In this document: positions 1 to 64,000 of the stretch, piece by piece | Layout: each line of letters starts with the position of its first letter | Position numbering within the stretch: position 1 is the first letter of the stretch | NCBI GenBank assembly: GCA_016742275.1 | Contig: JACVCD010000001.1 | Span: 124,001-188,000 of the forward strand | Direction of reading: 5' to 3' | Origin: Gemmatimonadaceae bacterium | GTDB lineage: Bacteria > Gemmatimonadota > Gemmatimonadetes > Gemmatimonadales > Gemmatimonadaceae | DNA: 64,000 bases | Program-made: the position numbers and the translations under genes | The notes under the pieces: generated by a model | What the model saw: the letters and a program-made list of their open reading frames with translations, nothing else | What the model was told of the DNA's origin: nothing | Database searches by the model: none

Positions 1-377
1 ACGTCGAAGCCGGCGGGCTCGTAGGCTTCGCGTTGCACTTCAAGACGCAGTGAACCCGGCACCAATCCTTCGATCTTGAACAGACCGAGGGAGTCCGATG
101 TCGTAAACCATCGACGCGGCACCGTCGTACCACGCACATTCTCTCGCATGATGAGCTGTGCACCGGCAACCGGTGCACCCGTGCTGTCCACCACGACGCC
201 CTTGATGCCGGTGAATCGGGCGATCGTTCGGTCCTGCTCAGCGCGATCCCGACCCGACTGTGCGACAAGTGGAGCGGTTGCTGTCGTGCACAGGCACGCG
301 AGCACGAGTACCGACATCAAGAACGTCGTTGCTGACGAACCCACAGGGAACAGTATCCGTACCACCCTGCTTCTCAC
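1..377 (-). CDS. Secreted protein with carboxypeptidase regulatory-like domain (partial, runs off left edge)
   Basis: Only the N-terminal ~125 residues are inside the window. A GTG start at 377 overlaps the stop of the upstream lipoprotein gene as GTGA, which argues for translational coupling. It gives a basic n-region, a hydrophobic core and an AxAQ cleavage site (about residue 41). An ATG at 317 is the alternative start but gives a poorer n-region. After the signal come 'GVVVDSTGAPVAGA' and 'GLFKIEGLVPGSL', typical of the beta-sandwich carboxypeptidase-regulatory-like fold that precedes TonB receptors or decorates surface proteins. The rest of the protein, and hence its function, cannot be seen. 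Confidence 0.7.
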   Translation of the reverse strand, partial: MRSRVVRILFPVGSSATTFLMSVLVLACLCTTATAPLVAQSGRDRAEQDRTIARFTGIKGVVVDSTGAPVAGAQLIMRENVRGTTVPRRWFTTSDSLGLFKIEGLVPGSLRLEVQREAYEPAGFD

Positions 378-943
378 TTGGCTCTGGCGTTGAGGTAGAT
401 CTTCACATCAGCGGCGATGCGATCTTCCAGCACACCTGTTGACGAACACGATACACCGGATCCCGGGAAGTTGGGATTTTCTGCTGTCGCCTGAATCACC
501 GTCGTCAAACGTGACTGTCCACCTTCGACCGCAGCGACGCTGGACAATATCGACATACGAAGCGAGTAGGTGTCCGCATTTGGCATGCCGGAGGTTCCAC
601 CGCAGTCGAGAATACGCCGCGCCGTCAGATCACCAAGCTTGCGACGGAACTTGAGTCCTTCGTTGCCGATGACCCATTTGGCAGGATCTCTGACCGACAT
701 GGGAACCTGCAGGATGGGATACACGGCATCGAGCGCGGCGAACACCTGCGCAGGAGTAGCGGCCAGCTTCTCTTCAATTCCGTCTGCACGCTTGGTGACC
801 TCCACGCCGACCCCTCGCGCGCCAGAACCTCCCGTTGCCACACTGGTGGTCGGTGCGGCGCCAACACCAGCTGCTGGTGCAGCCGCACACCCACCGAGTA
901 ACACGCCGGAGAGCACCACGGCTCCAATCGCTACTGCGTTCAT
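374..943 (-). CDS. Hypothetical lipoprotein, 189 aa
   Basis: The N-terminus is a clear lipoprotein signal (hydrophobic stretch followed by LLGGC, lipidated Cys at residue 19) and an Ala/Gly/Ser-rich tether of about 30 residues. The folded part starts near residue 55 and contains two cysteines ('LDCGG', 'VSCSS') that could form a disulfide. A good ribosome binding site (GGGAGGA) precedes the ATG. The stop overlaps the start of the next gene as GTGA, so the two probably form an operon. I do not recognise the family; location at the inner face of the outer membrane is inferred from the signal only. Confidence 0.8.
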   Translation of the reverse strand: MNAVAIGAVVLSGVLLGGCAAAPAAGVGAAPTTSVATGGSGARGVGVEVTKRADGIEEKLAATPAQVFAALDAVYPILQVPMSVRDPAKWVIGNEGLKFRRKLGDLTARRILDCGGTSGMPNADTYSLRMSILSSVAAVEGGQSRLTTVIQATAENPNFPGSGVSCSSTGVLEDRIAADVKIYLNARAK

Positions 944-981
944 CCGTCCTCCCGTCCCAAATTGTCAGGCCGTGAGCAGCG

Positions 982-1016
982 AACGCCGTCATCCTCCGCT
1001 GGAGCATGACGGCGTT
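982..1016 (-). terminator. Hairpin terminator after the susCD operon
   Basis: An 11-bp perfect stem (AACGCCGTCAT / ATGACGGCGTT) encloses a second CTCC/GGAG stem. It lies between the DUF4397 lipoprotein stop (1102) and the next minus-strand gene start (943). There is no long U-tract, so termination strength is uncertain. Confidence 0.6.
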
Positions 1017-1101
1017 GCCGCAAGATGGATTCTCGGCAGGTATAGCGCACTCAAGTGCTCGTGTGCGCCACGCCGACCGAACTTCGAAGTGCTACCCGCG
1101 A

Positions 1102-1986
1102 TCAGCGTCCCGGTTCAGTCGAGTCGAGACTCTGGTCAGGAAGGAAGCGCATGCCGAGCGATGCGTATTCGCCGCCCTGCGGTGCACGTGAACCGGCGAC
1201 CGACGGGCCAAACGCGATAGCCGTGATGACACTGCGGCCAATCTGGAAGCCGGCCAGCGGGTTGGATGACGATGTACCAGCCTGCCCCGGCAATCCACTG
1301 CTGGGCGACACCGCCAGCGCCGTGGTGCCACCAGCCGCGGCGAGGTCCCAACGATAGACCAGCGCACCACCAACCGGACGCGACGTCAGCGTGACGTAGG
1401 GCGTTGCCGCAAGCGCTGCGACGTTGCGCGCGACCGGTGTGGCACCTGCGATACCTGCAGGCGACTCACTGGTCTGCACGTACACATCGAGAGGACCGGC
1501 AGCCGGTGCGGCATGGATGGTACGTGCTCCCACCGATGTGGCGGCCAGCGTGGTGGGGAACACATCCTCGATGATCACCAGACGATGCCGCGGCGAAGCC
1601 GTAGCTCTGGCAAAACCATACGAGATGATCGTGTATCGCTTACCCGCTTCGAAGTTGAACGACGTGTCGACGTGCTTCTGCTGCGCCACAGCGATATCGC
1701 TGCCGTAGGGGAGCGGATTGGTGAACACCGCAATACGCCGCGACCCGGCGCGCGCGCGCTGATACACCGTGAACTGTCGATAGGCAATTGACGGGAACTG
1801 CGGCGAGTTCTCGACATTACCATCGGTAAAACGGAAATCCAGTGCACTGGTGTCGGGCACGGCATTTACATACCGCACGAGTGCCGCAGGCTCCAACTCG
1901 GTGCGGGTCCCGCTCACCTCATCGGAGTTGCAGCCCGCGAGGGCCGCCGCACCAAAGAGCAGGATTGAAAGATGACGAAAACGCAT
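1102..1986 (-). CDS. DUF4397-type lipoprotein, 294 aa
   Basis: A lipoprotein signal ends in AALAGC (Cys at residue 19). The rest resembles DUF4397 surface proteins: 'ALVRYVNAVPDT' at the start of the domain, then beta-rich repeats with 'YTIISYG', 'VRTIHAAP'-like and 'LDVYV' segments, the recurring pattern of this family (anti-sigma-like or cell-surface beta proteins of unclear role). Its ATG abuts the stop of the upstream gene with no gap. It is the last gene of the susC-susD operon and is followed by a hairpin terminator. Function unknown; surface exposure or an accessory role to the SusCD pair is inferred from context. Confidence 0.75.
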   Translation of the reverse strand: MRFRHLSILLFGAAALAGCNSDEVSGTRTELEPAALVRYVNAVPDTSALDFRFTDGNVENSPQFPSIAYRQFTVYQRARAGSRRIAVFTNPLPYGSDIAVAQQKHVDTSFNFEAGKRYTIISYGFARATASPRHRLVIIEDVFPTTLAATSVGARTIHAAPAAGPLDVYVQTSESPAGIAGATPVARNVAALAATPYVTLTSRPVGGALVYRWDLAAAGGTTALAVSPSSGLPGQAGTSSSNPLAGFQIGRSVITAIAFGPSVAGSRAPQGGEYASLGMRFLPDQSLDSTEPGR

Positions 1987-2490
1987 CTAGTGACTCCGGA
2001 AAAGAAACGTCAGCGGGATCCGGATGCTTTGTGATCCGGGGTCCGTGGGCGGTTTGGAGGGATCGGTTTCGATCTTTTGATCGTCGACGATGACCTGACG
2101 CGTGATGATGAAGGCGATGACCGCAGCGGTGACGCCGCCGGCCATCAAGAGCGATCGGCCACGGTCCAGCTGCTTGACACGGACACCCGCAAGAAGACTT
2201 GGCGACACCGTCAGCGATTCTCCGGTCCACGTTGTCGACACACGACGCAACGAGACCGCTTCACGCATCCGCAGGGTCACCGCACTCTCCGAGCTCGATA
2301 CGAGGGTGCCACGCAACTGGTCCATCTCAGGGCCAACACGCTCTCCCAGTTCCACTCGCCCGCGATCGCTGACCAACAGCGCCACCTCTGTTCCCGGTGC
2401 AGGAGCAGTGGCAACCGGCACATAGCTGTAGCACGCACTCGTGGACACAGCTGTGAGCAGAATCAACAGGCGAGAGAAACGGAGATTCAT
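1987..2490 (-). CDS. Small lipoprotein with C-terminal membrane segment, 167 aa
   Basis: The ATG at 2490 is preferred to an in-frame TTG six bases upstream because it places MNLR directly before the hydrophobic stretch ending in TSACYS (lipobox Cys near residue 20). The middle has beta-strand-like segments with 'GTLVSSSESAVTLRMREAV', like an SH3/LSM-type barrel. A 20-residue hydrophobic segment ('LLMAGGVTAAVIAFII') follows near residue 115. It sits between susD and the DUF4397 gene with 15-nt and 0-nt gaps, so it is co-transcribed. I do not recognise a named family. Confidence 0.75.
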   Translation of the reverse strand: MNLRFSRLLILLTAVSTSACYSYVPVATAPAPGTEVALLVSDRGRVELGERVGPEMDQLRGTLVSSSESAVTLRMREAVSLRRVSTTWTGESLTVSPSLLAGVRVKQLDRGRSLLMAGGVTAAVIAFIITRQVIVDDQKIETDPSKPPTDPGSQSIRIPLTFLFRSH

Positions 2491-2505
2491 CGTCAACGAA
2501 CAGGA

Positions 2506-4176
2506 TCAGGGAAGACCGTAGGTACCGCGAACGGCACCACCCGGCAGACCGACACCACCCATGTTGGTGTACGGCGTCACGCGCGTCTGGCGCTCACCCC
2601 AGGGTACCGGGAAGTGCACCGGCGTTCCCTCGGGCAGATCGCCCCAGCCGCGCATATCGAAGTACCACGCGCCATAGCTGATGTACGACATCTCCATGCG
2701 CTTCTCCCACTTCATCGCTTCCAGGATGTTGCCGCAGCGCGTGGTGAACGTACCAGCGTTGTACACCGGAATACGTGGCACACAGGCGTTGCCACCCGGG
2801 ACGGCCGTGTTGAGATCCGCAATGCCTGCAAGCGCCGGCAATCCGCCGCGGCTCACACGCGAGTTGTTGATCATCGTGATGGCCAACGGGAAGTTGTTCG
2901 TGCGAATGGCACCTTCTGCAATCAGGCCCCAGATCTCGGGCATGACCATGTGCGGGAAGTTGCCGATACGCGCAGCGTTCTGGAACGGCTGGAATCGCGC
3001 GTGATCGTACCACGAGAAGCCCCAGGTGCCGTCGGCTGCCGCGCCATCGTTGGCAGTCAGACGATTGCGGTAGTACACACCGGCGGGAAGTGCGGCACCG
3101 GTCGCGCCACCATTGGAGTTGGCGTTCTGAGTCGCACGATCGTTGCCCGCCGGGAAGCGCTTGTCCACCGTGCGAATCAGGAACGGTGAGCGATTGAGCA
3201 ACGGCTGATTGAGCCAGGCTTCGTACTGCGTACCAACGCTATCCGCCATACCGATGATCATCGGCGTCATCACGTGCCAGTTGCTGCCCGTGAAGTGATT
3301 GGGAACCCAAGCCTGGGTCCAACCGGTCGTCGCGTTCATCACGATTTCGATATCGGCTGTGATACCGGCTTGTGCATCGGTGATGACCTGCTGCCAGTTG
3401 ACTGCCGCACGCTCCGCTGGTGTCCGAGCGACTTCCGCACGGAAACGCGCGCGGTAGGATCGGATGATGCGCTGGAACAGATCGGCCGACACGTTGCCCA
3501 CCGACAGGTTCATCCAGCTAGCCGGCAGTGGGAAGCCGCCGGTTCCTGCCGCTGCCGAATTGCTGGCGTCGGCGAGGGCATCATCCAGCAGGCCGATCGC
3601 GACCTTCATGACCGAGTCGTAGCCCACGAGCGGTGGAATTGCTTCACCACCCGGAACCACGACGGCTGCGGAATCATACGACAGGGCAAGATTGCCCAGC
3701 ATCAACGCCAGACCGAAACGTCCAAAGGAACGTGCCCGGAGATCCTGCGCCGGACTGCCGAGCGTAAAGCCGGTGGTGGCAAGCCGCTCGAGCGCAATGG
3801 TTACGGATCGGGACGCACGCGAGAGACCGTTGAAGTTGCTCGATACCGAAGCCGTTCCCGGATTGTTCGGGAAATTGAGCAGCGGTGTGCGCGGCAATCC
3901 GCCACGCGGTCCCATGTTGTAGTTGGCCAGACCGGTGTAGTTCTCGAGCGCCATGACCTGCATGGAGCTATTCAGGCTCTCGACGTTGCCACCAGTGGTA
4001 CCGCCCACTGCCTGGTTGAAGCCACCGGCAATGAGATTTTCGACGTCGCTTGGCCGACCCAGCGTACGCAGAATGTCCGCGTTGTTGGGATTGGTGACGG
4101 CCAAGTCCGTGCTGCACGCGGCGAGTGACAGGGTCGACACGCCGGCCAGCAGCATGATACGGGAAAGATGTCGCAT
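2506..4176 (-). CDS. SusD/RagB-like outer-membrane nutrient-binding lipoprotein
   Basis: The chosen start (MRHLSRIMLL) gives a lipoprotein signal ending in LAACS; an upstream in-frame start at 4221 would add 15 residues before it. The mature protein begins 'TDLAVTNPNNADI', the usual SusD opening, then has an alpha-helical TPR-like body. The C-terminal 'MKWEKRMEMSYISYGAWYFDMRGWG' region (split here only for reference) matches the SusD/RagB ending, where E-RR-E/K-M-E and 'WYFDMRRWG'-type motifs are typical. About 556 aa, normal size. It lies directly downstream of susC, as the SusC lid partner. Substrate unknown: no glycoside hydrolase or peptidase neighbours. Confidence 0.92.
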   Translation of the reverse strand: MRHLSRIMLLAGVSTLSLAACSTDLAVTNPNNADILRTLGRPSDVENLIAGGFNQAVGGTTGGNVESLNSSMQVMALENYTGLANYNMGPRGGLPRTPLLNFPNNPGTASVSSNFNGLSRASRSVTIALERLATTGFTLGSPAQDLRARSFGRFGLALMLGNLALSYDSAAVVVPGGEAIPPLVGYDSVMKVAIGLLDDALADASNSAAAGTGGFPLPASWMNLSVGNVSADLFQRIIRSYRARFRAEVARTPAERAAVNWQQVITDAQAGITADIEIVMNATTGWTQAWVPNHFTGSNWHVMTPMIIGMADSVGTQYEAWLNQPLLNRSPFLIRTVDKRFPAGNDRATQNANSNGGATGAALPAGVYYRNRLTANDGAAADGTWGFSWYDHARFQPFQNAARIGNFPHMVMPEIWGLIAEGAIRTNNFPLAITMINNSRVSRGGLPALAGIADLNTAVPGGNACVPRIPVYNAGTFTTRCGNILEAMKWEKRMEMSYISYGAWYFDMRGWGDLPEGTPVHFPVPWGERQTRVTPYTNMGGVGLPGGAVRGTYGLP

Positions 4177-4252
4177 CAAAGCTCTCGAAAGTGAGGGCGC
4201 ACCAGCGCGCAGCTCCAGCAATGTCAGGAGTGCGCGCCGGAAAGCCGCGTGG

Positions 4253-7200
4253 TCAGAACGTGGTGCCGATGGACAGCGTGAACGTGCGGATGTTCGGGAA
4301 CGTGAAGTTGTCGAACGCGTTCAACACGCCCGATCCGGCCTGACCGGAGTTGCCCGATACACCCACTTCCGGGTCATAGCCGCGGTAGTTGGTCCACGTG
4401 TACAGATTGCGACCGATGAGGCTCACGCTCCAGTCACCCACGTTGCGCACCTTGCCAACGCGATACGACACCAGCAGTTCGCGGAGGCGTGCGAACGACG
4501 CCTTTTCGACGTTGAAGTCGTTCGGACCGAGCACGTCATACAGACCGCCGATACCGGCCGCGTTGTCCGGTGGACCCGCGCGGTAGTAGTACGACATCGG
4601 CAGCGCATCGGCCGTGCTCTTGCCCACCTGATCCGATCCACCCCAAAGGAAATCGAGCAGCGACCAGGCAAGACCCTGGTTCTGCACATAGCGACCCACC
4701 GTGGCATCCACGAGACCATTCGCCGTGAGGCGCTTGTAGGTCAACGTGTGCGAGGTGCTCCAGCGGAAGTCAGGCAGGGCGTGACCGACCGGCAAGACCA
4801 AGCCCGGGTTGTTAGTGGCCAGCGTCGTATCGCGGCGCACCATCGGGTGACCCCACGCCGTCGCCACACCAAACGGCGCCTGTGTTGCCGGCAACGTGGC
4901 CTGCCACAGGTTCTTGGTCACACCATCGCCAAGTGTGTTGCCCGACCCCACCCAGACGATGAAACCGTCCTTGTTCTTCTGATACGCACTGCCGGCGCCG
5001 CCACACTGCGACTGGAAGGCACCCGGCAACTGCGAGCAGTTCCGCACGAACGCGCGACCGTACATCGTACCATACGGTACGCCCGTTTCGACGCGGAAAA
5101 TGCCGCCCGAGTTGTTGACGTTGTCATTGCCGAAGTTGTACGACGGCACCGTCAACTCGGAGACTTCAGACCGGATGCGATCATACGTCATGCGCGCCGT
5201 GTAGTTGAGCGTCCGGCGGCTGATGATCGGCAGGCTAAGCGAGACTTCGAACGCGCTGTTCTTCAACGTACCCGCGTTGAGCCACTGGCTGGTGAAGCCG
5301 GAAGCCGCGGGAAGGGGGGGCTGCAGAATCTGATCGGATACGGTGGTCTTGGCGTACGTCACGTTGCCACCAAGGCGACCAAAGAGCTCGAAGTCTGCGC
5401 CAACTTCCGTTTCACGCGAGACTTCCGGGCGGAGGTTCTGGTTACCCAGGAAGCCCGGCGTCGGCACACCGGCCGCACTCAGTGAGAACGTTTCGTACTG
5501 CGCCGAGAAACGCGGACGTCCACCGGCCGTACCATATGAACCGCGCAGCTTGAGTTCCGTGACCTGTGGAGCGAACCACCAGCCCTCTTCGGTCACACGC
5601 CATGCCAAAGAACCGCGACCGAACGTCTGCCAACGCTGCTCGGAACCAAACAGTGAGGAGCCGTCACGACGGACGAGGAAGTCGGCGATGTAGCGATCCT
5701 TGAACTCCGTGTTCACCGACGCGAAGTAGCCAACACCACGCACCAGTTCCTGGCTTGATTGACCCGTGCGCGTGGACGCCAGCGTGTTGCCGATCTGCGG
5801 TACACCGTACAGCTGGAGCTGCGTACCCTGCGTCTGGATCGAGCTGAAACGCTGCTCTTCCGAGATGTACCGCAGCGTGTAGCGCGTGCGGAAATCCTGG
5901 AACGGTTCCCAGCGCGCCGTGGCATTGATGCTGGCGTTGTACGACTGGGAATTATTGTTGAACCGGAACACGTTACCGCCGTTGGTTGTCGGCGTGGACG
6001 TCGTGGTCCGGAAACCCTTGTCGGTATTCTGCCAACCGATGGCGCGCGTGTTGTCGAACGAGTAGTTGCCTTCGAGATCGAGCCAATCGAACGGCGAGTA
6101 GCGCGCGGTTGAGCCGATCAGGAAACGGTCGCGCTGATCATTGCGATCACGCATCTGCAGACCATACAGCGGGTTTTCATTCTGCACACCGCCGCCCTGC
6201 AGGTTTGGACGAATGAACAGACGCCCCAGGCTGTCCGTGCGCGTGATGTCCGCGAGAGGCGGCACACGTGTCAGACGGAAGAAGGACGTACCACCGCCGT
6301 CTTCTTCGTTCGAGCCGTCCTGATTGGAGCGGCTGTAGAACGTGTTCGCGTTAAAGGAGAACTTGTCGGTCACCTGCTGATCGACATTCAAGCGCATCGA
6401 GTTGCGCTGGAAGCCGTTCAGGTATTCAACATTGCCTTGCTGGTCGAGACGGTTGACGCTGGCAAAGAAGGTGGTCTTTCCGTAACGGCCCGTGATATCA
6501 AGGTTGTTGATGTTCGTGGGCTTCGGACGGAACATCTGACGCACGGCGTCGAACGTTTCCACGGGCCACTGCGTGGCCTGGAAGATGTTACGCATCTGGG
6601 CGCCCTGCGAACCAGCACCCGGATCGATCGGGAAACCAACCGGCGTAAGTGCGAAGTCAACGCCGTTCTGGTTGATGCGCAGTGCCTCCGACTGGTAGTC
6701 GACTGAGCGATAGCATCCGAATGCCATACCGGTCACGGTCGGTGCGCTAGTCGTGCACAACCGGGTGCCGGTCTCGTCAGCCCACATACCGTGGCGCTGA
6801 GCAATCTGGATTTCACGTTCCAAGTCACCCGTACCGATTTCCGTGCGGAAACCAAAACGAATGGAGTTCTGAGACGAAGTCTTGCCCGTCTTGGTCGTGA
6901 TCTGAATGACGCCGTTACCGGCGCGCGCGCCGTACAGCGAGGCCGCAGCGGCGCCCTTCACGACTTCGACTGACTCGATGTCTTCAGGATTCAGGTCGGG
7001 CAGCGCACCGTTGATGATGATGCCGTCCACGACGTAGAGCGGTTCCTGCGAACGGCCCGACGCATTGATGGACGTCGGTGCACGCAGGATCACGCTGGGC
7101 TGTGCACCCGGCCGACCGGACGCGGCAACGATCTGTGCACCAGCAACCTTACCCTGCAACTGTGTGAGGGGATTGGTGGCCGGCACCGGCATCTGGTCCG

Positions 7201-7627
7201 CACTGACACGCGACACCGTGAACGGAGTCTTGGTCTGTTCGGTCGCACCAGTTACACCGGTCACGACCATCTCGGTCAAACGATTGATGTCTCGCTGCAA
7301 TTCAAAATCGAAACTTTGATTGCCCGAGCTCACCGTGAGCGGACGTGCAATCGAGCGGTAGCCGATGGCACGTGCCCTGAGCTGCACCAACTGTCCGCGC
7401 GCACGTTCGGCCGGAATGTTGATGGTGTAGCGTCCCTGCGCGTTGGTGCCCACGGAAAGCGCCAACTCCACGATGTAGACATTGGCATTCTCGAGCGGAT
7501 CACCGAACTCGCTCTTGACCACTCCGGTGATGACTGCTGGGGCCTGCTGCGCCGTTGCCGCTAACGGCAACAAGAACAACCCCACAGCCATCGGTGTCCT
7601 GTACAACCACCGCGTCAGTCTCGACAT
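4253..7627 (-). CDS. SusC/RagA-like TonB-dependent outer-membrane transporter, 1124 aa
   Basis: The start at 7627 (MSRLTRWLYRTPMAVG) gives a signal peptide cleaved after ATA-Q. The frame stays open upstream to 7969, but that extension overlaps the predicted promoter and is not signal-like at the junction. Domains: carboxypeptidase-regulatory-like sandwich (about 30-115), plug with 'EPLYVVDGIIING' and 'DIESVEVVKGAAAASLYG' (the RagA signature), then a 22-strand barrel ending in aromatic 'TLSIGTTF'. It works with the SusD lipoprotein encoded 76 nt downstream to import a large substrate using TonB energy. Substrate cannot be told from the sequence. Confidence 0.95.
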   Translation of the reverse strand: MSRLTRWLYRTPMAVGLFLLPLAATAQQAPAVITGVVKSEFGDPLENANVYIVELALSVGTNAQGRYTINIPAERARGQLVQLRARAIGYRSIARPLTVSSGNQSFDFELQRDINRLTEMVVTGVTGATEQTKTPFTVSRVSADQMPVPATNPLTQLQGKVAGAQIVAASGRPGAQPSVILRAPTSINASGRSQEPLYVVDGIIINGALPDLNPEDIESVEVVKGAAAASLYGARAGNGVIQITTKTGKTSSQNSIRFGFRTEIGTGDLEREIQIAQRHGMWADETGTRLCTTSAPTVTGMAFGCYRSVDYQSEALRINQNGVDFALTPVGFPIDPGAGSQGAQMRNIFQATQWPVETFDAVRQMFRPKPTNINNLDITGRYGKTTFFASVNRLDQQGNVEYLNGFQRNSMRLNVDQQVTDKFSFNANTFYSRSNQDGSNEEDGGGTSFFRLTRVPPLADITRTDSLGRLFIRPNLQGGGVQNENPLYGLQMRDRNDQRDRFLIGSTARYSPFDWLDLEGNYSFDNTRAIGWQNTDKGFRTTTSTPTTNGGNVFRFNNNSQSYNASINATARWEPFQDFRTRYTLRYISEEQRFSSIQTQGTQLQLYGVPQIGNTLASTRTGQSSQELVRGVGYFASVNTEFKDRYIADFLVRRDGSSLFGSEQRWQTFGRGSLAWRVTEEGWWFAPQVTELKLRGSYGTAGGRPRFSAQYETFSLSAAGVPTPGFLGNQNLRPEVSRETEVGADFELFGRLGGNVTYAKTTVSDQILQPPLPAASGFTSQWLNAGTLKNSAFEVSLSLPIISRRTLNYTARMTYDRIRSEVSELTVPSYNFGNDNVNNSGGIFRVETGVPYGTMYGRAFVRNCSQLPGAFQSQCGGAGSAYQKNKDGFIVWVGSGNTLGDGVTKNLWQATLPATQAPFGVATAWGHPMVRRDTTLATNNPGLVLPVGHALPDFRWSTSHTLTYKRLTANGLVDATVGRYVQNQGLAWSLLDFLWGGSDQVGKSTADALPMSYYYRAGPPDNAAGIGGLYDVLGPNDFNVEKASFARLRELLVSYRVGKVRNVGDWSVSLIGRNLYTWTNYRGYDPEVGVSGNSGQAGSGVLNAFDNFTFPNIRTFTLSIGTTF

Positions 7628-7950
7628 GCTCAGCCCTCGGCGCAAATAAGCCGGAAACGGGGGAGAGGGGACCACAACCGGAAACACAACCGTGTCTCCG
7701 GCAAACACCCGGCTCACCATCTCATGTGGAGGGATGGTGAACCGGGCAAACCTCCAGTGGCCACGGGACGGACACTGGGACCAAAGGATTCGGGACGAAG
7801 CGAACAGCAGCGAGAGTCGCGCTATTTCGTCACGTGATGAACAGGTACTATCAGAACTGAGACGGTGGGAACATCTATTAATGCGGGACAAATGGCGACG
7901 AAGGGACGAATCAACTGGTCTCACAGCTTGTCCCGAACTCAAGAACAGCA

Positions 7951-7979
7951 AGAGTACCAGCCGCGTCACAGCTTTTCAA
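7951..7979 (-). promoter_or_regulatory. Predicted sigma70-type promoter of the susCD operon
   Basis: On the minus strand TTGAAA is followed after 17 bp by TACTCT. The start of transcription would fall near 7945, leaving a leader of about 315 nt before susC. The rest of 7628-8076 shows no gene on either strand that looks real. Confidence 0.4.
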
Positions 7980-8079
7980 TCCCAACCAATAATTTGCGGC
8001 TGATAACCACGTATTGCGTTCAGTCCCATGCACTAATCGATCTTTAACATTGACAAACGTTCATTGGGACCAACAGAAA

Positions 8080-8111
8080 ACCGCCCAACATGCCGAGGCA
8101 TATTGGGCGGT
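8080..8111 (-). terminator. Strong intrinsic terminator
   Basis: A 30-nt palindrome (CCGCCCAACATGCC / GGCATATTGGGCGG) has a single C/A mismatch on the plus strand that becomes a G-U wobble in minus-strand RNA. It is followed on that strand by TTTTC. It ends the beta-barrel gene that starts at 8875. Confidence 0.8.
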
Positions 8112-8176
8112 TCGTCCCGTCAAATCTTTGATCGTTGCTCCCTCCGCATTCGAGGAAGCGCCGACGGGAAAGGCCG

Positions 8177-8875
8177 TTATCGTCTCCGCAGGCCCGCCGG
8201 CGTCCAGGTAAAGCCCACTGCCAACGTCTCGTCGCTTCCCACGATATCAGAGCCACTAAACGAGGCCGCCACTCGCACGGCAAACTTGCGATTCACCTGC
8301 CAGTTCGCACCGAGATCGAAGTTGAGGCTCGCCGTCACATCGCTGTCATCGTCACGTCGGCAGCTGCCGCAGGCGTCGAGCGAGATGCGCGGATGCACAA
8401 AGGGCGTCAACGACATGCCTTCATCGAGATTGAAGGTGTGGCCCATGCTCACACCAACCGGGATACGGAAGGCCGAGGCATTGCCGCCAAGCGACACACC
8501 GGCACCCGCGGTGAGCAGCAGATCGAGTGGCTGGTCGCCATTGGCCCGCGCGAGCTCCTTACCCAGGCTTCCTCCGACAAAAAGCAGCGGATCCTGACGT
8601 CCCTTCGGGTCGGACATGCCGGCGTCGAGCTGGAAGTGCATGCCGCGGCCAGCGCCCTCACGCCACTGGAAGAGCAATGTGGTACCTGCTCCACCAACAA
8701 TCGCCGCGGTATAGTCGCGTTCACTCGATGTCGGGACCTGCATGGCCGGATAGTTCCAGGCCTGGGCCCCGAGGGAGGAGGCGGACACTGTGGTCAGCGA
8801 AAGGACGGCGGCTGCGAACGCGGCTGCGAACGCCGATGCGTTCCGGATGGGACGCCAGCGTGAGGATGTCTGCAT
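8177..8875 (-). CDS. Probable outer-membrane beta-barrel protein, 232 aa
   Basis: The start at 8875 (MQTSSRWRPIRN) gives a signal peptide ending in SLGAQAW; 19 further in-frame codons upstream are considered untranslated. The mature part alternates hydrophobic and polar residues ('LLFQWREG', 'FQLDAGMS', 'LDLLLTAGAGVSLGG', 'FAVRVAASFSG'), as in small outer-membrane barrels of roughly eight strands. 'ACGSCRRDDD' carries a CxxC in a loop. It is monocistronic: its own terminator follows and the gene upstream is divergent. Family unassigned; function unknown. Confidence 0.7.
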   Translation of the reverse strand: MQTSSRWRPIRNASAFAAAFAAAVLSLTTVSASSLGAQAWNYPAMQVPTSSERDYTAAIVGGAGTTLLFQWREGAGRGMHFQLDAGMSDPKGRQDPLLFVGGSLGKELARANGDQPLDLLLTAGAGVSLGGNASAFRIPVGVSMGHTFNLDEGMSLTPFVHPRISLDACGSCRRDDDSDVTASLNFDLGANWQVNRKFAVRVAASFSGSDIVGSDETLAVGFTWTPAGLRRR

Positions 8876-9017
8876 GAACACTCCGGGTTGTGACAAAAGT
8901 CGCGCACGGATGGATTTCGTGCACCTGCGCATTCTACGTGATCACTCCCCGTCGGTTCCATGGCCTTTCATCACATTCGGCGTGTCGGGGATCACGATTC
9001 GGAATTATTTTTTCTTC

Positions 9018-11291
9018 GTGTCCCGCCCCTCTCTCGCGGCCTTCCCCTCAAGGCTGCTCTCTGCCGCCCTGTTCGTTTTGGCGAGCGGAGCTCCAGCTCC
9101 GGTGTTCGCGCAGCAGGATGCGGTGCAACCGCCGCCTCGTGCTGCCACCCGCATTCCAACCGATGCGCTGGTGCGTGACGCCCGATCGTTAGCCGATCGC
9201 GGTGACACCACGGCTGCGCTCGAATTGCTTGAGCGCGCCACCGATCAATCACCACGTGATGCCGAAGCATTGTACTGGCGTGGGATGATGCTGATGCGGC
9301 AGTCGCAGTTGAATGTGAGCGATGCGGCGGATCGATTCATCGCCTCGCGTCTGCTCAAGCGCGCGGCCGATCTCGATGGCACCAATCCGCGCTATCAGCT
9401 CGCTCTTGGCCGATTGCTGCTGCGGTCACCTCTGCAGCGTGTACAAGCGGAGCGCCACTTCCGAAAGGCGCTCAGTATTGCCGGCGCGTCACGCGACACC
9501 AATGAGATCGTGGAAGCGACGCGCGAACTCGGAGAAGTGAAGCGCCGCCGGTATCTTACGGGACGCGATCGGCGACTGTACACGACATCCAACACCTTCG
9601 ACCCCAATCAGGCGCTCATCCGCCTGCACTACACGCGCGAGTTTCTCGAACAGTTGTCGATTCCGGTGCAGGAGTCCGGCAACACGGATCGCTTTGAAGC
9701 GGAAGAATACTTTCGCCAGGCGCTGCGATTCCGCGCCGATGATGTGCGCAGCGTAGTCGCGTTGCTTGGCATTCTGTATGACCAGAAGCGCCTCGACGAA
9801 ATGCTGGCGTTGGTGCGCAGCACGGTAGCGGCCAATCCCGCCGGAGCCGTGGCCGCCAACGCTCGCCCCTTTTTCGCGGCTGGACTGGCGGCATTCCGCT
9901 TGGGCCGCGTAGCGGAAGCAGACAGCCTGTTCAACCAGGCGCTTGCACGATTGCTACCGGCCGAGCGCATCGAGATGCTCGAGCTTGGGCGCATACTGCG
10001 TGTCGGAGATTCCGTTCGTGTGGCCGGGCTTTCGCCTGAAGAGCGCGCCAGAACGGACAGTGCATATTGGGAGGCCGCCGATCCATTGCTGGCCACCCCG
10101 CAGAACGAAGCGCGGCTCGAGTACCTATCCCGCATGGCGTACGCTGATCTCGAGTTCACCGACGAAGACACGCGTCAGGCCGGGTGGCGGACCGATCGTG
10201 CCATGATTCTCGCGCGCTATGGCGAGCCACCTGTCATTGCGACTTTCTCACCACAGGTCAACATCGATGCACGAGATGCCATTGGCCGGGTGATCACGGT
10301 GTGGTTCTATCCGCGTGCGGAGGTGGATTTCGTTTTTACCGGTCCACCGGCGTTCAACTACGCATACTTTGCCGGGAACTACCGGGATCACGCGCGTGCG
10401 CAGCGTGAAGTGAATCCATTTGCACTCGAGAATCTCGCGCTGGCCATGCGCACCGATACCATTCCTGTGCAGATGGCGCGGTTTCGCGGCATCGACGCCA
10501 CACAAATGGAAGTGGTCGTGGCTGGTGCGGTTCCGGTGCACCGCTTGTACGCCGGTGCCCCTCTTGAACAAGGCAGTCTCGAACTGCAAGTACGCGCCGG
10601 ACTCGCGGGGCAGCTTGCGCTGATCAGCTCAGACACCGCGCGTGTTGCACTGCCAGTGGCAGGCTCGCTTGCGAGGCAGTGGGTGCGCAATCTGCCCGCT
10701 CGCGACGGCCGCCTGCGACTCGAGGCCTTTGATGACGATCTCGAGATGGTGGGAGCGCGCGCACAATTGGATTTGCCCGCCCTGCGCACCGACAGCATGA
10801 CCATTGCGCGCTCGCTGGTCTCCAGCGACTTGCTCATGGCGCATCGCGTGGAACCGCCCATGCGCATGGCGCGTTGGTCATCCATTGGTGTGCGCCCTCT
10901 CGGCGACCTGCGAATCGCACCGCGCGATACGTTCAGTGTGTATTGGGAACTCTATGGGCTCACGCCGGACAACCAGCAGCGTTTGCGCTACGATGTGGAA
11001 GTTCAGGTCACCATCCTGTCACTCGATCGCGGCGCGGACCCCTTGGCGCGTTTCTTCGGTGGCGTGGCCGATCTGGTGGGCGTATCCGCAGTAGGCGAAG
11101 ACAAGCTCGCCCTCAAGTTCAGCAGAGAAGAGCCCGCAAGCAGCGCCACCGTGGTTCGGCAGCCGGAACTCCTGACCTTGGGGCTTGGTACATCTCCCGC
11201 GGGACGGTACCGATTGACCGTCTCCGTCACGGATAAAGCTTCCGGCCGTGTCGCGACGTCTCACCGTGATTTTTCAATTGCCCGCCCCTGA
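9018..11291 (+). CDS. TPR and GWxTD domain-containing secreted protein, ~757 aa
   Basis: A GTG at 9018 (VSRPSLAAFPSRLL) is chosen because it starts a good signal peptide ending PVFAQQ. The frame is open further upstream and the true start is uncertain. Residues ~45-330 are helical repeats of TPR type ('AALELLERATDQSPRDAEALYWRG', quoted in part). The GWxTD motif is GWRTD at residues 389-393, followed by 'ILARYGEPP', the characteristic core of the GWxTD domain, which is found in a few phyla and has no proven function. Beta-rich segments follow. The next gene starts 10 nt downstream, so the two form an operon. No membrane anchor is visible apart from the signal. Confidence 0.82.
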   Translation: MSRPSLAAFPSRLLSAALFVLASGAPAPVFAQQDAVQPPPRAATRIPTDALVRDARSLADRGDTTAALELLERATDQSPRDAEALYWRGMMLMRQSQLNVSDAADRFIASRLLKRAADLDGTNPRYQLALGRLLLRSPLQRVQAERHFRKALSIAGASRDTNEIVEATRELGEVKRRRYLTGRDRRLYTTSNTFDPNQALIRLHYTREFLEQLSIPVQESGNTDRFEAEEYFRQALRFRADDVRSVVALLGILYDQKRLDEMLALVRSTVAANPAGAVAANARPFFAAGLAAFRLGRVAEADSLFNQALARLLPAERIEMLELGRILRVGDSVRVAGLSPEERARTDSAYWEAADPLLATPQNEARLEYLSRMAYADLEFTDEDTRQAGWRTDRAMILARYGEPPVIATFSPQVNIDARDAIGRVITVWFYPRAEVDFVFTGPPAFNYAYFAGNYRDHARAQREVNPFALENLALAMRTDTIPVQMARFRGIDATQMEVVVAGAVPVHRLYAGAPLEQGSLELQVRAGLAGQLALISSDTARVALPVAGSLARQWVRNLPARDGRLRLEAFDDDLEMVGARAQLDLPALRTDSMTIARSLVSSDLLMAHRVEPPMRMARWSSIGVRPLGDLRIAPRDTFSVYWELYGLTPDNQQRLRYDVEVQVTILSLDRGADPLARFFGGVADLVGVSAVGEDKLALKFSREEPASSATVVRQPELLTLGLGTSPAGRYRLTVSVTDKASGRVATSHRDFSIARP

Positions 11292-11301
11292 GGCCACTGA
11301 C

Positions 11302-12558
11302 ATGTCCACCGACCGCCCCTCGCTGTCCATTCGCCTCCTGTGCTGTCTGCTGGCAGGAACCGGCTCGCTGATTGCCTCACAGGCAACAGATCTGGAGGCA
11401 CAAGGTGGTCCGCCAGCCGGAATGCAGCGCGCCGAGGTTGTCACACGCACAACCATGGGTCGGGTGAATGGGTCGCGACTCATCAAGTACACAACACTTG
11501 GCGCGGCAGGTGGTGCGGGTATGGCCATGGGCTACTGGGCCTTGAGCGATCAAGGCATGCGAGGAAATAGTTGCGAGCCACTCAACTGCGCGCTGCCCTA
11601 TCTCACCATCACTGGTGCACTGGCTGGACTCTTTCTGGCGCGCGAACTCGAAGCGCAGCGCATTGCCCTCACTCCGCGCGAAGGTGCGATCGCAAAATTT
11701 GCCACGACGGAAATAGCATTGATTACGCCGCCGACCTGGGTCGAGGCGAATGATTCACTGTTGTTCGTTGCGGGTGACAGCGGCGTACAGGTCATTTCCA
11801 GCCGAAACGCCAAGCCGTCTGCCGTCGCTCGTCGAGCCGCGGGCTTGCGTGCCGTTCGCCAGGTGGTGTTGGTGCCCGAGCGCAACGTGTTGTCCATTGG
11901 TACGGCCACCGCACTTTGGGAAACTCCCGTGATGACCGGTGCCGCTCGTCGTGTGGGAGATGGCGGCATCTCGGCGCTGGCCTCCAATGCGCGGAGTGTG
12001 CTCAGTGCGAGCGGAGACATGGTGCGATTGCAGCGTGGCATTGAGGGCGAGAGTGCCATCACGGATTCACTCCGCGTGGGCGCCACTGTTGGCGCTGCAG
12101 CCTGGGATGCGCGCGATCAGCATTGGTGGGTAGCAACAGATTCGTCACTCATTCGCGTGACCCAATCGGCTTCTGGATTGACCTTGGGAGCCAAACTATC
12201 AATACCAGCCGGTGCTCGCGGTCTGACGATTGGTGCCAACTACGTGGTCGTGGTGTTGGGTGATGCCGGCATTGTGGCGTTCCCACGCGCTTCGCTTTCC
12301 AGTGCGGACGCGGGTGGTGTGATTTCGCCGCTCCGACTGGTGGGTGAGCCGCGGTTTGCATTCGATGCCGACTTCCTCGGCGACACACTATACGTGGCAG
12401 GCGGCGTTGACGGTGTGTTTCGCGTTGCGCTGTCCCCTGATGCACGCATCATCGATTCCAGTCGTCAATTCCCATTTGCCACGCTGATCCGCAATCAAGG
12501 CGGACAGATCTGGGTTGGTGATCGCGGCCGGCAGGAGATGGTGCGGATTGATCGGTAG
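11302..12558 (+). CDS. Secreted propeller-like repeat protein, 418 aa
   Basis: The ATG at 11302 (MSTDRPSLSIRLL) lies 10 nt after the GWxTD gene stop. A signal-like hydrophobic stretch is followed by two more membrane-like segments ('TLGAAGGAGMAMGYWAL', 'YLTITGALAGLFLA'). From residue ~135 on, short repeats such as 'VWVATDSSL', 'NYVVVVLGDAGIVAF', 'DTLYVAGGVDGVFRV' and 'GQIWVGDRGR' look like blades of a beta-propeller (LVIVD/NHL-like). No catalytic motif is visible. The pairing with a GWxTD protein suggests a joint envelope function, which is inference. Confidence 0.65.
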   Translation: MSTDRPSLSIRLLCCLLAGTGSLIASQATDLEAQGGPPAGMQRAEVVTRTTMGRVNGSRLIKYTTLGAAGGAGMAMGYWALSDQGMRGNSCEPLNCALPYLTITGALAGLFLARELEAQRIALTPREGAIAKFATTEIALITPPTWVEANDSLLFVAGDSGVQVISSRNAKPSAVARRAAGLRAVRQVVLVPERNVLSIGTATALWETPVMTGAARRVGDGGISALASNARSVLSASGDMVRLQRGIEGESAITDSLRVGATVGAAAWDARDQHWWVATDSSLIRVTQSASGLTLGAKLSIPAGARGLTIGANYVVVVLGDAGIVAFPRASLSSADAGGVISPLRLVGEPRFAFDADFLGDTLYVAGGVDGVFRVALSPDARIIDSSRQFPFATLIRNQGGQIWVGDRGRQEMVRIDR

Positions 12559-12572
12559 TCTCGGAGCCATTG

Positions 12573-12601
12573 GCGGGGGAACGTCTTCTTCTTTCCCCCG
12601 C
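12573..12601 (+). terminator. Hairpin terminator between convergent genes
   Basis: GCGGGGGAA and TTCCCCCGC form a 9-bp stem around an 11-nt pyrimidine-rich loop, 15 nt after the propeller-like gene and 30 nt before the convergent thioredoxin stop. The T-tract is weak. Confidence 0.55.
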
Positions 12602-12631
12602 TTGACTCGTTCAAGACGCAATTGCCGTTAT

Positions 12632-13219
12632 CTATTGAGCTGAGGCTGTAGGTTCTCTGTTTGATCGTGAGATAAATCCTTTGTTGAATCGATTGAGAAC
12701 CCTAACAATCGAATCGCGCGGCGTAACGCCAAGTGCGGAGTATACGACCACCCCACGCGGGTTCAGAATCGCTACTTGAGGTACGAGAGCCGCGCGGAGC
12801 TGTGACGCCAGCCTGCCAGAATCAATAACCGCAATCGGCATTTTTACACGATTTTTCAGTGCCCACTCTTCAACATCAGTATGTGGGGAGGCTGCTACCG
12901 CAATCGGTTTAAAAATGCTTCGCCCTTCAAGTGAGTCCGCCAGCGATTTCCAGTCCGGAAGGAGCGCGGCGCATTTTGGACAAGTTGTAGTCAGTACAAA
13001 GACCAAACGAAGACTATCCTTGGGTCCCGAAGAGATATCCACGGAATCACCATGCAGCAGCGGAAGGTGCGCCGATGCGATTGTCGCTCCTGGTGCCATC
13101 GATAGTGCAAGGGCCCTTCGATACTGATTCTCCGTACGAAGCCGGCGAATCGTGAAACCTTCAATGACAACTGTAACGAGCGCCAGAAACAGGCAGCCTA
13201 CTATCAGAGAAATTTTCAT
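12632..13219 (-). CDS. Membrane-anchored thioredoxin-like protein, CPKC active site (copy 1)
   Basis: 195 aa. An N-terminal membrane segment (residues ~3-20, uncleaved-anchor type, few basic residues before it) is followed by a TlpA/redoxin-like thioredoxin domain. The active site is CPKC at residues 80-83 in 'TTTCPKCAALLPDWKSL', and a cis-Pro equivalent lies in 'ALVPQVAIL'. The domain therefore faces the periplasm, where such proteins reduce or isomerise disulfides. It lies 95 nt downstream of a small secreted eight-Cys peptide gene and is a diverged paralogue of the thioredoxin at 14041. The likely job, inferred from linkage, is disulfide handling of these peptides. Confidence 0.85.
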   Translation of the reverse strand: MKISLIVGCLFLALVTVVIEGFTIRRLRTENQYRRALALSMAPGATIASAHLPLLHGDSVDISSGPKDSLRLVFVLTTTCPKCAALLPDWKSLADSLEGRSIFKPIAVAASPHTDVEEWALKNRVKMPIAVIDSGRLASQLRAALVPQVAILNPRGVVVYSALGVTPRDSIVRVLNRFNKGFISRSNREPTASAQ

Positions 13220-13314
13220 ACGTCGAGCCTTGATTGAAGTTGAAGCAGGTGCTCGTCTGCGGCGGCACGAGCTACATATACACGCTTGTCAAACTCTGAA
13301 AAATTATGTCCGGA

Positions 13315-13590
13315 TCACTGCGGAGCGTAAATACAGTTGCACCAACCGTTCCCAGATTGGGGATCGGGCGAATAGCAATACCCCCCAATGACCAATTCAG
13401 GATTGGGATCACTATTCAGACAGCATTCGTAACAGAGTCCCGGTGCTTCAGGAAGCATGGGATTGCAGATAAATGTACCTTCCTCAGTACAAATGGTACT
13501 GGATGCGGCCCATGCACTAGTCGCGCCAAACGATATTGCAGCTATCGAAACGATGACCGTTGCTAACACGCCAAGCTTTTTGATGTTCAT
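13315..13590 (-). CDS. Small secreted eight-cysteine peptide (pep1), 91 aa
   Basis: A strong ribosome binding site (GGAGGAG, three bases before the ATG) precedes MNIKKLGVL and a signal peptide ending SAWAA. The mature ~62 residues hold eight cysteines spaced C-x7-C-x10-C-x2-CC-x14-C-x11-C-x-C. The two paralogous peptides nearby have the same order of spacings (six to seven, nine to ten, two, zero, nine to fourteen, eleven to fourteen, one), although sequence identity to them is low. This looks like a disulfide-stabilised secreted mini-protein. I know no matching named family. The thioredoxin gene downstream is probably co-transcribed. Confidence 0.8.
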   Translation of the reverse strand: MNIKKLGVLATVIVSIAAISFGATSAWAASSTICTEEGTFICNPMLPEAPGLCYECCLNSDPNPELVIGGYCYSPDPQSGNGWCNCIYAPQ

Positions 13591-13702
13591 AAACTCCTCC
13601 GAAGTTCAAGGATTCACTCGCCGCAGACGAGCACTAAGACTGAAATTTCGCCGAGATTTCGGTGCGTGAACGACTATGCACATCATTGTGATGCAGGAAA
13701 AC

Positions 13703-13732
13703 GAGGGCACCCTGTTTTGATAGGGTGCCCTC
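13703..13732 (-). terminator. Intrinsic terminator of trx2-pep2
   Basis: A perfect 11-bp stem, GAGGGCACCCT / AGGGTGCCCTC, with an eight-base loop. In the minus-strand direction it is followed by GTTTTCC. It starts 9 nt after the pep2 stop. Confidence 0.8.
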
Positions 13733-13740
13733 GCCATTTC

Positions 13741-14007
13741 TCAGGGGCTCCCGCAGATGCAACCCTGTGGGTAGAACGGTGGCAGATCCTCGTCGTAGAA
13801 TGAACAGAACGACGACTGGTTATCTACCGTCCCGCAGCAAGCCTGGCAATTGTCGTTTCCACCACGCGATTCAGCGCACCAATTCCCCGTGGTAGGGCAG
13901 TCTGACTCAACAAGTGCGCTTCGTGACTGCGCCGCCTGCACCACACCAACGCCGAGTGTGAGAGCTGCCGTTACGGCAATGAATGAGTTGATCAGCCGTT
14001 TCATCAT
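13741..14007 (-). CDS. Small secreted eight-cysteine peptide (pep2), 88 aa
   Basis: An AGGAGA ribosome binding site precedes two tandem ATGs (MMKRLINS). The signal peptide ends VVQAAQ, near residue 26. The mature part has eight cysteines spaced C-x6-C-x9-C-x2-CC-x9-C-x14-C-x-C, including 'NWCAES', 'CQACCG' and a terminal 'CICGSP'. Acidic overall. It lies 33 nt downstream of the thioredoxin gene trx2 and ahead of a terminator, so trx2-pep2 is a two-gene operon. The last ~20 residues are nearly identical to pep3 while the rest differs much more. Function unknown; candidates are a bacteriocin-like toxin, an extracellular structural peptide or a ligand-binding knottin-like protein. Confidence 0.85.
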   Translation of the reverse strand: MMKRLINSFIAVTAALTLGVGVVQAAQSRSALVESDCPTTGNWCAESRGGNDNCQACCGTVDNQSSFCSFYDEDLPPFYPQGCICGSP

Positions 14008-14040
14008 TGGAGCATCTCCTGTTGGGGATGGCCATCACGC

Positions 14041-14649
14041 CTATCGTGATGCCGAGCCGGCAGCGGTGAGCATTGAATCCGCTGCCGCCGCACGAAACGC
14101 GGCGGAATACAGTGAGTCCACCGTACTGCGTTCCGTGACAGCTTGTACATGCACATACTCAACTCGACCAAAGCGATCGAGAATGACAGTCAGGGGAACA
14201 ACACGTGCCTTGAGCACCATTGGCATCTTGGTATCCACGAATTGGCCAATTGCATAGTTCAGGTTGTGCTTTGCAGCATATGATGCCGTGGAATCCCAAT
14301 TACTTCCGGTAATCCAAATGACATCGAATCGGCTCCGCTGGTCTTTCATCAAAGAGTCGCTCATGCTTTTCCAAGCGGGCAGCGATGCGAGGCAATACGG
14401 ACAAGTCGTGCGAAAGAAGATCACGACCTGCGCACGACCTGATGTTGTCTCTCCGATCGTGAGACTGTCGCCCTTTTCGGTAACAAGGTTGGTGCGCGGA
14501 AACCACTGCCCGATATGCGGGAATGACCGCATTCGCCTAGCCTGTGCTTGATAGGGCTTGAGCGCCTGTACTTCAACGCTCAGCACACCTACCAGAACAA
14601 CAGCCACCACCAAAAGGACCTGAAGAACACGTGTGCCACGGTCGGCCAT
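14041..14649 (-). CDS. Membrane-anchored thioredoxin-like protein, CPYC active site (trx2)
   Basis: 202 aa. A GAGGGAG ribosome binding site precedes MADRGTRVLQ. A membrane anchor spans residues ~8-28, then a short helical linker, then a TlpA-type thioredoxin domain with CPYC at residues 83-86 and a cis-Pro equivalent in 'RVVPLTVIL'. CPYC is the glutaredoxin-type dithiol, suggesting a different redox potential from the CPKC paralogue. A promoter (TTGACG-17-GATATT) lies just upstream. The eight-Cys peptide pep2 follows after 33 nt. A truncated copy of its 3' end occurs at 15181-15296, showing that the trx-pep unit was duplicated in tandem. Confidence 0.87.
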   Translation of the reverse strand: MADRGTRVLQVLLVVAVVLVGVLSVEVQALKPYQAQARRMRSFPHIGQWFPRTNLVTEKGDSLTIGETTSGRAQVVIFFRTTCPYCLASLPAWKSMSDSLMKDQRSRFDVIWITGSNWDSTASYAAKHNLNYAIGQFVDTKMPMVLKARVVPLTVILDRFGRVEYVHVQAVTERSTVDSLYSAAFRAAAADSMLTAAGSASR

Positions 14650-14710
14650 GACTCCCTCACCTTTCGGACTTCACATCAAACAATCGACGAATGGTCGTGA
14701 AACTTTTGCG

Positions 14711-14739
14711 AATATCCGACCCAGTACCGTCAACGTCAA
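14711..14739 (-). promoter_or_regulatory. Predicted promoter of trx2-pep2
   Basis: Minus-strand TTGACG, 17-bp spacer, GATATT. The leader to the trx2 ATG would be about 55 nt. A bulged inverted repeat (CTGAGAGAGTC / GACTCTCAG, 14758-14783) lies just upstream and could be the end of the pep3 transcript or an operator. Confidence 0.5.
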
Positions 14740-14835
14740 GTACAATGTCATCCAACACTGAGAGAGTCCGAATTGACTCTCAGTAGATTGTGTGAAATAC
14801 AAGGCTGCGTGGGGCGCGCTCGAGAGTCGGTAAGG

Positions 14836-14874
14836 AATGGCGAGGGCACCCGGGTATCGGGAACCCTCGCCATT
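14836..14874 (-). terminator. Hairpin after pep3
   Basis: AATGGCGAGGG pairs perfectly with CCCTCGCCATT, directly after the pep3 stop. It is homologous to the pep2 terminator, so it belongs to the duplicated unit. The following T-tract is poor. Confidence 0.6.
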
Positions 14875-14879
14875 TTCCC

Positions 14880-15146
14880 TCAGAGACTTCCGCAGATGCA
14901 ACCCTGCGGATAGAACGGCGGAAGATCCTCGTCATAGAATGAACAGTACGACGACATGTTTTCCATCGTCCCGCAGCAGGCGTTGCAATTGTATTCGCCA
15001 CCACTGGAGCCCGCGCACCAGTTTCCGACCTCAGGGCAATAAGGATCAGCAAGCGCAGTTCGCGCCTGCGCTGCCTGCACTACACCCACTCCGAGTGTGA
15101 GCGCTGCGGTTACGGTAATAATTGAGTTGATCAGCCGTTTCATCAT
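14880..15146 (-). CDS. Small secreted eight-cysteine peptide (pep3), 88 aa
   Basis: Paralogue of pep2: same tandem-ATG start (MMKRLINS), signal peptide (VVQAAQ) and cysteine spacing C-x6-C-x9-C-x2-CC-x9-C-x14-C-x-C. The segment from the sixth cysteine to the eighth is identical to pep2, while the first half of the mature peptide differs at many positions, with the cysteines and 'GNWCA' kept. Its partner thioredoxin has been lost: only the last ~116 bp of a thioredoxin gene remain upstream. It must be expressed from a promoter in 15150-15350 that I could not define. Confidence 0.83.
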   Translation of the reverse strand: MMKRLINSIITVTAALTLGVGVVQAAQARTALADPYCPEVGNWCAGSSGGEYNCNACCGTMENMSSYCSFYDEDLPPFYPQGCICGSL

Positions 15147-15180
15147 TGAAGCATCTCCTGTTAGGGGATGGCCATCACGC

Positions 15181-15296
15181 CTATCGTGATGGCGAGCCGA
15201 CAGTGGTGATCATTGAATCCACTACCGTCGCACGGAACGCGGTGGAATAGAGTGAATCCACCATAATTGGTTCCGTGACAGCTTGTACATGCACAT
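15181..15296 (-). pseudogene. Truncated 3' remnant of a thioredoxin gene (third copy)
   Basis: About 100 of 116 positions match the 3' end of trx2 (14041-14156), in the same frame, ending in the same TAG. It reads 'VHVQAVTEPIMVDSLYSTAFRA' against 'VHVQAVTERSTVDSLYSAAFRA' (compare in 20-residue halves). Homology stops abruptly at 15296; the catalytic CxxC part is gone. It lies 34 nt upstream of pep3, the same spacing as trx2-pep2, so it is the scar of a duplicated trx-pep cassette. Confidence 0.8.
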
Positions 15297-15359
15297 CTCA
15301 AATAGAACGAAGCGATGCAGATTTCTTCTCACTGGCGGTCTTCTTGAAATAAAAGAGAA

Positions 15360-15389
15360 ACGGTCCGGGGCTATGAGCGCCCGGACCGT
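15360..15389 (-). terminator. Bidirectional intrinsic terminator after the PorV operon
   Basis: ACGGTCCGGG / CCCGGACCGT stem with a 10-nt loop. Minus-strand continuation is TTTCTCTTTTATTTC, plus-strand continuation TCTTTT. It closes the long operon that starts at 26159. Confidence 0.85.
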
Positions 15390-15414
15390 TCTTTTCACAA
15401 CAATGTTGCCCGCT

Positions 15415-16524
15415 TTATCGCCCGCGCATACTCGGCGGCAAAGCAGCCTGCATGATGATGCCCGCACCCATCCGGCCTTCAGGTGCGGCCTTACTCTGCA
15501 ACGTCACGTTGACAAAACCAAACTCCTTGAGCGGACGCTCAGCCGGGCCAAGCGAGCTACGATCGGAGATCGTATCCAGCTTCACGCGCTGATTCATCGC
15601 CACAATCACGTTGTTGAGTGAAAGTGCCGCATCAGCATCGGCATTGAAATACGTTGCGCGCTCGGGAGCCGGTCCCGTGCGTGCGCCCATGTACAGGGTG
15701 TCGATCGGACGATTCGAAAGCGAATCCACCTTGACGCCGTACATGGCGTAGTAGTAGCCAACCGGCGGACGGAAGTAATTCGAATCGATGGCCACCACGA
15801 CGCCTTCGCGAATTTCCATACGACCACGGGGGGTCAGAACTGGATTGGCCACAAACCCTGGTGAAGCACCGCTCAGTGCATAGACGTACTGCGCTGCAAC
15901 GCTGCGTGCCCAGGTGCCAAACCGGATGGCCGCCACGCTCGATGTCGCATCGGTGAAACGCGCCCACACGCTGCGGATATTACCCGGAGCGGTACCAACA
16001 GCGGCCGTTTCAGTGGATACGATGATCAAACCGATGGAGTCCGTGTTCACGAGTCCCGTCTGACCAGCACGGAACGCGCGAAACCGTACGCGAATGTTCG
16101 AGCCGCCAACGCCCCACCCGCTCACACCCGTGCGGTTCGTTGTCGTCGTCGAAAACACCAGATCGCCAGCCTGATTTTGCGTCGTGTCCACGCGCGTGAC
16201 GGCAAGATCGCCAGTCAAGCGCACGAACTTGGTGCCAGAATCGTTGGCTGCCCACACCACGTACTGTGCACCGGCAGCGAGCGTGTCAGCCGTCAGCATC
16301 TCGACCACGATCGAATCCGAGGCCGGAGTAGCAGAAGCCAGACGGCCAGCCACAGGGAAGCGGATGCTGCCACGTGGCACGTTGGCAGCCGCAGGCTTCG
16401 CGAACAACGTGCCGTAGCCGTAACCGCCACCAGGATCCGTGGTGATGGAGCGCGTGTCTTCACACGCCATCAGCGACACCGCCGCCAACGTACCCAGGAA
16501 CAGCTTCTTCGTCGTCTTCATCAT
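15415..16524 (-). CDS. Hypothetical lipoprotein, 369 aa (last gene of PorV operon)
   Basis: The start MMKTTKKLFLG leads into a lipoprotein signal ending SLMACED, then a Gly/Tyr-rich tether ('PGGGYGYG'). The body consists of two or three beta-rich repeats with similar openings ('ASDSIVVEMLTADTLAAGAQYVVW', 'VAAIRFGTWARSVAAQYVYAL', cited in part), which look like Ig- or anti-sigma-type sandwich domains. Its ATG shares one base with the stop of the barrel gene upstream (TGATG). No named family recognised. Position suggests an outer-membrane accessory to the TonB/PorV system. Confidence 0.75.
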   Translation of the reverse strand: MMKTTKKLFLGTLAAVSLMACEDTRSITTDPGGGYGYGTLFAKPAAANVPRGSIRFPVAGRLASATPASDSIVVEMLTADTLAAGAQYVVWAANDSGTKFVRLTGDLAVTRVDTTQNQAGDLVFSTTTTNRTGVSGWGVGGSNIRVRFRAFRAGQTGLVNTDSIGLIIVSTETAAVGTAPGNIRSVWARFTDATSSVAAIRFGTWARSVAAQYVYALSGASPGFVANPVLTPRGRMEIREGVVVAIDSNYFRPPVGYYYAMYGVKVDSLSNRPIDTLYMGARTGPAPERATYFNADADAALSLNNVIVAMNQRVKLDTISDRSSLGPAERPLKEFGFVNVTLQSKAAPEGRMGAGIIMQAALPPSMRGR

Positions 16525-17216
16525 CAGTTACCTCCCTGCGGGACGTAACGGAATCCGAGGGTGAAAGTCGTGTTGAGCACGGAGTTCTTGGCAGCCGGCG
16601 GCACCGGAAGATCCTCAGGGAACCAGACGTTCAGGAATCGCCCGTCAGACGGGTCGAGCTTGCTGCGCTTGAAATCCTGGAACTGCAGCGCACGCACGTC
16701 GAACTGGACACCGTACTTCTCGTTGAACTGGATATTCACACCAGCGCCACCAGTGTACGACAGACCGCTCATACTGCGTGAGGCACCGTTGGCCTGCGCA
16801 TCAAGCACCAGCAGATACGTACCAACACCACCAACAGCATACGGTGAAATCTTGCCGGGAATGCGGGCGGTGCCGATCACATTCAGCGCCAGCGTGTTGA
16901 CCGGCTGACCGAGCTGCTGGTAGTAGATCGTGTCACCACCAGCAACACCAGGATTGCCGAATCGCAGTCGCTGAATGAAGTCTTCGCGACGGGAATTGCC
17001 ATGACCAATATCGAGTGCCGTGCCAAGACCGAAGTACTTGTTCAGAGCATACTCGGCATCGAGACCGATGAGTCCCGCGGTCTCCTGGCTAGCGGCCTTC
17101 TCGGGACTCATCACCCCGAGTCGGGTGACAACAGCGAATCGCTTCGGAGTTACCTGAGCGCCTGCCACACTGGCTCCGAGGGCCAGCAAAGCGAGGCTGA
17201 ACGCCAAACGCTTCAT
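16524..17216 (-). CDS. Outer-membrane beta-barrel protein, 230 aa
   Basis: The start at 17216 (MKRLAFSLALLALG) overlaps the PorV-like stop as ATGA and gives a clean signal peptide ending VAGAQ; the 50-codon upstream extension is rejected. The mature protein has paired beta-strands typical of OmpA/OmpW-like barrels ('LIGLDAEYALNKYFGLGTAL', 'SPYAVGGVGTYLLV', 'GGAGVNIQFNEKYGVQFDVR' in part) and ends in an aromatic 'FTLGFRYVPQGGN'. It belongs to the same operon as the PorV-like protein and the type-IX-type cargo. Specific role unknown. Confidence 0.8.
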   Translation of the reverse strand: MKRLAFSLALLALGASVAGAQVTPKRFAVVTRLGVMSPEKAASQETAGLIGLDAEYALNKYFGLGTALDIGHGNSRREDFIQRLRFGNPGVAGGDTIYYQQLGQPVNTLALNVIGTARIPGKISPYAVGGVGTYLLVLDAQANGASRSMSGLSYTGGAGVNIQFNEKYGVQFDVRALQFQDFKRSKLDPSDGRFLNVWFPEDLPVPPAAKNSVLNTTFTLGFRYVPQGGN

Positions 17217-18322
17217 CGGGTCACCTCGAGCGAGAAGATCTGAATGTTCTGCAACGCGCCAGCGTTCTGGAACGAGTAATCGAACTTCACAGCGCGGCCC
17301 TTGAGCGGCACCCGCAGGCCAAAGCCACCAGCGAGACCGTAGGTGCTGGCGCTCGCACCTTCCCAACGATCGTCATTGTAGAAGCGCTTGCCGCCACGCA
17401 GGAAGACCGTGTTCTTGAAGCCGTATTCGACACCAAGACCGTACTGCGTGGAGTAGTCCGTCGCATCGCTGACCGAAAGCTCGGCATTCAGCAGGTGCTT
17501 GCCACCGGCACCGCCAAGCAACGAGTTCGAGGTACCGAGTAGATCGGAGCCAACAGACAAACGGAACTCGACCGGAATTTCCGTCTGGCGCGTGTAGAAC
17601 TGAATACGGCGGTTTTCGCGCAGCTGCGTGCCATCACTGGTCTGAATGAAACGCGTGATCAGTGCACCGCTTGCACTCGACTGTCCACCAACGTTCTGAA
17701 TGGCACCGCCAAGGACGAGACCATAAAGACCCGTGTTGAACTGGGTACCTACGTCGAACGCCACCCAGTTGGTGCTTACATCGGTGATGCCTTCCGTGAT
17801 GTACTTGCCCTGGAAGCCGACGGACAAACGATCGGTAATGCGCTTGGCATATCCCACGGCGAGCGCAGTGGACGTCCAGGAGAAGCTCGATCCACCGAGG
17901 CGCTCGCCAAACGGGTTCTGTTCCGTGGTGCGAAGCATGTCGCCGGAGGAAAGCGTGTTGAGGCTCATGCCGACAACGCCACCAATGAGCGGAATGGAAG
18001 CCGCAGCATAGGTCTGACCGAGTCCGAGGTCACCATAGAGGTTCTGGCGACCGGCGACGAGATCAAACCCTTCAGACGCGGCCGCACCTGAGGGGTTCCA
18101 GTACCAGGCGGTTGGCCCGGCAACAGAGGAACCGATGGCGCCAGCCATCGCACCGCCGCGCGCACCAATTCCGATGTGCAGGAAGTTGGCGCCGCGAGTG
18201 CCTTGACGATTGGGGGTGTCCTGCGGTGTCGGCAGGAGGCCCCCCGGTCCCTGGGCGCTCAACGGAGCGCCCAGGAGGAGGGAGGCGGCGCCGAGCGCCG
18301 CAAAGAAACGGGATGTTTGCAT
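17213..18322 (-). CDS. PorV/PorQ-like outer-membrane protein, 369 aa
   Basis: The ATG at 18322 is preferred to a GTG at 18328 because GGAG sits five bases before it. A signal peptide ends PLSAQG. The mature protein opens with 'FLHIGIGARGGAMAGAIGS' and 'AWYWNPSGAA', the hallmark of the PorV/PorQ branch of the FadL-like barrel family, which in Bacteroidota acts as the type IX secretion shuttle. Later 'GFQGKYITEGI' and 'VEYGFKNTVFLRGGKRFYND' are typical barrel strands. The 1455-aa protein with a type IX-like C-terminus is encoded directly upstream (gap ~10 nt), which supports a cargo/shuttle pairing; this is inference. Confidence 0.85.
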   Translation of the reverse strand: MQTSRFFAALGAASLLLGAPLSAQGPGGLLPTPQDTPNRQGTRGANFLHIGIGARGGAMAGAIGSSVAGPTAWYWNPSGAAASEGFDLVAGRQNLYGDLGLGQTYAAASIPLIGGVVGMSLNTLSSGDMLRTTEQNPFGERLGGSSFSWTSTALAVGYAKRITDRLSVGFQGKYITEGITDVSTNWVAFDVGTQFNTGLYGLVLGGAIQNVGGQSSASGALITRFIQTSDGTQLRENRRIQFYTRQTEIPVEFRLSVGSDLLGTSNSLLGGAGGKHLLNAELSVSDATDYSTQYGLGVEYGFKNTVFLRGGKRFYNDDRWEGASASTYGLAGGFGLRVPLKGRAVKFDYSFQNAGALQNIQIFSLEVTR

Positions 18323-18332
18323 CGGCACTCCG

Positions 18333-21300
18333 TTAGCGAATGATCACGAACTTGCCGCGATGCACCTGATTGCCGCCCTGTTCACCGGTCGCGGTGAGGA
18401 CGTACAGGTAGAGACCCGAGGCAAGCTCGAGACCTTCGCGTGTGCGCAAGTCATAGGAGAGGTCACCGTTGGGCGAATCATTGCCCGACCGCTGCAGGTC
18501 CGAAGCCGTCCAAGTGAGCTTCTGGAGGAACTGGCCAGAGACCGAGAAGATCGACAACGTGCCTTCCGGCGGGACGCCGATGAACTGAATGCGGGACTGC
18601 GTATTGCGATCCGACGTGCCCATCTGGTCGTTGTTCGAACGCACCAGATACGGATTCGGGACCACCGAGATACGCTCCATGTCGCGCTTGGTCACCGTAC
18701 CGAGCGCAGTGAACGGCGTGGCCGTGAAGCGTATAACCGACCGCGGATCGAACGCACGGGTCAGTTCGAAAACCTGCTTCCATCCGGCTTGCACCGGGAG
18801 GTAACCGCCGGCGAGTGCTTCAGACGTCTGGTTACCCGGAGTCGTGGCACCACGTGAGAGCAGGACCAGCGGGTTACAGGTAATCACGTCGGCCGCCGGA
18901 CGAGACAGACCGCCTGTGCCGCACTGCACACCAACACGTGCACCAACCGAGTCACGCTGCACCGCCACCGGAGCATTGACGGTGATACCGTCGATCGTGC
19001 GAGGCGCCACCACCGTGAAGGCCGTCGCTCCCGTACCGACCGTGGAATCACGCTCGATGTTGTGGAGGAAAGCCACCGTGTCACCCGGCAGCCACACCGA
19101 GTCGGCCACCGCCACACGGACCGTATCGGTTCCGCTACCAAGGAGACGGGTGTTGCCCGTACCAGCCGGACGCGGGAACGCCGCCAGACGAACCGGATGC
19201 GACGTGCCTTCGCTGCTGATGAAGGTGACAGTGAACGGCACTCGGGCACGACGGAGTGTGCGTCCCACGATGGCAGCATCAGCCGCCGTGGTGGAAGAGA
19301 TGTTGGTCGCACGACCCGTGGCTTCATTGAGCGAAGCCGTGACCGTCCCCTGGAGATCTGCCACCGGGTCGAGACGGAACGGCGCCCGCGGGCCCCATGG
19401 ATCCGTCAACCACGTGATCTCGTAGCGACCACCGCGCACCGGACGATTGGCTCCGGTGATGGCGCTGACAAACGGCGTGTACTGTCGTGCGTTCGCCGTC
19501 ATCGTGTCGCCTTCAGCGCGCACGGTGAAATTGAACTCACGCGCCGTACCCGTCATCGGGTTGAGCTGGCTCGGAATGAGACGGAAGCCGTTAGTACCGG
19601 CCGAGTCACGCAGAGCCACCACAAAACCCTGATAGTTCGGCGCATTCTGCATGCTCGCCGCCATCGACGGTGTACCGGCGGTGCCGTAGGCGTCGCTGGT
19701 CACGATGATCGGACGATTGAGCGAATCCACCATAGCAAAACCGGGGCGTCCTGCGGGAGCATTGAGCGTGTCGACGAACACACGCGACGAACCCGCGATG
19801 GAACGGAAGGTCCCGCTAATCTGCGACGTACCGTTGCGTACCGGGATGTTGAGATTGCCCGCGAACGTACGTTCCGAGGCCACGAAGTTGGTAACCGGTG
19901 TACCGGTCGCCGATGTGGCGGCACGCGGCAGCACCCACTGGGCGATGACCTGCGTGGTGGCAGCACTCGTCAACGTATCCACCGTCTTACGAACGATGAA
20001 ACGGTTGGCGAAGTACATGCGGCTCGTGCCTCTGATGTTGTTGTTGGGCGCCGAGAACGCGATCTGCTGCGTTGCCGTGCCAGCGATCGTCGCCGTGTCG
20101 ATACGTGCGTAACTCTTACCGGCTACGTCACTGATAGGCATGTACACGTTCACCGTGGACGGACCACTGGTGGACAGCGCCGAATTGATCGTGTCAGCCG
20201 GAATGCGCAGAGCGGTCGAAACGTCGGTTACGGTAAAACCACCCGTCGCGGACGTATCGATGACACGGAAATCCGCAAAGCCACGCGAACGCGTCACGAA
20301 CGAGTAGAGATACGAACGGCCAGCCTGCACCGTCTCACTCACCGTGGCCGAAGCCGGGATGCCGTTGGTGTAGAGCACTTGCGTCCAAGGACGCCACGGG
20401 AACGGATTGACGCCCGTATCCACCGAACGCGTCGGTGCCGCCGTGCAGGTAGCCGAATTGCCTTGCGTGGTCGTGAACGACTGTCCGTTGTCGCAGGACT
20501 TGAAGACGTACACGCCAGACAGATTGTCGTTGGCGCGCGCCGTCAAGCGATCGAGCAGACCCGGATTCAGGCGGAGGATGCGGCGAACGTTCTGATCACC
20601 GTTGGCCGAGTCCTGACGAACGCGAGCGATCTGACGCAGAAAGTACTGATCGACCGCATTGATCTGCGGGAATCGCAGCACAATCTGCGCTCCGACAGTA
20701 GACGCGGCATCGGAACCGATGGTCGAGTCGTTGAGCGCTGCAGTGGTAATGCTGTAGTTGATCGCACTGCCCGCGGTACCGGCAATGCCACCCGTCGCCA
20801 TGGAGTAAGGCTCCGGACCATCATAGTTGCCGTTGTACGCACCCAGAATGCCCTGAATGTTCTGGCGCATCGACAGTGAGTCCGCCGTCCAGGAGAACGC
20901 CCACAGGAACTGTGTGGTGTCGTTGGCCTTGAGCGGGAACGGACCAGCGCTCACCGTGTTACCGATGTTACCCAACAGACCGTAATAGCCACCGGCAACT
21001 GTATCGGACCACATGTCCGCGCATCCCTGCCGGCCACAGCCAACCATGGAAATGGTGTCGGGGACACCGTCGTGGTTGTAGTCCCAATTACCGAAGGGTT
21101 GTCCGGTCTTGGGATTGATCGTGCCCGACGGAACGAACTTGGCGAACTTCGTTTCTGCCAAAGTCGTCGGCAGCGAGCCGCTCCAATCTTCCGGACGGAA
21201 CAGGAAGAGGAAGGTACCGATGGCGAAGTCCGTCGCCAGACGACCATCGAGATAGTCGTCTTCCTTTGACGAGAGCATGCCGAAGCCTGCACGCGACGAG

Positions 21301-22700
21301 CGCGTCCAGTTCTGCGACAAGTCACCGAACTGGCCGGCGTGCATGTGGTTCACCATGATCGTGTCGCCACGATTCGGGTGATTCGGCGCGTAGTACGGGC
21401 TCTCCGGATTCAGGAAGAGCTTGTTGCGATAGTCACCGAGTGGCGACTTGAGCCACGTGACGGCATAGACACCACGGGAAAAGCGATCCGTGGTCGAAGC
21501 ACACGCACCAACGGTGGTGTTGGCATAGCGCCGCGGATAGGTCGCGGAGCAGTTCCCCGATGTATTCGCCTTGGTGTAGTAGACGGTCGCATTAGGGAAG
21601 TCGACGTACGGATAGGCATGCTGACCGGCACCGCCCATGAGGAAGCCCGGCCCAAGGCCGAAGTACAGTGAGTCATAGTCGATGGCGACACCGTACACAT
21701 CGGCCGACTTGTTGACCATGGTGACCTGATAGAACTGCGCGTTACGCACGGCAGGTGAACCAAACTGCCACGCATCCACACGCATCCAGATACCGAGCGG
21801 GAAACCGTCAACCTGTGGTGCACCAGACTGGCCAGGCACGACGTTACCGTAGCGGAGACGCTGCTCACGGTAGTAGTCGGACATGTAACCGTAGGTGCTC
21901 TGCGTGCCGAGGAACGCTTCACTCTGGCGCGAGGCCGGAATCTTCCAGTCATCCCAACGGAAGGCGTTCGGATTGGCCGAGAAGGTGTTGCGCCACACGG
22001 AATCCGGAATGATGCGCTTGCCCTGGAATCCGCTGCTTGCCCAGGTCTCAGGGCAGTCCTTCATGGCCAACAGTGTGGCGGACGACCACGCAGCCTGCGC
22101 GTGGGTGGGATCATCTCGGCATGTGCCGTCGGCTGTTCCCGTGGTACCGGCGAAGAGCTGACCAAACTGGCCATCAGCGGCACCAATACGACGCGTGTCC
22201 GGCGCCGCAGCCGTGTTCCAGAAGTGGAACGTGTAGCCCTGCGAACCGCGCATGAAGCGAATGGCCGGATTCGCCGCAAGGATCTTTGTGTAAGCGCTGC
22301 GACCAGCCGCCATGACAAAGCCCTGCTCGAAGAACACGTAACCCGCGACGCCGCTACCGTTGATGTAGTGCGTACGGATGGGGCCACCACCCTGGTTGTA
22401 GGGAACCGGACCACCCTGATTGGCAAAGCCGCCCTGCAAGCCGCCGGTGCTGCGCAATGATGCGACGGCAATGTCTTCCGCAGCGAACAGATTGAAGCCA
22501 GTGCCACGAGCCGGCAGCATCACCTTCTTGATGCTGCCGTCAGCGCGCACGCTGTCCATGTGGGTGATGTCCTCGGTGCGGCGCGTATCACGCTGCGCCT
22601 GCACAAGCGAGGGAACGGCAGCCAGCGCGAACGCTGTGGCAAGCACGCCCGTGCGCCACGGCGCTCGGCTCACGCCGGCCTTGAGAATTCCGTAAGGCAT
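18333..22700 (-). CDS. Very large secreted protein with type IX-like C-terminal sorting domain, 1455 aa
   Basis: A signal peptide (residues ~1-36, ending LVQAQ) is followed by a long Ser/Thr/Asn/Gly-rich beta protein with no transmembrane segments. The last ~110 residues contain 'VVPNPYLV', 'IQFIGVPPEGTLSIFSVSG', 'LSYDLRTREGLELASGLYLY' and a terminal 'GKFVIIR', the pattern of type IX C-terminal domains that sort proteins to the surface. The N-terminal third carries 'DYDSLYFGLGPGF' and 'YNHDGVPDT' (Ca-binding-like DxDxDG). No catalytic signature seen. Encoded 14 nt after a TonB receptor and before the PorV-like gene, so all three are one operon. Confidence 0.85.
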   Translation of the reverse strand: MPYGILKAGVSRAPWRTGVLATAFALAAVPSLVQAQRDTRRTEDITHMDSVRADGSIKKVMLPARGTGFNLFAAEDIAVASLRSTGGLQGGFANQGGPVPYNQGGGPIRTHYINGSGVAGYVFFEQGFVMAAGRSAYTKILAANPAIRFMRGSQGYTFHFWNTAAAPDTRRIGAADGQFGQLFAGTTGTADGTCRDDPTHAQAAWSSATLLAMKDCPETWASSGFQGKRIIPDSVWRNTFSANPNAFRWDDWKIPASRQSEAFLGTQSTYGYMSDYYREQRLRYGNVVPGQSGAPQVDGFPLGIWMRVDAWQFGSPAVRNAQFYQVTMVNKSADVYGVAIDYDSLYFGLGPGFLMGGAGQHAYPYVDFPNATVYYTKANTSGNCSATYPRRYANTTVGACASTTDRFSRGVYAVTWLKSPLGDYRNKLFLNPESPYYAPNHPNRGDTIMVNHMHAGQFGDLSQNWTRSSRAGFGMLSSKEDDYLDGRLATDFAIGTFLFLFRPEDWSGSLPTTLAETKFAKFVPSGTINPKTGQPFGNWDYNHDGVPDTISMVGCGRQGCADMWSDTVAGGYYGLLGNIGNTVSAGPFPLKANDTTQFLWAFSWTADSLSMRQNIQGILGAYNGNYDGPEPYSMATGGIAGTAGSAINYSITTAALNDSTIGSDAASTVGAQIVLRFPQINAVDQYFLRQIARVRQDSANGDQNVRRILRLNPGLLDRLTARANDNLSGVYVFKSCDNGQSFTTTQGNSATCTAAPTRSVDTGVNPFPWRPWTQVLYTNGIPASATVSETVQAGRSYLYSFVTRSRGFADFRVIDTSATGGFTVTDVSTALRIPADTINSALSTSGPSTVNVYMPISDVAGKSYARIDTATIAGTATQQIAFSAPNNNIRGTSRMYFANRFIVRKTVDTLTSAATTQVIAQWVLPRAATSATGTPVTNFVASERTFAGNLNIPVRNGTSQISGTFRSIAGSSRVFVDTLNAPAGRPGFAMVDSLNRPIIVTSDAYGTAGTPSMAASMQNAPNYQGFVVALRDSAGTNGFRLIPSQLNPMTGTAREFNFTVRAEGDTMTANARQYTPFVSAITGANRPVRGGRYEITWLTDPWGPRAPFRLDPVADLQGTVTASLNEATGRATNISSTTAADAAIVGRTLRRARVPFTVTFISSEGTSHPVRLAAFPRPAGTGNTRLLGSGTDTVRVAVADSVWLPGDTVAFLHNIERDSTVGTGATAFTVVAPRTIDGITVNAPVAVQRDSVGARVGVQCGTGGLSRPAADVITCNPLVLLSRGATTPGNQTSEALAGGYLPVQAGWKQVFELTRAFDPRSVIRFTATPFTALGTVTKRDMERISVVPNPYLVRSNNDQMGTSDRNTQSRIQFIGVPPEGTLSIFSVSGQFLQKLTWTASDLQRSGNDSPNGDLSYDLRTREGLELASGLYLYVLTATGEQGGNQVHRGKFVIIR

Positions 22701-22714
22701 GTCGATGTCGGGAC

Positions 22715-25700
22715 TCAGAAGGTGATGGAGATGCCGGCAGCAATGCTCCGACGGGCACCGATGTACTCGGGCTGGTCGAAGGCGGTCGATGTGGAAGCAT
22801 CGCCCGTGTTGCCCACGCTGCGGTTGCCGAAGTCACGCAGACCGGCATCGCATGTACCGTTGTTGACGAACACCTGCACACAGTTCTTGCGATCAAACAG
22901 GTTGTTGGCCTGCACAAAGGCCGAGTAGCCCATGTTATTGATGCGGAACTGCTTGTTGAACATGAGGCCCACATCCTGCGTGGCCGGGGCGTTTCCGGTG
23001 TTAATGTCAGCGACGCCGGCGGCAGCCTGCAGACCGAACGCGTCACCACGAATCGGCGTGTACGGGAAGCCCGACGCCCACTGATACGTGAGCGACACGC
23101 GCGAGTTCTTGAGAACCGAACCAGCATTGAATGGCAGGCTCGGAATGTCGTCACGCACCTGGAAGAACATCGACGCGTTGAAGCGCTGCGGCTGATTCAC
23201 GTCAGCCACCGTTTCGAACAGCTGATTGCGGCTCGCCGCTTCGAGACGACCCACTTCGTTCTGCCGCTCGGGCGGACGCGAATTCGTCGTGGCGCGCGAG
23301 AGGCCGTAATTGATGTCGTAGCCCCAGCGGTTGCGCAGGCGACGGTTGAACTGCACTTCAAGACCACGCGAAGTGAGGAAGTCACCGTTCACGAGCACCT
23401 GGTAGTACGGCGAGGCACCGTCATACGTCGAGCCGATGTCCTGCACCGCGCGGCTCGGGCGGATACCGGAGAGACCAGTTTCCGAACGATTGAAGACGGC
23501 GACCTGAATGCCGTAGTCGCGCGAGAGTTCGGCCGAGTAACCCACTTCGTACTGCTTGGCCTGTTCAAGCAGCAGGTTCGGATTGCCGACGAATTCCGGG
23601 TTGTTGGCCTGAATGTTCGGCGTGCACTCCGTAGTGCCCGGCTTCACACGACCCGCTGCGCAGTAGGCGTCCACGCCGGCGGTCGTGCCGATACCCGTGT
23701 TGCGATACACGTTGCCGTAGAGCGGCACCATGGTGTAGCGGCCGGCATTGAAGAACACCTGCGAACGCTCGGTGAGCGGGAAGCTCACACCGATACGCGG
23801 CGAGAATGCAGTACGCGCCTTTGCGGCACTGAAGTCGTCGAGCTGCGCAATGCGCGTGGCGCTGTCGAGCAGCACCGGACGCTGCGTATTGCGATCGATG
23901 GCACTGGAGAGGCAACCACCGACTCCAAACGGCTGACCAGCCGCGTTCACCAGGCGCTGGCCACCAACGGTGGCACCGTCACACACCTGGCGCGCCGTGG
24001 TGCCATTGGACGGATCGAACGGATCGGTGAAGCCGCGACCACTCGCGACACCGTAGTCAAAGCGACCACCCAACTGAATGGTGATGAAGTCGTATTCGAT
24101 CTTGCTCTGGATGTACGCCGCAGCCTCGTAGGGCTTGGCGCGATAGATCTGCGACGTGGTCGGCTGGATACCCGAGTTCGTGCCGAACGCCTGCAGGTCG
24201 CTGTAGCTGAAGTCGTGATTGATGTACTGAACACCAATACCGAGTTCGTTGTGGTCCGTGACCTGCGACTTGAAGTCTACGCGGACCGTGCGCGACGTGT
24301 AGTTCTCACCGCCGTACGTACCGCCAGCGATGCCGGCGTACGGGACGCGATCACCACCAGCCACCGTCGGCGACGGGCTGAGGAAGTTCTGGCTGAAGTT
24401 CTGACGGAAGAACGGGCCCGGAATACAGGTGCCCTGGAACACCGGGCACGTGACACGCTCGAACGTCGTCTGCGCGACACGAATGTCGAGATTGGAGCGG
24501 CCAAAGCGCTGCGACAGCGTACCCACGTAGATGGAACCCTGGTCACGCACGGCCGGCTGGATCATGTCACGCGATTGCCGGTTGCCGGCGTCACCGAGCA
24601 CGAACAGCGAGTCGGCCCGATTGTTCACGAGCGCGAGCGGATCGCCACGATAGGTGAAGTAGTTACGACGGTCGTACGTGCGGCGCGAACGCTCGCCCGT
24701 GACAGCCGTGAACTTGAGCGTGGTGTTGTCCGTCGCCAGCCAGGTCAGCTTGCCGACAAGGTTGGTGTTCTGCGAGACGCCGTAGCCCTGCCAGCCTGCC
24801 GCGAGGTCACGCTGATTGGGAAGCAGCACATTATCGGTCACGATACCGCCGAACGCATTGTTCGGATTGTTGACCGTGAACACGTCATTGTCGAACTGCA
24901 GCGCGCGCTGGGCCTGGCTATTGACCTGACCGGACACGGCGTACCGCAGCTTGCTGTTGGTACCCGGAACCGGTCCCGACAGGTATCCACGAACGAGCTG
25001 CGTGCCCATCGCAATGTCGTTCTGCGAATTGAACAAGCGGCCCGGAATACCGGAGTTACGGTAGTCGATGGAACCGGAAACTTCCGAACCACCTTCACGG
25101 AGCGCGTTGTTGATGACACCCGACAGCGCGTTGCCGTACATCGGATCCATGTGACCACGCTGGAACACCGTCTGCTGAACGGCCAGACCGTTCACCGATA
25201 CGGCATCGCTACCGAACAGCGGGTTGTTGATTGGGATACCGTCCACCATCGACAGCGTGGCACCGCCGCGTGAACCACGCACGCGAACGGCCGGGGCCGT
25301 GGAGCGCTGCTCTTCGGCCAGCGACACGATGCTGGTGTTGTCCGGCACCTGCGTGAAGCCCTGCTGCAGGGCCAGCACACCGGCGATCGTTGTCACAGGA
25401 AGTGACTGGATCTGCTCGGCGCTGATGACCGACTGTGAACCAACCTGACCACGCTGAACGAGCGGCACCTGCTCGGCCTGCACCGTGACTGCAGCCAGCG
25501 TCTGGTTGGAGGAGCGAAGCTTGAAGTTCTGTTCGCTGGTCTGATCGATCGTGACCACCACGTTGGTGGCATTCACGCTTTGATATCCAAGGCGGCGCGC
25601 CTGCACCGTGTACGTGCCGGGCGGGACCTGGATGATGAAGAAACGGCCAGCGGCGTTGGTATTGATACCGAGCGTCGTGCCCTGCACCACAACCGCCGCC

Positions 25701-25843
25701 CCTTCGATCGGCTTGCCGGTTTCCGCATCGGTCACAACACCGGTGATCTTACCGGTCTGGGCTTTCGCCGCGGTGATCGGGGCGGCCAATGCCACACCGA
25801 GGACCGTCGCGATCAACCACCGACGACGTCCGAGTAACCTCAT
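22715..25843 (-). CDS. TonB-dependent receptor with regulatory-like N-terminal domain, 1042 aa
   Basis: The start at 25843 (MRLLGRRRWLIATVLG) follows an excellent GGAGGA ribosome binding site; the open frame upstream to 26077 is rejected. The signal peptide ends AAKAQ. Next come a carboxypeptidase-regulatory-like domain (about 30-110, 'GKPIEGAAVVVQGTTLG', 'RRLGYQS'), a plug domain ('VRVRGSRGGATLSMVDGIPI', 'ALSGVINNALREGG') and a large barrel ending 'SIAAGISITF'. It lacks the RagA 'SLYG' signature and a SusD partner, so it belongs to the Oar-like/generic class often paired with secreted proteins. First gene of a five-gene operon. Confidence 0.92.
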   Translation of the reverse strand: MRLLGRRRWLIATVLGVALAAPITAAKAQTGKITGVVTDAETGKPIEGAAVVVQGTTLGINTNAAGRFFIIQVPPGTYTVQARRLGYQSVNATNVVVTIDQTSEQNFKLRSSNQTLAAVTVQAEQVPLVQRGQVGSQSVISAEQIQSLPVTTIAGVLALQQGFTQVPDNTSIVSLAEEQRSTAPAVRVRGSRGGATLSMVDGIPINNPLFGSDAVSVNGLAVQQTVFQRGHMDPMYGNALSGVINNALREGGSEVSGSIDYRNSGIPGRLFNSQNDIAMGTQLVRGYLSGPVPGTNSKLRYAVSGQVNSQAQRALQFDNDVFTVNNPNNAFGGIVTDNVLLPNQRDLAAGWQGYGVSQNTNLVGKLTWLATDNTTLKFTAVTGERSRRTYDRRNYFTYRGDPLALVNNRADSLFVLGDAGNRQSRDMIQPAVRDQGSIYVGTLSQRFGRSNLDIRVAQTTFERVTCPVFQGTCIPGPFFRQNFSQNFLSPSPTVAGGDRVPYAGIAGGTYGGENYTSRTVRVDFKSQVTDHNELGIGVQYINHDFSYSDLQAFGTNSGIQPTTSQIYRAKPYEAAAYIQSKIEYDFITIQLGGRFDYGVASGRGFTDPFDPSNGTTARQVCDGATVGGQRLVNAAGQPFGVGGCLSSAIDRNTQRPVLLDSATRIAQLDDFSAAKARTAFSPRIGVSFPLTERSQVFFNAGRYTMVPLYGNVYRNTGIGTTAGVDAYCAAGRVKPGTTECTPNIQANNPEFVGNPNLLLEQAKQYEVGYSAELSRDYGIQVAVFNRSETGLSGIRPSRAVQDIGSTYDGASPYYQVLVNGDFLTSRGLEVQFNRRLRNRWGYDINYGLSRATTNSRPPERQNEVGRLEAASRNQLFETVADVNQPQRFNASMFFQVRDDIPSLPFNAGSVLKNSRVSLTYQWASGFPYTPIRGDAFGLQAAAGVADINTGNAPATQDVGLMFNKQFRINNMGYSAFVQANNLFDRKNCVQVFVNNGTCDAGLRDFGNRSVGNTGDASTSTAFDQPEYIGARRSIAAGISITF

Positions 25844-26158
25844 CTGCTCCTCCGGGAGGGTAGTGCCACGGGACAACGCCTCGTCACCCAACACCTGCGT
25901 CAGGGTCTGAAACGCCTGCAACGCCAAATCAGCGCCTACGGCAACCATATCGGCGCCGTGGGGTACTGACCTGGAGTAGGGATGGACCGGGTGCGTGGCA
26001 CACCACGGTCGAATTGTGTGGTCTATGGCTGGGTTCAACCCCCGTCGCGCGAAGCGCGCCATGAGGTGAACTGGCAAACCGGATGGAGCAAAGGCAGGCG
26101 CCCATCCCCTGCGGCTCGCTTACGCTTGAGCCTGAAACAAGAAATGGAACAGCTGCCT

Positions 26159-26201
26159 AACCTAGCGAGCACACCGTTGGTGTCAATCGTCACAGTGACG
26201 A
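26159..26201 (-). promoter_or_regulatory. Predicted promoter and upstream palindrome of the TonB-PorV operon
   Basis: Consensus TTGACA (26186-26181), 16-bp spacer, TAGGTT (26164-26159) on the minus strand. A perfect 15-bp palindrome TCGTCACAGTGACGA (26187-26201) abuts the -35 box and is a candidate operator. The leader to the ATG at 25843 is about 310 nt and holds no convincing gene. Confidence 0.55.
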
Positions 26202-26288
26202 CAACTGGGACGAACGGCTTACGAACTGGTACCCCTGCGAATTGGCTAACAACGAATGGCGGATTGGAGTCACTCGTCGCGAGGACTT

Positions 26289-26420
26289 GAGAACAGATGG
26301 CGCGAGGATCTGAGGATCTGAGGATAAGAGGGCGGGCCCAGAGGACTCCGTGTTGCGATGGAGTCCTCTGGGCCCGCTCTCATATTCTCTGATCCTTAAA
26401 GCCTCACGCCATCGGTTCTC
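26289..26420. repeat. Nested long inverted repeat (outer 19-bp and inner 18-bp stems)
   Basis: Outer arms GAGAACAGATGGCGCGAGG (26289-26307) and CCTCACGCCATCGGTTCTC (26402-26420) match at 17 of 19 positions. Inside, 26332-26349 and 26360-26377 form a perfect 18-bp stem around a 10-nt loop. GAGGATCTGAG units flank the inner stem as short direct and inverted repeats. It lies 26 nt after the LytTR gene stop, so it may also terminate that gene, but no U-tract follows. It resembles an intergenic palindromic repeat or MITE-like element. Confidence 0.75.
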
Positions 26421-26446
26421 AGATCCTCCGCAACCTCACGTCCCTG

Positions 26447-27508
26447 TTACCGGACACGCGCCCGATAAGTACGGGACAAGCGGAGGGTCGATCCATCACC
26501 CAGCACCAGCAGCCCATCCCCACCTGGGAGAGGGCTCATTTCACGGACGCGGTCCATGTTGACCACGATCCGGCGGTGAATGCGGACGAACTGCCGTGGA
26601 TCGAGCGCAGATTCGATGGCAGTGATGGTACCACGGGTTCGGTGGCGATCTCCACCCGTGTGTACGCGAATGTAGTTGCCATCCGCCTCGAACCAATCGA
26701 CTTCGGCGAGCGGCACAAAACGCGTACGACGCCCTTCACGCACTAGCACGCGCAACGGGCGCGGCTGATCGCTGGCGCGACCACCGTCTTCGCGCGAAAG
26801 ATCGAGCACCGCCTCCTCACCACCCTCGCGAAGACGTCCTGCGCGCGCATCGGCACGCTGACCACCGCGCCACGGTGCCGAAGCAATCAGCGTACCGGTG
26901 GCAGCCCCGCCCAGCGTACGACGACGACGTGTCACCGGATCCAGACCATCGGCGTGCCCATTGCCGTTGGCATGCCCGTTGGCATACGCACCGTTGCCAT
27001 TGGCGTGAGCGCCGCCCTGGCCGTTGCTGCTGATGCCAGTGAGGCGACCGCCAAAGAGGCTGCCGAGATCCACACCGCCGGCACTCTGAGCCTCTGAAAG
27101 GAGGCGCTGCAATTCATCGGCCGTGCGCAGCAGTGCGAGCTGCAACACCTGCTGGCGCGCGCGACTGAGCGCATCACCCAGACGAGCCGACGCACTGGGC
27201 CACAGCACAAAATCCGTGGCCTGAAGTTCGAACGCGCGGACGGCATCTTCGTCGCGCTCACCGATGAACACCAGCGAGACCGGCCGCTGCGTCGACGACA
27301 GCGATTGCACGAAGTCGAATCCACTGCCATCGCGGAATGTCGTGCTGACAACCGCAATGTCGGGAAGAGGCGCCACAAGCGCCTGCGAGGCACCGTGTAT
27401 GTCCGGCGCGCTTGGCACAACCTGCAGTTCCATCGACGACGCCAGCTCGGTCAGCTGCGATTGCAGCGCCGGGGCGAATTGGCCGAGTAGGACAACGCGG
27501 AGAGACAT
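26447..27508 (-). CDS. LytTR-family DNA-binding regulator with degenerate receiver, 353 aa
   Basis: The start at 27508 (MSLRVVLLGQ) matches the first strand of a receiver-like domain; 25 upstream codons are rejected. Residues ~1-120 have the CheY layout, but the N-terminal acidic pair is missing and the phosphoacceptor strand reads 'IAVVSTTFRDGSGF', with Thr/Ser where Asp is expected. A low-complexity linker (~165-200) is made of repeated Asn-Gly-His-Ala units. The C-terminal ~105 residues are a LytTR domain ('VDWFEADGNYIRVHTGG', 'RIHRRIVVNMDRV', 'LRLSRTYR'). It probably binds DNA with no phosphorelay input. Monocistronic; target unknown. Confidence 0.87.
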   Translation of the reverse strand: MSLRVVLLGQFAPALQSQLTELASSMELQVVPSAPDIHGASQALVAPLPDIAVVSTTFRDGSGFDFVQSLSSTQRPVSLVFIGERDEDAVRAFELQATDFVLWPSASARLGDALSRARQQVLQLALLRTADELQRLLSEAQSAGGVDLGSLFGGRLTGISSNGQGGAHANGNGAYANGHANGNGHADGLDPVTRRRRTLGGAATGTLIASAPWRGGQRADARAGRLREGGEEAVLDLSREDGGRASDQPRPLRVLVREGRRTRFVPLAEVDWFEADGNYIRVHTGGDRHRTRGTITAIESALDPRQFVRIHRRIVVNMDRVREMSPLPGGDGLLVLGDGSTLRLSRTYRARVR

Positions 27509-27658
27509 GATTCGGTGGGATGACAGCGTGGGGCAAGCCGGGCCCGCGATGGCACAACGGGCACCGCCATGGGGAGTAGCCATATCGGTTACGGCGCATC
27601 ACGGTGAGACGTTGCGCCTCTCGTCCACCGTACCGCTCACACCACTGTCACAAACGCG

Positions 27659-27692
27659 ATGCGCGGCCATACCCGAAGGCATGGCCGCGCAT
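27659..27692 (-). terminator. Hairpin after the atpAGDC operon
   Basis: Perfect 12-bp stem ATGCGCGGCCAT / ATGGCCGCGCAT with a 10-nt loop, 71 nt after the atpC stop. A short GTTTG follows on the minus strand and GTTTTA on the plus strand. It also lies upstream of the LytTR gene. Confidence 0.65.
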
Positions 27693-27763
27693 GAATCACG
27701 TTTTACTCGACGCTGACGAGGCAGTGCCGTTGCTGCATCAGGCGCAAATCAGGCGACGATCAA

Positions 27764-28024
27764 TCAGGCCGCGGAGGCCTGCTCCGTCACGACACGCACC
27801 TGATCATCCACGATCTGCAGGAAGCCGCCTTCCACCGCGTAGCGCTTCTCCCCCTCGGTCGTGTCGATCCGCAGCGTGCCCTTACCCAGCAGCGTCATCA
27901 GCGGGGCGTGCATGGGCAGAATGCCCATTTCGCCGTCGAACGCGGGAGCAATCACACCGTGTGCCGTGCCTTCGAACAGCACACGCTCCGGCGAGATCAC
28001 CGAGACCTTGAGTTGAGCGCTCAC
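27764..28024 (-). CDS. atpC: ATP synthase F1 epsilon subunit, short form, 86 aa
   Basis: Contains only the N-terminal beta-sandwich of epsilon ('LKVSVISPERVLFEG', 'GEMGILPMHAPLMTLLGKG', 'FLQIVDDQVRVVTE'). The usual ~50-residue C-terminal helical hairpin, which inhibits ATP hydrolysis in many bacteria, is absent; standard epsilon is ~130-140 aa. Short epsilons occur naturally in some lineages, so this is not necessarily truncation: the stop is clean and a terminator follows. It couples gamma rotation in the F1 central stalk. Two nt separate it from atpD. Confidence 0.95.
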   Translation of the reverse strand: MSAQLKVSVISPERVLFEGTAHGVIAPAFDGEMGILPMHAPLMTLLGKGTLRIDTTEGEKRYAVEGGFLQIVDDQVRVVTEQASAA

Positions 28025-28026
28025 GA

Positions 28027-30359
<2,333 letters not shown>

Positions 30360-30374
30360 GGTGGCGTGCGCCCC

Positions 30375-31946
30375 TTAGGCCGCGAAGCTCTTCGTGTACT
30401 GCTCGATCGCGCGCTTGAGCTCCGCTTCGGCATCCTTCGACAGCGCCTTGCTGCTGCGCATGCCGTCGAGCACCTGCGGGAACTGCGCCTTCACGTACTC
30501 GAGGAAGCCCTTCTCCCACGCGCGCACCTTGCCGGTCTCGATGCCATCGAGGAAACCGTTGGTCACGGCGTAGATGACAGCAACCTGCTCTTCGAACGGC
30601 AGCGGCGAGTACTGACCCTGCTTGAGGATTTCCACCGTACGCGCACCGCGCTCGAGCTGACGCTTGGTCGCGGCGTCGAGGTCGGAGGCAAACGCGGCGA
30701 AGGCTTCGAGTTCACGGAACTGCGCGAGGTCGAGGCGGAGACGGCCAGCCACACCCTTCATGGCCTTCGTCTGCGCGGAACCACCGACGCGTGACACCGA
30801 GATGCCGACGTTCACGGCCGGGCGAATACCGGCGTTGAAGAGGTCGGTCTCGAGGAAGATCTGACCGTCGGTGATGGAGATAACGTTCGTCGGGATGTAC
30901 GCCGACACGTCACCGGCCTGCGTTTCGATGATCGGCAGCGCGGTGAGCGAACCACCCGGCTTGAGGATGTTCTTGCCATCCACCACGCCTTCGTCTTCGC
31001 GCAGCTTGGCCGCGCGCTCGAGCAAACGGCTGTGGAGATAGAACACGTCACCCGGATACGCTTCACGGCCCGGCGGACGACGCAGCACGAGCGAGAGCTG
31101 GCGATACGCAGCCGCCTGCTTCGACAAGTCGTCATACACGCACAACGTCGGCTTGCCTTCGTTGTACATGAAGTATTCGGCCATCGCGCAGCCCGAGTAG
31201 GGCGCGATGTAAAGCATCGGCGCCGGATCGGACGCCGAGGCGGCGACGATGATGGTGTACTCGAGCGCGCCTGCCTGGCGCAGCTTCTCGACCACGGAGG
31301 CGATGGTGGACGCCTTCTGGCCGATGGCGACGTACACGCAGATGACGCCCTGGCCCTTCTGATTGATGATCGTGTCGATGGCAACAGCCGTCTTGCCGGT
31401 CGAGCGGTCACCGATGATGAGTTCGCGCTGGCCGCGACCGATCGGAATCATCGAGTCGATGGCCTTGATACCCGTCTGAAGGGGCTCCTTCACGGGCTGA
31501 CGCACGATGATGCCAGGCGCCGGCGATTCAACCTTACGGAAGTTCGTGGCGCGAATGTCGCCCATACCGTCGATCGGACGACCGAGGGGGTCAACAACGC
31601 GGCCGATGAGTTCCGGGCCGACCGGCACTTCGAGCACGCGGGCGGTGCGGCGGACTTCGTCGCCTTCCTTGAGCTGCAAATAGTCGCCAAGGATAACGGC
31701 GCCGATGTTGTCTTCTTCAAGGTTCAGCGCGAGGCCAGTGATGACCTGCTTGGTCTCGGAGGCGGTGAACTCGAGCATTTCGCCGGCCATGACCTTGCCG
31801 AGGCCGTAGATGCGGGCGATGCCGTCCTTTACTTCGAGGACGGTACCGACTTCCTCGACATTGAGATCGGCGAGGTCCGCAGCCTCGATCTCACGGAGGA
31901 GGATGTCCTTAATTTCGCCGGGACGCAGGGCGGTCTGAGTGGCCAT
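30375..31946 (-). CDS. atpA: ATP synthase F1 alpha subunit, 523 aa
   Basis: Non-catalytic nucleotide-binding subunit. The P-loop is GDRSTGKT near residue 171, a Ser-for-Gln variant of the usual GDRQTGKT; '[22 protein letters not shown]' (cited in part) and '[11 protein letters not shown]' are conserved alpha blocks. First gene of the operon. Upstream there is no atpH (delta) and no Fo genes, so the ATP synthase genes are split in this genome. A promoter with a CRP-type palindrome over its -10 box lies 52-80 nt before the ATG. Confidence 0.98.
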
Positions 31947-31988
31947 GATGCAGGGCGTTAATTGGCGGTGGTAACGGTTAGGGAACAG

Positions 31989-32025
31989 CTTGTGAAAATT
32001 ATCACAAGGGGTGGGCGGGGTGCAA
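31989..32025 (-). promoter_or_regulatory. Promoter of atpAGDC with CRP/FNR-type palindrome over the -10 box
   Basis: Minus strand: TTGCAC (32025-32020), 16-bp spacer, extended -10 TGTGATAAT (core GATAAT, 32003-31998). The -10 lies inside a perfect palindrome CTTGTGA-N6-TCACAAG (31989-32008), which contains TGTGA-N6-TCACA, the textbook CRP consensus. Location over the -10 points to repression rather than activation. Confidence 0.65.
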
Positions 32026-32059
32026 CCCGTTCCCAGTGGTAGCGAAACTCGGGACTCAA

Positions 32060-32128
32060 AACTTGCACTCAGAACTCAAAGCTCCCGAATCCTGAGGACT
32101 CGTGAGCTCTGAGTCTTGAGTACAAGTT
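32060..32128. repeat. Imperfect long inverted repeat, 25-bp arms
   Basis: Arms at 32060-32084 and 32104-32128 match at 21 of 25 positions; the mismatches are transitions that allow G-U pairs. The flanks (32039-32193) are built from variants of 'ACTCAAAACT' and 'TTTTGAGT'. No gene lies in 31947-32193. Likely the same type of intergenic repeat as at 26289 and 34451. Confidence 0.6.
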
Positions 32129-32193
32129 TTTAGTTTTGAGTGACTTACGAAGTGACTTACGACTCGAAACTCCAACCCACAACCCAAAACTGA

Positions 32194-33057
32194 TCAGTTC
32201 CGGGTGCTGGGTTGGGGTTCCGGGTTTGGAGTGACCTCCTGCTCCTCCGGATCCGGCACATTGGCGTACCGGCTGAAGCGTTCCAGCAGGTCCATGGACC
32301 GAAGGCGACTCAGGCTCGACGCCTTGGCCCCTACCAACCGCTGGGTGGTACTCGATAGATGCGAGGAGCTGGCGAATCCAAGGACTTCGGCCACGTCCCG
32401 CACATCAAAGCCGGCATTTTTGGACAACTCGGCGGCGGCCAGTACCCGAACCAGGTCGATGACCCGCTTCAACGTCGGCGCCAGGCCCACAGCAAAGCTG
32501 CGCGACAGGTGCTCGCGCGAGACACTGAGTTCGCGCGCCAGCTGATCGGTCCGCACGGGACGACCGGCGCGCCGCACCACACTTTGCCACACGGCGATCT
32601 GCAGTGGTGTTTCGAGATGCAGCTGCGGCGGCGGCACGGATAAAGCGCGCTCGAAGCGCGTACTGAACGCCCGGCGCATTACCAGATCCCGAGCCACCGC
32701 ATCATCCACGCCCTCGGCCAGCACTTCGGCCACTCCGCACTCGGCGGCGCGCGCCAGCAGCGGACCGTCGGAGGGCAGCATGGTCGTAATGACAATGAAC
32801 GGGATGCTCTGAAATTCTTCGGCGCGCGCGATCAGGCGCTGCGCATCATCACCGGCTCCAGCATCGATGATGACGGCATCCACCAGTTCCTTGATCAGCA
32901 GTGCTTCGACATCACTCGCTTGACGCGCTGCAACGACGTGTGCCCGACGACGTGGGAATGCTGCGCGCACCAGTGTGCGGGCACGATCCCGCTTGAGCAG
33001 CGTGACGAGCGACAATCCGGCGGCGGTGCTGTCAGCACTCTTCCCTGGTGTGGCCAT
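32194..33057 (-). CDS. Receiver-like plus AraC-type HTH regulator, 287 aa
   Basis: The ATG at 33057 overlaps the Nudix stop (TGATG); a TTG at 33060 is the alternative. Residues ~15-125 look like a receiver domain with a possible phosphoacceptor in 'DAVIIDAGAGD', but the N-terminal strand reads 'LSLVTLLKRDRA' without the usual acidic pair. Residues ~165-260 form two AraC-type helix-turn-helices ('LARELSVSREHLSRSF', 'FDVRDVAEVLGFASSSHLSS'). The C-terminal tail (PDPEEQEVTPNPEPQPSTRN) is low complexity and runs into repeat DNA. Fourth gene after the sigma factor; target unknown. Confidence 0.75.
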   Translation of the reverse strand: MATPGKSADSTAAGLSLVTLLKRDRARTLVRAAFPRRRAHVVAARQASDVEALLIKELVDAVIIDAGAGDDAQRLIARAEEFQSIPFIVITTMLPSDGPLLARAAECGVAEVLAEGVDDAVARDLVMRRAFSTRFERALSVPPPQLHLETPLQIAVWQSVVRRAGRPVRTDQLARELSVSREHLSRSFAVGLAPTLKRVIDLVRVLAAAELSKNAGFDVRDVAEVLGFASSSHLSSTTQRLVGAKASSLSRLRSMDLLERFSRYANVPDPEEQEVTPNPEPQPSTRN

Positions 33058-33557
33058 CAACGACGAACCGGACCCTGGGCGGGATCGAGCGTCAGGTCGA
33101 CCCCCTGCACCATGGCATTCGCGCGTAGCAGTACATCGCGTGCGTTGGCGTACGACACCAACTGCGTTGCTTCATCGAAGCGCGCCCAGCGACACGCTGT
33201 GATGCCTTCAGCTTTTTGCGGTGTGGTGGCTTCGCTGTCGGTGTGCATCAGAAAGAAGTGACACACCTTGTGCACCAACTTGCCGCGGAAACGAAAGAAC
33301 CAATCGATGGTGTCGATCTCACCGTCGAGAATCACTTGCGCGAGCCCCGTTTCTTCACGGACTTCGCGCATGGCCGCAGCATCAGGCGCTTCGTCCGATT
33401 CGAGATGTCCCTTGGGAAATCCCCAGTTCCGATAGCTGTCGCGAATGAGCAGGAACATGGGCTCACCCTGTTCCATGCGATACACGACGCCGCCCGCCGA
33501 TGTCTCCAGCTTCGCCCGTGAAGAACGCTTGCGTGGATCGCGGGCGTCGGTGCTCAT
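33057..33557 (-). CDS. Nudix hydrolase, 166 aa
   Basis: The full Nudix box G-x5-E-x7-REVREETGL is present ('GHLESDE' ... 'AAAMREVREETGL'), with 'WGFPKGHLE' in front, as in Ap4A/dNTP-type members. The N-terminal ~18 residues are basic. The enzyme would cleave a nucleoside diphosphate linked to X, using Mg2+ bound by the box glutamates. Substrate cannot be deduced. Start and stop overlap the neighbouring genes by 4 and 1 nt, so it is translationally coupled to the MlaF-like ATPase and the AraC-type regulator. Confidence 0.93.
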   Translation of the reverse strand: MSTDARDPRKRSSRAKLETSAGGVVYRMEQGEPMFLLIRDSYRNWGFPKGHLESDEAPDAAAMREVREETGLAQVILDGEIDTIDWFFRFRGKLVHKVCHFFLMHTDSEATTPQKAEGITACRWARFDEATQLVSYANARDVLLRANAMVQGVDLTLDPAQGPVRR

Positions 33558-34372
33558 AGCGTTTGTGCACCGCTGACGGTATCTGACGCATCGAGGTCTT
33601 CACTCTCACCCTCGTGCGAACCGGGGAGCGGTGTGTCTTCGCTGACAGAGGCCCGTCCCTCGATGAACTGCCGAACGATCGGGTCACGCGTGCGCTTGAT
33701 CTCGGCCACTGTTCCGACCTGACGCACCTGACCTTCGTACAGCATCGCGATACGCGTACCAACAGTGTACGCGCTGCGCATGTCGTGCGTGATGACGATG
33801 CTGGTCACTCCCAGCTGCTCGCGCATGCGCACCATGAGATTGTCGATCGTGGCCGACGTAACCGGATCAAGTCCCGTGGTGGGCTCATCATACAGCATGT
33901 ACTTGGGGCGCAGCGCCACGGCGCGCGCAATGCCCACCCGCTTGCGCATACCGCCGGACAATTCGGCGGGCATGCGATTCTGCACATCGGGGAGATCGAC
34001 GAGTGCAAGCGACTCATCGACCCGCGTGAGAATCTCCTTTTCGGTCAATTGCCCCTGCTTGCGCAGACCCATGGCGACATTCTCGCCGATGGTCATGGAG
34101 TCAAAGAGGGCAGCAAACTGGAAGACGTAGCCGATGCTGCCGCGGAGCGCGTAGAGCTCCTTTCGTGCGAGTTGATCGACACGCTTGCCATCGACCCACA
34201 CCTCGCCGGCATCGGGATCGAGCAGGCCCACAATGTGCTTGATGGCAACCGACTTGCCGGTACCCGAGAAGCCGATGATGACCATGGTCTCCCCGTCTTC
34301 GACGGTGAGGGAGAAACCACTGAGCACCTGCTTGGGGCCGAAAGCCTTATGGACGTTCTTGAGTTCGATCAT
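33554..34372 (-). CDS. MlaF-like ABC transporter ATPase, 272 aa
   Basis: Walker A is GFSGTGKS (residues ~35-42), Q-loop 'VFQFAALFDSMTIGENVAMGL', signature 'LSGGMRKRVGIARAVA' and Walker B 'YMLYDEPTTGLDP'. 'AALFDSMTIGENVAM' and 'GGMRKRVGIARA' are typical of MlaF/Ttg2A ATPases that move phospholipids between membranes. A ~30-residue acidic Ser/Glu tail is unusual. The permease (MlaE) and substrate-binding (MlaD) genes are not adjacent, so they must lie elsewhere if the system is complete. Stop overlaps the Nudix start as ATGA. Confidence 0.92.
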   Translation of the reverse strand: MIELKNVHKAFGPKQVLSGFSLTVEDGETMVIIGFSGTGKSVAIKHIVGLLDPDAGEVWVDGKRVDQLARKELYALRGSIGYVFQFAALFDSMTIGENVAMGLRKQGQLTEKEILTRVDESLALVDLPDVQNRMPAELSGGMRKRVGIARAVALRPKYMLYDEPTTGLDPVTSATIDNLMVRMREQLGVTSIVITHDMRSAYTVGTRIAMLYEGQVRQVGTVAEIKRTRDPIVRQFIEGRASVSEDTPLPGSHEGESEDLDASDTVSGAQTL

Positions 34373-34450
34373 CGCATCACAAATCTAATGTCGGTTCAGT
34401 TATCCGACAGGGCCGTTGTCGGTCGGACTCAACGACCAGCACAGAACCAC

Positions 34451-34480
34451 AGAACCCGGAACTGAGCAGTTCCGGGTTCT
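34451..34480 (-). terminator. Perfect palindrome after the sigma factor gene
   Basis: A 14-bp perfect stem AGAACCCGGAACTG / CAGTTCCGGGTTCT with a two-base centre, 40 nt after the sigma gene stop. No U-tract follows. The same words ('AACTGATCAGTTCCGGGT') occur at the 3' end of the AraC-type regulator near 32190, so this may be a repeat element used as a terminator. Confidence 0.55.
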
Positions 34481-34519
34481 GAGTAAAAGCTTTGAGTTTT
34501 GAGTAACCCGGGGACCGTC

Positions 34520-35407
34520 TTACGCAGCAAAGCTGCTGAGGGCCCGACCCACATCTCCCTCGCGGAGGCGCTTGAGGGCGCGGTCACGCAGCTGACGCAC
34601 GCGCTCACGAGTGACGCCGAGCATGGAGCCGATTTCCTCGAGCGTATGCTCGCGTCCACCTTCGAGACCGAAATAGAGACGCAGCACCTTGGCATCACGC
34701 GGCGGCAGGGTGCCGAGTGCCTGCTCGATTTCGTCGGTGAGGAAGCGGTTCATGGCCTCCTCTTCGGTGTCCGGCATTTCGTCGGCCACGAAGCGCTCGA
34801 TGAGCGAACGATCGCCATCGGGATCCATGGGTGCATCGAGACGGACGTCGCCCGTATTGAGGGCGGCGAGCGACTGCACCACATCGACCGACAGACCGGT
34901 CACCTGTGCGAGTTCCTCGGGGGAGGGCTCACGACGCAGCTTCTGCCGCAGGATTTCTGACGCCTTGATGATGCGCGAGAGGTCGGCGGTGCGGTTGAGC
35001 GGCACACGGACCGTGCGGCCCTGACGGGCGAGCGACGACAGAATGGCCTGACGGATCCACCACACGGCGTACGAGATGAACTTGACGCCCTGATCGGGAT
35101 CGAATTTGCGAGCGGCCGTGAGCAAACCGACGTTGCCTTCACCGATCAGATCGATGAGGGGCAGACCGCGGTTCTGGTACTTCTTGGCCACGGAAATCAC
35201 GAAGCGGAGGTTGCGCTTGACGAGTTCCTGGAGCGCGTCCTGGTCTCCCGCACGGATCTTCTTGGCGAGCTCGATCTCCTCCGCGGCCTTAAGCAGCGGA
35301 TAGGTGGACACCTCGTAGAGGTACTGATCGAGGATATCGCGCTCCGGTTCGCTGGGCGCGATGCCCGCGGGGGCCGCACGACGGCGCTTCCGCTTGACTT
35401 CAGTCAT
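34520..35407 (-). CDS. rpoD: Primary-type sigma-70 factor (RpoD-like, short), 295 aa
   Basis: Regions 1.2 ('DILDQYLYEVSTYPLL'), 2 ('NLRFVISVAKKYQNRGLPL', 'GLLTAARKFDPDQGVKFISY', 'AVWWIRQAILSSLARQGRTV'), 3 and 4.2 ('TLEEIGSMLGVTRERVRQLR') are all present. Region 1.1 and the non-conserved region are absent, giving ~295 aa instead of 500-600, as in Bacteroidota and relatives. It directs RNA polymerase to housekeeping promoters; the TTGACx/TAxxxT boxes seen in this window fit. The gene symbol is inferred from full region-2.4 and 4.2 conservation; an RpoS-like alternative factor cannot be excluded. Confidence 0.85.
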   Translation of the reverse strand: MTEVKRKRRRAAPAGIAPSEPERDILDQYLYEVSTYPLLKAAEEIELAKKIRAGDQDALQELVKRNLRFVISVAKKYQNRGLPLIDLIGEGNVGLLTAARKFDPDQGVKFISYAVWWIRQAILSSLARQGRTVRVPLNRTADLSRIIKASEILRQKLRREPSPEELAQVTGLSVDVVQSLAALNTGDVRLDAPMDPDGDRSLIERFVADEMPDTEEEAMNRFLTDEIEQALGTLPPRDAKVLRLYFGLEGGREHTLEEIGSMLGVTRERVRQLRDRALKRLREGDVGRALSSFAA

Positions 35408-35729
35408 GATGTGCTATGAGACCTTGGGACCGACCCGCGTCCCGATCGAGAGAAAACTGAATGGTGCGTGTTACAGAACCTGCTGAAGCATCATGCTTTC
35501 GCATAACGCTGACACACGGACCGACCTGCAGTCCTCCAGCTGGTGGTCGGCAGCCACTCGTCGGCGCCGATACCTACCCCTACGCCTCAAGTGTGCGATC
35601 CGTTCACCGCATGACGTGGGCAGGCCATTTGGGCTGTCCATGTCGCTGCGTTTTTGGCGCGCACTTTGGGGGGAGCCATGCAAGATACGACAATAGCGAC
35701 GGTTCGCCAGTACGTTTTGCGTGTCCTGC
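35408..35729. other. Intergenic region with no recognisable gene
   Basis: The stretch between the sigma gene start and the tRNA promoter has open frames on both strands, but none has protein-like composition, a ribosome binding site or family motifs. It must hold the sigma gene promoter; I could not pick a convincing -35/-10 pair. Confidence 0.6.
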
Positions 35730-35758
35730 TTGACGTGAGACATACACCCAACTAGACT
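35730..35758 (+). promoter_or_regulatory. Promoter of the tRNA array
   Basis: TTGACG, 17-bp spacer, TAGACT, 64 nt upstream of tRNA-Ala. Good match to sigma70 consensus and the only such pair upstream of the array. Confidence 0.7.
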
Positions 35759-35821
35759 GCGCGTTCCTGATACCCTTGGTGACGCGTGCCTCCACGGCGC
35801 CGGCCTTCGGGTACTGCGGCC

Positions 35822-35894
<73 letters not shown>

Positions 35895-35982
35895 TCCCCG
35901 GTCGGCAGTAACGATGTCTTCCCTGACAGCGTTGGTGCGTACGGGTCCCTTCGGGCACGGTAGCCCGGTGGGGTGTAGGTTT

Positions 35983-36055
35983 GCGGGAATAGCTCAGTTG
36001 GTAGAGCACAACCTTGCCAAGGTTGGGGTCGCGGGTTCGAGTCCCGTTTCCCGCT
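35983..36055 (+). tRNA. tRNA-Gly (anticodon GCC)
   Basis: Acceptor GCGGGAA / TTCCCGC, anticodon loop TTGCCAA, T-loop GTTCGAGTC, discriminator T. CCA not encoded. Confidence 0.97.
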
Positions 36056-36090
36056 CTGAAGGGCCGGCTTGCCGGTGCAGTTCGATGTCT

Positions 36091-36164
36091 GGGTCGTTAG
36101 CTCAGTTGGTTAGAGCGCCACGTTGACATCGTGGAGGTCACAAGTTCGAGTCTTGTACGACCCA
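36091..36164 (+). tRNA. tRNA-Val (anticodon GAC)
   Basis: Acceptor GGGTCGT / ACGACCC, anticodon stem CCACG/CGTGG with loop TTGACAT, discriminator A. CCA not encoded. Confidence 0.97.
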
Positions 36165-36282
36165 TGTAGTGCCTGAGGGTAGTGTGGCGGCGGTGCGGCA
36201 GTAGCGAGCACTGGGCTGACCCACTAGGTTGTCGGTCCCGCGCCGCGAGGCAGGGGTGCAGTTCGCTGGTGAGTAGGTCGTT

Positions 36283-36356
36283 GCGCCTGTAGCTCAATTG
36301 GATAGAGCATCTGACTACGGATCAGAAGGTTGGAGGTTCGAGTCCTTCCAGGCGCG
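36283..36356 (+). tRNA. tRNA-Arg (anticodon ACG)
   Basis: Acceptor GCGCCTG / CAGGCGC, anticodon stem TCTGA/TCAGA with loop CTACGGA. A34 should be deaminated to inosine by TadA, which lets it read CGU/CGC/CGA. Confidence 0.97.
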
Positions 36357-36384
36357 TTGCAGTTTGTGGCACCAGAGAGTTGCA

Positions 36385-36458
36385 CGGGGCGTAGCTTAGC
36401 CCGGTAGAGCGCCTGCTTCGGGAGCAGGAGGTCGCTGGTTCAAATCCAGTCGCCCCGA
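36385..36458 (+). tRNA. tRNA-Pro (anticodon CGG)
   Basis: Acceptor CGGGGCG / CGCCCCG, anticodon stem CCTGC/GCAGG with loop TTCGGGA, T-loop GTTCAAATC. Last tRNA of the array; a lower-GC stretch begins just after it. Confidence 0.97.
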
Positions 36459-36473
36459 CTGTGTAAATAGAGG

Positions 36474-36517
36474 CCCGTCAACGATTTCATCGTTGGCGGG
36501 TTTTTGTTTTTTTGTGC
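36474..36517 (+). terminator. Intrinsic terminator of the tRNA array
   Basis: CCCGTCAACGA / TCGTTGGCGGG stem (one G-U), five-base loop, then TTTTTGTTTTTTTG. A textbook rho-independent terminator. Confidence 0.95.
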
Positions 36518-36608
36518 GATCGATTTCGAATCGACCGAATCGCGAACACCACGCATTTGGCTCGAATTTTCTGGACGAGCCCAACAGTAAGATTAGTACT
36601 GGCAGTGA

Positions 36609-37685
36609 CTACCCGAGTACCTGTAGCGGTACCATTCTACGGATAGTACTCGCGTAGTTTTCGTCAGATAAATAGAGCGAGATATTGTCCTTTAGCTTTG
36701 GCCAACTTAGTACTCCAAAGCCATACTCCATACGATCAACTCTTGGCGGCAGTATCGTGGAAGATATCAACAGAGACCTCAGCGTGGTCCCTGCGTTATC
36801 ACCCAAGTCCGCCCCAGCAGATCGCAAATGAGAAAGCGCGCGGGTAGCGAGGCCGGTAACGGCAGCCGTCGCTTGACTGGTCCCACCGAGCGGGATGTAT
36901 TGCTCGCCTGGCTCACCTAGCTCCGAAGAGCTTGCCCGAGCGGATGCTATCTGCTCTCCAAAACAAACAAGGTCAGGCTTAGCGAACTCGGTTCTCCGCT
37001 GATGAATAGTCGGACCAGATACCGCACAGTAGCGCTCTGAGCGCCTTGAGAGTACAGCGCTACGCCTGAATGGCCCTCGCGAACTGTGCTGACTGAGTCG
37101 GCTATCCCATTCAACAGAGCCGACAGACAATACCCTGGGTAGTCCAGCGGGGACGGAAATGCTTCCAGCAGCGGGGCCAGAGTTGCCAGCGGCAACCACG
37201 CACAAAATTCCCGCGTCAATCGCCCTCTCTATCGCCTTCTCAAGGTCGGTCAGTCGATCGGACCAGATCCAAGGTGGTTTCCCATCTGCCACAAGGCCAG
37301 AAGAGAGATTGATGATATCGGCCTTCAGCCGTATCGCCTCAAGAACCGCAGCGGCGGCGTTATCAGCGTCGAAGGATTGCCCCTTCCGGTGAACGCGCAG
37401 GGAATGCACGACACACTTCGGTGCAACGCCGGTAAAAGAAGCCTCAACAGCACCGGAGCCGGCAATGATGCCAGCTAGGTGACTCCCGTGTCCGTCCTCG
37501 TCAAACAGCTCTCGGCAAATCAGAAAACTCTGAGAATTCTCGGGCAAACATGCTGTGCATAGGTCGGGATGTGAAAAATCAACCCCTGAGTCAACAAGCG
37601 CCACCGCAACGTTCAAGCCTTGCGGTCCATCATTGTCGAGCTCTAGCAAATCGCGAATAGCATACATCTCAACAAGAAAGCGCAC
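36609..37685 (-). CDS. Subtilisin-like serine protease without signal peptide, 358 aa
   Basis: Family S8 with all catalytic elements: Asp32 in 'ALVDSGVDFSHPDL', His66 in 'DGHGSHLAG', oxyanion Asn168 in 'VVAAGNSGP', Ser270 in 'GGTSQATA'. No signal peptide, no prodomain and no transmembrane segment, so it is probably cytoplasmic. About 25 unusual residues (Arg/Ser-rich) are inserted between 'SSRGP' and 'KPDLV'. The start is GTG at 37685 directly after an in-frame stop; ATG at 37667 is possible. A propeptide-like ORF ends 49 nt upstream. GC content is visibly lower than in flanking genes, suggesting acquisition. Substrate unknown. Confidence 0.93.
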   Translation of the reverse strand: MRFLVEMYAIRDLLELDNDGPQGLNVAVALVDSGVDFSHPDLCTACLPENSQSFLICRELFDEDGHGSHLAGIIAGSGAVEASFTGVAPKCVVHSLRVHRKGQSFDADNAAAAVLEAIRLKADIINLSSGLVADGKPPWIWSDRLTDLEKAIERAIDAGILCVVAAGNSGPAAGSISVPAGLPRVLSVGSVEWDSRLSQHSSRGPFRRSAVLSRRSERYCAVSGPTIHQRRTEFAKPDLVCFGEQIASARASSSELGEPGEQYIPLGGTSQATAAVTGLATRALSHLRSAGADLGDNAGTTLRSLLISSTILPPRVDRMEYGFGVLSWPKLKDNISLYLSDENYASTIRRMVPLQVLG

Positions 37686-37734
37686 AGCCGAGGCCGTGCG
37701 CTACTCCTTGAACATCATTTTGTGGACGCTGACG

Positions 37735-38010
37735 CTAAGCTAGAGTCAGCTTACCGCCCAGATCGATAGAAAGGACTCCCGGAGCGCTCGCCAACGTATC
37801 AACAATGCGCAGTGGGATGACAGCCGAAATTGAACCGATCTCAGGCAAAAACCGGCGGACAGTCCCACCGAGATTTTCCAAAAGGTTCCGGATAGCGCAT
37901 GATTGGTCCGCTTCAACGCTGAGGACTACAACAGCCCGGAAGTGAGGCCCTTTCTGATGTAGCTCATCCAGCACCTCGCCGAAGACCATTGCTACATGTC
38001 TCTCTTCCAT
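37735..38010 (-). CDS. Free-standing subtilase propeptide/inhibitor-like protein, 91 aa
   Basis: The ATG at 38010 (MEERHVAMV) is preceded by AGGAGGT, although only four bases separate them. The ~91 residues fit an I9-type beta-alpha-beta fold: 'FRAVVVLSVEADQS', a helix 'AIRNLLENLGG', 'TVRRFLPEIGSISAVIP', then 'LASAPGVLSIDLGGKLTLA', the usual prodomain ending just before the protease. Here it is a separate gene directly upstream of a subtilase that lacks its own prodomain. It most likely folds and inhibits the protease in trans. I do not see a close named family, so the assignment is from pattern and context. Confidence 0.7.
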   Translation of the reverse strand: MEERHVAMVFGEVLDELHQKGPHFRAVVVLSVEADQSCAIRNLLENLGGTVRRFLPEIGSISAVIPLRIVDTLASAPGVLSIDLGGKLTLA

Positions 38011-38242
38011 ATGACCTCCTAGGTATCCCGATGAAGGAAATACTCTCCTTACTGAGACGCCTGAATGAACGAAATGTTGCATGAACTAGGCACCTTTGAT
38101 GACGTAACGCAAGCCATCAGCCCACGAAGGTCATAACGTTTGCCTAGAATCACTTAGATATTACGAAAAAAAGCCGAAGACTTCCTAATTTCATGGATCG
38201 CCCGCGTTGTATTAATACTTAGAGCAGCGGTAAGGAGATACA

Positions 38243-38314
38243 ATGCGCACCCTAACGGTTGATAGCACCGAGTCGCTTTTCGGTATCGGAGCTTGTCAGA
38301 TTCAATTGGAATGA
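38243..38314 (+). CDS. Putative 23-aa peptide with leader-like sequence
   Basis: An ideal ribosome binding site (AAGGAG, five bases before ATG) precedes a 23-codon frame starting MRTLTVDSTESLFGIGA. The start resembles double-glycine-type leader peptides (M-R-x-L-T ... G-x-G-A), but the frame stops shortly after. It is divergent from the propeptide/subtilase pair. It could be a real mini-gene, the truncated start of a longer precursor, or chance; no homologue can be checked here. Confidence 0.35.
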   Translation: MRTLTVDSTESLFGIGACQIQLE

Positions 38315-38546
38315 GCAGGAATACAAACGACTTTCTCTAATATGGACTCAAATGTCACCTGCGCGTCTGCTGCACTTCTCTGTGCATCGTCGTGGCCCTT
38401 GGCTAATGCAGCATAGCAACAGGTCCGAGTAACTAGATCAATCGTCTTCAGGCTCCTGCCCCTGTAGTAGGCCCCAATGTTTCGGAGTCGTCTAAATTGC
38501 CCCGAATTGTTGTAAACACGACAACAATCGAATCCGACGAAGGCGG
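38302..38546 (-). pseudogene. Possible gene remnant without start codon
   Basis: A minus-strand frame stays open for ~80 codons with plausible protein composition ('IDLVTRTCCYAALAKGHDDA', 'VTFESILEKVVC') and ends in TGA at 38302. It has no ATG, GTG or TTG in frame and its upstream side merges with the glycosyltransferase stop in another frame. It may be the decayed end of an unknown gene or chance. Otherwise 38011-38546 shows no gene apart from the small plus-strand ORF. Confidence 0.25.
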
Positions 38547-39389
38547 TCAGACAGCGAGCAATTGCTTGCGTGCACCAGACGGGCGAAGCAGACCCACATC
38601 ACACCAGCAGCTCCGCTTCTCGATCGTTGCGACGTAGCGCTCATGATTGGCTGGAAACGCCGCGCGCGTTGCCTCGGGATGCCACAAGTGAAAAGCGACC
38701 GCACCGAACTTGAAGTTGCGCCGCCGAATGCCCGCGTGAATGAGACGCGCCGCCATTTCACTGTCCTCGCGTCCCCATCCTTCGAAGCGCTCGTCGTAAC
38801 CGTTCACGGCCAGCAGGTCGGAACGCCAGAACGCCATGTGGCAACCACGCGTACGGCGATCGGGATCACTGGGGCCGCGCACCAATGACGACAGCATCGG
38901 CATGTAGAGACCATTGAGTCGATTCTTCAAACCGGACTGGAACAGCGAAACTTTTGGCTCCAGATCCTGCAACATTCTCGCGGTACGTTCCTGACTCATC
39001 ATGCAACGACTGCCCTGCACGTATGTCCCACGGCGCGCGAACGCCGCATGCGCTTCGACAAAACGCGGATGCAACACGATGTCGCCATCGATCTGCAAGA
39101 CATAGTCGCCCTGCGCTTGCCGAATGGCTTCGTTGCGAATAGCCGCCAATCGAAAGCCCTGATCTTCATGCCACACATGCTTGAGTGGCACCGGGAAATC
39201 CGTTTGGTGCTGCACCACCACCAAACGCGTTGCATCTCCGGAGCCATCATCAGCAACCAACACTTCGTCGGGCAACACATGCTGCGCACGCACACTGCGC
39301 AGAATCACGTCGAGAGCAGCAGGCCAGTTGTACGTGGCGATGATGAGTGACGTGGTCGGCCTGGAGGCCGGAAGTGTTGGGCTCTGCAT
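38547..39389 (-). CDS. Family 2 glycosyltransferase, 280 aa
   Basis: GT-A fold signatures: 'SLIIATYNWPAALDVIL' at the N-terminus, 'VLVADDGSGDATR', and the metal-binding DxD-type motif 'QIDGDIVLHP' followed by the acceptor region 'GYDERFEGWGREDSEMAARL', where the ED motif provides the catalytic base. 'CHMAFWRSDLLAVNGYDE' is typical of galactosyl- or N-acetylgalactosaminyl-transferase relatives. Soluble, no transmembrane segments. It probably adds a sugar to lipopolysaccharide or a surface glycan. It stands alone, 161 nt after the TonB receptor, with no other glycan genes nearby. Confidence 0.92.
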   Translation of the reverse strand: MQSPTLPASRPTTSLIIATYNWPAALDVILRSVRAQHVLPDEVLVADDGSGDATRLVVVQHQTDFPVPLKHVWHEDQGFRLAAIRNEAIRQAQGDYVLQIDGDIVLHPRFVEAHAAFARRGTYVQGSRCMMSQERTARMLQDLEPKVSLFQSGLKNRLNGLYMPMLSSLVRGPSDPDRRTRGCHMAFWRSDLLAVNGYDERFEGWGREDSEMAARLIHAGIRRRNFKFGAVAFHLWHPEATRAAFPANHERYVATIEKRSCWCDVGLLRPSGARKQLLAV

Positions 39390-39550
39390 GGATGCGGGCG
39401 GAGGTCAGGCGGCGAAGATGTACACCACATTACCTCGGGTTAGGCCGTTCTGTCACGACGTCGAATGGCCGTCAGATTAGGACAGTCGGACCTAAATCAC
39501 AAATCCACCCCCGCGTATCCCCTTCTTGACCCCCGACCCTACCCCATACC

Positions 39551-41965
39551 CTACCAGGTCCAGCGTACCCCGCCATTCACCGTGAATCCGGCCAGATCGG
39601 TCCATGCATCGGTGGTCCATCGACCACCATTGCCACGTGTTGGAAGAACGAGGCGATCGGTCCGCGTCTGACGCACGTTGGTGAGATTTTCGAGATTGAG
39701 GAAGAACCGGGCCGTTCCAGCGCGTGTCTTGACCGCGCGCTCACCCATCAGCCCCACAATGAGATAGGGCTTGCTCTCCGTCCTGTACGGATTGTTGTCG
39801 AGACGCTGACGGCCGGTGTAGTACAACTCGAGTCCCACCCGGCTCTTGCCTTCCTGTTCGATGGTGGTGACCACGCCAACCGCATGACGCGGGGTGAGCG
39901 CGACCGCATGACGGGCGCAGGCCACCCGTAGCGTGCCGTTCATTGCCGCCTCTGAATTCAGATCGCACTCGGTCGAGTTGAGCCAGGTGTGGCTTGCCGT
40001 CACACGGAGCACGGCACCTTCGTGTTCGCCTTCGTGCCCACCTTCGCGCTCATCGTGGCCGGATTCCTCATATGCCTTTGCCTCGTCGGCGGGCTCGCCG
40101 CTCAATGATCGCTCGAGGCGGAGCAGCAATTCACTGCCCCAGGTGTGGGTGGCACCGGGCGCATTGGCGAGCGCAATGCGTGGATACAGTGGCATGCCAA
40201 CCGAGTGCGTGGTCACCACCTGCAAGGGGCTGGTCACGCGCGATGTAAACAGCGTGGCATTGAACTGCAGCGCGCCAAAAGACACATCGAGTGGTCCACC
40301 CACATCCAGAGAGCTGCTGGTGGCACGTTCGGCCACCAGATCACGCAGTGGCTGCATGGGCGTGAGTCCAGTGACCTCGGACTCTTCCACGAACGGTGTT
40401 GGCGCATAGGCTCCCGTTCCAGCGGAGAGGCGTGTGGTCCACCCGGCAAACGCCCCTTCACTGGGGCGACGTGCCAGCAACGACACGCGCGGATTCACGA
40501 AGGTGCCGTAGTCACTGTGGGCATCGACACGCGCACTCGTGGACAGCGCGAGCCACGAACGCACGTCAACATCGAGCTGCGCAAAAGCCGCTGGAATGGC
40601 GTAGGTGTAGTCGAAGCCCTGCACCTGCGTGGCATCGTACGACTCCTGCTGAAATGCCGCGCCGGCAATCCATGTGGCACGTCCTCGCGGAATAGCTAGC
40701 GCCGCCTCGCCAAACCATGTGCGATGACGATCGTCCTCGAGCACCGAACCAAAGTTGTGGTGATGCCGCTGCTCCACACCGGACCCACGCAGCGTGAGTA
40801 TGGCGCTGCTCAATGCACCCACACCGAACAACGGCTGTTCCTGGCTTCCCACAAACCGCGCGAGTCCGCCGACATCGGCACGTCGCGTACGAAGGGATTC
40901 GACGTATGAACCACCACCGGGCGCACTACGACCTTCCAGTGTGCCGCCATCACGATCTTCCGCGGTGAATGCGCCGGTGAGGAAGGCAGTGCCGCCTCGC
41001 TTGTTGTCGAAGTAGAATCGCGGACGAACCACAGCCCGAGTGTAGCCTGGCATGTCGGTCCATCCATCGCTATCGAGATCGTTCTGACGCTGCGTATGCG
41101 CACCCGCCAACAGCGTCGCACCAAACCTCTCGCTCAGTGGTGCGCTGCCAAAGAACACCGCATCGGTGCCGCCACGCGATGTCTGATTTACCAGCATGGT
41201 GCGTTCCGCTTCGCCTCCGGGTCTCCGGCTGACGAGATCGATCACACCACCCAGTGCAGAACTGCCGTACAGCGCCGACGCCGTGCCCTTGATGATTTCC
41301 ACGCGCCCGAGATCCACCGGTGGAATCTGCAGCAGGCCAAGGCCACCGGCCTGTGCGCCGTACAAGGGGAGTCCGTCGGCAAGTAGCAGCGCATAGCGTC
41401 CGCGCAGACCCTGGATGCGCACGTTGGCACCACCAAGCGACGGATTGGTGGCCTGCACCCGCAAACCGCCCGTTTCATTGAGCATCATGGCGATATCGCC
41501 GGGTGACATGGTCACCTTTTCGGCGATTTCTTCTTCATCGATCACTTCCACACGAATCGGCGTATCTTCCACCCGCCGTTCGCCGCGCGTGGCCGACACA
41601 ACTACAGCTTCGGCTTCCGCGTGCTGTTCGCGAAGCACCAGCAGGATAGTCGTATCACCATTGGTGCGCAGTGTGAGCGTCACCGAGTCTGGCCGAAATC
41701 CGACGCGTGCGGCAATCACCACGTGCGATCCGCTGGTGAGCCGCAGTCGAGCATCACCCTGCGCATTGGTGCGCACGGATACAGAACCTGAGCGAACGGT
41801 CACCATCGGAACGGGAACAACACCCGCAGAGTCGGCTCGCACACGTACCGTCACCGACGCTGAATCGGTGGGAGCACCGGCTTGAGCCTGCAAAGACTCG
41901 GCGGATACACCGCTCAACAGCAGCGTCGCCAGTACCAGCGCGCGTGACAGAGCGTTTGGGTTCAT
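39551..41965 (-). CDS. TonB-dependent receptor under MerR-type control, 804 aa
   Basis: The start at 41965 (MNPNALSRALVLATLLLSG) gives a signal peptide ending SLQAQ; an in-frame ATG at 41989 is possible. Domains: regulatory-like beta-sandwich (~30-110), plug ('VRIQGLRGRYALLLADGLPL', 'VEIIKGTASALYGSSALGGV') and a 22-strand barrel ending 'FTVNGGVRWTW'. One extracellular loop (~634-650) is packed with His, Glu and Asp ('SGHDEREGGHEGEHEG'), suggesting metal capture. It is transcribed from a MerR-type promoter divergent from a metal-sensing MerR gene. Likely substrate is a metal ion or metal complex. Confidence 0.9.
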   Translation of the reverse strand: MNPNALSRALVLATLLLSGVSAESLQAQAGAPTDSASVTVRVRADSAGVVPVPMVTVRSGSVSVRTNAQGDARLRLTSGSHVVIAARVGFRPDSVTLTLRTNGDTTILLVLREQHAEAEAVVVSATRGERRVEDTPIRVEVIDEEEIAEKVTMSPGDIAMMLNETGGLRVQATNPSLGGANVRIQGLRGRYALLLADGLPLYGAQAGGLGLLQIPPVDLGRVEIIKGTASALYGSSALGGVIDLVSRRPGGEAERTMLVNQTSRGGTDAVFFGSAPLSERFGATLLAGAHTQRQNDLDSDGWTDMPGYTRAVVRPRFYFDNKRGGTAFLTGAFTAEDRDGGTLEGRSAPGGGSYVESLRTRRADVGGLARFVGSQEQPLFGVGALSSAILTLRGSGVEQRHHHNFGSVLEDDRHRTWFGEAALAIPRGRATWIAGAAFQQESYDATQVQGFDYTYAIPAAFAQLDVDVRSWLALSTSARVDAHSDYGTFVNPRVSLLARRPSEGAFAGWTTRLSAGTGAYAPTPFVEESEVTGLTPMQPLRDLVAERATSSSLDVGGPLDVSFGALQFNATLFTSRVTSPLQVVTTHSVGMPLYPRIALANAPGATHTWGSELLLRLERSLSGEPADEAKAYEESGHDEREGGHEGEHEGAVLRVTASHTWLNSTECDLNSEAAMNGTLRVACARHAVALTPRHAVGVVTTIEQEGKSRVGLELYYTGRQRLDNNPYRTESKPYLIVGLMGERAVKTRAGTARFFLNLENLTNVRQTRTDRLVLPTRGNGGRWTTDAWTDLAGFTVNGGVRWTW

Positions 41966-42027
41966 GGATCGGGCGGATCGATCGAGCATAGGGAAGACGC
42001 TTGGAGACGCTGCCATTGGGAACGTCA

Positions 42028-42058
42028 ATGCTACACCTTGTAGTCACTACAAGGTCAA
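42028..42058 (-). promoter_or_regulatory. MerR-type promoter and operator of the TonB receptor gene
   Basis: Minus strand: TTGACC (42058-42053), an over-long 19-bp spacer, TAGCAT (42033-42028). The spacer holds a 21-bp perfect palindrome ACCTTGTAGTCACTACAAGGT (42035-42055). This is the classic geometry where MerR proteins untwist DNA to activate. A weaker plus-strand promoter for merR (TTGGGA, 17 bp, TGTAGT) overlaps it, so merR is probably autorepressed. Confidence 0.85.
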
Positions 42059-42068
42059 GGGAGAGTCA

Positions 42069-42527
42069 TTGCCAAGCACCAGCGCGCAAACGGAGCCTGA
42101 GCTCACCATCGGCATGCTGGCGGAGAGGACCGGCTGCACGCCGGAAGCCATTCGCTACTACGAGCGGGAGGGTGTGTCGCCACGACCGGTACGCCGCGGA
42201 TCCGGTCGCTATCGCACATACGGTGAAGCGGACGTGGAGCGGCTGTCATTTGTGCGCCGTGCCCGTGATCTGGGATTCAGCCTTACGGAGGTGCGCGCGT
42301 TGCTGGCGATCAGCGACGGCGACCCACGTCGTTCTTGTGATGATGTGGATGCGATGGCGCGTGCCCACCTGGCTCAGGTGGACGAAAAGCTCGCGCAGCT
42401 ACGCGGACTGCGAGATGCACTCGCTGGGGTAATTGCCCGATGCTCAGGCGGACTCTCGGTCAGTGACTGCCGAATTCTTGGCGCGCTGTCCACGCACTCG
42501 GATGTTGCCGGTCAGCCGAGCGACTGA
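42069..42527 (+). CDS. MerR-family metal-responsive regulator, 152 aa
   Basis: A TTG start at 42069 is set by the ribosome binding site AAGGGAGAG three bases before it. The winged helix-turn-helix ('TIGMLAERTGCTPEAIRYYE', 'SGRYRTYGEADVERLSFV') is followed by the dimerisation helix. The cysteines match the ZntR/CadR/PbrR pattern: one at 'RRSCDDV' and two in the metal loop 'ARCSGGLSVSDCRIL'. So it should sense Zn, Cd, Pb or a similar thiophilic metal. It is divergent from the TonB receptor whose promoter carries the palindromic operator. Confidence 0.9.
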   Translation: MPSTSAQTEPELTIGMLAERTGCTPEAIRYYEREGVSPRPVRRGSGRYRTYGEADVERLSFVRRARDLGFSLTEVRALLAISDGDPRRSCDDVDAMARAHLAQVDEKLAQLRGLRDALAGVIARCSGGLSVSDCRILGALSTHSDVAGQPSD

Positions 42528-42539
42528 CACACGGCCCTC

Positions 42540-43859
42540 TCAGGAAGCCCGTGTAGTGGGCTCAATCAGTACACGATCGACTCGTCGCCCGCGCATGCGT
42601 AGCACGCTCACCCGGCGGCCGTCCCACGCAAATGTGTCGCCCTCCCGCGGCAGTCGCCCCAGTCGATCCATAACGAATCCGCCCAGCGTCACCACTTCAT
42701 TGCGCTCCGACTCGCTCAGTTGCAGATCGAGACGTGCCTGCACTTCATCGAGCGGAGTTGCGCCATCGATGTTCCATGAACCGTCCGCCTGTCGCATGTA
42801 TTCGGACTCAGCGCTTGTCGCGGAATCGGGGACGTCATCCACCAGCGCTGACAGCAGATTCTCAAGTGTGACGAGGCCGGCCACATCGCCATACTCGTCG
42901 AGCACGACGGCCGTATGCTGACGGGCTGAGCGGAATGTTGTGAGCAACTCGAAGACAGCAATGGACTTGGGCACGTATAGCGGTGTGCGCACAAGGCGAC
43001 GTAGCACGGTCTTGTCGGCAATGTCATCACCGGCAGCGGCCGCCACCACGAGATCTTCCGCGAACATCACGCCGATCACGGTATCGATGTCCTGATCACA
43101 GACGAGGAATCGTTCGCGCGCCGCCTCCGCGATTTGCACCCGGAGTGCGTCATTGGAATCGGCAACATCGACCCACAAGACATCGGGCCGTGGCGTCATG
43201 ATTGATTCGACGGTGCGATCACCCAGACGGAATGTGTTCTCTACGATCTCGTGTTCGACGGCCTGCACCACGCCCGACTCCGTCCCCTGCTCCACCATAG
43301 CGCGGATATCCTGCTCGGTGACGCCCGGTTCGGCTGCCGCGCCAAGACCAAGTATGCGGAGCACGAAGTTCGTGGTGTTGGTGAGTACACGAACCACGGG
43401 TCCGCCAACGCGTGAAATGGCACGCATCGGACGCGCCACGAGTGATGCCACTCGCTCCGGATTGCTCAGCGCAATGTTCTTGGGTACCAGCTCGCCGATG
43501 ATCAGCGAGAGATAGGTGATGGCGGCGACAACCAGACCGAATGCCAACGTCGACGCGTAGGGCGCGAGCCAACTCACCAGTGCGATTTGTGTGGCAAGGA
43601 CTTCCGCAATACCGGCACCGCCGAATGCTCCGGCCAAAACACCAACCAGCGTGATGCCCATCTGCACGGTCGACAGAAATGCGGTGGGGTGTGCAGCCAG
43701 CTCCAGCGCGGCGCGGGCGCCAGCGTCCCCCTCCTCTTCCGCGCGATGCTCGAGACGCGATTTCCTGGCGGTCATGACGGCAAGCTCCGACATGGAGAAG
43801 ATGCCGTTCAGGACCAACAGGATCAGGATGACAATGACTTCGTTGACAATCTCGCCCAT
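42540..43859 (-). CDS. CNNM/CorC-type transporter-associated protein (DUF21-CBS-CorC_HlyC), 439 aa
   Basis: Residues ~1-190: DUF21 membrane domain with 'FSMSELAVMTARKSRLEHRA' and 'GELVPKNIALSNPERVA', the conserved CNNM core. Residues ~205-330: a CBS pair ('IMTPRPDVLWVDV', 'TAVVLDEYGDVAGLVTLENLL'). C-terminus: CorC_HlyC domain ('NEVVTLGGFVMDRLGRLP'). Family members handle Mg2+ or Co2+ efflux or Na+-coupled Mg2+ transport; older annotation calls them hemolysins. It converges with merR with only 12 nt between stops. Confidence 0.93.
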   Translation of the reverse strand: MGEIVNEVIVILILLVLNGIFSMSELAVMTARKSRLEHRAEEEGDAGARAALELAAHPTAFLSTVQMGITLVGVLAGAFGGAGIAEVLATQIALVSWLAPYASTLAFGLVVAAITYLSLIIGELVPKNIALSNPERVASLVARPMRAISRVGGPVVRVLTNTTNFVLRILGLGAAAEPGVTEQDIRAMVEQGTESGVVQAVEHEIVENTFRLGDRTVESIMTPRPDVLWVDVADSNDALRVQIAEAARERFLVCDQDIDTVIGVMFAEDLVVAAAAGDDIADKTVLRRLVRTPLYVPKSIAVFELLTTFRSARQHTAVVLDEYGDVAGLVTLENLLSALVDDVPDSATSAESEYMRQADGSWNIDGATPLDEVQARLDLQLSESERNEVVTLGGFVMDRLGRLPREGDTFAWDGRRVSVLRMRGRRVDRVLIEPTTRAS

Positions 43860-43937
43860 CGGTCAGCCTCGTAAGTGCGATTCCCGTTCACAGTATAGTG
43901 AGGATGACTGCCAGTTGGACCGCCAGTTGGATTGCCA

Positions 43938-44561
43938 CTAGACCGCGATGTGTGACTCACGGACATCCAGCAACCGCAGAAATGCCTGTGAGTAGGCGTG
44001 TGCCGATTCATTGCGCGGCGGGAACATGCGGTCCATCTGCTCGCGGCCGAGGGCATCGGAGACCAGTACGGACACCAGCATAGCCACAGCCGCGGTGACC
44101 GATGCGGTATTCACGGCTCGTCCGCTCCGCTGTAACGCCTCGACATAGCGATGCAGCGCCGTGTGCAAATCGAGAATCACATCACCAGCCTGCATCCCCT
44201 GCTCTGGCCGTAGCACGGATTCCGCGAAACAATGCTGAAGCAGCCCCCCGGCTCCGCCAAGGCGTTGCATCTCGTTTTCACACCATGCCGTGATTTCCGT
44301 GAGCGGCTCCTCCGGTTCAGTTGGCAACGGTGCTGTGGGTAAGTGCTGCACGGATGCCTGCACGGCGGCGTCGAGCAGCGCCTCCTTGCTGCCGAAATGC
44401 CGAAACAGCGTTACCTCATTGACGTGCGCCTCGGCCGCAATGCGGCGGGTGGTTGCACCCGCCGCACCGTAGCACGCAAACACCTGCGCAGCCGCGGCCA
44501 ACAGACGCTCGCGCACGGATGATGTGCGTGCACGCGATTGTGTGCGGAACACGGCTGCCAT
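43938..44561 (-). CDS. TetR-family regulator at the 3' end of the RND operon, 207 aa
   Basis: The N-terminal helix-turn-helix ('VRERLLAAAAQVFACYGAAG', 'TTRRIAAEAHVNEVTLFRHF', 'GSKEALL') is classic TetR. The ligand domain is unclassified, with a Cys and Trp in 'ITAWCENEMQRLGG'. Its ATG follows the RND pump stop by two nt, so it is co-transcribed as the fourth gene of the efflux operon. A second TetR regulator is divergent at the front of the same operon. It may sense the pump's substrate or control a different target. Confidence 0.92.
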   Translation of the reverse strand: MAAVFRTQSRARTSSVRERLLAAAAQVFACYGAAGATTRRIAAEAHVNEVTLFRHFGSKEALLDAAVQASVQHLPTAPLPTEPEEPLTEITAWCENEMQRLGGAGGLLQHCFAESVLRPEQGMQAGDVILDLHTALHRYVEALQRSGRAVNTASVTAAVAMLVSVLVSDALGREQMDRMFPPRNESAHAYSQAFLRLLDVRESHIAV

Positions 44562-44563
44562 GA

Positions 44564-47500
44564 TCAGTCTCCGACTTCTGGTGTCAGTGTCGCCGAACCC
44601 ATTGGATTGGCGACCTGCGCACCCGTGATCTTGCGTGACACCCAGGCACCCATCTGCTCGAAGTAGGTATAGACCACCGGCACAACGAGCAGCGTGAGCA
44701 CTGTGGAGGTGATAAGGCCACCGATTACAGCACGTCCCATAGGAGCCCGGAACTCGCCGCCTTCACCGGTGCCCAACGCCACCGGAATCATGCCGGCAAT
44801 CATGGCCAGTGTGGTCATGAGAATCGGGCGCAATCGCACTTCTCCGGCTTCGATGAGCGCCGTGCGCATGTCCATCCCTTCGCGGCGACGTTGATTCGCG
44901 TTGTCGATGAGCAGGATCGCGTTCTTGACCACGAGGCCCACCAGAAGAATCACACCGATCATGCTCATGATGTTGAGCGTGTCGCCGGTGATCAGGAGAC
45001 CCAGTAGCACACCAATGAGCGCCAGCGGCACCGATGCCATGATGGCCAATGGTTGTACGAACGAACCGAACTGCGACGCCAGCACGAGATAGATGAGCAC
45101 AATGGCGAGCACGAGTGACTCAACTACGTAGCCGGCCGTTTCCTGCAGCTGTTCCGTGTCACCGCCCAAGGACACCGTGTAGCCCGCAGGCAGTGTCATG
45201 CCACTCACGCGCTGCTGAATGGCACTCGAGACGTCGCTGAGGTTGGCATCGGGCGCGAGATTGGCGGCGATCGTCGCAACACGTGCCAATGCTTCGCGGT
45301 CGATCTGTGCCGGCCCGACACCTTCCTGCAGCGCGGCAACATCACCCAACGGAACGGTGATCGTTCCTGCCACACCTTCGCGCGTGCGAGTGGTGGCAAT
45401 GGGCAACGATGCAATGCGATCAGCCGTGGTTCTCGCGGCGGCCGGCAGTCGCACCACGACATCATGCGATTCGCCCGTCGGATCCTCCCACGTCGTGGCC
45501 GTCTGTCCAGCGAGCAGCGGAGAAATCGTGCTGGCGAGTACGCTGGCATTGAGACCGAGATCGCTGGCCTTGTCGATATCGACTTGCAATCGCAGCTCGG
45601 GCTTTGGATCACCGAGCGACGATTCGACTTCGATGGCACCTGGCACCTGCTGCACTTCCTTCATGACCTGCGCCGACAGTTCCTGCAATCGAACGACATC
45701 GGGACCACGCACGGCGATCTGCAGTGGTTTGACAGCACCACCAAGTCCGCCGTCCTCCAGCACCGACGCCTCAACCCCATAGATGCGTGTCAGTGCCGTG
45801 CGCGCTTCGGCCATGAGCTGCATCTGCGTATAGGCGCGCTGATCACGTGGCACGAGCTTCACGTAGACATCACCGCGAGTAACTGAGCCCGTCACGCCAG
45901 CGCCAACGGTGGCGTAGGTGTAGTCGACACCCGTAAGACCACGCAGCACTTCTGCTACTTCGCGCGCCTTGCTTTCACCGTAGGCGAGCGATGAGCCGAC
46001 CGGTGTCTTGAACGTGACCATGAAGGCCGAGGAGTCCTGAGCTGGCTGGAAGGCACCGCCGATGAGCGGGAAGAGTGCCAACGCGCCAACAAAGCTCGCA
46101 CCAGCAATGCCAAGCGTCGTGAGACGATGGCCAAGCGCCCACGTGATGATCTTGCGATAGGCGCGGGCAATTCGGTCGAGCGCGAGATTGAGTCGCGCGA
46201 TCAGTCGCGTTACCGGATTGCGGGATGTGAGGCCTGAGTTGTGCACGTGCGCCGTGTGGCCCGCGCCACCGCTCCAATGGGCGGCCAGCATGGGTACCAG
46301 CGTGAATGATACGAGCAGCGAAACGAGGACGGCCCAGGCGATGGCCATACCGAACTCGAAGAAGAACTTGCCGATGATGCCGCCCATAAAGGCAACCGGC
46401 ACGAACACCGCGACCAGCGTGAGCGTGGTGGCCATTACGGCCAGGAAGATTTCCTTGGTGCCGCGGAAGGCCGCGACGTAGGGTCCTTCACCGAGCTCGC
46501 GTCGACGCACGATGTTCTCAATGACCACGATGGCGTCGTCGATCAGGATACCGATCGACAGCGACAGCGCCATCAGGGTCATGATATTCAGCGTGAAGCC
46601 AAGAACGGCGAACAGAATGAACGTACTGACCACGGACACGGGCAACGACAGTGCCGTGATGGTGGTAGCGCGTCCGTCGTTGAGGAACAGGAACACAATG
46701 GCCACCGTGAGGATGGCACCGAGAATGAGTTCGTGCTCTACCGAGTCGACCGACTGGCGGATGGTGACGGAGTTGTCGCGTACGACGGAGAGCTTGGCGC
46801 TCGCCGGGAGCGTGCTTTCGAGTCGCTTGAGCGCACGCTGTACACCGTCGGCCACAGCAACCGTATTGCCGCCGGCCACCTTGAGCAGATCGATACCAAC
46901 GGCACGCCGTCCGTCCACCAGCGCCATACTGCGCGCCTCTTCGGTGCTATCCGATACGGTCGCGAGATCACCAAGACGCACGGCACCACCCGGACGCTGC
47001 GCCACAATCACACGCGAAAACTGCTCCGGATCGCGAATCTTACCCACGACACGCACGATGGCTTCGCGATTCGCCTCCTCTACACGACCGGCTGGGATAT
47101 CGAGGTTCTGCTGACGCAGTGCCGTCATGACCTCAGATACCGTGACCCCACGTGCCTGCATCGCCGCCGGATCAAGCAGCACCTGGACTTCACGGGCCAG
47201 ACCACCGGTAATCTGCACGCGGCCGACACCGTCCACACCTTCAAGCGCGCGACGGATGTCGCCATCGGCGAGCGTGGTGAGAGCACCGATACTGAGTGAA
47301 TCCGACGCGAGCGCCAGCGACACAATGGGCTGGTCGGCCGGGTCGAACTGCTGCACCACGGGTGGATCGATGTCCGTTGGCAGCTCGCGACGAATCTGTT
47401 CGATCTTGGAGCGCACATCCGCCGTGGCGGCATCGATGTTCGTGCCGAGCTTGAACTGCACGACGATGGAGCTCACACCTTCGAGCGATGTGGAGGTGAT

Positions 47501-47821
47501 CTTGTCCACTCCACTCGTGGGGTTCACCGCTTCTTCGATACGCTTGGTGAGATCACGCTCCACCGATTCCGTGCTGGCGCCCGTCCAGGTGGTCTGGATG
47601 GACACGATGGGAATCGATACATCAGGGAACTGGTCGACGGCGAGACGTCGGAACGAGAAGAGTCCGAGCACCATGAGTCCAACCATGATCATGGTGGTGA
47701 ACACCGGTTGATTGATGGCGACACCGATCAATCCACCGGCGTTCTTGCGGACGTCCTGCTCTTCGGCTTCGCGCGACGCCTGCGTCGTTCCGTCTGTCGT
47801 GTCGCGCATATGGTCGCTCAT
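44564..47821 (-). CDS. RND-family multidrug efflux pump (HAE1/AcrB-like), 1085 aa
   Basis: Twelve-helix RND protein. Proton-relay residues are present: the Asp pair in TM4 ('[16 protein letters not shown]') and Lys in TM10 ('[15 protein letters not shown]'). The porter domains open with '[20 protein letters not shown]' and '[11 protein letters not shown]'. An ~30-residue charged cytoplasmic N-terminal extension precedes TM1 ('[20 protein letters not shown]'). It exports drugs or other toxic compounds as a trimer with the MFP and TolC-like proteins encoded upstream. Its start overlaps the MFP stop by four nt. Confidence 0.96.
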
Positions 47822-49047
47822 GACGGATTGCCTCCGGTGGACGCGATGCGCACCGGCATGGCATCACGCGGTGAACCGCCGGGAGCCACCAACACCATGG
47901 CACCATCGGTGAGACCGGAGCGGATTTCGATCAGACCAGACTCGGAATCGCGGGCGCCCACCGTAACCACCTGACGACGGAGATGCGTGCCGTCCACGAC
48001 ATACACGACCTGTTCTTTTCCTTCGGTGCGCACAGCAACGACCGGAACCGCCAACATCTTGTCGTTCGCAGCTGCACTGTTCGACGTGCTAGCGCTCACC
48101 TGAATACGACCGGTTGCAAAAAGACCGGCGACGACCCGCTCGCGACGATTGTCGACGCGGATGTAGACGGTGACCTGACGCGTGGCCGGATCGGCGACGG
48201 GATCGACACGATCCACGCGGCCATTCAGTGTGCGACCAGGGTAGGATTCGAGTGTCAGCCGAACCGGCAGACCCACACGCACTCGCGCGGCATCAACAGC
48301 CGCAATATGTCCGGCGAGTTCGAGTTCGTCGGCATTGACGATGGTGAAGAGACGTGCGCCAGACTGCACGGCTTCACCGCTCGATACGATTTTTTCGCTG
48401 ACCTGACCGCCGATTGGCGAGATGATATTCGCGCGATCGAGCGTTTCACGCGCCTGCGCCAATTGCGCGCGCGCCGCATCCCGGGCCGCACCCGCATTGA
48501 CGAAATCCTGCTGCGAGGCTGCACCACGCTTGTAGAGCGTGTCGATGGCTACGAGATCACGTTCGCGCGCCGCCAGGGCAGCTTCAGCGCTGGCCACCTG
48601 CGCGCGCATGGCACCCGATTCGAATGCCGTCAGCACCTGCCCGCGGCGCACTGCGGTACCGCGCTCGACACTCACACGTCCAAGCTGCCCGGCAATCTGC
48701 GCCTTGATCTCCACACGTTCGGCCGGATCGAGCGAACCTGTGACTTCCACGCCACTGGCGACGGCGCGGGATACCACCGGCGCGACATCACGTGCACCAA
48801 GGGTCAAGGTGGCATTGGCCGCGTCGTTGTCCACGGAGGCAGAAGCCACGGCCGCACTATCCACGCTGGCTGCTCCCGTCTTGTCACCACCACAGGCGGC
48901 AAGCACAGCGGATACGAGCAGCACGGGTACTACACGCCAATCACGACGCACCAGCAGGCTATTGGACTTCACGACGACCGATCCGAGAGAGTTTGGAGTG
49001 TTGAGTTGAAACAGTGGGAAGTCACGAGATGGAGTGCGGAGGCTCAT
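47818..49047 (-). CDS. RND efflux periplasmic adaptor (MFP/HlyD family) lipoprotein, up to 409 aa
   Basis: Start overlaps the TolC-like stop as ATGA. In that frame the lipoprotein signal (VLAACGG) begins only near residue 30; a GTG at 48972 would give a more standard signal, so either start is possible. Domains: lipoyl halves ('RVEIKAQIAGQLGRVSVERG' and 'ISPIGGQVSEKIVSSGEAV'), helical hairpin between, beta-barrel ('VRLTLESYPGRTLNGRVDRV') and membrane-proximal domain. It bridges the inner-membrane pump to the outer-membrane channel. Confidence 0.94.
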   Translation of the reverse strand: MSLRTPSRDFPLFQLNTPNSLGSVVVKSNSLLVRRDWRVVPVLLVSAVLAACGGDKTGAASVDSAAVASASVDNDAANATLTLGARDVAPVVSRAVASGVEVTGSLDPAERVEIKAQIAGQLGRVSVERGTAVRRGQVLTAFESGAMRAQVASAEAALAARERDLVAIDTLYKRGAASQQDFVNAGAARDAARAQLAQARETLDRANIISPIGGQVSEKIVSSGEAVQSGARLFTIVNADELELAGHIAAVDAARVRVGLPVRLTLESYPGRTLNGRVDRVDPVADPATRQVTVYIRVDNRRERVVAGLFATGRIQVSASTSNSAAANDKMLAVPVVAVRTEGKEQVVYVVDGTHLRRQVVTVGARDSESGLIEIRSGLTDGAMVLVAPGGSPRDAMPVRIASTGGNPS

Positions 49048-50660
49048 CGCATACCTCCCGACAAGGCAGCCGCAGGATCAGCAAGCAGTTCCGGTGTGGG
49101 AGCCACGCCGGCGGCGCGCAGAAAGCGCGACAGGGCACTGATGTAGTCAAAAACCGCCTGCGCTTCATTGGCCTGCGCCTGTCGCCACTGCAGTCGCGCA
49201 TCACTGACCTGAAGCGATGTGGTATTGCCCTTTTCATAGGCGAGCAGGGTCAGCTCATAGGACTCCGAAGCCTGGCGCGCTGTCTGACGGCGCGCGGCAA
49301 TGGCCGCCTGCGCGCGACCGATTTCTGCGCGCTGCTGCGTGAGGTCGAGTGTGGCCTGCTTCTCTGCCTGTGAGAGCTGCAACTGCGACTGACGAACCTG
49401 CTCACGCGCCAACTGCACATCGGCGCTACGCTGACCGCCGCTGAAGATCGGGACACTCACGCCAACGCCGACCGTCCAGCTATCGAGGAGATCCCCCCAT
49501 GCCGGAAGTCCGGCGGCGGGAAAGCCTTGCTTGCCAAATGCACCGGTGAGTGAGACGGTTGGCAGTGATGCGGCACGAGCAGCCGCAACCCGCTGCTCGT
49601 TGATGGTGACCTGGCGCCGCGCGATATCGAGAGCCGGCCGGCGGCGCGTCACGTCACGCGCGATGGCGTCGAGCGACGACTCGGAGGCCGGACGGAACTG
49701 ATCAATAGCCAGCGAGTCCACGAGACGTACCGGCGTGGCGAGTGGCAGATCGATCAGCCGCTTGAGATTGAGCGCGGCCAGATCGCGTGCGTTGAGTGCC
49801 TGCACGCGCTGTGGCTCGAGATTATCGCGATCCACCGAGGCACGAAGCACATCGAGTCGCGAGGCATTGCCCGCCGCCTCCCGAAGCCGAACCTGCTCGT
49901 ACTGCCGATCGGCCTCTTCATAGGCCGACGTGGCAATGTTGGCGAGGCGCTCGTTGAGCACGGCCGTGTTGTAGGCAATGACGATCTGCAGAATCACGTC
50001 GAGCGAGCGGTCGGACAGCTGCGACCGCTGCACACCCTCGATTTCACGCGCAGCCTTGAGTCCCGCGACGGCACGCCAGTCAAACACGGACTGACTAACA
50101 TTGAGCGTGCCCATGTAGGTATTGGCCTGACCGAGTGGCACATTCGAGAACAGTCCACCGAGGGCGCCAAGCGCGGCACTCGGTGTTCGACGCTCGAGAT
50201 AGGACAGACGCTCGAGAATGGAGCGCGTCGAGTCCGGAGAAAAGTTCAGGCTGTCGGGAATGCTGACGCCGCCCAACTGAAATGGCTGGCGAATAGCGCG
50301 CGAGTAATTGAGTTGCGCTGACAACTGCGGGAAGAGCGTCGATCGTGCAGACGAGATCTGCGCCTGCGCGGTGCGCAGCTGTGAGCGCGCGATACCGACG
50401 TCTTCGTTCAGCTTCGCTCCCATGGCGACCGCATCTGCCATGGTGAGATCGCGCACCGGGCCACTGGTGGTGGCACAGTCCTGCGCGATGGGGCGCGTGC
50501 AGGTGACAGCCGTTTGTGCATAGGCCGTGCGAGCGGGCGTCATGGCGAGCGTGAAAGCCAGAACGGCACCAGCGGTATTCATGTAAGCAGTTACAAACAC
50601 GCACGACGTACTGCGGCGACGCGTGCTCGTTTCGAGCGCTGAGTGTGGAGGGTGACGCAC
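49044..50660 (-). CDS. TolC-family outer-membrane efflux channel, up to 538 aa
   Basis: Two long helical repeats of the OEP type, with 'NTYMGTLNVSQSVFDWRAVA', 'QLSYSRAI'-like strands and 'GVGVSVPIFSGGQRSADVQL' marking the two beta-strand regions. The start is GTG at 50660 (RRR before the hydrophobic core) or ATG at 50582 (signal without basic residues); the former is favoured by the signal shape. It forms the trimeric exit channel for the RND pump. First gene of the operon, behind a good promoter. Confidence 0.92.
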   Translation of the reverse strand: MRHPPHSALETSTRRRSTSCVFVTAYMNTAGAVLAFTLAMTPARTAYAQTAVTCTRPIAQDCATTSGPVRDLTMADAVAMGAKLNEDVGIARSQLRTAQAQISSARSTLFPQLSAQLNYSRAIRQPFQLGGVSIPDSLNFSPDSTRSILERLSYLERRTPSAALGALGGLFSNVPLGQANTYMGTLNVSQSVFDWRAVAGLKAAREIEGVQRSQLSDRSLDVILQIVIAYNTAVLNERLANIATSAYEEADRQYEQVRLREAAGNASRLDVLRASVDRDNLEPQRVQALNARDLAALNLKRLIDLPLATPVRLVDSLAIDQFRPASESSLDAIARDVTRRRPALDIARRQVTINEQRVAAARAASLPTVSLTGAFGKQGFPAAGLPAWGDLLDSWTVGVGVSVPIFSGGQRSADVQLAREQVRQSQLQLSQAEKQATLDLTQQRAEIGRAQAAIAARRQTARQASESYELTLLAYEKGNTTSLQVSDARLQWRQAQANEAQAVFDYISALSRFLRAAGVAPTPELLADPAAALSGGMR

Positions 50661-50705
50661 GATTGGACTGGAATAAGTGAACTAGAAACTGCGTTCGACT
50701 TTTAA

Positions 50706-50734
50706 TATTTAGAACACACTGACTAGTACGTCAA
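50706..50734 (-). promoter_or_regulatory. Promoter and candidate TetR operator of the RND efflux operon
   Basis: TTGACG (50734-50729), 17-bp spacer, TAAATA (50711-50706) on the minus strand. A palindrome TGAC-N6-GTCA (50720-50733) covers the -35 box and spacer, the expected place for TetR-type repression. The region between the divergent genes is AT-rich relative to flanks. Confidence 0.7.
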
Positions 50735-50784
50735 GCCTAGAATACACACTTTACTTTTGTGACAGTTTGCTCCATTTTGCGGAT

Positions 50785-51411
50785 ATGAACGAATCATCCC
50801 CTGTGGTGACCCCCCGGTCCCCGCGCCAGGAGCGTGGACGCAAGCGGATGGACGAGATCCTCGACGCCGCCGAGCAGTTGTTCATGGAGGTTGGCATGGC
50901 GACCTCATCCATTCAGGAGATTGCCAAGCGAGCGGGATCATCCGTCGGATCCATTTACCACTTCTTCCCCACCAAGGACGCCATCATTGCCGCGTTGCGG
51001 GCGCGTCATGAGGAAGAAGGCAAAGTCGTGCGAGTGGCGATTCGCGCGGCGGTCGAGTCAGGCGCGCACCTGCCGCTCAAGGAATTCGTGGATCGGCTGA
51101 TGTCCCCGTTGGCCGATTTCGTCGAGCAGCGACCGGCCGCCTTCGTGTTGGGCGCAGCTGATGGTCCGTCGGCTCAACACAAGCACGCCAAGGACGATCC
51201 CACGCTGGACGACGCCATGCGAAGCGCGCTCCGCGTTCGCGATCCACACGTCAGCGCCGATGCTCTGGAGCGTCGCCTCAAGGTGTTCAAGACCATCGGG
51301 GGTGGTGTGGCGGAGCTCATGCTGGTCGCAGACGCGGCCGAACGCCGGGAGTATGTTGGCGAAATGAAACGCGCCGTGTACGGCTATCTGCTCACGCACG
51401 AACCGTCTTGA
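50785..51411 (+). CDS. TetR-family regulator divergent from the RND operon, 208 aa
   Basis: ATG at 50785 (MNESSPVVTPRSPRQERG) chosen over a TTG at 50767. Helix-turn-helix 'RMDEILDAAEQLFMEVGMAT', 'SIQEIAKRAGSSVGSIYHFF', 'PTKDAIIAAL' is typical TetR. The C-terminal domain is unassigned. The shared upstream region carries the efflux promoter with an embedded TGAC-N6-GTCA palindrome, so it probably represses the TolC-MFP-RND operon and possibly itself. Confidence 0.93.
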   Translation: MNESSPVVTPRSPRQERGRKRMDEILDAAEQLFMEVGMATSSIQEIAKRAGSSVGSIYHFFPTKDAIIAALRARHEEEGKVVRVAIRAAVESGAHLPLKEFVDRLMSPLADFVEQRPAAFVLGAADGPSAQHKHAKDDPTLDDAMRSALRVRDPHVSADALERRLKVFKTIGGGVAELMLVADAAERREYVGEMKRAVYGYLLTHEPS

Positions 51412-51439
51412 TACAATCCTGATATCCCGGGGCAGAACA

Positions 51440-51468
51440 TTGACCCCGAATTGATCGAGCAAATACGA
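51440..51468 (+). promoter_or_regulatory. Possible promoter of the kdp operon
   Basis: TTGACC, 17-bp spacer, ATACGA. The -10 is poor, as expected for a promoter that needs an activator such as KdpE. It overlaps a CGGGG/CCCCG inverted repeat (51428-51448). Confidence 0.35.
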
Positions 51469-51495
51469 GGCTTCGGATGTCCTTCATCCGGAGCC
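51469..51495 (+). terminator. Hairpin between tetR and kdp genes
   Basis: GGCTTCGGATG / CATCCGGAGCC, 11 bp with one G-U, five-base loop, then TTCGTTGTTGTTG. It may end tetR transcripts. Its 3' arm contains the GGAG that would serve the next small ORF, so it could also mask that ribosome binding site. Confidence 0.55.
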
Positions 51496-51499
51496 TTCG

Positions 51500-51589
51500 T
51501 TGTTGTTGTCCGATCTGATCGCACTCGCCGTACTGGCGGCTCTTGTCGCCGCCACGCTGGCGTTCCGTCATCTCCTCGAGCGGTTGTGA
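51500..51589 (+). CDS. Small one-helix membrane ORF ahead of kdpF, ~29 aa
   Basis: TTG start six bases after GGAG, then 'SDLIALAVLAALVAATLAF' (one transmembrane helix) and a basic end 'RHLLERL'. It stops seven nt before kdpF, and its stop overlaps the kdpF ribosome binding site (TGAGGAG), so coupling is likely. The layout is like KdpF itself, so it may be a second small stabilising subunit or a leader. Unrecognised by name. Confidence 0.5.
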   Translation: MLLSDLIALAVLAALVAATLAFRHLLERL

Positions 51590-51596
51590 GGAGCGT

Positions 51597-51689
51597 ATGA
51601 CATTGCTCTACGGAATCGTCGCCATCGTGGCGATTGCCCTCTTCGTGTACTTGCTGGTGGCCTTGCTGGCGCCGGAGGTGCTCGAATGA
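51597..51689 (+). CDS. kdpF: KdpF, small subunit of the K+-transporting ATPase, 30 aa
   Basis: A single transmembrane helix ('IVAIVAIALFVYLLVALLAPE') with the typical 'YLLVALLAPE' motif of KdpF. AGGAG lies just before the ATG. The stop overlaps the kdpA start as ATGA. It stabilises the KdpABC complex in the inner membrane. Confidence 0.9.
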   Translation: MTLLYGIVAIVAIALFVYLLVALLAPEVLE

Positions 51690-53479
51690 ACGCGCTTTCG
51701 CCTCATGCGCTGATCGAGCTGACGCTTGTGCTGGGTCTCACGCTCGCTCTGGCATTTCCTCTCGGCAAATGGACGGCCAGAGTACTCGAGCCAGGCAATC
51801 GTCCATTGCCATTGGCTGGACTCGAACGCGGCATCCACCGATTGCTCGGTGTCGACGCCACACACGACATGACCTGGACGGCCTACGCCGGTGTCGTGGT
51901 ATCGCTCACCGCATTGGGGACGCTGCTGCTCTATGCCCTGCTGCGTCTGCAGGGGGTGCTGCCGCTCAATGGCGACGGTCTTGGTGGGCTGGCACCGCTG
52001 CTCGCGCTCAACACCGCCATCAGCTTCGCCACCAATACGAACTGGCAAGCCTATGGCGGCGAGAGCACCATGAGCACGCTGACGCAGGCCATTGGTCTCA
52101 CCATGCAGAACTTCCTGTCCGCAGCGGTCGGTACCGCGGTGCTGGCAGCACTCGTACGCGGCCTTGTACGGCGCCAGACACGAATGCTCGGCAATGCGTG
52201 GGCCGATATCGTGCGCATCACGCTGTACCTCCTGCTTCCACTCTCTTTTGTCCTGGCGCTGCTGCTCGTCTGGCAGGGAGTACCGCAGACAGTCGAAGCA
52301 AGTCGTCAGGTCACCACCGTCGAAGCGACGGTCGCCGAAGCAACGGTTCTGAACGACAGTACCGCGCACGGTCAGCAGATCCCGCTCGGCATGGTTGCAT
52401 CGCAGATCGCGATCAAGCAACTCGGCACGAATGGCGGCGGATTCTACAACGCCAATTCCGCGCATCCACTCGAGAACCCTACTCCGCTCAGTAATCTGCT
52501 GCAGGTCGTCAGCATCATCCTGCTACCAGCAGCACTGTGTGTGGCGTTTGGTCATCTGGTGGGCGATCGCAGGCAAGGCACGGCCATTCTGTCGGCCATG
52601 ACCATCATCCTGATTGCCTGCGCATTGCCCACGATCGCAGCAGAACAGATCGGTACGCCACGACTCCACGACGCTGGTGTGATGATGCAGGCGGACGCCA
52701 TGCAATCCGGCGGCAATATGGAAGGCAAGGAGGTGCGGTACGGTACTGCGAGTTCCGCGATCTGGTCCGTGGTAACCACCGCCGCGTCGAATGGATCGGT
52801 CAATGCCATGCATGACTCCTTCACGCCGTTGGGTGGCCTCTTCCCGATGTGGCTCATGCAGTTGGGAGAGGTGGTGTTTGGCGGTGTAGGCTCCGGTCTC
52901 TACGGCATGCTGGTCTTTGTCATGCTGGCAATTTTTCTGGCCGGTTTGATGGTCGGTCGTACACCGGAGTATCTGGGCAAGAAGATCGAAGCGCGGGACA
53001 TCAAACTCGCCGCGCTGGTGGTGTTGCTGCCAAGTGCGTTCGTGCTCATCGGCACCGCGGCGTCGCTGGGCACAGCAGCCGGTCAGGCGGGGATCTTCAA
53101 TCGCGGCGCGCACGGGCTATCCGAAGTGCTTTACGCACTCTCGAGTGCCGCCAACAACAACGGCAGCGCGTTTGGTGGACTTGGTGGCAACGCTACCTGG
53201 TACAACCTGCTGCTCGGTATTGCCATGTGGATCGGCCGTCTCTTCGTGATCGTGCCAGTGCTCGCCCTCGCTGGATCGATGGCCAACAAACGTGCGGTGG
53301 CCCCAGGCCCCGGCACCCTTCCCACCACCGGACCGGTTTTCGTCGTGCTGATCATCGGCACCGTGCTGCTGGTTGGCGCACTCACCTTCATCCCGGCATT
53401 GGCGCTCGGCCCTATCGCCGAACAGCTGCAACTGCAGTCCCAGCTGCAATCGCACGCGCAACTCGTGGGGGGAGTCTGA
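51686..53479 (+). CDS. kdpA: K+-transporting ATPase subunit A, 597 aa
   Basis: K+-binding, channel-like subunit of the high-affinity KdpFABC pump, derived from the SKT transporter family. Ten helices predicted. Conserved selectivity-filter regions are visible: '[15 protein letters not shown]', '[20 protein letters not shown]', '[19 protein letters not shown]' and '[18 protein letters not shown]'. The four pore loops are complete. Length is normal. KdpB follows after one nt, KdpF precedes. Confidence 0.97.
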
Positions 53480-53480
53480 A

Positions 53481-55523
53481 ATGACACAAACGACAAGGAC
53501 CGAGCGAAGCGCAGATATCAGGATTGCCCTTCGCGAAGCGGTTCGCAAACTGCATCCGCGAGTGATGCGCCGGAATCCGGTGATGATGGTGGTGTGGGTT
53601 GGCGCCGTGCTCACCACACTACTGGCAACCACCAACCTCCAGGGAGACGCGGTATTCGCCGCCGCGATTTCGGTGTGGCTGTGGTTGACCGTGTTGTTCG
53701 GAAACTTCGCTGAAGCGCTGGCGGAGGGTCGTGGCCGTGCACAGGCCGATGCATTGCGGGCCAGTCGTGTATCACTGATGGCGCGACGACTCAATGCACC
53801 ACCGTCGGTGCTCGACTACTCGGTGGTTCCCGCCACATCCCTGGTGAAGGGTGATGTGTTTCATGTGGCCGCAGGAGAAACCATTGCCGCCGATGGCGAG
53901 ATCATCGATGGTGTGGCTTCGGTGGACGAGAGTGCCATTACCGGAGAGAGCGCACCAGTCATTCGCGAAAGCGGTGGTGATCGTTCGGCCGTGACAGGTG
54001 GAACGCGTGTGCTCTCCGATTGGCTGGTCGTACGCGTCACGGCCAATCAGGGGGAGAGTTTTCTCGATCGCATGATCGGCCTCATTGAAGCAGGTACGCG
54101 CCGCAAAACTCCGAACGAAGTGGCACTTGAGATCCTGCTGGCGGCGCTCAGCCTGGTGTTTCTGCTTGCAGTAGCAACCTTGCTCCCGATGTCCGCATGG
54201 AGTGTGCAGGAGACCGGTCGTGGTACGCCGGTTACCATCACTGTGCTGGTGGCGTTGTTGGTGTGTCTCATTCCTACCACGATCGGCGGCCTGCTCTCGG
54301 CCATTGGTATCGCAGGCATGGATCGCATGATCCGCAAGAATGTCATTGCGACGAGTGGTCGTGCGGTCGAAGCCGCAGGTGATGTCGACGTGCTGTTGCT
54401 CGACAAGACCGGCACCATCACACTCGGCAATCGTCAGGCGGTGGCATTTCACCCAGCCGCTGGAGTGAAGCCTGACCATCTCGCGGAAGCCGCGCAATTG
54501 GCTTCACTGGCGGATGAGACGCCGGAAGGTCGCAGCATCGTGGTGCTCGCCAAGGAGCGCCATGGATTGCGAGCGCGTGAATTGTCGCCGTCGTCAGCAA
54601 CGTTTGTCCCTTTCAGTGCCGAAACTCGCATGAGTGGTGTGGATGTCGAAGGGCGCCACATCAGGAAAGGGGCCGTCGATGCCATCACGCGCGCGTCAGG
54701 TGGCGTGCTCGCTCCCGATGTGGATACAACGGTGCAACGCATTGCACGCGCAGGGGGCACACCACTACTGGTACTCGAAGCACAACAGGTGCTGGGTGTG
54801 GTAGAGCTCAAGGATATCGTGAAAGGCGGCATCCGTGAACGGTTCGCCGAACTACGTGGCATGGGCATTCGCACGGTGATGATTACCGGCGACAATCCGT
54901 TGACCGCGGCCGCCATCGCGGCTGAAGCCGGCGTCGATGACTTTCTCGCGCAGGCGACACCGGAAGACAAGCTCTCGCTGATCCGTCGCTATCAGGCCGA
55001 AGGTCATCTGGTGGCCATGACCGGTGATGGCACCAACGATGCGCCCGCGCTGGCACAAGCAGACGTTGCGGTCGCCATGAACTCCGGGACGCAGGCCGCC
55101 AAGGAAGCTGGCAACATGGTGGACCTCGACAGCAATCCCACGAAACTCATCGAGATCGTGGAGACCGGAAAACAGATGCTCATGACCCGTGGTGCACTGA
55201 CCACGTTCAGCACGGCTAATGATGTCGCAAAGTATTTCGCGATCATTCCGGCGGCGTTCGTCTCCACGTATCCGGCGCTGTCGGCCCTCAACATCATGGG
55301 CCTCGCGTCGCCGACCAGTGCAGTGCTGTCGGCCGTGATCTTCAACGCGCTCATCATCGTGGGCTTGGTCCCGCTTGCCCTGCGTGGCGTGACGTTCCGT
55401 CCGTTGGGAGCCGCCGCGCTACTCCGACGCAATCTGCTGGTTTACGGTCTGGGCGGTGTGCTGGCGCCATTCGTGGGCATCAAGGTCATAGACCTGCTGC
55501 TCGTCACGCTGCATCTGGTTTGA
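53481..55523 (+). CDS. kdpB: K+-transporting P-type ATPase subunit B, 680 aa
   Basis: The start at 53481 follows GGGGGGAG; the longer open frame overlaps kdpA and is rejected. P-type ATPase: phosphorylated Asp308 in '[13 protein letters not shown]', TGES-type actuator '[11 protein letters not shown]', hinge '[20 protein letters not shown]' and the P-domain '[10 protein letters not shown]'. It hydrolyses ATP to drive K+ uptake through KdpA. Conserved '[15 protein letters not shown]' is the KdpB-specific stretch. Confidence 0.98.
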
Positions 55524-55533
55524 GGAGTTCATC

Positions 55534-56166
55534 ATGTCTTCCCAAAGCCACACTTCCTTCAGCGTTTCATTTGCATCGCTGGTACGTCCCACAATCACGT
55601 TGCTTCTGGTGATGACGGTGATCACCGGCATGATCTATCCGGCACTGACGACCGGTATCGCCCGCGCAGTCTTTCCTTCGCAGGCACGCGGCAGCGTGAT
55701 CACGCTCAATGGACGCGACATGGGTTCGCGTCTCGTTGGCCAGTCATTCACGGATTCCGCGCATCTGCACGGTCGTCCGTCAGCCACCTCCGCGCATCCG
55801 TACGATGCGCGGAGTTCCGCAGGCTCCAACCTCGGTCCGTCGAGTGCAATACTCGATTCACTGGTGCGTGAGCGCGTGACGACAGTTCGTGCGCTCGAAG
55901 GGCTGAGCGCAACGACACCAGTTCCCGGTGATCTCGTGCTGGCCTCCGGCAGCGGACTCGATCCGCACATCTCACCGGCCGCCGCCGAATTGCAGGTAGC
56001 ACGTCTCGCACGCGTGCGCGGCATCAGCGCCGACAGTGTGCGTCGCATCATTGCGCGAGCGACCAGCAACCGACTTGCCGGCATGGTGGGTGAGCCGCGC
56101 GTCAACGTTCTTTTTGTGAACCTCATGTTGGACGGCGCGAGCCTCCAGCAACTTGGAGCATTCTGA
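55534..56166 (+). CDS. kdpC: K+-transporting ATPase subunit C, 210 aa
   Basis: One N-terminal transmembrane helix ('PTITLLLVMTVITGMIYPAL'), then a periplasmic domain with 'GSRLVGQSFTDSAHLHGRPS' and 'SGSGLDPHISPAAAELQVAR', the conserved KdpC blocks. It is needed for assembly and raises K+ affinity. The stop shares a base with the next ATG (TGATG). Confidence 0.97.
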   Translation: MSSQSHTSFSVSFASLVRPTITLLLVMTVITGMIYPALTTGIARAVFPSQARGSVITLNGRDMGSRLVGQSFTDSAHLHGRPSATSAHPYDARSSAGSNLGPSSAILDSLVRERVTTVRALEGLSATTPVPGDLVLASGSGLDPHISPAAAELQVARLARVRGISADSVRRIIARATSNRLAGMVGEPRVNVLFVNLMLDGASLQQLGAF

Positions 56167-57299
56167 TGTTTTCAGCAGTACTGGCCGCCCTGGTCATCAG
56201 TGATACGCTACCCGCGCGTCCGGCAACGGACAGCCTGCCGGCCATGCAGGAATCGCGCACGCGCAGTGAAGTGATGCGCGATGACAGTGTGCAGGTGAAG
56301 TTCGGGGCGTTTGTCGACGGCTACTACGCATGGGACAGCCAGCGTCCGGCCACGCTGGACCGGTCGTATACCACGCAGCCGGCGCGGCACAACGAGTTCA
56401 ACATCAATCTGGCGTTTATTGAAGCCACATTGCGGGGTCCGCGTGTTCGCGGTCGCCTCGCGCTTCAGGCGGGAACTGCCGTGCAGTCCAACTACTCGGC
56501 CGAACCGAGAGTGGGATCCATCAGCGGCGGCGATCTGTCGCGGCATCTGCAGGAGGCCACGATCGGTGTGGCCGTCACCCCCAAGTTGTGGGTAGACGCT
56601 GGTGTGTATTTCTCGTACATCGGCCTCGAGGGGTGGATCTCGCGGGACAATGCCACATACACTCGTTCGCTCATCGCGGACTATACGCCGTACTACCTGA
56701 GCGGTGTGAAGGCCACGTGGCAGGCCACGCAGCGTGTGAGTGCGCAGTTGCATGTCATGAACGGCTGGCAGAACATGGCGGAAACCAACTCCGACAAAGC
56801 ACTCGGCGCGCGCGTGGACTGGCAGGTGCGCGATGACCTGCTGCTGGTGTGGGATGGTTTCGTAGGCAATGAGATGGCCGACTCGCTACCATCGCAGCTA
56901 CGCATACTGCAGCAGCTCATCGCACGGCATATTCGAGGGCCCTGGGAGTTTTCTCTCGTGCTGGATGGTGGGAGGCAGGCGCGTGTGGCAACAGGTGCTG
57001 ACTGGTGGACCGGTAGCAGCGCCATCGTACGACGACAGGTGAACAGAACAACGGCGTTTGTCGTGCGTGGTGAACATCTGTACGACCGCGGCCAGGTATT
57101 GGTGCGCAGCAACACAGCCGATGGGTTCCGTACGACCGGCGCATCGTTCGGTGTGGATATCGCGCCGGATTCGCGCGTGCGGTGGCGGAGTGAAGTCCGC
57201 GGCTTCCGCTCCGGGGACGCTATCTGGCCTGGTTTGGGAAGCCGGGACGCCAGCCGCACCTCGTGGATGGCCGTGACGTCACTGGCTCTCACGCTGTGA
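56166..57299 (+). CDS. Outer-membrane beta-barrel protein in the kdp operon, 377 aa
   Basis: A short N-terminal hydrophobic stretch acts as a weak signal peptide, then amphipathic strands: 'VKFGAFVDGYYAWDSQRP', 'FNINLAFIEATLRGPRVRGR', 'PKLWVDAGVYFSYIGLEGW' and a terminal 'SWMAVTSLALTL'. This matches the outer-membrane barrels (porin-like, 'BBP2' type) often found inserted in kdp operons of environmental bacteria. It overlaps kdpC by one nt and is followed by kdpD. It may let K+ through the outer membrane; this is inference from position. Confidence 0.85.
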   Translation: MFSAVLAALVISDTLPARPATDSLPAMQESRTRSEVMRDDSVQVKFGAFVDGYYAWDSQRPATLDRSYTTQPARHNEFNINLAFIEATLRGPRVRGRLALQAGTAVQSNYSAEPRVGSISGGDLSRHLQEATIGVAVTPKLWVDAGVYFSYIGLEGWISRDNATYTRSLIADYTPYYLSGVKATWQATQRVSAQLHVMNGWQNMAETNSDKALGARVDWQVRDDLLLVWDGFVGNEMADSLPSQLRILQQLIARHIRGPWEFSLVLDGGRQARVATGADWWTGSSAIVRRQVNRTTAFVVRGEHLYDRGQVLVRSNTADGFRTTGASFGVDIAPDSRVRWRSEVRGFRSGDAIWPGLGSRDASRTSWMAVTSLALTL

Positions 57300-57318
57300 G
57301 TCCCCACATCTTTCCAGC

Positions 57319-60039
57319 GTGAACGACTCGCTCCGTCGTCCAGACCCCGACGCATTGCTGGCCCAACTGGCGATCCCGCCGGTTGGGCAAGCGCGTGGAC
57401 GTCTCAAGGTGTTTGTGGGAGCAGCGCCCGGGGTAGGCAAGACCTTCACCATGCTGGAAACAGCACGGCTCAGACAGCAGGAAGGTCGCGATGTCGTGAT
57501 CGGTGTGGTGGAAACACATGGGCGCTCTGATACCGAAGCCATGATGCGTGGTTTCGAGATCATTCCTCGTCGTTCCTACGAACATCGCGGGAGCCGACTT
57601 GAGGAGTTCGATCTCGATGCTGCGCTGGTTAGGCAGCCGGCGCTTGTTCTGATGGACGAACTGGCGCACTCCAATGCGCCGGGCGCAGCCCATCAGAAGC
57701 GATGGCAGGATATCGACGCGCTGCTCACGGCCGGCATCGACGTGTACAGCACAGTGAACGTGCAGCATCTCGACAGCCTCAATGATGTGGTTGCCGGGAT
57801 CACCGGTGTGCAGGTACGGGAGACAGTGCCCGATGCCGTCATTGATGAAGCCGACGAAGTCGAACTTGTAGATGTGAGTCCCGAGGTGCTCGAAGAGCGC
57901 CTGCGCCAGGGCAAGGTGTATGGCAGCGGTCAGGCGGACCGCGCGCTCGAACACTTCTTTCGCCGCGGCAATCTGATTGCGTTGCGCGAGCTCGCTCTTC
58001 GTCGAACAGCCGAACGTGTGGATGCGCAGATGCGCCGTTGGCGGGACTCGGCTGGTGTGGCTGTCGCGTGGCCGGCCACGGAATCTGTCCTCGTGTGCAT
58101 CGGCCCGTCGGACACGGCAACAGCACTGGTGCGTGCGGCCCGTCGACTGGCGGGTGAACTCAAGGCCAAGTGGACGGCGCTGTACGTGGAACAGCCCGGT
58201 GACGCGACGCTCCCTGCCGAACGGCGCGAATATGTGCAGAGCGCACTGCGGCTGGCCGAGTCGCTTGGCGGGCAGGCAATGCAGGTGGCCGGACACAATG
58301 TCGCGGACGAGGCACGTGCGATTGCGTCGCGCATCAATGCAACGCGCATCCTCGTGGGGCGCTCCCATCGTTGGTGGGCTGGTGTGTTCCCCGGTCTTTC
58401 CATTCCCGGGCGTCTGACGACACGCGCTTCGACTGTGGACGTGATCATCGCGGGATTGCCGGCTTCGGAGCTTGCTGCCGTGAGTACGCGTGACTCTTCG
58501 TTCGGCAACTCAGCGACCGTTCGCGCTTCGAGTTCGGCGCGCGAATATCTCGTGGCGTCCGGATGGGTTACGGCAATCACGATCGCAGGTCTGCTGATTC
58601 GCGATCGCGTGACCGAGATCAACATGGTCATGGCGTTGCTGCTCGTGCTGGTCTTCAATGCCACACGATACGGCCGTGGGCCAACATTGCTGGCCACGGT
58701 GATTGCGGTATTGTCGTTCGACATCCTGTTTGTGCCACCATATGGCACACTGGCGGTCAGCGACATCCGGTTCATTCTCACGTTTGTCGTGATGTTTGTC
58801 GTTGGTGTCGTGATGAGCAGCCTGACCCGACGCGTGCGTGAGCAGGCAGCAGCGGCCCGCGAACGTGAAGCCCGCACGAGTCGCCTCTACGCGCTTACCG
58901 GTGATCTCTCAGTCGCTCGTGCTTCGAGCGATGTGGCGCGTGTATCGCTTCGGCATCTCTCGGATCTTGCCGGCGGTCCGGTGGCGTGGCTCGAGCCGCA
59001 CGCCGCGGGCGAGGGCATGCAAATCATCGCGACCCATCCCGCATCATCATGGCCTGTGGAAGAACTGGCTGTTGCACGGTGGAGTTTCGACAGACAGCAA
59101 CCGGCCGGTGCGGGCACAGCCACACTGCCGGCGGCGCGCGCGCGCTACCTGCCTCTTACAACAAACGGTCGTCCCCTTGGCGTGATTGGACTGGTCATGG
59201 GGATCAGCCAGAATCTCGAAACACCAACCGAGCGCGATCTTCTCGGTGTGATGTTGGACCAGATAGCACTTGCATTCGATCGTACAGTGCTCGCCGATCA
59301 AGCACGGGCCGCGCATCTCGATGCTGAAGCCGAACGTCTGCGCAACGCTCTGCTGAGCTCTCTCTCGCATGATCTGCGCACACCACTTGGTAGTGTCGAA
59401 GGCGCGGCGAGTACGCTCCTGCAGACGGAATCACTGGGCGCGGATCAGCGGCAGGAGCTCGCCACCACAATTCTCGACGAGTCACAGCGTATGACCCGTC
59501 TGGTGGGGAATCTGCTGGATATGGTTCGTGTGGAATCCGGTTCACTGCAGGTGCAGCGCGACTGGCATGTCCTGGACGAAATCGTCAGCGGAGCTGTGTT
59601 GCGTGTAGAAACACGTCTCGGCGACCGAATGCTGTCTGTGCAACTTCCGCCCACACTGCCTCTGGTGGCGCTGGACGACGTTCTCATTCAACAGGTGCTT
59701 GTGAACCTGCTGGAGAATGCACTCCGACATACACCGGCTGGCAGCGCGATCGAAATCAGTGCCATTGCTGACAATCGTGAAGTCGTAGTGACGGTAGCGG
59801 ACCGTGGTCCGGGAGTTCCGGAAGAAGACAGTCAGCGAATTTTCAGCAAGTTTGAACGAGGACAGACCAGTGCCAGCGGAATCGGACTTGGCTTGTCCAT
59901 TTGCGCGGGTATTGTCCAGGCACATGGTGGGCGCATCTGGGTGGAACCGCGCCAGGGTGGTGGCGCATGTTTCCGGTTCGCCCTCCCGATGTTGTCGCCA
60001 CCGCCAATAGTTGAACCTGAATTGCTGGTCGAGACATGA
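57319..60039 (+). CDS. kdpD: Osmosensitive K+ sensor histidine kinase KdpD, 906 aa
   Basis: GTG start at 57319. Domain order is canonical: KdpD N-terminal domain with Walker A 'GAAPGVGKTFTML' (~35), a Usp-type domain (~240-360), four transmembrane helices (~400-500), GAF-like region, HisKA with His684 in 'SLSHDLRTPLG', and HATPase ('NLLENALRHTPAGS', 'GPGVPEED', 'GIGLGLSICAGIVQAHGG'). It phosphorylates KdpE when K+ is low and turns on kdp. Stop overlaps the kdpE start as ATGA. Confidence 0.97.
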   Translation: MNDSLRRPDPDALLAQLAIPPVGQARGRLKVFVGAAPGVGKTFTMLETARLRQQEGRDVVIGVVETHGRSDTEAMMRGFEIIPRRSYEHRGSRLEEFDLDAALVRQPALVLMDELAHSNAPGAAHQKRWQDIDALLTAGIDVYSTVNVQHLDSLNDVVAGITGVQVRETVPDAVIDEADEVELVDVSPEVLEERLRQGKVYGSGQADRALEHFFRRGNLIALRELALRRTAERVDAQMRRWRDSAGVAVAWPATESVLVCIGPSDTATALVRAARRLAGELKAKWTALYVEQPGDATLPAERREYVQSALRLAESLGGQAMQVAGHNVADEARAIASRINATRILVGRSHRWWAGVFPGLSIPGRLTTRASTVDVIIAGLPASELAAVSTRDSSFGNSATVRASSSAREYLVASGWVTAITIAGLLIRDRVTEINMVMALLLVLVFNATRYGRGPTLLATVIAVLSFDILFVPPYGTLAVSDIRFILTFVVMFVVGVVMSSLTRRVREQAAAAREREARTSRLYALTGDLSVARASSDVARVSLRHLSDLAGGPVAWLEPHAAGEGMQIIATHPASSWPVEELAVARWSFDRQQPAGAGTATLPAARARYLPLTTNGRPLGVIGLVMGISQNLETPTERDLLGVMLDQIALAFDRTVLADQARAAHLDAEAERLRNALLSSLSHDLRTPLGSVEGAASTLLQTESLGADQRQELATTILDESQRMTRLVGNLLDMVRVESGSLQVQRDWHVLDEIVSGAVLRVETRLGDRMLSVQLPPTLPLVALDDVLIQQVLVNLLENALRHTPAGSAIEISAIADNREVVVTVADRGPGVPEEDSQRIFSKFERGQTSASGIGLGLSICAGIVQAHGGRIWVEPRQGGGACFRFALPMLSPPPIVEPELLVET

Positions 60040-60740
60040 CGTCTGCGGCTCCGCTCATTCTGCTCATCGACGACGAACTGTCCATGCGACGTTTTCTTCG
60101 CGTGGCGTTGTCGGCCGAGCACTATCGATTGATTGAAGCGGAGACGGTCTCGCAGGGACTGCAGGAGATGGCCGCCCATAATCCCGATCTGGTACTACTG
60201 GATCTCGGCCTGCCTGACGGGGATGGTATCGATGTCACGCGCAATATCCGTGAATGGTCGGATCGCCCCATCATCGTGCTGAGCGCACGTGGTCAGGATC
60301 GCGAAAAGATTGCGGCCCTTGATGCCGGTGCCGATGACTATCTGACCAAACCGTTCAGCACCGGAGAGTTACTCGCTCGTATCCGAGTCGCGCTCAGGCG
60401 AAGCGAAGGACGGGGAGGCGGCGAAACCGCCGTTGTGGACGTGGGGGCGGTTCGCATTGATCGCTCAGCACGCCGGGTGTACCGCCATGGGCAGGACGTC
60501 CACCTCACGCCAACCGAATACCGACTGCTGACGGTACTGCTTCAGCATGCTGGCAAGGTGCTCACCCACCGATTTCTGCTCAAGGAGGTGTGGGGCCCGG
60601 GCCGCGCTGATCAGACCCACTATCTGCGGGTGTACATGCAGCAATTGCGTGAAAAACTCGAAGAGGACCCGCATCGCCCCCGGATTTTGATCACAGAAAC
60701 CGGTGTGGGGTATCGCTTTCAGGTAGCTAGCAGCGAATAA
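60036..60740 (+). CDS. kdpE: KDP operon response regulator KdpE, 234 aa
   Basis: OmpR-family regulator: receiver with acidic pair 'LLIDDELS', phosphoacceptor Asp56 in 'LVLLDLGLPDGDG', and K in 'DYLTKPFS'. The C-terminal winged helix has 'VHLTPTEYRLLTVLLQHAGKV' (cited to 20) and 'TETGVGYRF'. Receives phosphate from KdpD and activates the kdp promoter. Intact and of standard length. Confidence 0.97.
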   Translation: MTSAAPLILLIDDELSMRRFLRVALSAEHYRLIEAETVSQGLQEMAAHNPDLVLLDLGLPDGDGIDVTRNIREWSDRPIIVLSARGQDREKIAALDAGADDYLTKPFSTGELLARIRVALRRSEGRGGGETAVVDVGAVRIDRSARRVYRHGQDVHLTPTEYRLLTVLLQHAGKVLTHRFLLKEVWGPGRADQTHYLRVYMQQLREKLEEDPHRPRILITETGVGYRFQVASSE

Positions 60741-60818
60741 TCCAAAGTCCGGAACACCAGCGACACTCCGGGGTCCGTGGTGGGACGACACGCGACGACC
60801 TTAGCCTGGAGGCCGCCG

Positions 60819-61757
60819 ATGCGCCGCCTGATGGTACCCCTCGATGGCTCGGCATTTGCCGAATCGTCATTGCCGTATGTAGTCACCCTTGCACAGGCAC
60901 CCAGTCCCTGTGCCATCGATCTGGTCGGAGTGGATGTCCCGCCATCGCCGTCGGCGGCGGGCCTCACTCGTGGAGTAGTGGACGTGCTGCGCGAGCAGGA
61001 TGCACACGAAGCCACACGGCAGCTCGAACTCGACCACTATTTGCGGGAGATGGCCGCGCGCCTTCGTACGGCGCTCCCTGATGTGGAAGTGCGGACAGTT
61101 ATTCGGCACGGCAATGCCGTAACCGAGCTGGCCGCACATGCAGCAGATTCAGATGTTGCCGCGACCGTGCTAACCACGCACGGTCGCGGTGGATGGGATC
61201 GTGTGTGGTTCGGCAGTGTCACGTCCGAACTCATGCGACGTCTCGACAAACCTGTGCTTGCCGTTCGCCCGGCACCCGTGCCGCGCGATTATCTGCCGCT
61301 GGCTGGCGCGCCACTCAACACGGCGCTGGTGGCAGTGGATGAGTCGCTGCGACCAACCGAGTGTCTGGTGGCACTCGACACACTGCTCGGTCATGCACTC
61401 GATGCCATCACGCTCGTACATGTGGCTCTCACGCCACCTCGTGCGTTGGGACGCGTGCTCGAGAGTGAGTCGCGTGACGCGATCGCCTTGCGTTCAGCGC
61501 GCGAAGCGTCGCGTTTGCTGTCGCTGGTGACCTCGTCGCATGATGGATCACGACATCGCTTGTCGGCCATCGTGCGCGAAGGGGCTGATCCAGCGGATTC
61601 CGTGCTTGAGTACATCGATACACATGGCGCGCACTTGCTCACGCTCGCCACATCCTCTCACACACTTGTCGAGCGCCTGCTCTTCGGGAGTGTTGCCGAT
61701 CGCCTACTACAGCGGGCCACTGTGCCCGTTCTCTTTGTTCACCGTTCCACTTCGTAA
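60819..61757 (+). CDS. Tandem universal stress protein (two UspA domains), 312 aa
   Basis: The ATG at 60819 is preceded by TGGAGG; 14 upstream codons are rejected. Two UspA-type domains are fused: the first starts 'RRLMVPLDGSAFAESSL' and ends 'VTSELMRRLDKPVLAVRP', the second has 'TALVAVDESLRPTECLVAL' and 'LLFGSVADRLLQRATVPVLF'. The ATP-binding G-x2-G-x9-GS/T pattern is visible as 'THGRGGWDRVWFGSV' in domain one. It lies between kdpE and a K+/H+ antiporter (2-nt gap), so a role in K+ or stress signalling is likely. Confidence 0.92.
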   Translation: MRRLMVPLDGSAFAESSLPYVVTLAQAPSPCAIDLVGVDVPPSPSAAGLTRGVVDVLREQDAHEATRQLELDHYLREMAARLRTALPDVEVRTVIRHGNAVTELAAHAADSDVAATVLTTHGRGGWDRVWFGSVTSELMRRLDKPVLAVRPAPVPRDYLPLAGAPLNTALVAVDESLRPTECLVALDTLLGHALDAITLVHVALTPPRALGRVLESESRDAIALRSAREASRLLSLVTSSHDGSRHRLSAIVREGADPADSVLEYIDTHGAHLLTLATSSHTLVERLLFGSVADRLLQRATVPVLFVHRSTS

Positions 61758-61759
61758 CG

Positions 61760-63607
61760 ATGCCTCATGATGTCGATCTGCTGCTGACCGTCGCGGCCGG
61801 TCTTGGGCTTGCATTCGCCTTTGGACTTGCCGCCGCCAGATTTCACCTCCCCACGATTCTCGGCTACCTGCTAGCCGGTGTCGTGGTGGGACCGTTCACG
61901 CCTGGATTCGTGGCGGACGGCGCCTTGGCGTCCCAGCTTGCTGAGATTGGCGTCATTCTGCTGATGTTTGGCGTCGGGCTTCATTTCTCGCTCGACGATT
62001 TGATGGAAGTGCGACGCATAGCCATTCCTGGCGCGCTCGCACAGATCGCCGCCGCCACTGGTCTTGGCGCATTGGTCTCCGTGCTTTGGGGATGGTCGTG
62101 GGCCAGCGGCATTGTATTCGGTCTCTCATTGTCCGTAGCCAGCACCGTCGTGCTGCTGCGCGCACTCGAGGATCGGGGTGCGCTCGATTCCATGGACGGT
62201 CGTGTTGCCGTTGGCTGGCTGATCGTCGAAGACCTCGTCACCGTGGTCACGCTGGTCTTGCTACCGGCGCTCGCCAGCAGCATGGACCTGGGCACAGGTA
62301 CGGCAGCGAGCAGCGCGGCCGCGCATGCGGCTCCCGCAGCGGGTGGCGGCTCCGTACTCACCATTCTCGGTCTCACGGCAATCAAGCTGGCGGGATTTCT
62401 GGCAGTCATGTTGGTGGGTGGCCGTCGTGTCATCCCGTGGCTGCTCCGCCGTGTGGTCAACACCGGCTCACGCGAGCTCTTCACGCTTGCAGTACTGGCG
62501 GTGGCTCTCGGTCTTGCCGTTGGCGCGGCCATGTTGTTCGACGTGTCATTTGCACTCGGCGCGTTCTTTGCTGGTGTGATCGTCAGCGAGTCCGACTTCA
62601 GCCACGAGGCGGCCAACAACGCGTTGCCGCTGCAGGACGCATTTGCCGTGTTGTTCTTCGTGTCAGTCGGCATGCTGTTCGACCCCAGCATTCTTCTGCG
62701 CAAACCGCTCGAAGTGATCACCGTGGTGTTGATCATTCTGATTGGCAAATCCGTGGCCGCGTTTGCGCTGGTCCGTTTGTTCGGATACACCAATCACACC
62801 GCGCTCACGATTTCGGCGAGTCTCGCGCAAATCGGCGAATTCTCCTTCATTCTGGCAGCGTTGAGCGTTTCGCTTGGTCTACTTTCCATCGAATCGCAGA
62901 GTCTCATCGTGGCGGGCGCTCTGCTGTCCATCACGCTGAACCCATTCGTGTTCCGCGCCGTCGACCCAATGTCACGCTGGCTCGATGAGCGATATCCCAC
63001 ACGACACACCGACAAGACGGCGCCGCCAAACGCTGTCGAACCGGTGCTTACCGCTGTGCAGGCGGCGGTACGTCGTCACACGGGCGAGATGCTCGCAGCC
63101 CCCGCTGGTCATGTCGTGATCATCGGCTCCGGTCGCGTGGGTTTCCCTGTGGTGCGTGAGTTGCACGCGCAGAACATTCCGTATCGCGTGATCGAAGCCA
63201 GCGGTGACATTGCGGAGCGACTTGCTGCCGCTGGCTATCATGTCGTACATGGTGATGCCACCACCCTTCCTGCTTTGCGTGAAGCTGGGCTTGCGGATGC
63301 ACGTCTGGTGTTGGTTGCGTCCCCTGATGCGTGGCAGGCGCGTACGGTGCTGGCGCGTGCGCACCAGCTCAACCCCGGTGTGGAAGTCCTCGTGCGCACG
63401 CACAGCGACGACGAACGTCAGTTCCTCGAAGACATGGGCGCCGCCCGCGCACTGTTTGCTGAACGAGAACTGGCCGTGAGCATGACACGCGAGGCACTCG
63501 AGCGTTTCCTGCCGAGTGTAGATCTTCCGGAACTCACCAAGCGCATTCTTCGGGGTGAGCCCATTCCGCCGCTGCCTGGCACCGCCGAAACACGCGCTGC
63601 GGTATAG
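61760..63607 (+). CDS. CPA2-family K+/H+ antiporter with RCK domain (KefB/YbaL-like), 615 aa
   Basis: Twelve helices (residues ~5-400) with the CPA2 signatures 'LPTILGYLLAGVVVGP', 'GVILLMFGVGLHFSLDDLME' and 'ASTVVLLRALEDRG'. The C-terminal RCK_N (TrkA_N) domain has the NAD-binding GSGRVG in 'VIIGSGRVGFPVVREL'. It lets K+ (or Na+) out in exchange for H+ under control of NAD(H). It is the natural counterpart of the Kdp uptake pump upstream and ends the potassium cluster before a bidirectional terminator. Confidence 0.95.
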   Translation: MPHDVDLLLTVAAGLGLAFAFGLAAARFHLPTILGYLLAGVVVGPFTPGFVADGALASQLAEIGVILLMFGVGLHFSLDDLMEVRRIAIPGALAQIAAATGLGALVSVLWGWSWASGIVFGLSLSVASTVVLLRALEDRGALDSMDGRVAVGWLIVEDLVTVVTLVLLPALASSMDLGTGTAASSAAAHAAPAAGGGSVLTILGLTAIKLAGFLAVMLVGGRRVIPWLLRRVVNTGSRELFTLAVLAVALGLAVGAAMLFDVSFALGAFFAGVIVSESDFSHEAANNALPLQDAFAVLFFVSVGMLFDPSILLRKPLEVITVVLIILIGKSVAAFALVRLFGYTNHTALTISASLAQIGEFSFILAALSVSLGLLSIESQSLIVAGALLSITLNPFVFRAVDPMSRWLDERYPTRHTDKTAPPNAVEPVLTAVQAAVRRHTGEMLAAPAGHVVIIGSGRVGFPVVRELHAQNIPYRVIEASGDIAERLAAAGYHVVHGDATTLPALREAGLADARLVLVASPDAWQARTVLARAHQLNPGVEVLVRTHSDDERQFLEDMGAARALFAERELAVSMTREALERFLPSVDLPELTKRILRGEPIPPLPGTAETRAAV

Positions 63608-63617
63608 GGGAGGAACA

Positions 63618-63663
63618 GATGCGCGACGCGTAGCGCGAACTCCGTCGCTACGCGTCGCGCATC
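63618..63663. terminator. Perfect bidirectional hairpin terminator
   Basis: 18-bp perfect stem (GATGCGCGACGCGTAGCG and its complement) with a 10-nt loop. It sits 11 nt after the antiporter stop, and its 3' arm encodes the last residues and stop of the convergent ABC ATPase gene. No T-tract on either side. Confidence 0.75.
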
Positions 63664-64000
63664 AAGAGCTCTCGCACGGGAGCCAAACCTTCAAGCAGTT
63701 CGCCAACTGGCTGGACCAGCTGCACACGGCCACGATCCATGACCACCACCCGGTCGGCGATCTGCTGTACTTCGTCGAGGTCATGAGTTACCAGCACCAT
63801 CGGTGTGCCAACAGCCTCGTGCACCCGCCGCAGTTCTTCACGCAATCGCCGGCGCACGCCGAGGTCCACAGCAGCAAACGGCTCGTCGAGTAGCAAAAGA
63901 GCCGGCTGCGGCGCCAGCGCACGCGCCAACGCGACGCGCTGCTGCTGCCCGCCGGACAACGCGTCAGGATGGCGTGCATGGAACGAAGGAAGCCCAACCA
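63648..64000 (-). CDS. ABC transporter ATPase, C-terminal part (ModC/CysA-like; runs off right edge)
   Basis: Signature motif 'LSGGQQQRVALARALA', Walker B 'LLLLDEPFAAVDLGVRR', the H-loop 'VLVTHDLDEVQQIADRVVVM' and the frame 'SFHARHPDALSGG' upstream place it in the ion-import group (molybdate, sulfate or iron ATPases). Only the C-terminal ~116 residues are inside the window and the Walker A lies beyond it. No TOBE-like extension follows, the protein ends soon after the D-loop region, so it is a short ATPase. Its end lies in the terminator palindrome. Confidence 0.9.
   Translation of the reverse strand, partial: VGLPSFHARHPDALSGGQQQRVALARALAPQPALLLLDEPFAAVDLGVRRRLREELRRVHEAVGTPMVLVTHDLDEVQQIADRVVVMDRGRVQLVQPVGELLEGLAPVRELLMRDA

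Follow-up and report, generated by a model that had tools for sequence, protein, structure and literature searches.

Bacteriocins of the pediocin and sublancin type come from Gram-positive bacteria, are exported by ABC transporters and contain few disulfides. Their operons encode a dedicated thiol-disulfide enzyme together with the disulfide peptide, PedC for pediocin and BdbB for sublancin, according to passages in PMC4919988 and PMC9148482 and, for sublancin, in PMC4336743. Bacterial cis-defensins are small secreted peptides with the cysteine order C..CxxxC..C..CxC, a gamma-core GxC and a CS-alpha/beta fold, and some carry a fourth disulfide (PMC11561630; actifensin, PMC6989792). Five classes from three named phyla, mostly Proteobacteria, have been described, and Gemmatimonadota are not among these phyla (PMC11561630). 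Neither a thioredoxin partner nor a link to TonB or DUF4876 proteins is described for them (PMC11561630; PMC6989792). In the MauD/MauE system (TIGR02661, PF07291), a membrane-anchored TlpA-type protein serves a disulfide-rich small protein of the periplasm. MauD/MauE homologues beside cysteine-rich precursors have already been proposed by decRiPPter, as candidate Streptomyces families with precursors of at least eight cysteines (PMC7794033). However, these families are actinobacterial, and the parts of that paper on which this comparison by description is based mention no defensin framework.

The locus compared here lies in a 64,000-nucleotide stretch of DNA from a Gemmatimonadaceae bacterium (the window). 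It probably encodes mini-proteins of the CS-alpha/beta (cis-defensin-like) kind that are secreted and locked by disulfides, together with a dedicated membrane-anchored folding thioredoxin. Such a cassette would extend CS-alpha/beta defensin-like peptides to Gemmatimonadota, for which literature searches for defensin-like peptides returned nothing relevant, and would add a dedicated thioredoxin to them. It would also offer a bacterial test case for the origin of eukaryotic defensins and, for mini-proteins with four disulfides, a candidate catalyst of oxidative folding.

Organization of the cassette

The actual unit is the whole 2.9-kb insert (12559..15414) between two convergent genes at 11248-12558 (plus strand) and 15415-16524 (minus strand). 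The flanking genes adjoin without the insert in most congeners (at least 14, e.g. L093 and L094), and the GC content is 52.7% in the insert vs. 60.9% in the window. Three peptide genes and two thioredoxin genes are contained in the insert, all on the minus strand. The genes pepA (14880..15146) and pepB (13741..14007), assigned from their open reading frames and homology, encode 88-residue precursors with 77% identity, each with a putative signal peptide followed by an eight-cysteine mini-protein of the type here called type A. The 91-residue precursor encoded by pepC (13315..13590) has the same cysteine order with longer loops and was assigned from its open reading frame and a type-A profile, with which it scores 57 bits (the profile includes pepC). 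Both thioredoxin genes encode N-terminally anchored proteins with a thioredoxin fold: trxB (14041..14649; CPYC; Pfam Redoxin, 2.5e-8) lies 33 bp upstream of pepB, and trxA (12632..13219; CPKC; Pfam AhpC-TSA, 9.6e-7) lies 95 bp downstream of pepC. At most homologous loci the peptide is directly downstream of its thioredoxin; pepC is upstream of trxA.

A 480-bp segment that contains the trxB 3' end and pepB (13702-14177) recurs on the minus strand at 14841-15316 with 82% identity (blastn, E 3e-134). A trx 3'-terminal remnant (about 15180-15316, minus strand, detected by blastn) thus lies upstream of pepA. The first-pass annotation had stated that each peptide is or was next to a thioredoxin, and the two intact genes together with this remnant of a third bear it out. 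Comparison of pepA with pepB gave a dN/dS of about 0.21, indicating purifying selection and therefore real peptide genes. Directly 3' of pepB, a GC-rich hairpin followed by TTTTCC (13702..13737, minus strand) looks terminator-like on inspection of the sequence; a consensus terminator scan did not flag it. The Rfam search gave no match and the promoter scan gave matches at chance level. No immunity gene or dedicated ABC exporter was found within the cassette.

Cysteine framework and fold

The cysteine spacing is C-6-C-9-C-2-CC-9-C-14-C-1-C in pepA and pepB and C-7-C-10-C-2-CC-14-C-11-C-1-C in pepC, confirming the earlier report of three genes with apparent signal peptides and one eight-cysteine order. 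Among the window ORFs, only these three matched a loose eight-cysteine pattern. On inspection, their leaders show a basic n-region, a hydrophobic stretch and an AxA-like end. None of the window peptides reached the cutoff of a Pfam or NCBIfam family. The first-pass annotation had matched this spacing to no named family. However, the order is that of the four-disulfide version of the CS-alpha/beta framework seen in chlorotoxin and the short insectotoxins (Pfam Toxin_5), and most homologues fit the bacterial cis-defensin pattern (PMC11561630).

That published CS-alpha/beta pattern, CX(2,18)CX3CX(2,12)CX(4,17)CXC in a precursor of 30-130 residues (PMC11561630), fits 46 of the 53 homologues (shuffled mean 1.4), and GxC is present in 48 of them (shuffled mean 31). 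In the window, pepA and pepB match the pattern and pepC misses it by loop length; pepC carries the gamma-core GxC, and pepA and pepB have SxC instead. The leader is conserved across the homologues (40% identity, with a motif near L-x-F-G-x3-A-x-A), and the mature part is variable (13% identity outside the cysteines). Against the PDB, the leading matches of a profile of the second type of homologue (type B) were without exception scorpion KTx or defensin chains, the best at 8e-5, and one homologue exceeded the Pfam Arthropod defensin cutoff (25.7 vs. 20.4 bits). Structure prediction, which had been proposed for these peptides, gave a beta-alpha-beta-beta model for the type-B peptide of L175 (AlphaFold, pLDDT 83). 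The best matches of this model in a VIA search were all CS-alpha/beta structures (Z 5.2, r.m.s.d. 1.4 over 38 residues). The model of pepA had low confidence (pLDDT 47.5), too poor for a fold search.

Eight of the nine PDB matches of the type-A profile are chlorotoxin-type, all at weak E-values of 0.096-3.5, and the CxxCC order is unlike that of any of the five cis-defensin classes as described. However, the type-A peptides have longer loops, are acidic and stay below the Toxin_5 cutoff (PF05294; E 0.095 for the best-scoring type-A member), and no common ancestry is claimed. Compared profile to profile, types A and B showed no significant similarity. In shuffle-controlled comparisons, a bridge to type B was found only for the short intermediates of G132, G166, G293 and G022 and not for the window peptides, whose scores with the type-B core profile did not exceed those of shuffles. 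The window type-A peptides may nevertheless adopt the CS-alpha/beta fold.

The CxC, CC and CxxC motifs, with iron-linked neighbours at some loci, would also suit periplasmic metallothionein-like peptides whose cysteines bind metal and are kept reduced by the thioredoxin. This is unlikely, since the spacing, including CxxxC, GxC and CxC, is that of CS-alpha/beta peptides, the fold predicted for the type-B member is that of a defensin, and the peptide would be exported to an oxidising compartment. The cysteine number is also even, 6 or 8 in 52 of the 53 peptides, the remaining one having four.

Linkage of peptides and thioredoxins across the class

The linkage was surveyed in 394 genomes of the class. 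Full-length members of the partner-thioredoxin subfamily score at least 90 bits, compared with at most 75 for generic TlpAs. With linkage profiles built from linked examples, 24 of the 29 subfamily genes have a peptide gene within 1.6 kb, which in 20 cases lies directly downstream in the same orientation. Of the remaining five, one lies at a contig end and four are solo genes, whose genomes have 4-11 peptides at other sites. None of ten sampled generic TlpA loci has such a peptide. The genome co-occurrence is 21/2/5/366 (Fisher about 4e-28, uncorrected for relatedness). The peptide-thioredoxin linkage noticed in the window is thus confirmed, and it is found again throughout the class.

A patchy distribution, statistics that do not correct for relatedness and the many unlinked copies in one family would be expected if a few related genomes had acquired the linkage by accident and the peptide and thioredoxin were functionally unbound. 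However, the pairing is kept in several families of the class, with divergent thioredoxins and with both type-A and type-B peptides, and the window and G022 have a pair at the same site although their thioredoxins are only 30% identical. An accident is therefore highly improbable. The unlinked copies belong to the Longimicrobium-like genomes, which have 4-11 peptide paralogues, mostly unlinked, in addition to the thioredoxin. A predominance of peptides without thioredoxin neighbours had been named beforehand as evidence against the pairing; it holds for this family only, whose near-complete genomes still encode the thioredoxin, away from the peptides.

Relatives of the window genes occur in G012, where the pepA homologue is 53% identical over 76 residues and the partner thioredoxin is 47% identical to trxB. 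The narrow type-A profile A3 found only the window and G012 across the class, with chance-like matches below them. In the genome contigs, a scan with trxB alone retrieved no relatives and the A7 scan retrieved six loci. Types A and B have the leader and the thioredoxin partner in common, and type A has the chlorotoxin-like cysteine order.

Neighbouring genes and possible roles

Recurring neighbours in 26 loci are a TonB receptor (13/26), a DUF4876 lipoprotein (12/26) and a DUF6850-type barrel (9/26). Many peptides are thus tied to an outer-membrane uptake module in which the lipoprotein (DUF4876) and the barrel (DUF6850) are of no known function. The first-pass annotation had suggested a self-contained system. 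This goes too far, given the additional module at about half of the loci and the unlinked paralogues of one family. The same protein families form the TonB-DUF4876 clusters of Bacteroidota, and in P. gingivalis and B. thetaiotaomicron these clusters rank with the genes most strongly repressed by iron (PMC10434189).

These shared loci and the iron repression are consistent with the peptides being secreted ligand carriers (for metal, haem or siderophore), with the lipoprotein, barrel and receptor importing the loaded peptide or its ligand. This tentative carrier role also draws on the DUF4876-positive genomes of the class, 7 of 12 of which are thioredoxin/peptide genomes compared with about 26 of 394 overall. 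However, the other five have no member of the thioredoxin family, the Bacteroidota clusters as listed in PMC10434189 contain neither thioredoxin nor peptide, and the module was not seen beside the Longimicrobium-like loci. The uptake link cannot hold throughout, since no DUF4876 gene was found in the window genome.

A positive charge is usual for antimicrobial defensins. A role of the peptides as defensin-type bacteriocins or toxins that are folded by the thioredoxin and released against competitors would accord with the CS-alpha/beta framework, the venom-like combination of conserved leader and variable mature part, the tandem arrays and the 4-11 paralogues in one family, and an active defensin from bacteria is known in actifensin (PMC6989792). 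However, 43 of the 53 peptides have a negative net charge (mean -2.8), pepA and pepB are under purifying selection, and no immunity gene or dedicated exporter recurs among the neighbours of homologous loci. The last point also separates the cassette from the PedC and BdbB operons, whose peptides are unrelated. A toxin role is therefore somewhat doubtful. Because the peptides are acidic and lack conserved immunity and exporter neighbours, a binding role at the cell surface, with a ligand or a partner as the target and with a tie to TonB uptake in many species, is favoured over membrane killing and is put forward as possible. It is more speculative that the acidic defensin-fold mini-protein, folded by its private thioredoxin, could be the secreted partner of iron-regulated TonB/DUF4876/DUF6850 uptake and serve nutrient capture rather than killing, with venom-like diversification in the Longimicrobium-like genomes.

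Partner thioredoxins and proposed folding pathway

Both trxA and trxB have a single N-terminal hydrophobic helix. Their active sites, TTCPKC in trxA and TTCPYC in trxB, differ from the WCxPC of TlpA/ResA, and in the thioredoxin tree the generic WCxxC TlpAs group in a supported clade of their own. The position of trxA in the tree is unsure; it scores 90.5 bits with the partner-thioredoxin profile A6, which excludes it. In the proposed pathway, Sec would export the peptide by its conserved leader, and the thioredoxin, facing the periplasm, would form or proof-read the four disulfides by analogy with MauD. MauD is presumed to act in this way on the small subunit of methylamine dehydrogenase, which is rich in cysteines. 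Once folded, the acidic peptide would act at one of three sites, the periplasm, the outer membrane or the cell exterior. The thioredoxin would thus have a catalytic relation to the peptide. However, loss of a catalytic cysteine is seen in some partner thioredoxins (CLHS and CEYS in G275, CPFS in G238, one or none in G132), and simple dithiol catalysis therefore cannot apply to all of them. The cassette encodes no enzyme for reoxidising the thioredoxin.

In NCBIfam, several partner thioredoxins match MauD best or nearly best, and the MauD features of an N-terminal anchor and a thioredoxin fold with CPxC are shared by trxA and trxB. However, the partner thioredoxins score at most 43.4 bits against a cutoff of 188.6 bits (trxB, 40.5 bits, E 1.9e-10, far below it), mau genes are absent, and the Gemmatimonadota cassettes contain no MauE, for which the window genome gave only matches below cutoff. 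In the Ignavibacteria locus L178, genes for MauE, a thioredoxin and a cysteine-rich secreted peptide lie in a row.

Organization and genomic site of the cassette

The cassette consists of five genes on the minus strand, encoding predicted secreted mini-proteins (pep) and predicted membrane-anchored thioredoxins (trx). In transcription order they are pepA (15146-14880), trxB (14649-14041, active site CPYC), pepB (14007-13741), pepC (13590-13315) and trxA (13219-12632, CPKC). The pepA, pepB and pepC products share eight cysteines in a single order. pepA and pepB originated from duplication of a 480-bp segment that includes the end of trxB, leaving a trx relic upstream of pepA; their differences are mainly synonymous (dN/dS ~0.21). 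Thus, the cysteine order, the two motifs and the duplication with its relic show that the first-pass annotation accurately described three eight-cysteine peptide genes clustered with CPYC and CPKC thioredoxins, and that a peptide gene indeed "is or was" beside a thioredoxin.

At least 14 congeners, among them G001 (~79% identity), have the convergent flanking genes (11248-12558, plus strand; 15415-16524, minus strand) directly adjacent, with neither thioredoxin nor peptide between them. The insert (12559-15414) has a GC content of 52.7% versus 60.9% for the window. G022 carries a thioredoxin-peptide pair adjoining the same flanking gene, and G012 has a related pair at a different site, with a DUF4876-like lipoprotein gene between its two genes. 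From these sequence comparisons, the cassette looks to have been repeatedly gained or lost. The lipoprotein-like gene 15415-16524, with no Pfam family assigned, is kept genus-wide beside 11248-12558 and 8790-11291 (a GWxTD/TPR protein); the cassette occupies the gap separating it from 11248-12558.

Class-wide pairing of peptides and thioredoxins

Across the class, 394 genomes were searched with a partner-thioredoxin profile and the matches rescored with the profile A6, which gives 90-286 bits for the full-length partner subfamily versus at most 75 bits for generic TlpAs. The search found 26 loci with 29 partner genes. The pairing, proposed in the first-pass annotation for a co-occurrence check, recurs across the class: a Cys-rich secreted peptide lies within 1.6 kb of 24 of the 29 genes, and immediately downstream on the same strand in 20; two of the matches counted (L150, L162) are weak or truncated. 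The unlinked genes number five, namely one at a contig end (G056, which has a peptide at the start of another contig, adjoining DUF4876) and four solo genes, whose host genomes have 4-11 peptides elsewhere. At the genome level, 23 genomes have the subfamily, and a profile-detected peptide is present in 21 of them versus 5 of the 371 other genomes (Fisher's test, 4e-28, ignoring kinship among genomes and with profiles seeded from linked loci). Three of the latter five genomes are 61-76% complete; G086 has a thioredoxin that is a divergent subfamily member, and G385 is a marginal match. The peptide-thioredoxin system is real and widespread.

In one Longimicrobium-like genome (G273), five paralogous peptides with six cysteines each and near-alike leaders are encoded in tandem (L218 184-1704). 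Close to a solo partner thioredoxin, L148 encodes a Cys-rich peptide (3459-3842, minus strand) with a lanthipeptide-like leader (KLELEKLQVETF). The solo thioredoxins of Longimicrobium-like genomes (L146, L148, L149) have as common neighbours a membrane protein starting MFGLEILDVILGLVF and a metallo-hydrolase-like protein. At other loci, generic TlpA-type thioredoxins adjoin small secreted proteins with six cysteines (L173 6558-7029, L138 1011-1523, L141 1883-2089, L164 1445-1792), perhaps a second, unrelated pairing.

Peptide layouts and fold

The homologues have two cysteine layouts. Type B, which is defensin-like, follows C..C-x5-C-x3-C..GxC..CC-x-C; some forms do not have the extra pair and keep six cysteines. 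Every leading PDB match of its profile is a scorpion potassium-channel toxin or a defensin (best 8e-5), and one member exceeds the Pfam arthropod defensin cutoff. The AlphaFold model of a type-B member is beta-alpha-beta-beta (pLDDT 83) and matches CS-alpha/beta chains with Z up to 5.2 and an r.m.s.d. of 1.4 over 38 residues; such middling Z values are insufficient alone, and all matches listed belong to this cystine-rich fold class. The CS-alpha/beta nature of type B is well supported.

Type A, the window's layout (C-x-C-x-C-x2-CC-x-C-x-C-x-C), has the cysteine order of chlorotoxin and short insectotoxins, which account for 8 of 9 PDB matches of its profile, all weak (0.096-3.5). The type-B core scores of short type-A members (G132, G166, G293, G022) beat most shuffles (for G132, 0 of 500 shuffles scored as high). 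None of the window peptides scored above shuffles against this core profile, and the type-A link therefore rests on the leader and partner family that both types share, on intermediates and on cysteine order. Mean identity is 40% in the leaders, owing in part to hydrophobic composition, and 13% in the mature parts outside cysteines. The published CS-alpha/beta regular expression fits 46 of 53 peptides versus 1.4 in shuffled sequences. The window's type-A peptides are probably also CS-alpha/beta in nature.

The partner thioredoxin

The partner thioredoxin has a single N-terminal helix and a TlpA/MauD-like domain, without tryptophan before the active site and with V-P at the cis-proline position, features that presumably place it nearer oxidising DsbA-type proteins than reducing TlpAs. 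The simplest reading, for which MauD, PedC and BdbB are precedents, is that it would form or edit the peptide disulfides; a folding partnership is likely. Some partners have CxxS or no active-site cysteines; in the species concerned, the thioredoxin may edit, hold or chaperone instead of acting as a catalyst. Type-A and type-B partners are intermixed in the thioredoxin tree, where the placement of trxA is unsure.

One or both active-site cysteines are gone (CLHS, CEYS, CPFS, none) from partners in L160 (6460-7167, 9159-9758), L161 (5790-6506, 12040-12720) and L162 (386-961), and a stop interrupts one of these thioredoxins. No cysteine of the eight is missing from the peptides that accompany them.

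Neighbouring putative uptake genes and related systems

When neighbour genes were clustered, three families recurred. A TonB receptor that carries a carboxypeptidase-regulatory domain occurs at 13 loci, a count that excludes a different receptor located elsewhere in the window, further along. A DUF4876/lamin-tail lipoprotein occurs at 12 loci and a DUF6850-type barrel at 9. DUF4876 was not found in searches of the window genome, one of them run without a positive control, indicating that the cassette can occur independently of this module. Iron or haem strongly represses the DUF4876-TonB clusters of Bacteroidota (PMC10434189, PMC10470040).

Bacterial cis-defensins are on record in Proteobacteria, Acidobacteria and Actinobacteria (PMC11561630, PMC6989792). 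Relative to the literature examined, the Gemmatimonadota peptide family and its close tie to one thioredoxin subfamily seem new, as do the expansion of peptide paralogues and the association with the TonB/DUF4876/DUF6850 module. Streptomyces MauE/MauD homologues have been described adjoining precursors with at least eight cysteines (PMC7794033). In Ignavibacteria, L178 (7388-8724) consecutively encodes MauE (PF07291, 5.9e-18), a thioredoxin resembling the partners (CSFC) and a secreted peptide with ~15 cysteines, possibly tying the peptide-thioredoxin system to MauE/MauD.

Follow-up and report, generated by a model that had tools for sequence, protein, structure and literature searches.

A predicted cytoplasmic subtilase and its separately encoded I9 prodomain in a Gemmatimonadaceae bacterium, a candidate protease lock acting in trans

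A stretch of 64,000 nucleotides of Gemmatimonadaceae DNA (assembly GCA_016742275.1, contig JACVCD010000001.1, positions 124,001 to 188,000; hereafter the window, to which all positions refer) encodes on its reverse strand an S8 subtilase without a prodomain and, directly upstream, a 91-residue prodomain protein of the I9 type. The pair is best read as a split pro-subtilisin, in which the small protein would act in trans as a lock on a cytoplasmic protease, and we give this reading a probability of roughly 0.7. It rests on gene order, on the S8 and I9 identities of the two proteins, on conservation of the pair and on the register at which the I9 protein ends, all of which were observed in the analysis. 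If the reading is correct, bacteria use the I9 prodomain, the oldest trick of protease control, as a free regulatory protein that can be transferred to a sensor. The pair would then offer a simple two-gene test bed for the restraint and release of an irreversible cytoplasmic protease. Moreover, pairs like it would be candidates for a class of proteolytic effectors that escapes annotation by Pfam, since the I9 partner in the window lies below the cut-off of the I9 model.

The subtilase gene extends over 36609-37667 (reverse strand) from the favoured ATG and over 36609-37685 from an alternative GTG, giving proteins of 352 and 358 residues, respectively. In the alignment, the proteases of two relatives begin exactly at the position of ATG 37667, which is therefore the better start. 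The protein belongs to family S8, matching Pfam Peptidase_S8 (PF00082) with an E-value of 9.7e-38 and 130.5 bits against a cut-off of 21.8. An alignment of seven proteases shows the triad D26, H60 and S264 and the oxyanion residue N162 to be intact (352-residue numbering), these aligned residues being the ones that we take to be catalytic. The N-terminus lacks a hydrophobic segment (the 19-residue Kyte-Doolittle mean reaches at most 0.81 within the first 60 residues). A preliminary description of this DNA, made from the letters and a list of open reading frames, had proposed a subtilase with an intact Asp-His-Ser triad and with neither a signal nor a prodomain of its own, and both statements hold. 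To judge from its sequence, the protein is an intact S8 enzyme lacking prodomain and signal peptide, and it is predicted to be cytoplasmic.

The upstream gene (37735-38010, reverse strand) has AGGAGG four bases 5' of its ATG start, and its 91-residue product, predicted to be an inhibitor or chaperone in trans, also lacks a hydrophobic leader (highest 19-residue Kyte-Doolittle mean 1.38, for the segment starting at residue 58). As a single sequence, this protein has no I9, PADLOC, NCBIfam or PDB match; Pfam I9 (PF05922) does not match it at E-values up to 10, and has no match at 0.001 in the window's own genome. Single-sequence searches returned two weak plasmid matches (E 0.4 and 0.6) and, besides the protein itself, weak matches only among 298 genomes of the same phylum. 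It is an I9 prodomain nonetheless, seen once relatives are included. Subtilisin prosegments account for the best 21 of 27 rows when a profile of six sequences (the small protein and its relatives) is compared with the PDB (best E 8.1e-5), and for 21 of 23 rows with a profile of the four solo proteins (best E 0.0018), so that a relationship of the small protein and its relatives to known subtilisin prosegments is found at the level of sequence profiles. In addition, a profile built without the window protein recovers it at E 2.3e-4 among 19,559 ORFs. The AF2 model has a mean pLDDT of 81, with a core above 90, and an I9-like order of strands and helices. These profile and fold results bear out the earlier suggestion of a separate I9-like protein 49 nt upstream, a distance that becomes 67 nt from the favoured ATG.

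The end of the small protein is informative. Within pro-subtilisins, Glu69 and Asp71 of the prosegment cap helices of the catalytic domain (PMC6993865). The profile's acidic position aligns with Asp71 of the 77-residue BPN' prosegment, hence with six residues following it, and all four solo I9 proteins end six residues past this position. By this register, the last nine residues of the window protein (37738-37764, reverse strand) comprise an Asp at the first capping position, a Gly at the second and the final six residues to the stop, one of the two capping residues being kept. As the solo proteins end at the autoprocessing register, the stop codon sits at what would be the self-cleavage site of a pro-subtilisin. 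The gene boundary appears in the sequence to have replaced the autoprocessing site, which is the most telling anatomical fact at this locus. The C-terminal tail of a propeptide occupies the cleft in the manner of a product and influences inhibition (PMC10580911), and by analogy with known pro-subtilisin structures the nine-residue tail is predicted to sit in the active-site cleft in this product-like way; its last three residues have pLDDT values below 50 in the AF2 model.

The window protease belongs to a small clade, of which three relatives, besides the window's own member, came from the 298 same-phylum genomes and three more from 146 genomes of the order of one relative, G032. In a tree of 68 subtilases all seven cluster together (support 100%), and the branch to the window protein is long. 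They share the motif [PG]PWxW (PPWxW in five, GPWxW in two), represented in the window by PPWIW at residues 131-135 (37263-37277, reverse strand), of which P132, W133 and W135 are invariant in all seven. Six of the seven have an I9 domain encoded immediately before the protease gene, as a solo gene in the window, G106, G272 and G816 and fused behind TPR repeats in G032 and G807; in G815 no I9 gene was found upstream of the clade protease. Co-occurrence in homologues, on which the preliminary description had staked its reading, is thus present, and its frequency, together with the leave-one-out recovery of the window protein, argues that the pairing is not due to chance. All four catalytic residues are kept in six members. 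In the G106 protease (L032, 1501-2556) all four are lost (Asp to Cys, His to Leu, Asn to Asp and Ser to Ala); this genome keeps the upstream I9 gene nevertheless, and a pseudoprotease that binds without cutting is a possibility. Pairing is therefore not always tied to activity, as G815 has an active-type protease without I9 and G106 an I9 beside a protease without catalytic residues.

The identity of the TPR-fused I9 domains is less secure than that of the solo proteins. The solo profile matches them as weaker relatives (E 0.003 and 0.018), and leave-one-out profiles from all other members recover them at 3.3e-4 and 1.4e-4. Folded alone, from two sequences, the fused domain matches the Tk-subtilisin propeptide with a Z of 8.3, tied with EF-G domains, and Foldseek places PCSK9 and CspB prodomains among the first ten.

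Wider searches returned subtilases of other kinds. A scan of genome contigs and scans of viral sequences matched general S8 motifs, with no PPWxW among 80 and 80 loci; this test leaves GPWxW possible, yet none of the ORFs that these scans recovered had a score close to those of the clade. At an E-value of 1e-45, no clade member was found in 299 genomes of the phylum of G298 or in 199 of the phylum of G299, the best few candidates per genome being considered and no positive control included. When the window protease and two relatives were used to search plasmids, the matches listed were general subtilases. Viral contigs L123-L128 encode small subtilases (frames of 317-387 residues), with no I9 detected in or upstream of them by a profile of limited reach.

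Free I9 inhibitors are already known. Propeptides inhibit subtilases in trans (PMC10580911), and stand-alone I9 proteins that inhibit subtilases have been described from fungi, plants and protists, examples being POIA1 of Pleurotus, yeast proteinase B inhibitor 2, Arabidopsis SPI-1, Toxoplasma TgMIC5 and Plasmodium SUB1-ProM (PMC6993865). SUB1-ProM is encoded beside subtilase genes and inhibits one of them, SUB1, which carries its own propeptide (PMC6993865). The window resembles these cases in having a free prodomain-like protein, with an I9 fold by prediction, but its protease has no prodomain of its own and there is no I9 other than the free one; moreover, the pair is bacterial, predicted to be cytoplasmic and encoded in one probable operon. 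The targets of the other eukaryotic stand-alone inhibitors presumably carry their own propeptides. The present arrangement departs from the eukaryotic ones in that the protease lacks any other prodomain and the I9 domain can occur fused to a TPR protein. Compared with the pro-subtilisins (BPN', subtilisin E and Tk-subtilisin), the window has the same two domains in the same order, with the I9 part ending at the autoprocessing position, but they are encoded by two genes rather than one, without a signal peptide and with nothing to self-cleave. A search of the open-licence PMC literature yielded no description of a bacterial subtilase without prodomain that is accompanied by a free I9 gene, a weak negative.

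In the proposed split pro-subtilisin, the upstream gene would make a free I9 prodomain whose C-terminus corresponds to the would-be autoprocessing end. As the plug is not covalently joined to the enzyme, an inhibited complex could form without self-cleavage. Binding and inhibition, and likewise the trigger of the lock, we infer. The protease would turn active upon loss of the I9 protein, whether by turnover, sequestration or cutting by another protease. In G032 and G807 the I9 domain stands at the end of a TPR protein whose gene shares an operon with those of an ATPase-like protein and a small partner, which suggests that the lock may be released when the TPR part binds something.

Surveys of other subtilases provide a background for this arrangement. 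Pfam I9 gave 99 matches above cut-off in 58 of 200 same-phylum genomes, none in a frame shorter than 204 residues (the shortest being 204 and 264, the rest at least 343), so that these genomes contain no Pfam-visible free I9 gene of the size seen here. Among 157 distinct S8 ORFs, I9 was found in the same ORF in 20, in a separate upstream ORF in seven (six loci, one counted twice) and not at all in 130, although the I9 profile is limited in reach and those 130, G815 included, consequently say little. The 149 S8 ORFs outside the clade comprise 20 with fused I9 and, by the rule of the script, none with a separate upstream ORF; one of the 20 (L041, Chloroflexi) has a separate I9 copy as well. A search of 251 genomes of the phylum of G304 yielded eight close relatives of the L041 protease, and at six of these eight Chloroflexota loci the protease, which keeps its fused I9, is immediately preceded by a separate I9 ORF on its own strand. 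The loci with both forms are L256, L257, L258, L260, L261 and L262. One of the separate proteins exceeds the Pfam I9 cut-off (24.3 against 21.2 bits), and in all six the chain continues for five to eight residues beyond the Asp71 position, exactly six in three of them. The Chloroflexota group falls apart from the window's clade in the tree of 68 subtilases, suggesting either more than one origin of the free I9 or an early one.

The second I9 of the Chloroflexota bears on the strongest alternative, namely that the small protein does no more than help the subtilase fold, as an intermolecular chaperone that is later digested, and that the protease is constitutively active in ordinary protein turnover. 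In mesophilic bacterial subtilases the prodomain is an obligatory chaperone (PMC10580911). The window protease has no other prodomain, and the pair lies among ordinary genes in the window and in two relatives, all of which would suit such a role. However, the Chloroflexota have a separate I9 although the protease has its own prodomain, which folding alone fails to explain; a second copy of this kind seems hard to account for as a folding aid and easy as an inhibitor. In addition, the TPR-fused I9 of two relatives looks regulatory, and G106 has kept its I9 gene beside a dead protease. A role confined to folding is thus unlikely, and a lock acting in trans is preferred.

The preliminary description had also raised the idea of a maturation protease. 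In this form the protease, with the small protein as its dedicated chaperone, would cut a specific precursor in the manner of QhpE or the cyanobactin PatA-type enzymes. The subtilase does match the NCBIfam QhpE equivalog model (49.1 bits) and the PatA/PatG cyanobactin subfamily model (52.2 bits), but far below the cut-offs of 165 and 421.05 bits; the equivalog model for mycosins of type VII secretion gives 119.4 bits against 278.75. The clade-specific PPWxW, which by alignment probably adjoins the substrate-binding strand near the cleft, may point to narrow specificity. No substrate gene lies nearby: between 38001 and 38600, upstream of the pair, the longest other ORF encodes 57 residues and has nothing that supports it as a precursor peptide, and the neighbours vary between relatives. 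Maturation is therefore retained as a decidedly improbable reading beside that of an I9 lock.

The fold of the small protein raises a third alternative, that of a ferredoxin-like chaperone or adaptor of the NapD kind, unrelated to I9 and placed beside the subtilase incidentally. With the AF2 model as query, Foldseek ranks the Tk-subtilisin and BPN' propeptides second to fifth, behind NapD. The predicted I9 fold that the preliminary description called for is found, in that VIA matches the model to the Tk-subtilisin propeptide (2z57_B) with a Z of 10.1 and an rmsd of 1.8 over 61 residues, NapD being tied at 10.3. Pfam I9, as noted, gives no match. As predicted folds go, that of I9 is a common one and would not by itself decide identity. 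Sequence profile, gene position and end register decide for I9: the profiles pick subtilisin prosegments and not NapD, an I9 domain is encoded beside the clade protease in six of seven cases, and the end register fits pro-subtilisins, leaving the NapD-like reading very improbable. That a single pro-protease gene has been split by a frameshift or sequencing error, as two closely spaced ORFs in different frames might suggest, is scarcely credible, given that the same split occurs at four independent loci with differing spacings (one with a GTGA overlap) and that the window genes are separated by 49 nt (to GTG 37685) or 67 nt (to ATG 37667) with a stem-loop between them.

This predicted intergenic stem-loop (37679-37702, reverse strand) has 10 pairs and a weak T-rich tail on its 3' side, and the stretch folds better than 200 of 200 shuffles (z -4.7). 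Terminator-like sites in the region number four against 2.2 in shuffles (sd 1.8), which is not clearly above expectation. It could be suggested that the stem-loop sets expression of I9 above that of the protease. A scan of the region found no sigma-70-like promoter, and Rfam elements around the pair were limited to tRNAs.

The pair is bordered by tRNA-Pro on one side and a glycosyltransferase gene on the other. Five tRNA genes lie at 35822-36459, the last being tRNA-Pro (36385-36459, forward strand; tRNA scan and same-genus alignments), followed by a predicted terminator-like hairpin (36465-36509, forward strand). GC content is 0.50-0.56 in 1-kb segments starting at 36.0-37.5 kb and about 0.59-0.64 around them, in agreement with the earlier remark on lower-GC DNA right after a tRNA array, and the two genes have a GC3 of 0.54, compared with 0.66-0.78 in three neighbours. 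In all eight same-genus genomes compared, alignable DNA on the tRNA side stops at 36461-36512, just behind tRNA-Pro, and the pair's DNA is absent from the stretches examined, several of which stop short of the glycosyltransferase gene. The stretch of G180 does reach that gene, and its slot holds a MarR-type gene and another gene instead. The suggestion of an acquired element at the tRNA array therefore stands as regards a variable slot but not as regards an integrating element, as no integrase was observed next to the pair and a search of 36360-38660 for a repeat of the tRNA end, as a possible attachment site, found none. The content of the stretch behind tRNA-Pro (36461-38620 in the window; L253 in G019, L252 in G078, L247 in G180) varies among same-genus genomes. 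The same slot holds defence-like genes in two of them, HSDR_N in G078 (L252) and a PD-T4-5-like gene in G019 (L253). The one or two proteins examined from each of the slots of G039, G864, G073 and G180 were all ordinary.

Defence-like genes are found near the clade protease in four of the six relatives, in a set of hand-picked neighbours without a random-neighbourhood baseline. The G807 operon is flanked by a SAVED-PDDEXK gene (E 1.8e-198) and an Avs4-like gene (E 1.6e-116), and the 19 kb examined around the G032 operon encode a SAVED protein, an MBL/C25 protein and a Cas4-like nuclease. Near the G815 protease a Cas4-like nuclease and a DruE-like helicase are encoded, and near that of G816 a DUF4145 protein similar to the N-terminal part of a type I restriction enzyme. 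The genes examined around G106 and G272 were ordinary, and no defence gene, ATPase or TPR partner lies beside the window pair. The neighbourhood survey proposed in the preliminary description thus gave a divided answer, and its phage- or stress-triggered switch fits four relatives and not the window, G106 or G272. Near the G032 operon, L036 14547-17108 encodes one protein that combines an MBL-fold hydrolase with a C25-like peptidase (the latter at E 7.5e-5, just under its cut-off).

Bacterial conflict systems include proteases as regulated effectors beside NTPases (PMC7159879; PMC12799240), and S8 domains occur in one such system (PMC7159879). The parts of these two papers that were consulted mention no I9 partner, and the window pair has no NTPase, an ATPase-like gene being present only in the G032 and G807 relatives. 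Another of the closest known systems is IetAS, an AAA ATPase with a subtilase in phage defence, which the window resembles in its predicted cytoplasmic subtilase and in a weak match to PADLOC IetS (E 1.6e-7) that covers part of IetS. The locus is not an IetAS system, as no IetA-like AAA ATPase gene stands beside the subtilase, whose neighbours are the glycosyltransferase and tRNA genes. We know of no I9 partner for IetAS. Tentatively, and from the neighbourhoods of the relatives, the likeliest role of the pair may be that of a conflict or stress effector. It is more speculative, though possible, that the clade belongs to an immune or self-destruct protease family, whose lock, split at the autoprocessing site, would serve as a sensor-controllable antitoxin, solo or TPR-fused with an ATPase and partner in defence islands, and as an extra lock in the Chloroflexota.

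G032 and G807 share a four-gene operon encoding a protein of 441 or 442 residues (41% identical), a partner of 141 or 132 residues (38% identical), the TPR-I9 protein and the subtilase. The first protein may be read as HATPase-like, the HATPase match being marginal (E 0.083) in one of the two genomes and absent from the other; PDB profiles of this protein and of the small partner, which we take to be STAS-like, gave nothing useful. Besides G032, five of 254 genomes examined, the window's own included, have relatives of the first protein, each with the small partner adjacent and then a third gene of 178-235 residues, without TPR-I9 or subtilase. Similar three-gene sets occur on Pantoea, Vibrio and Spirosoma plasmids, the small-partner profile matching that of Spirosoma only. 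This module may have taken the I9-subtilase pair as its effector in G032 and G807. The recurring arrangement of an ATPase-like gene, a partner of about 110 residues and a third gene of about 180-235 residues is seen at L293 5420-8341 (contig C12 of the window's own genome), L294-L297 and L298-L300.
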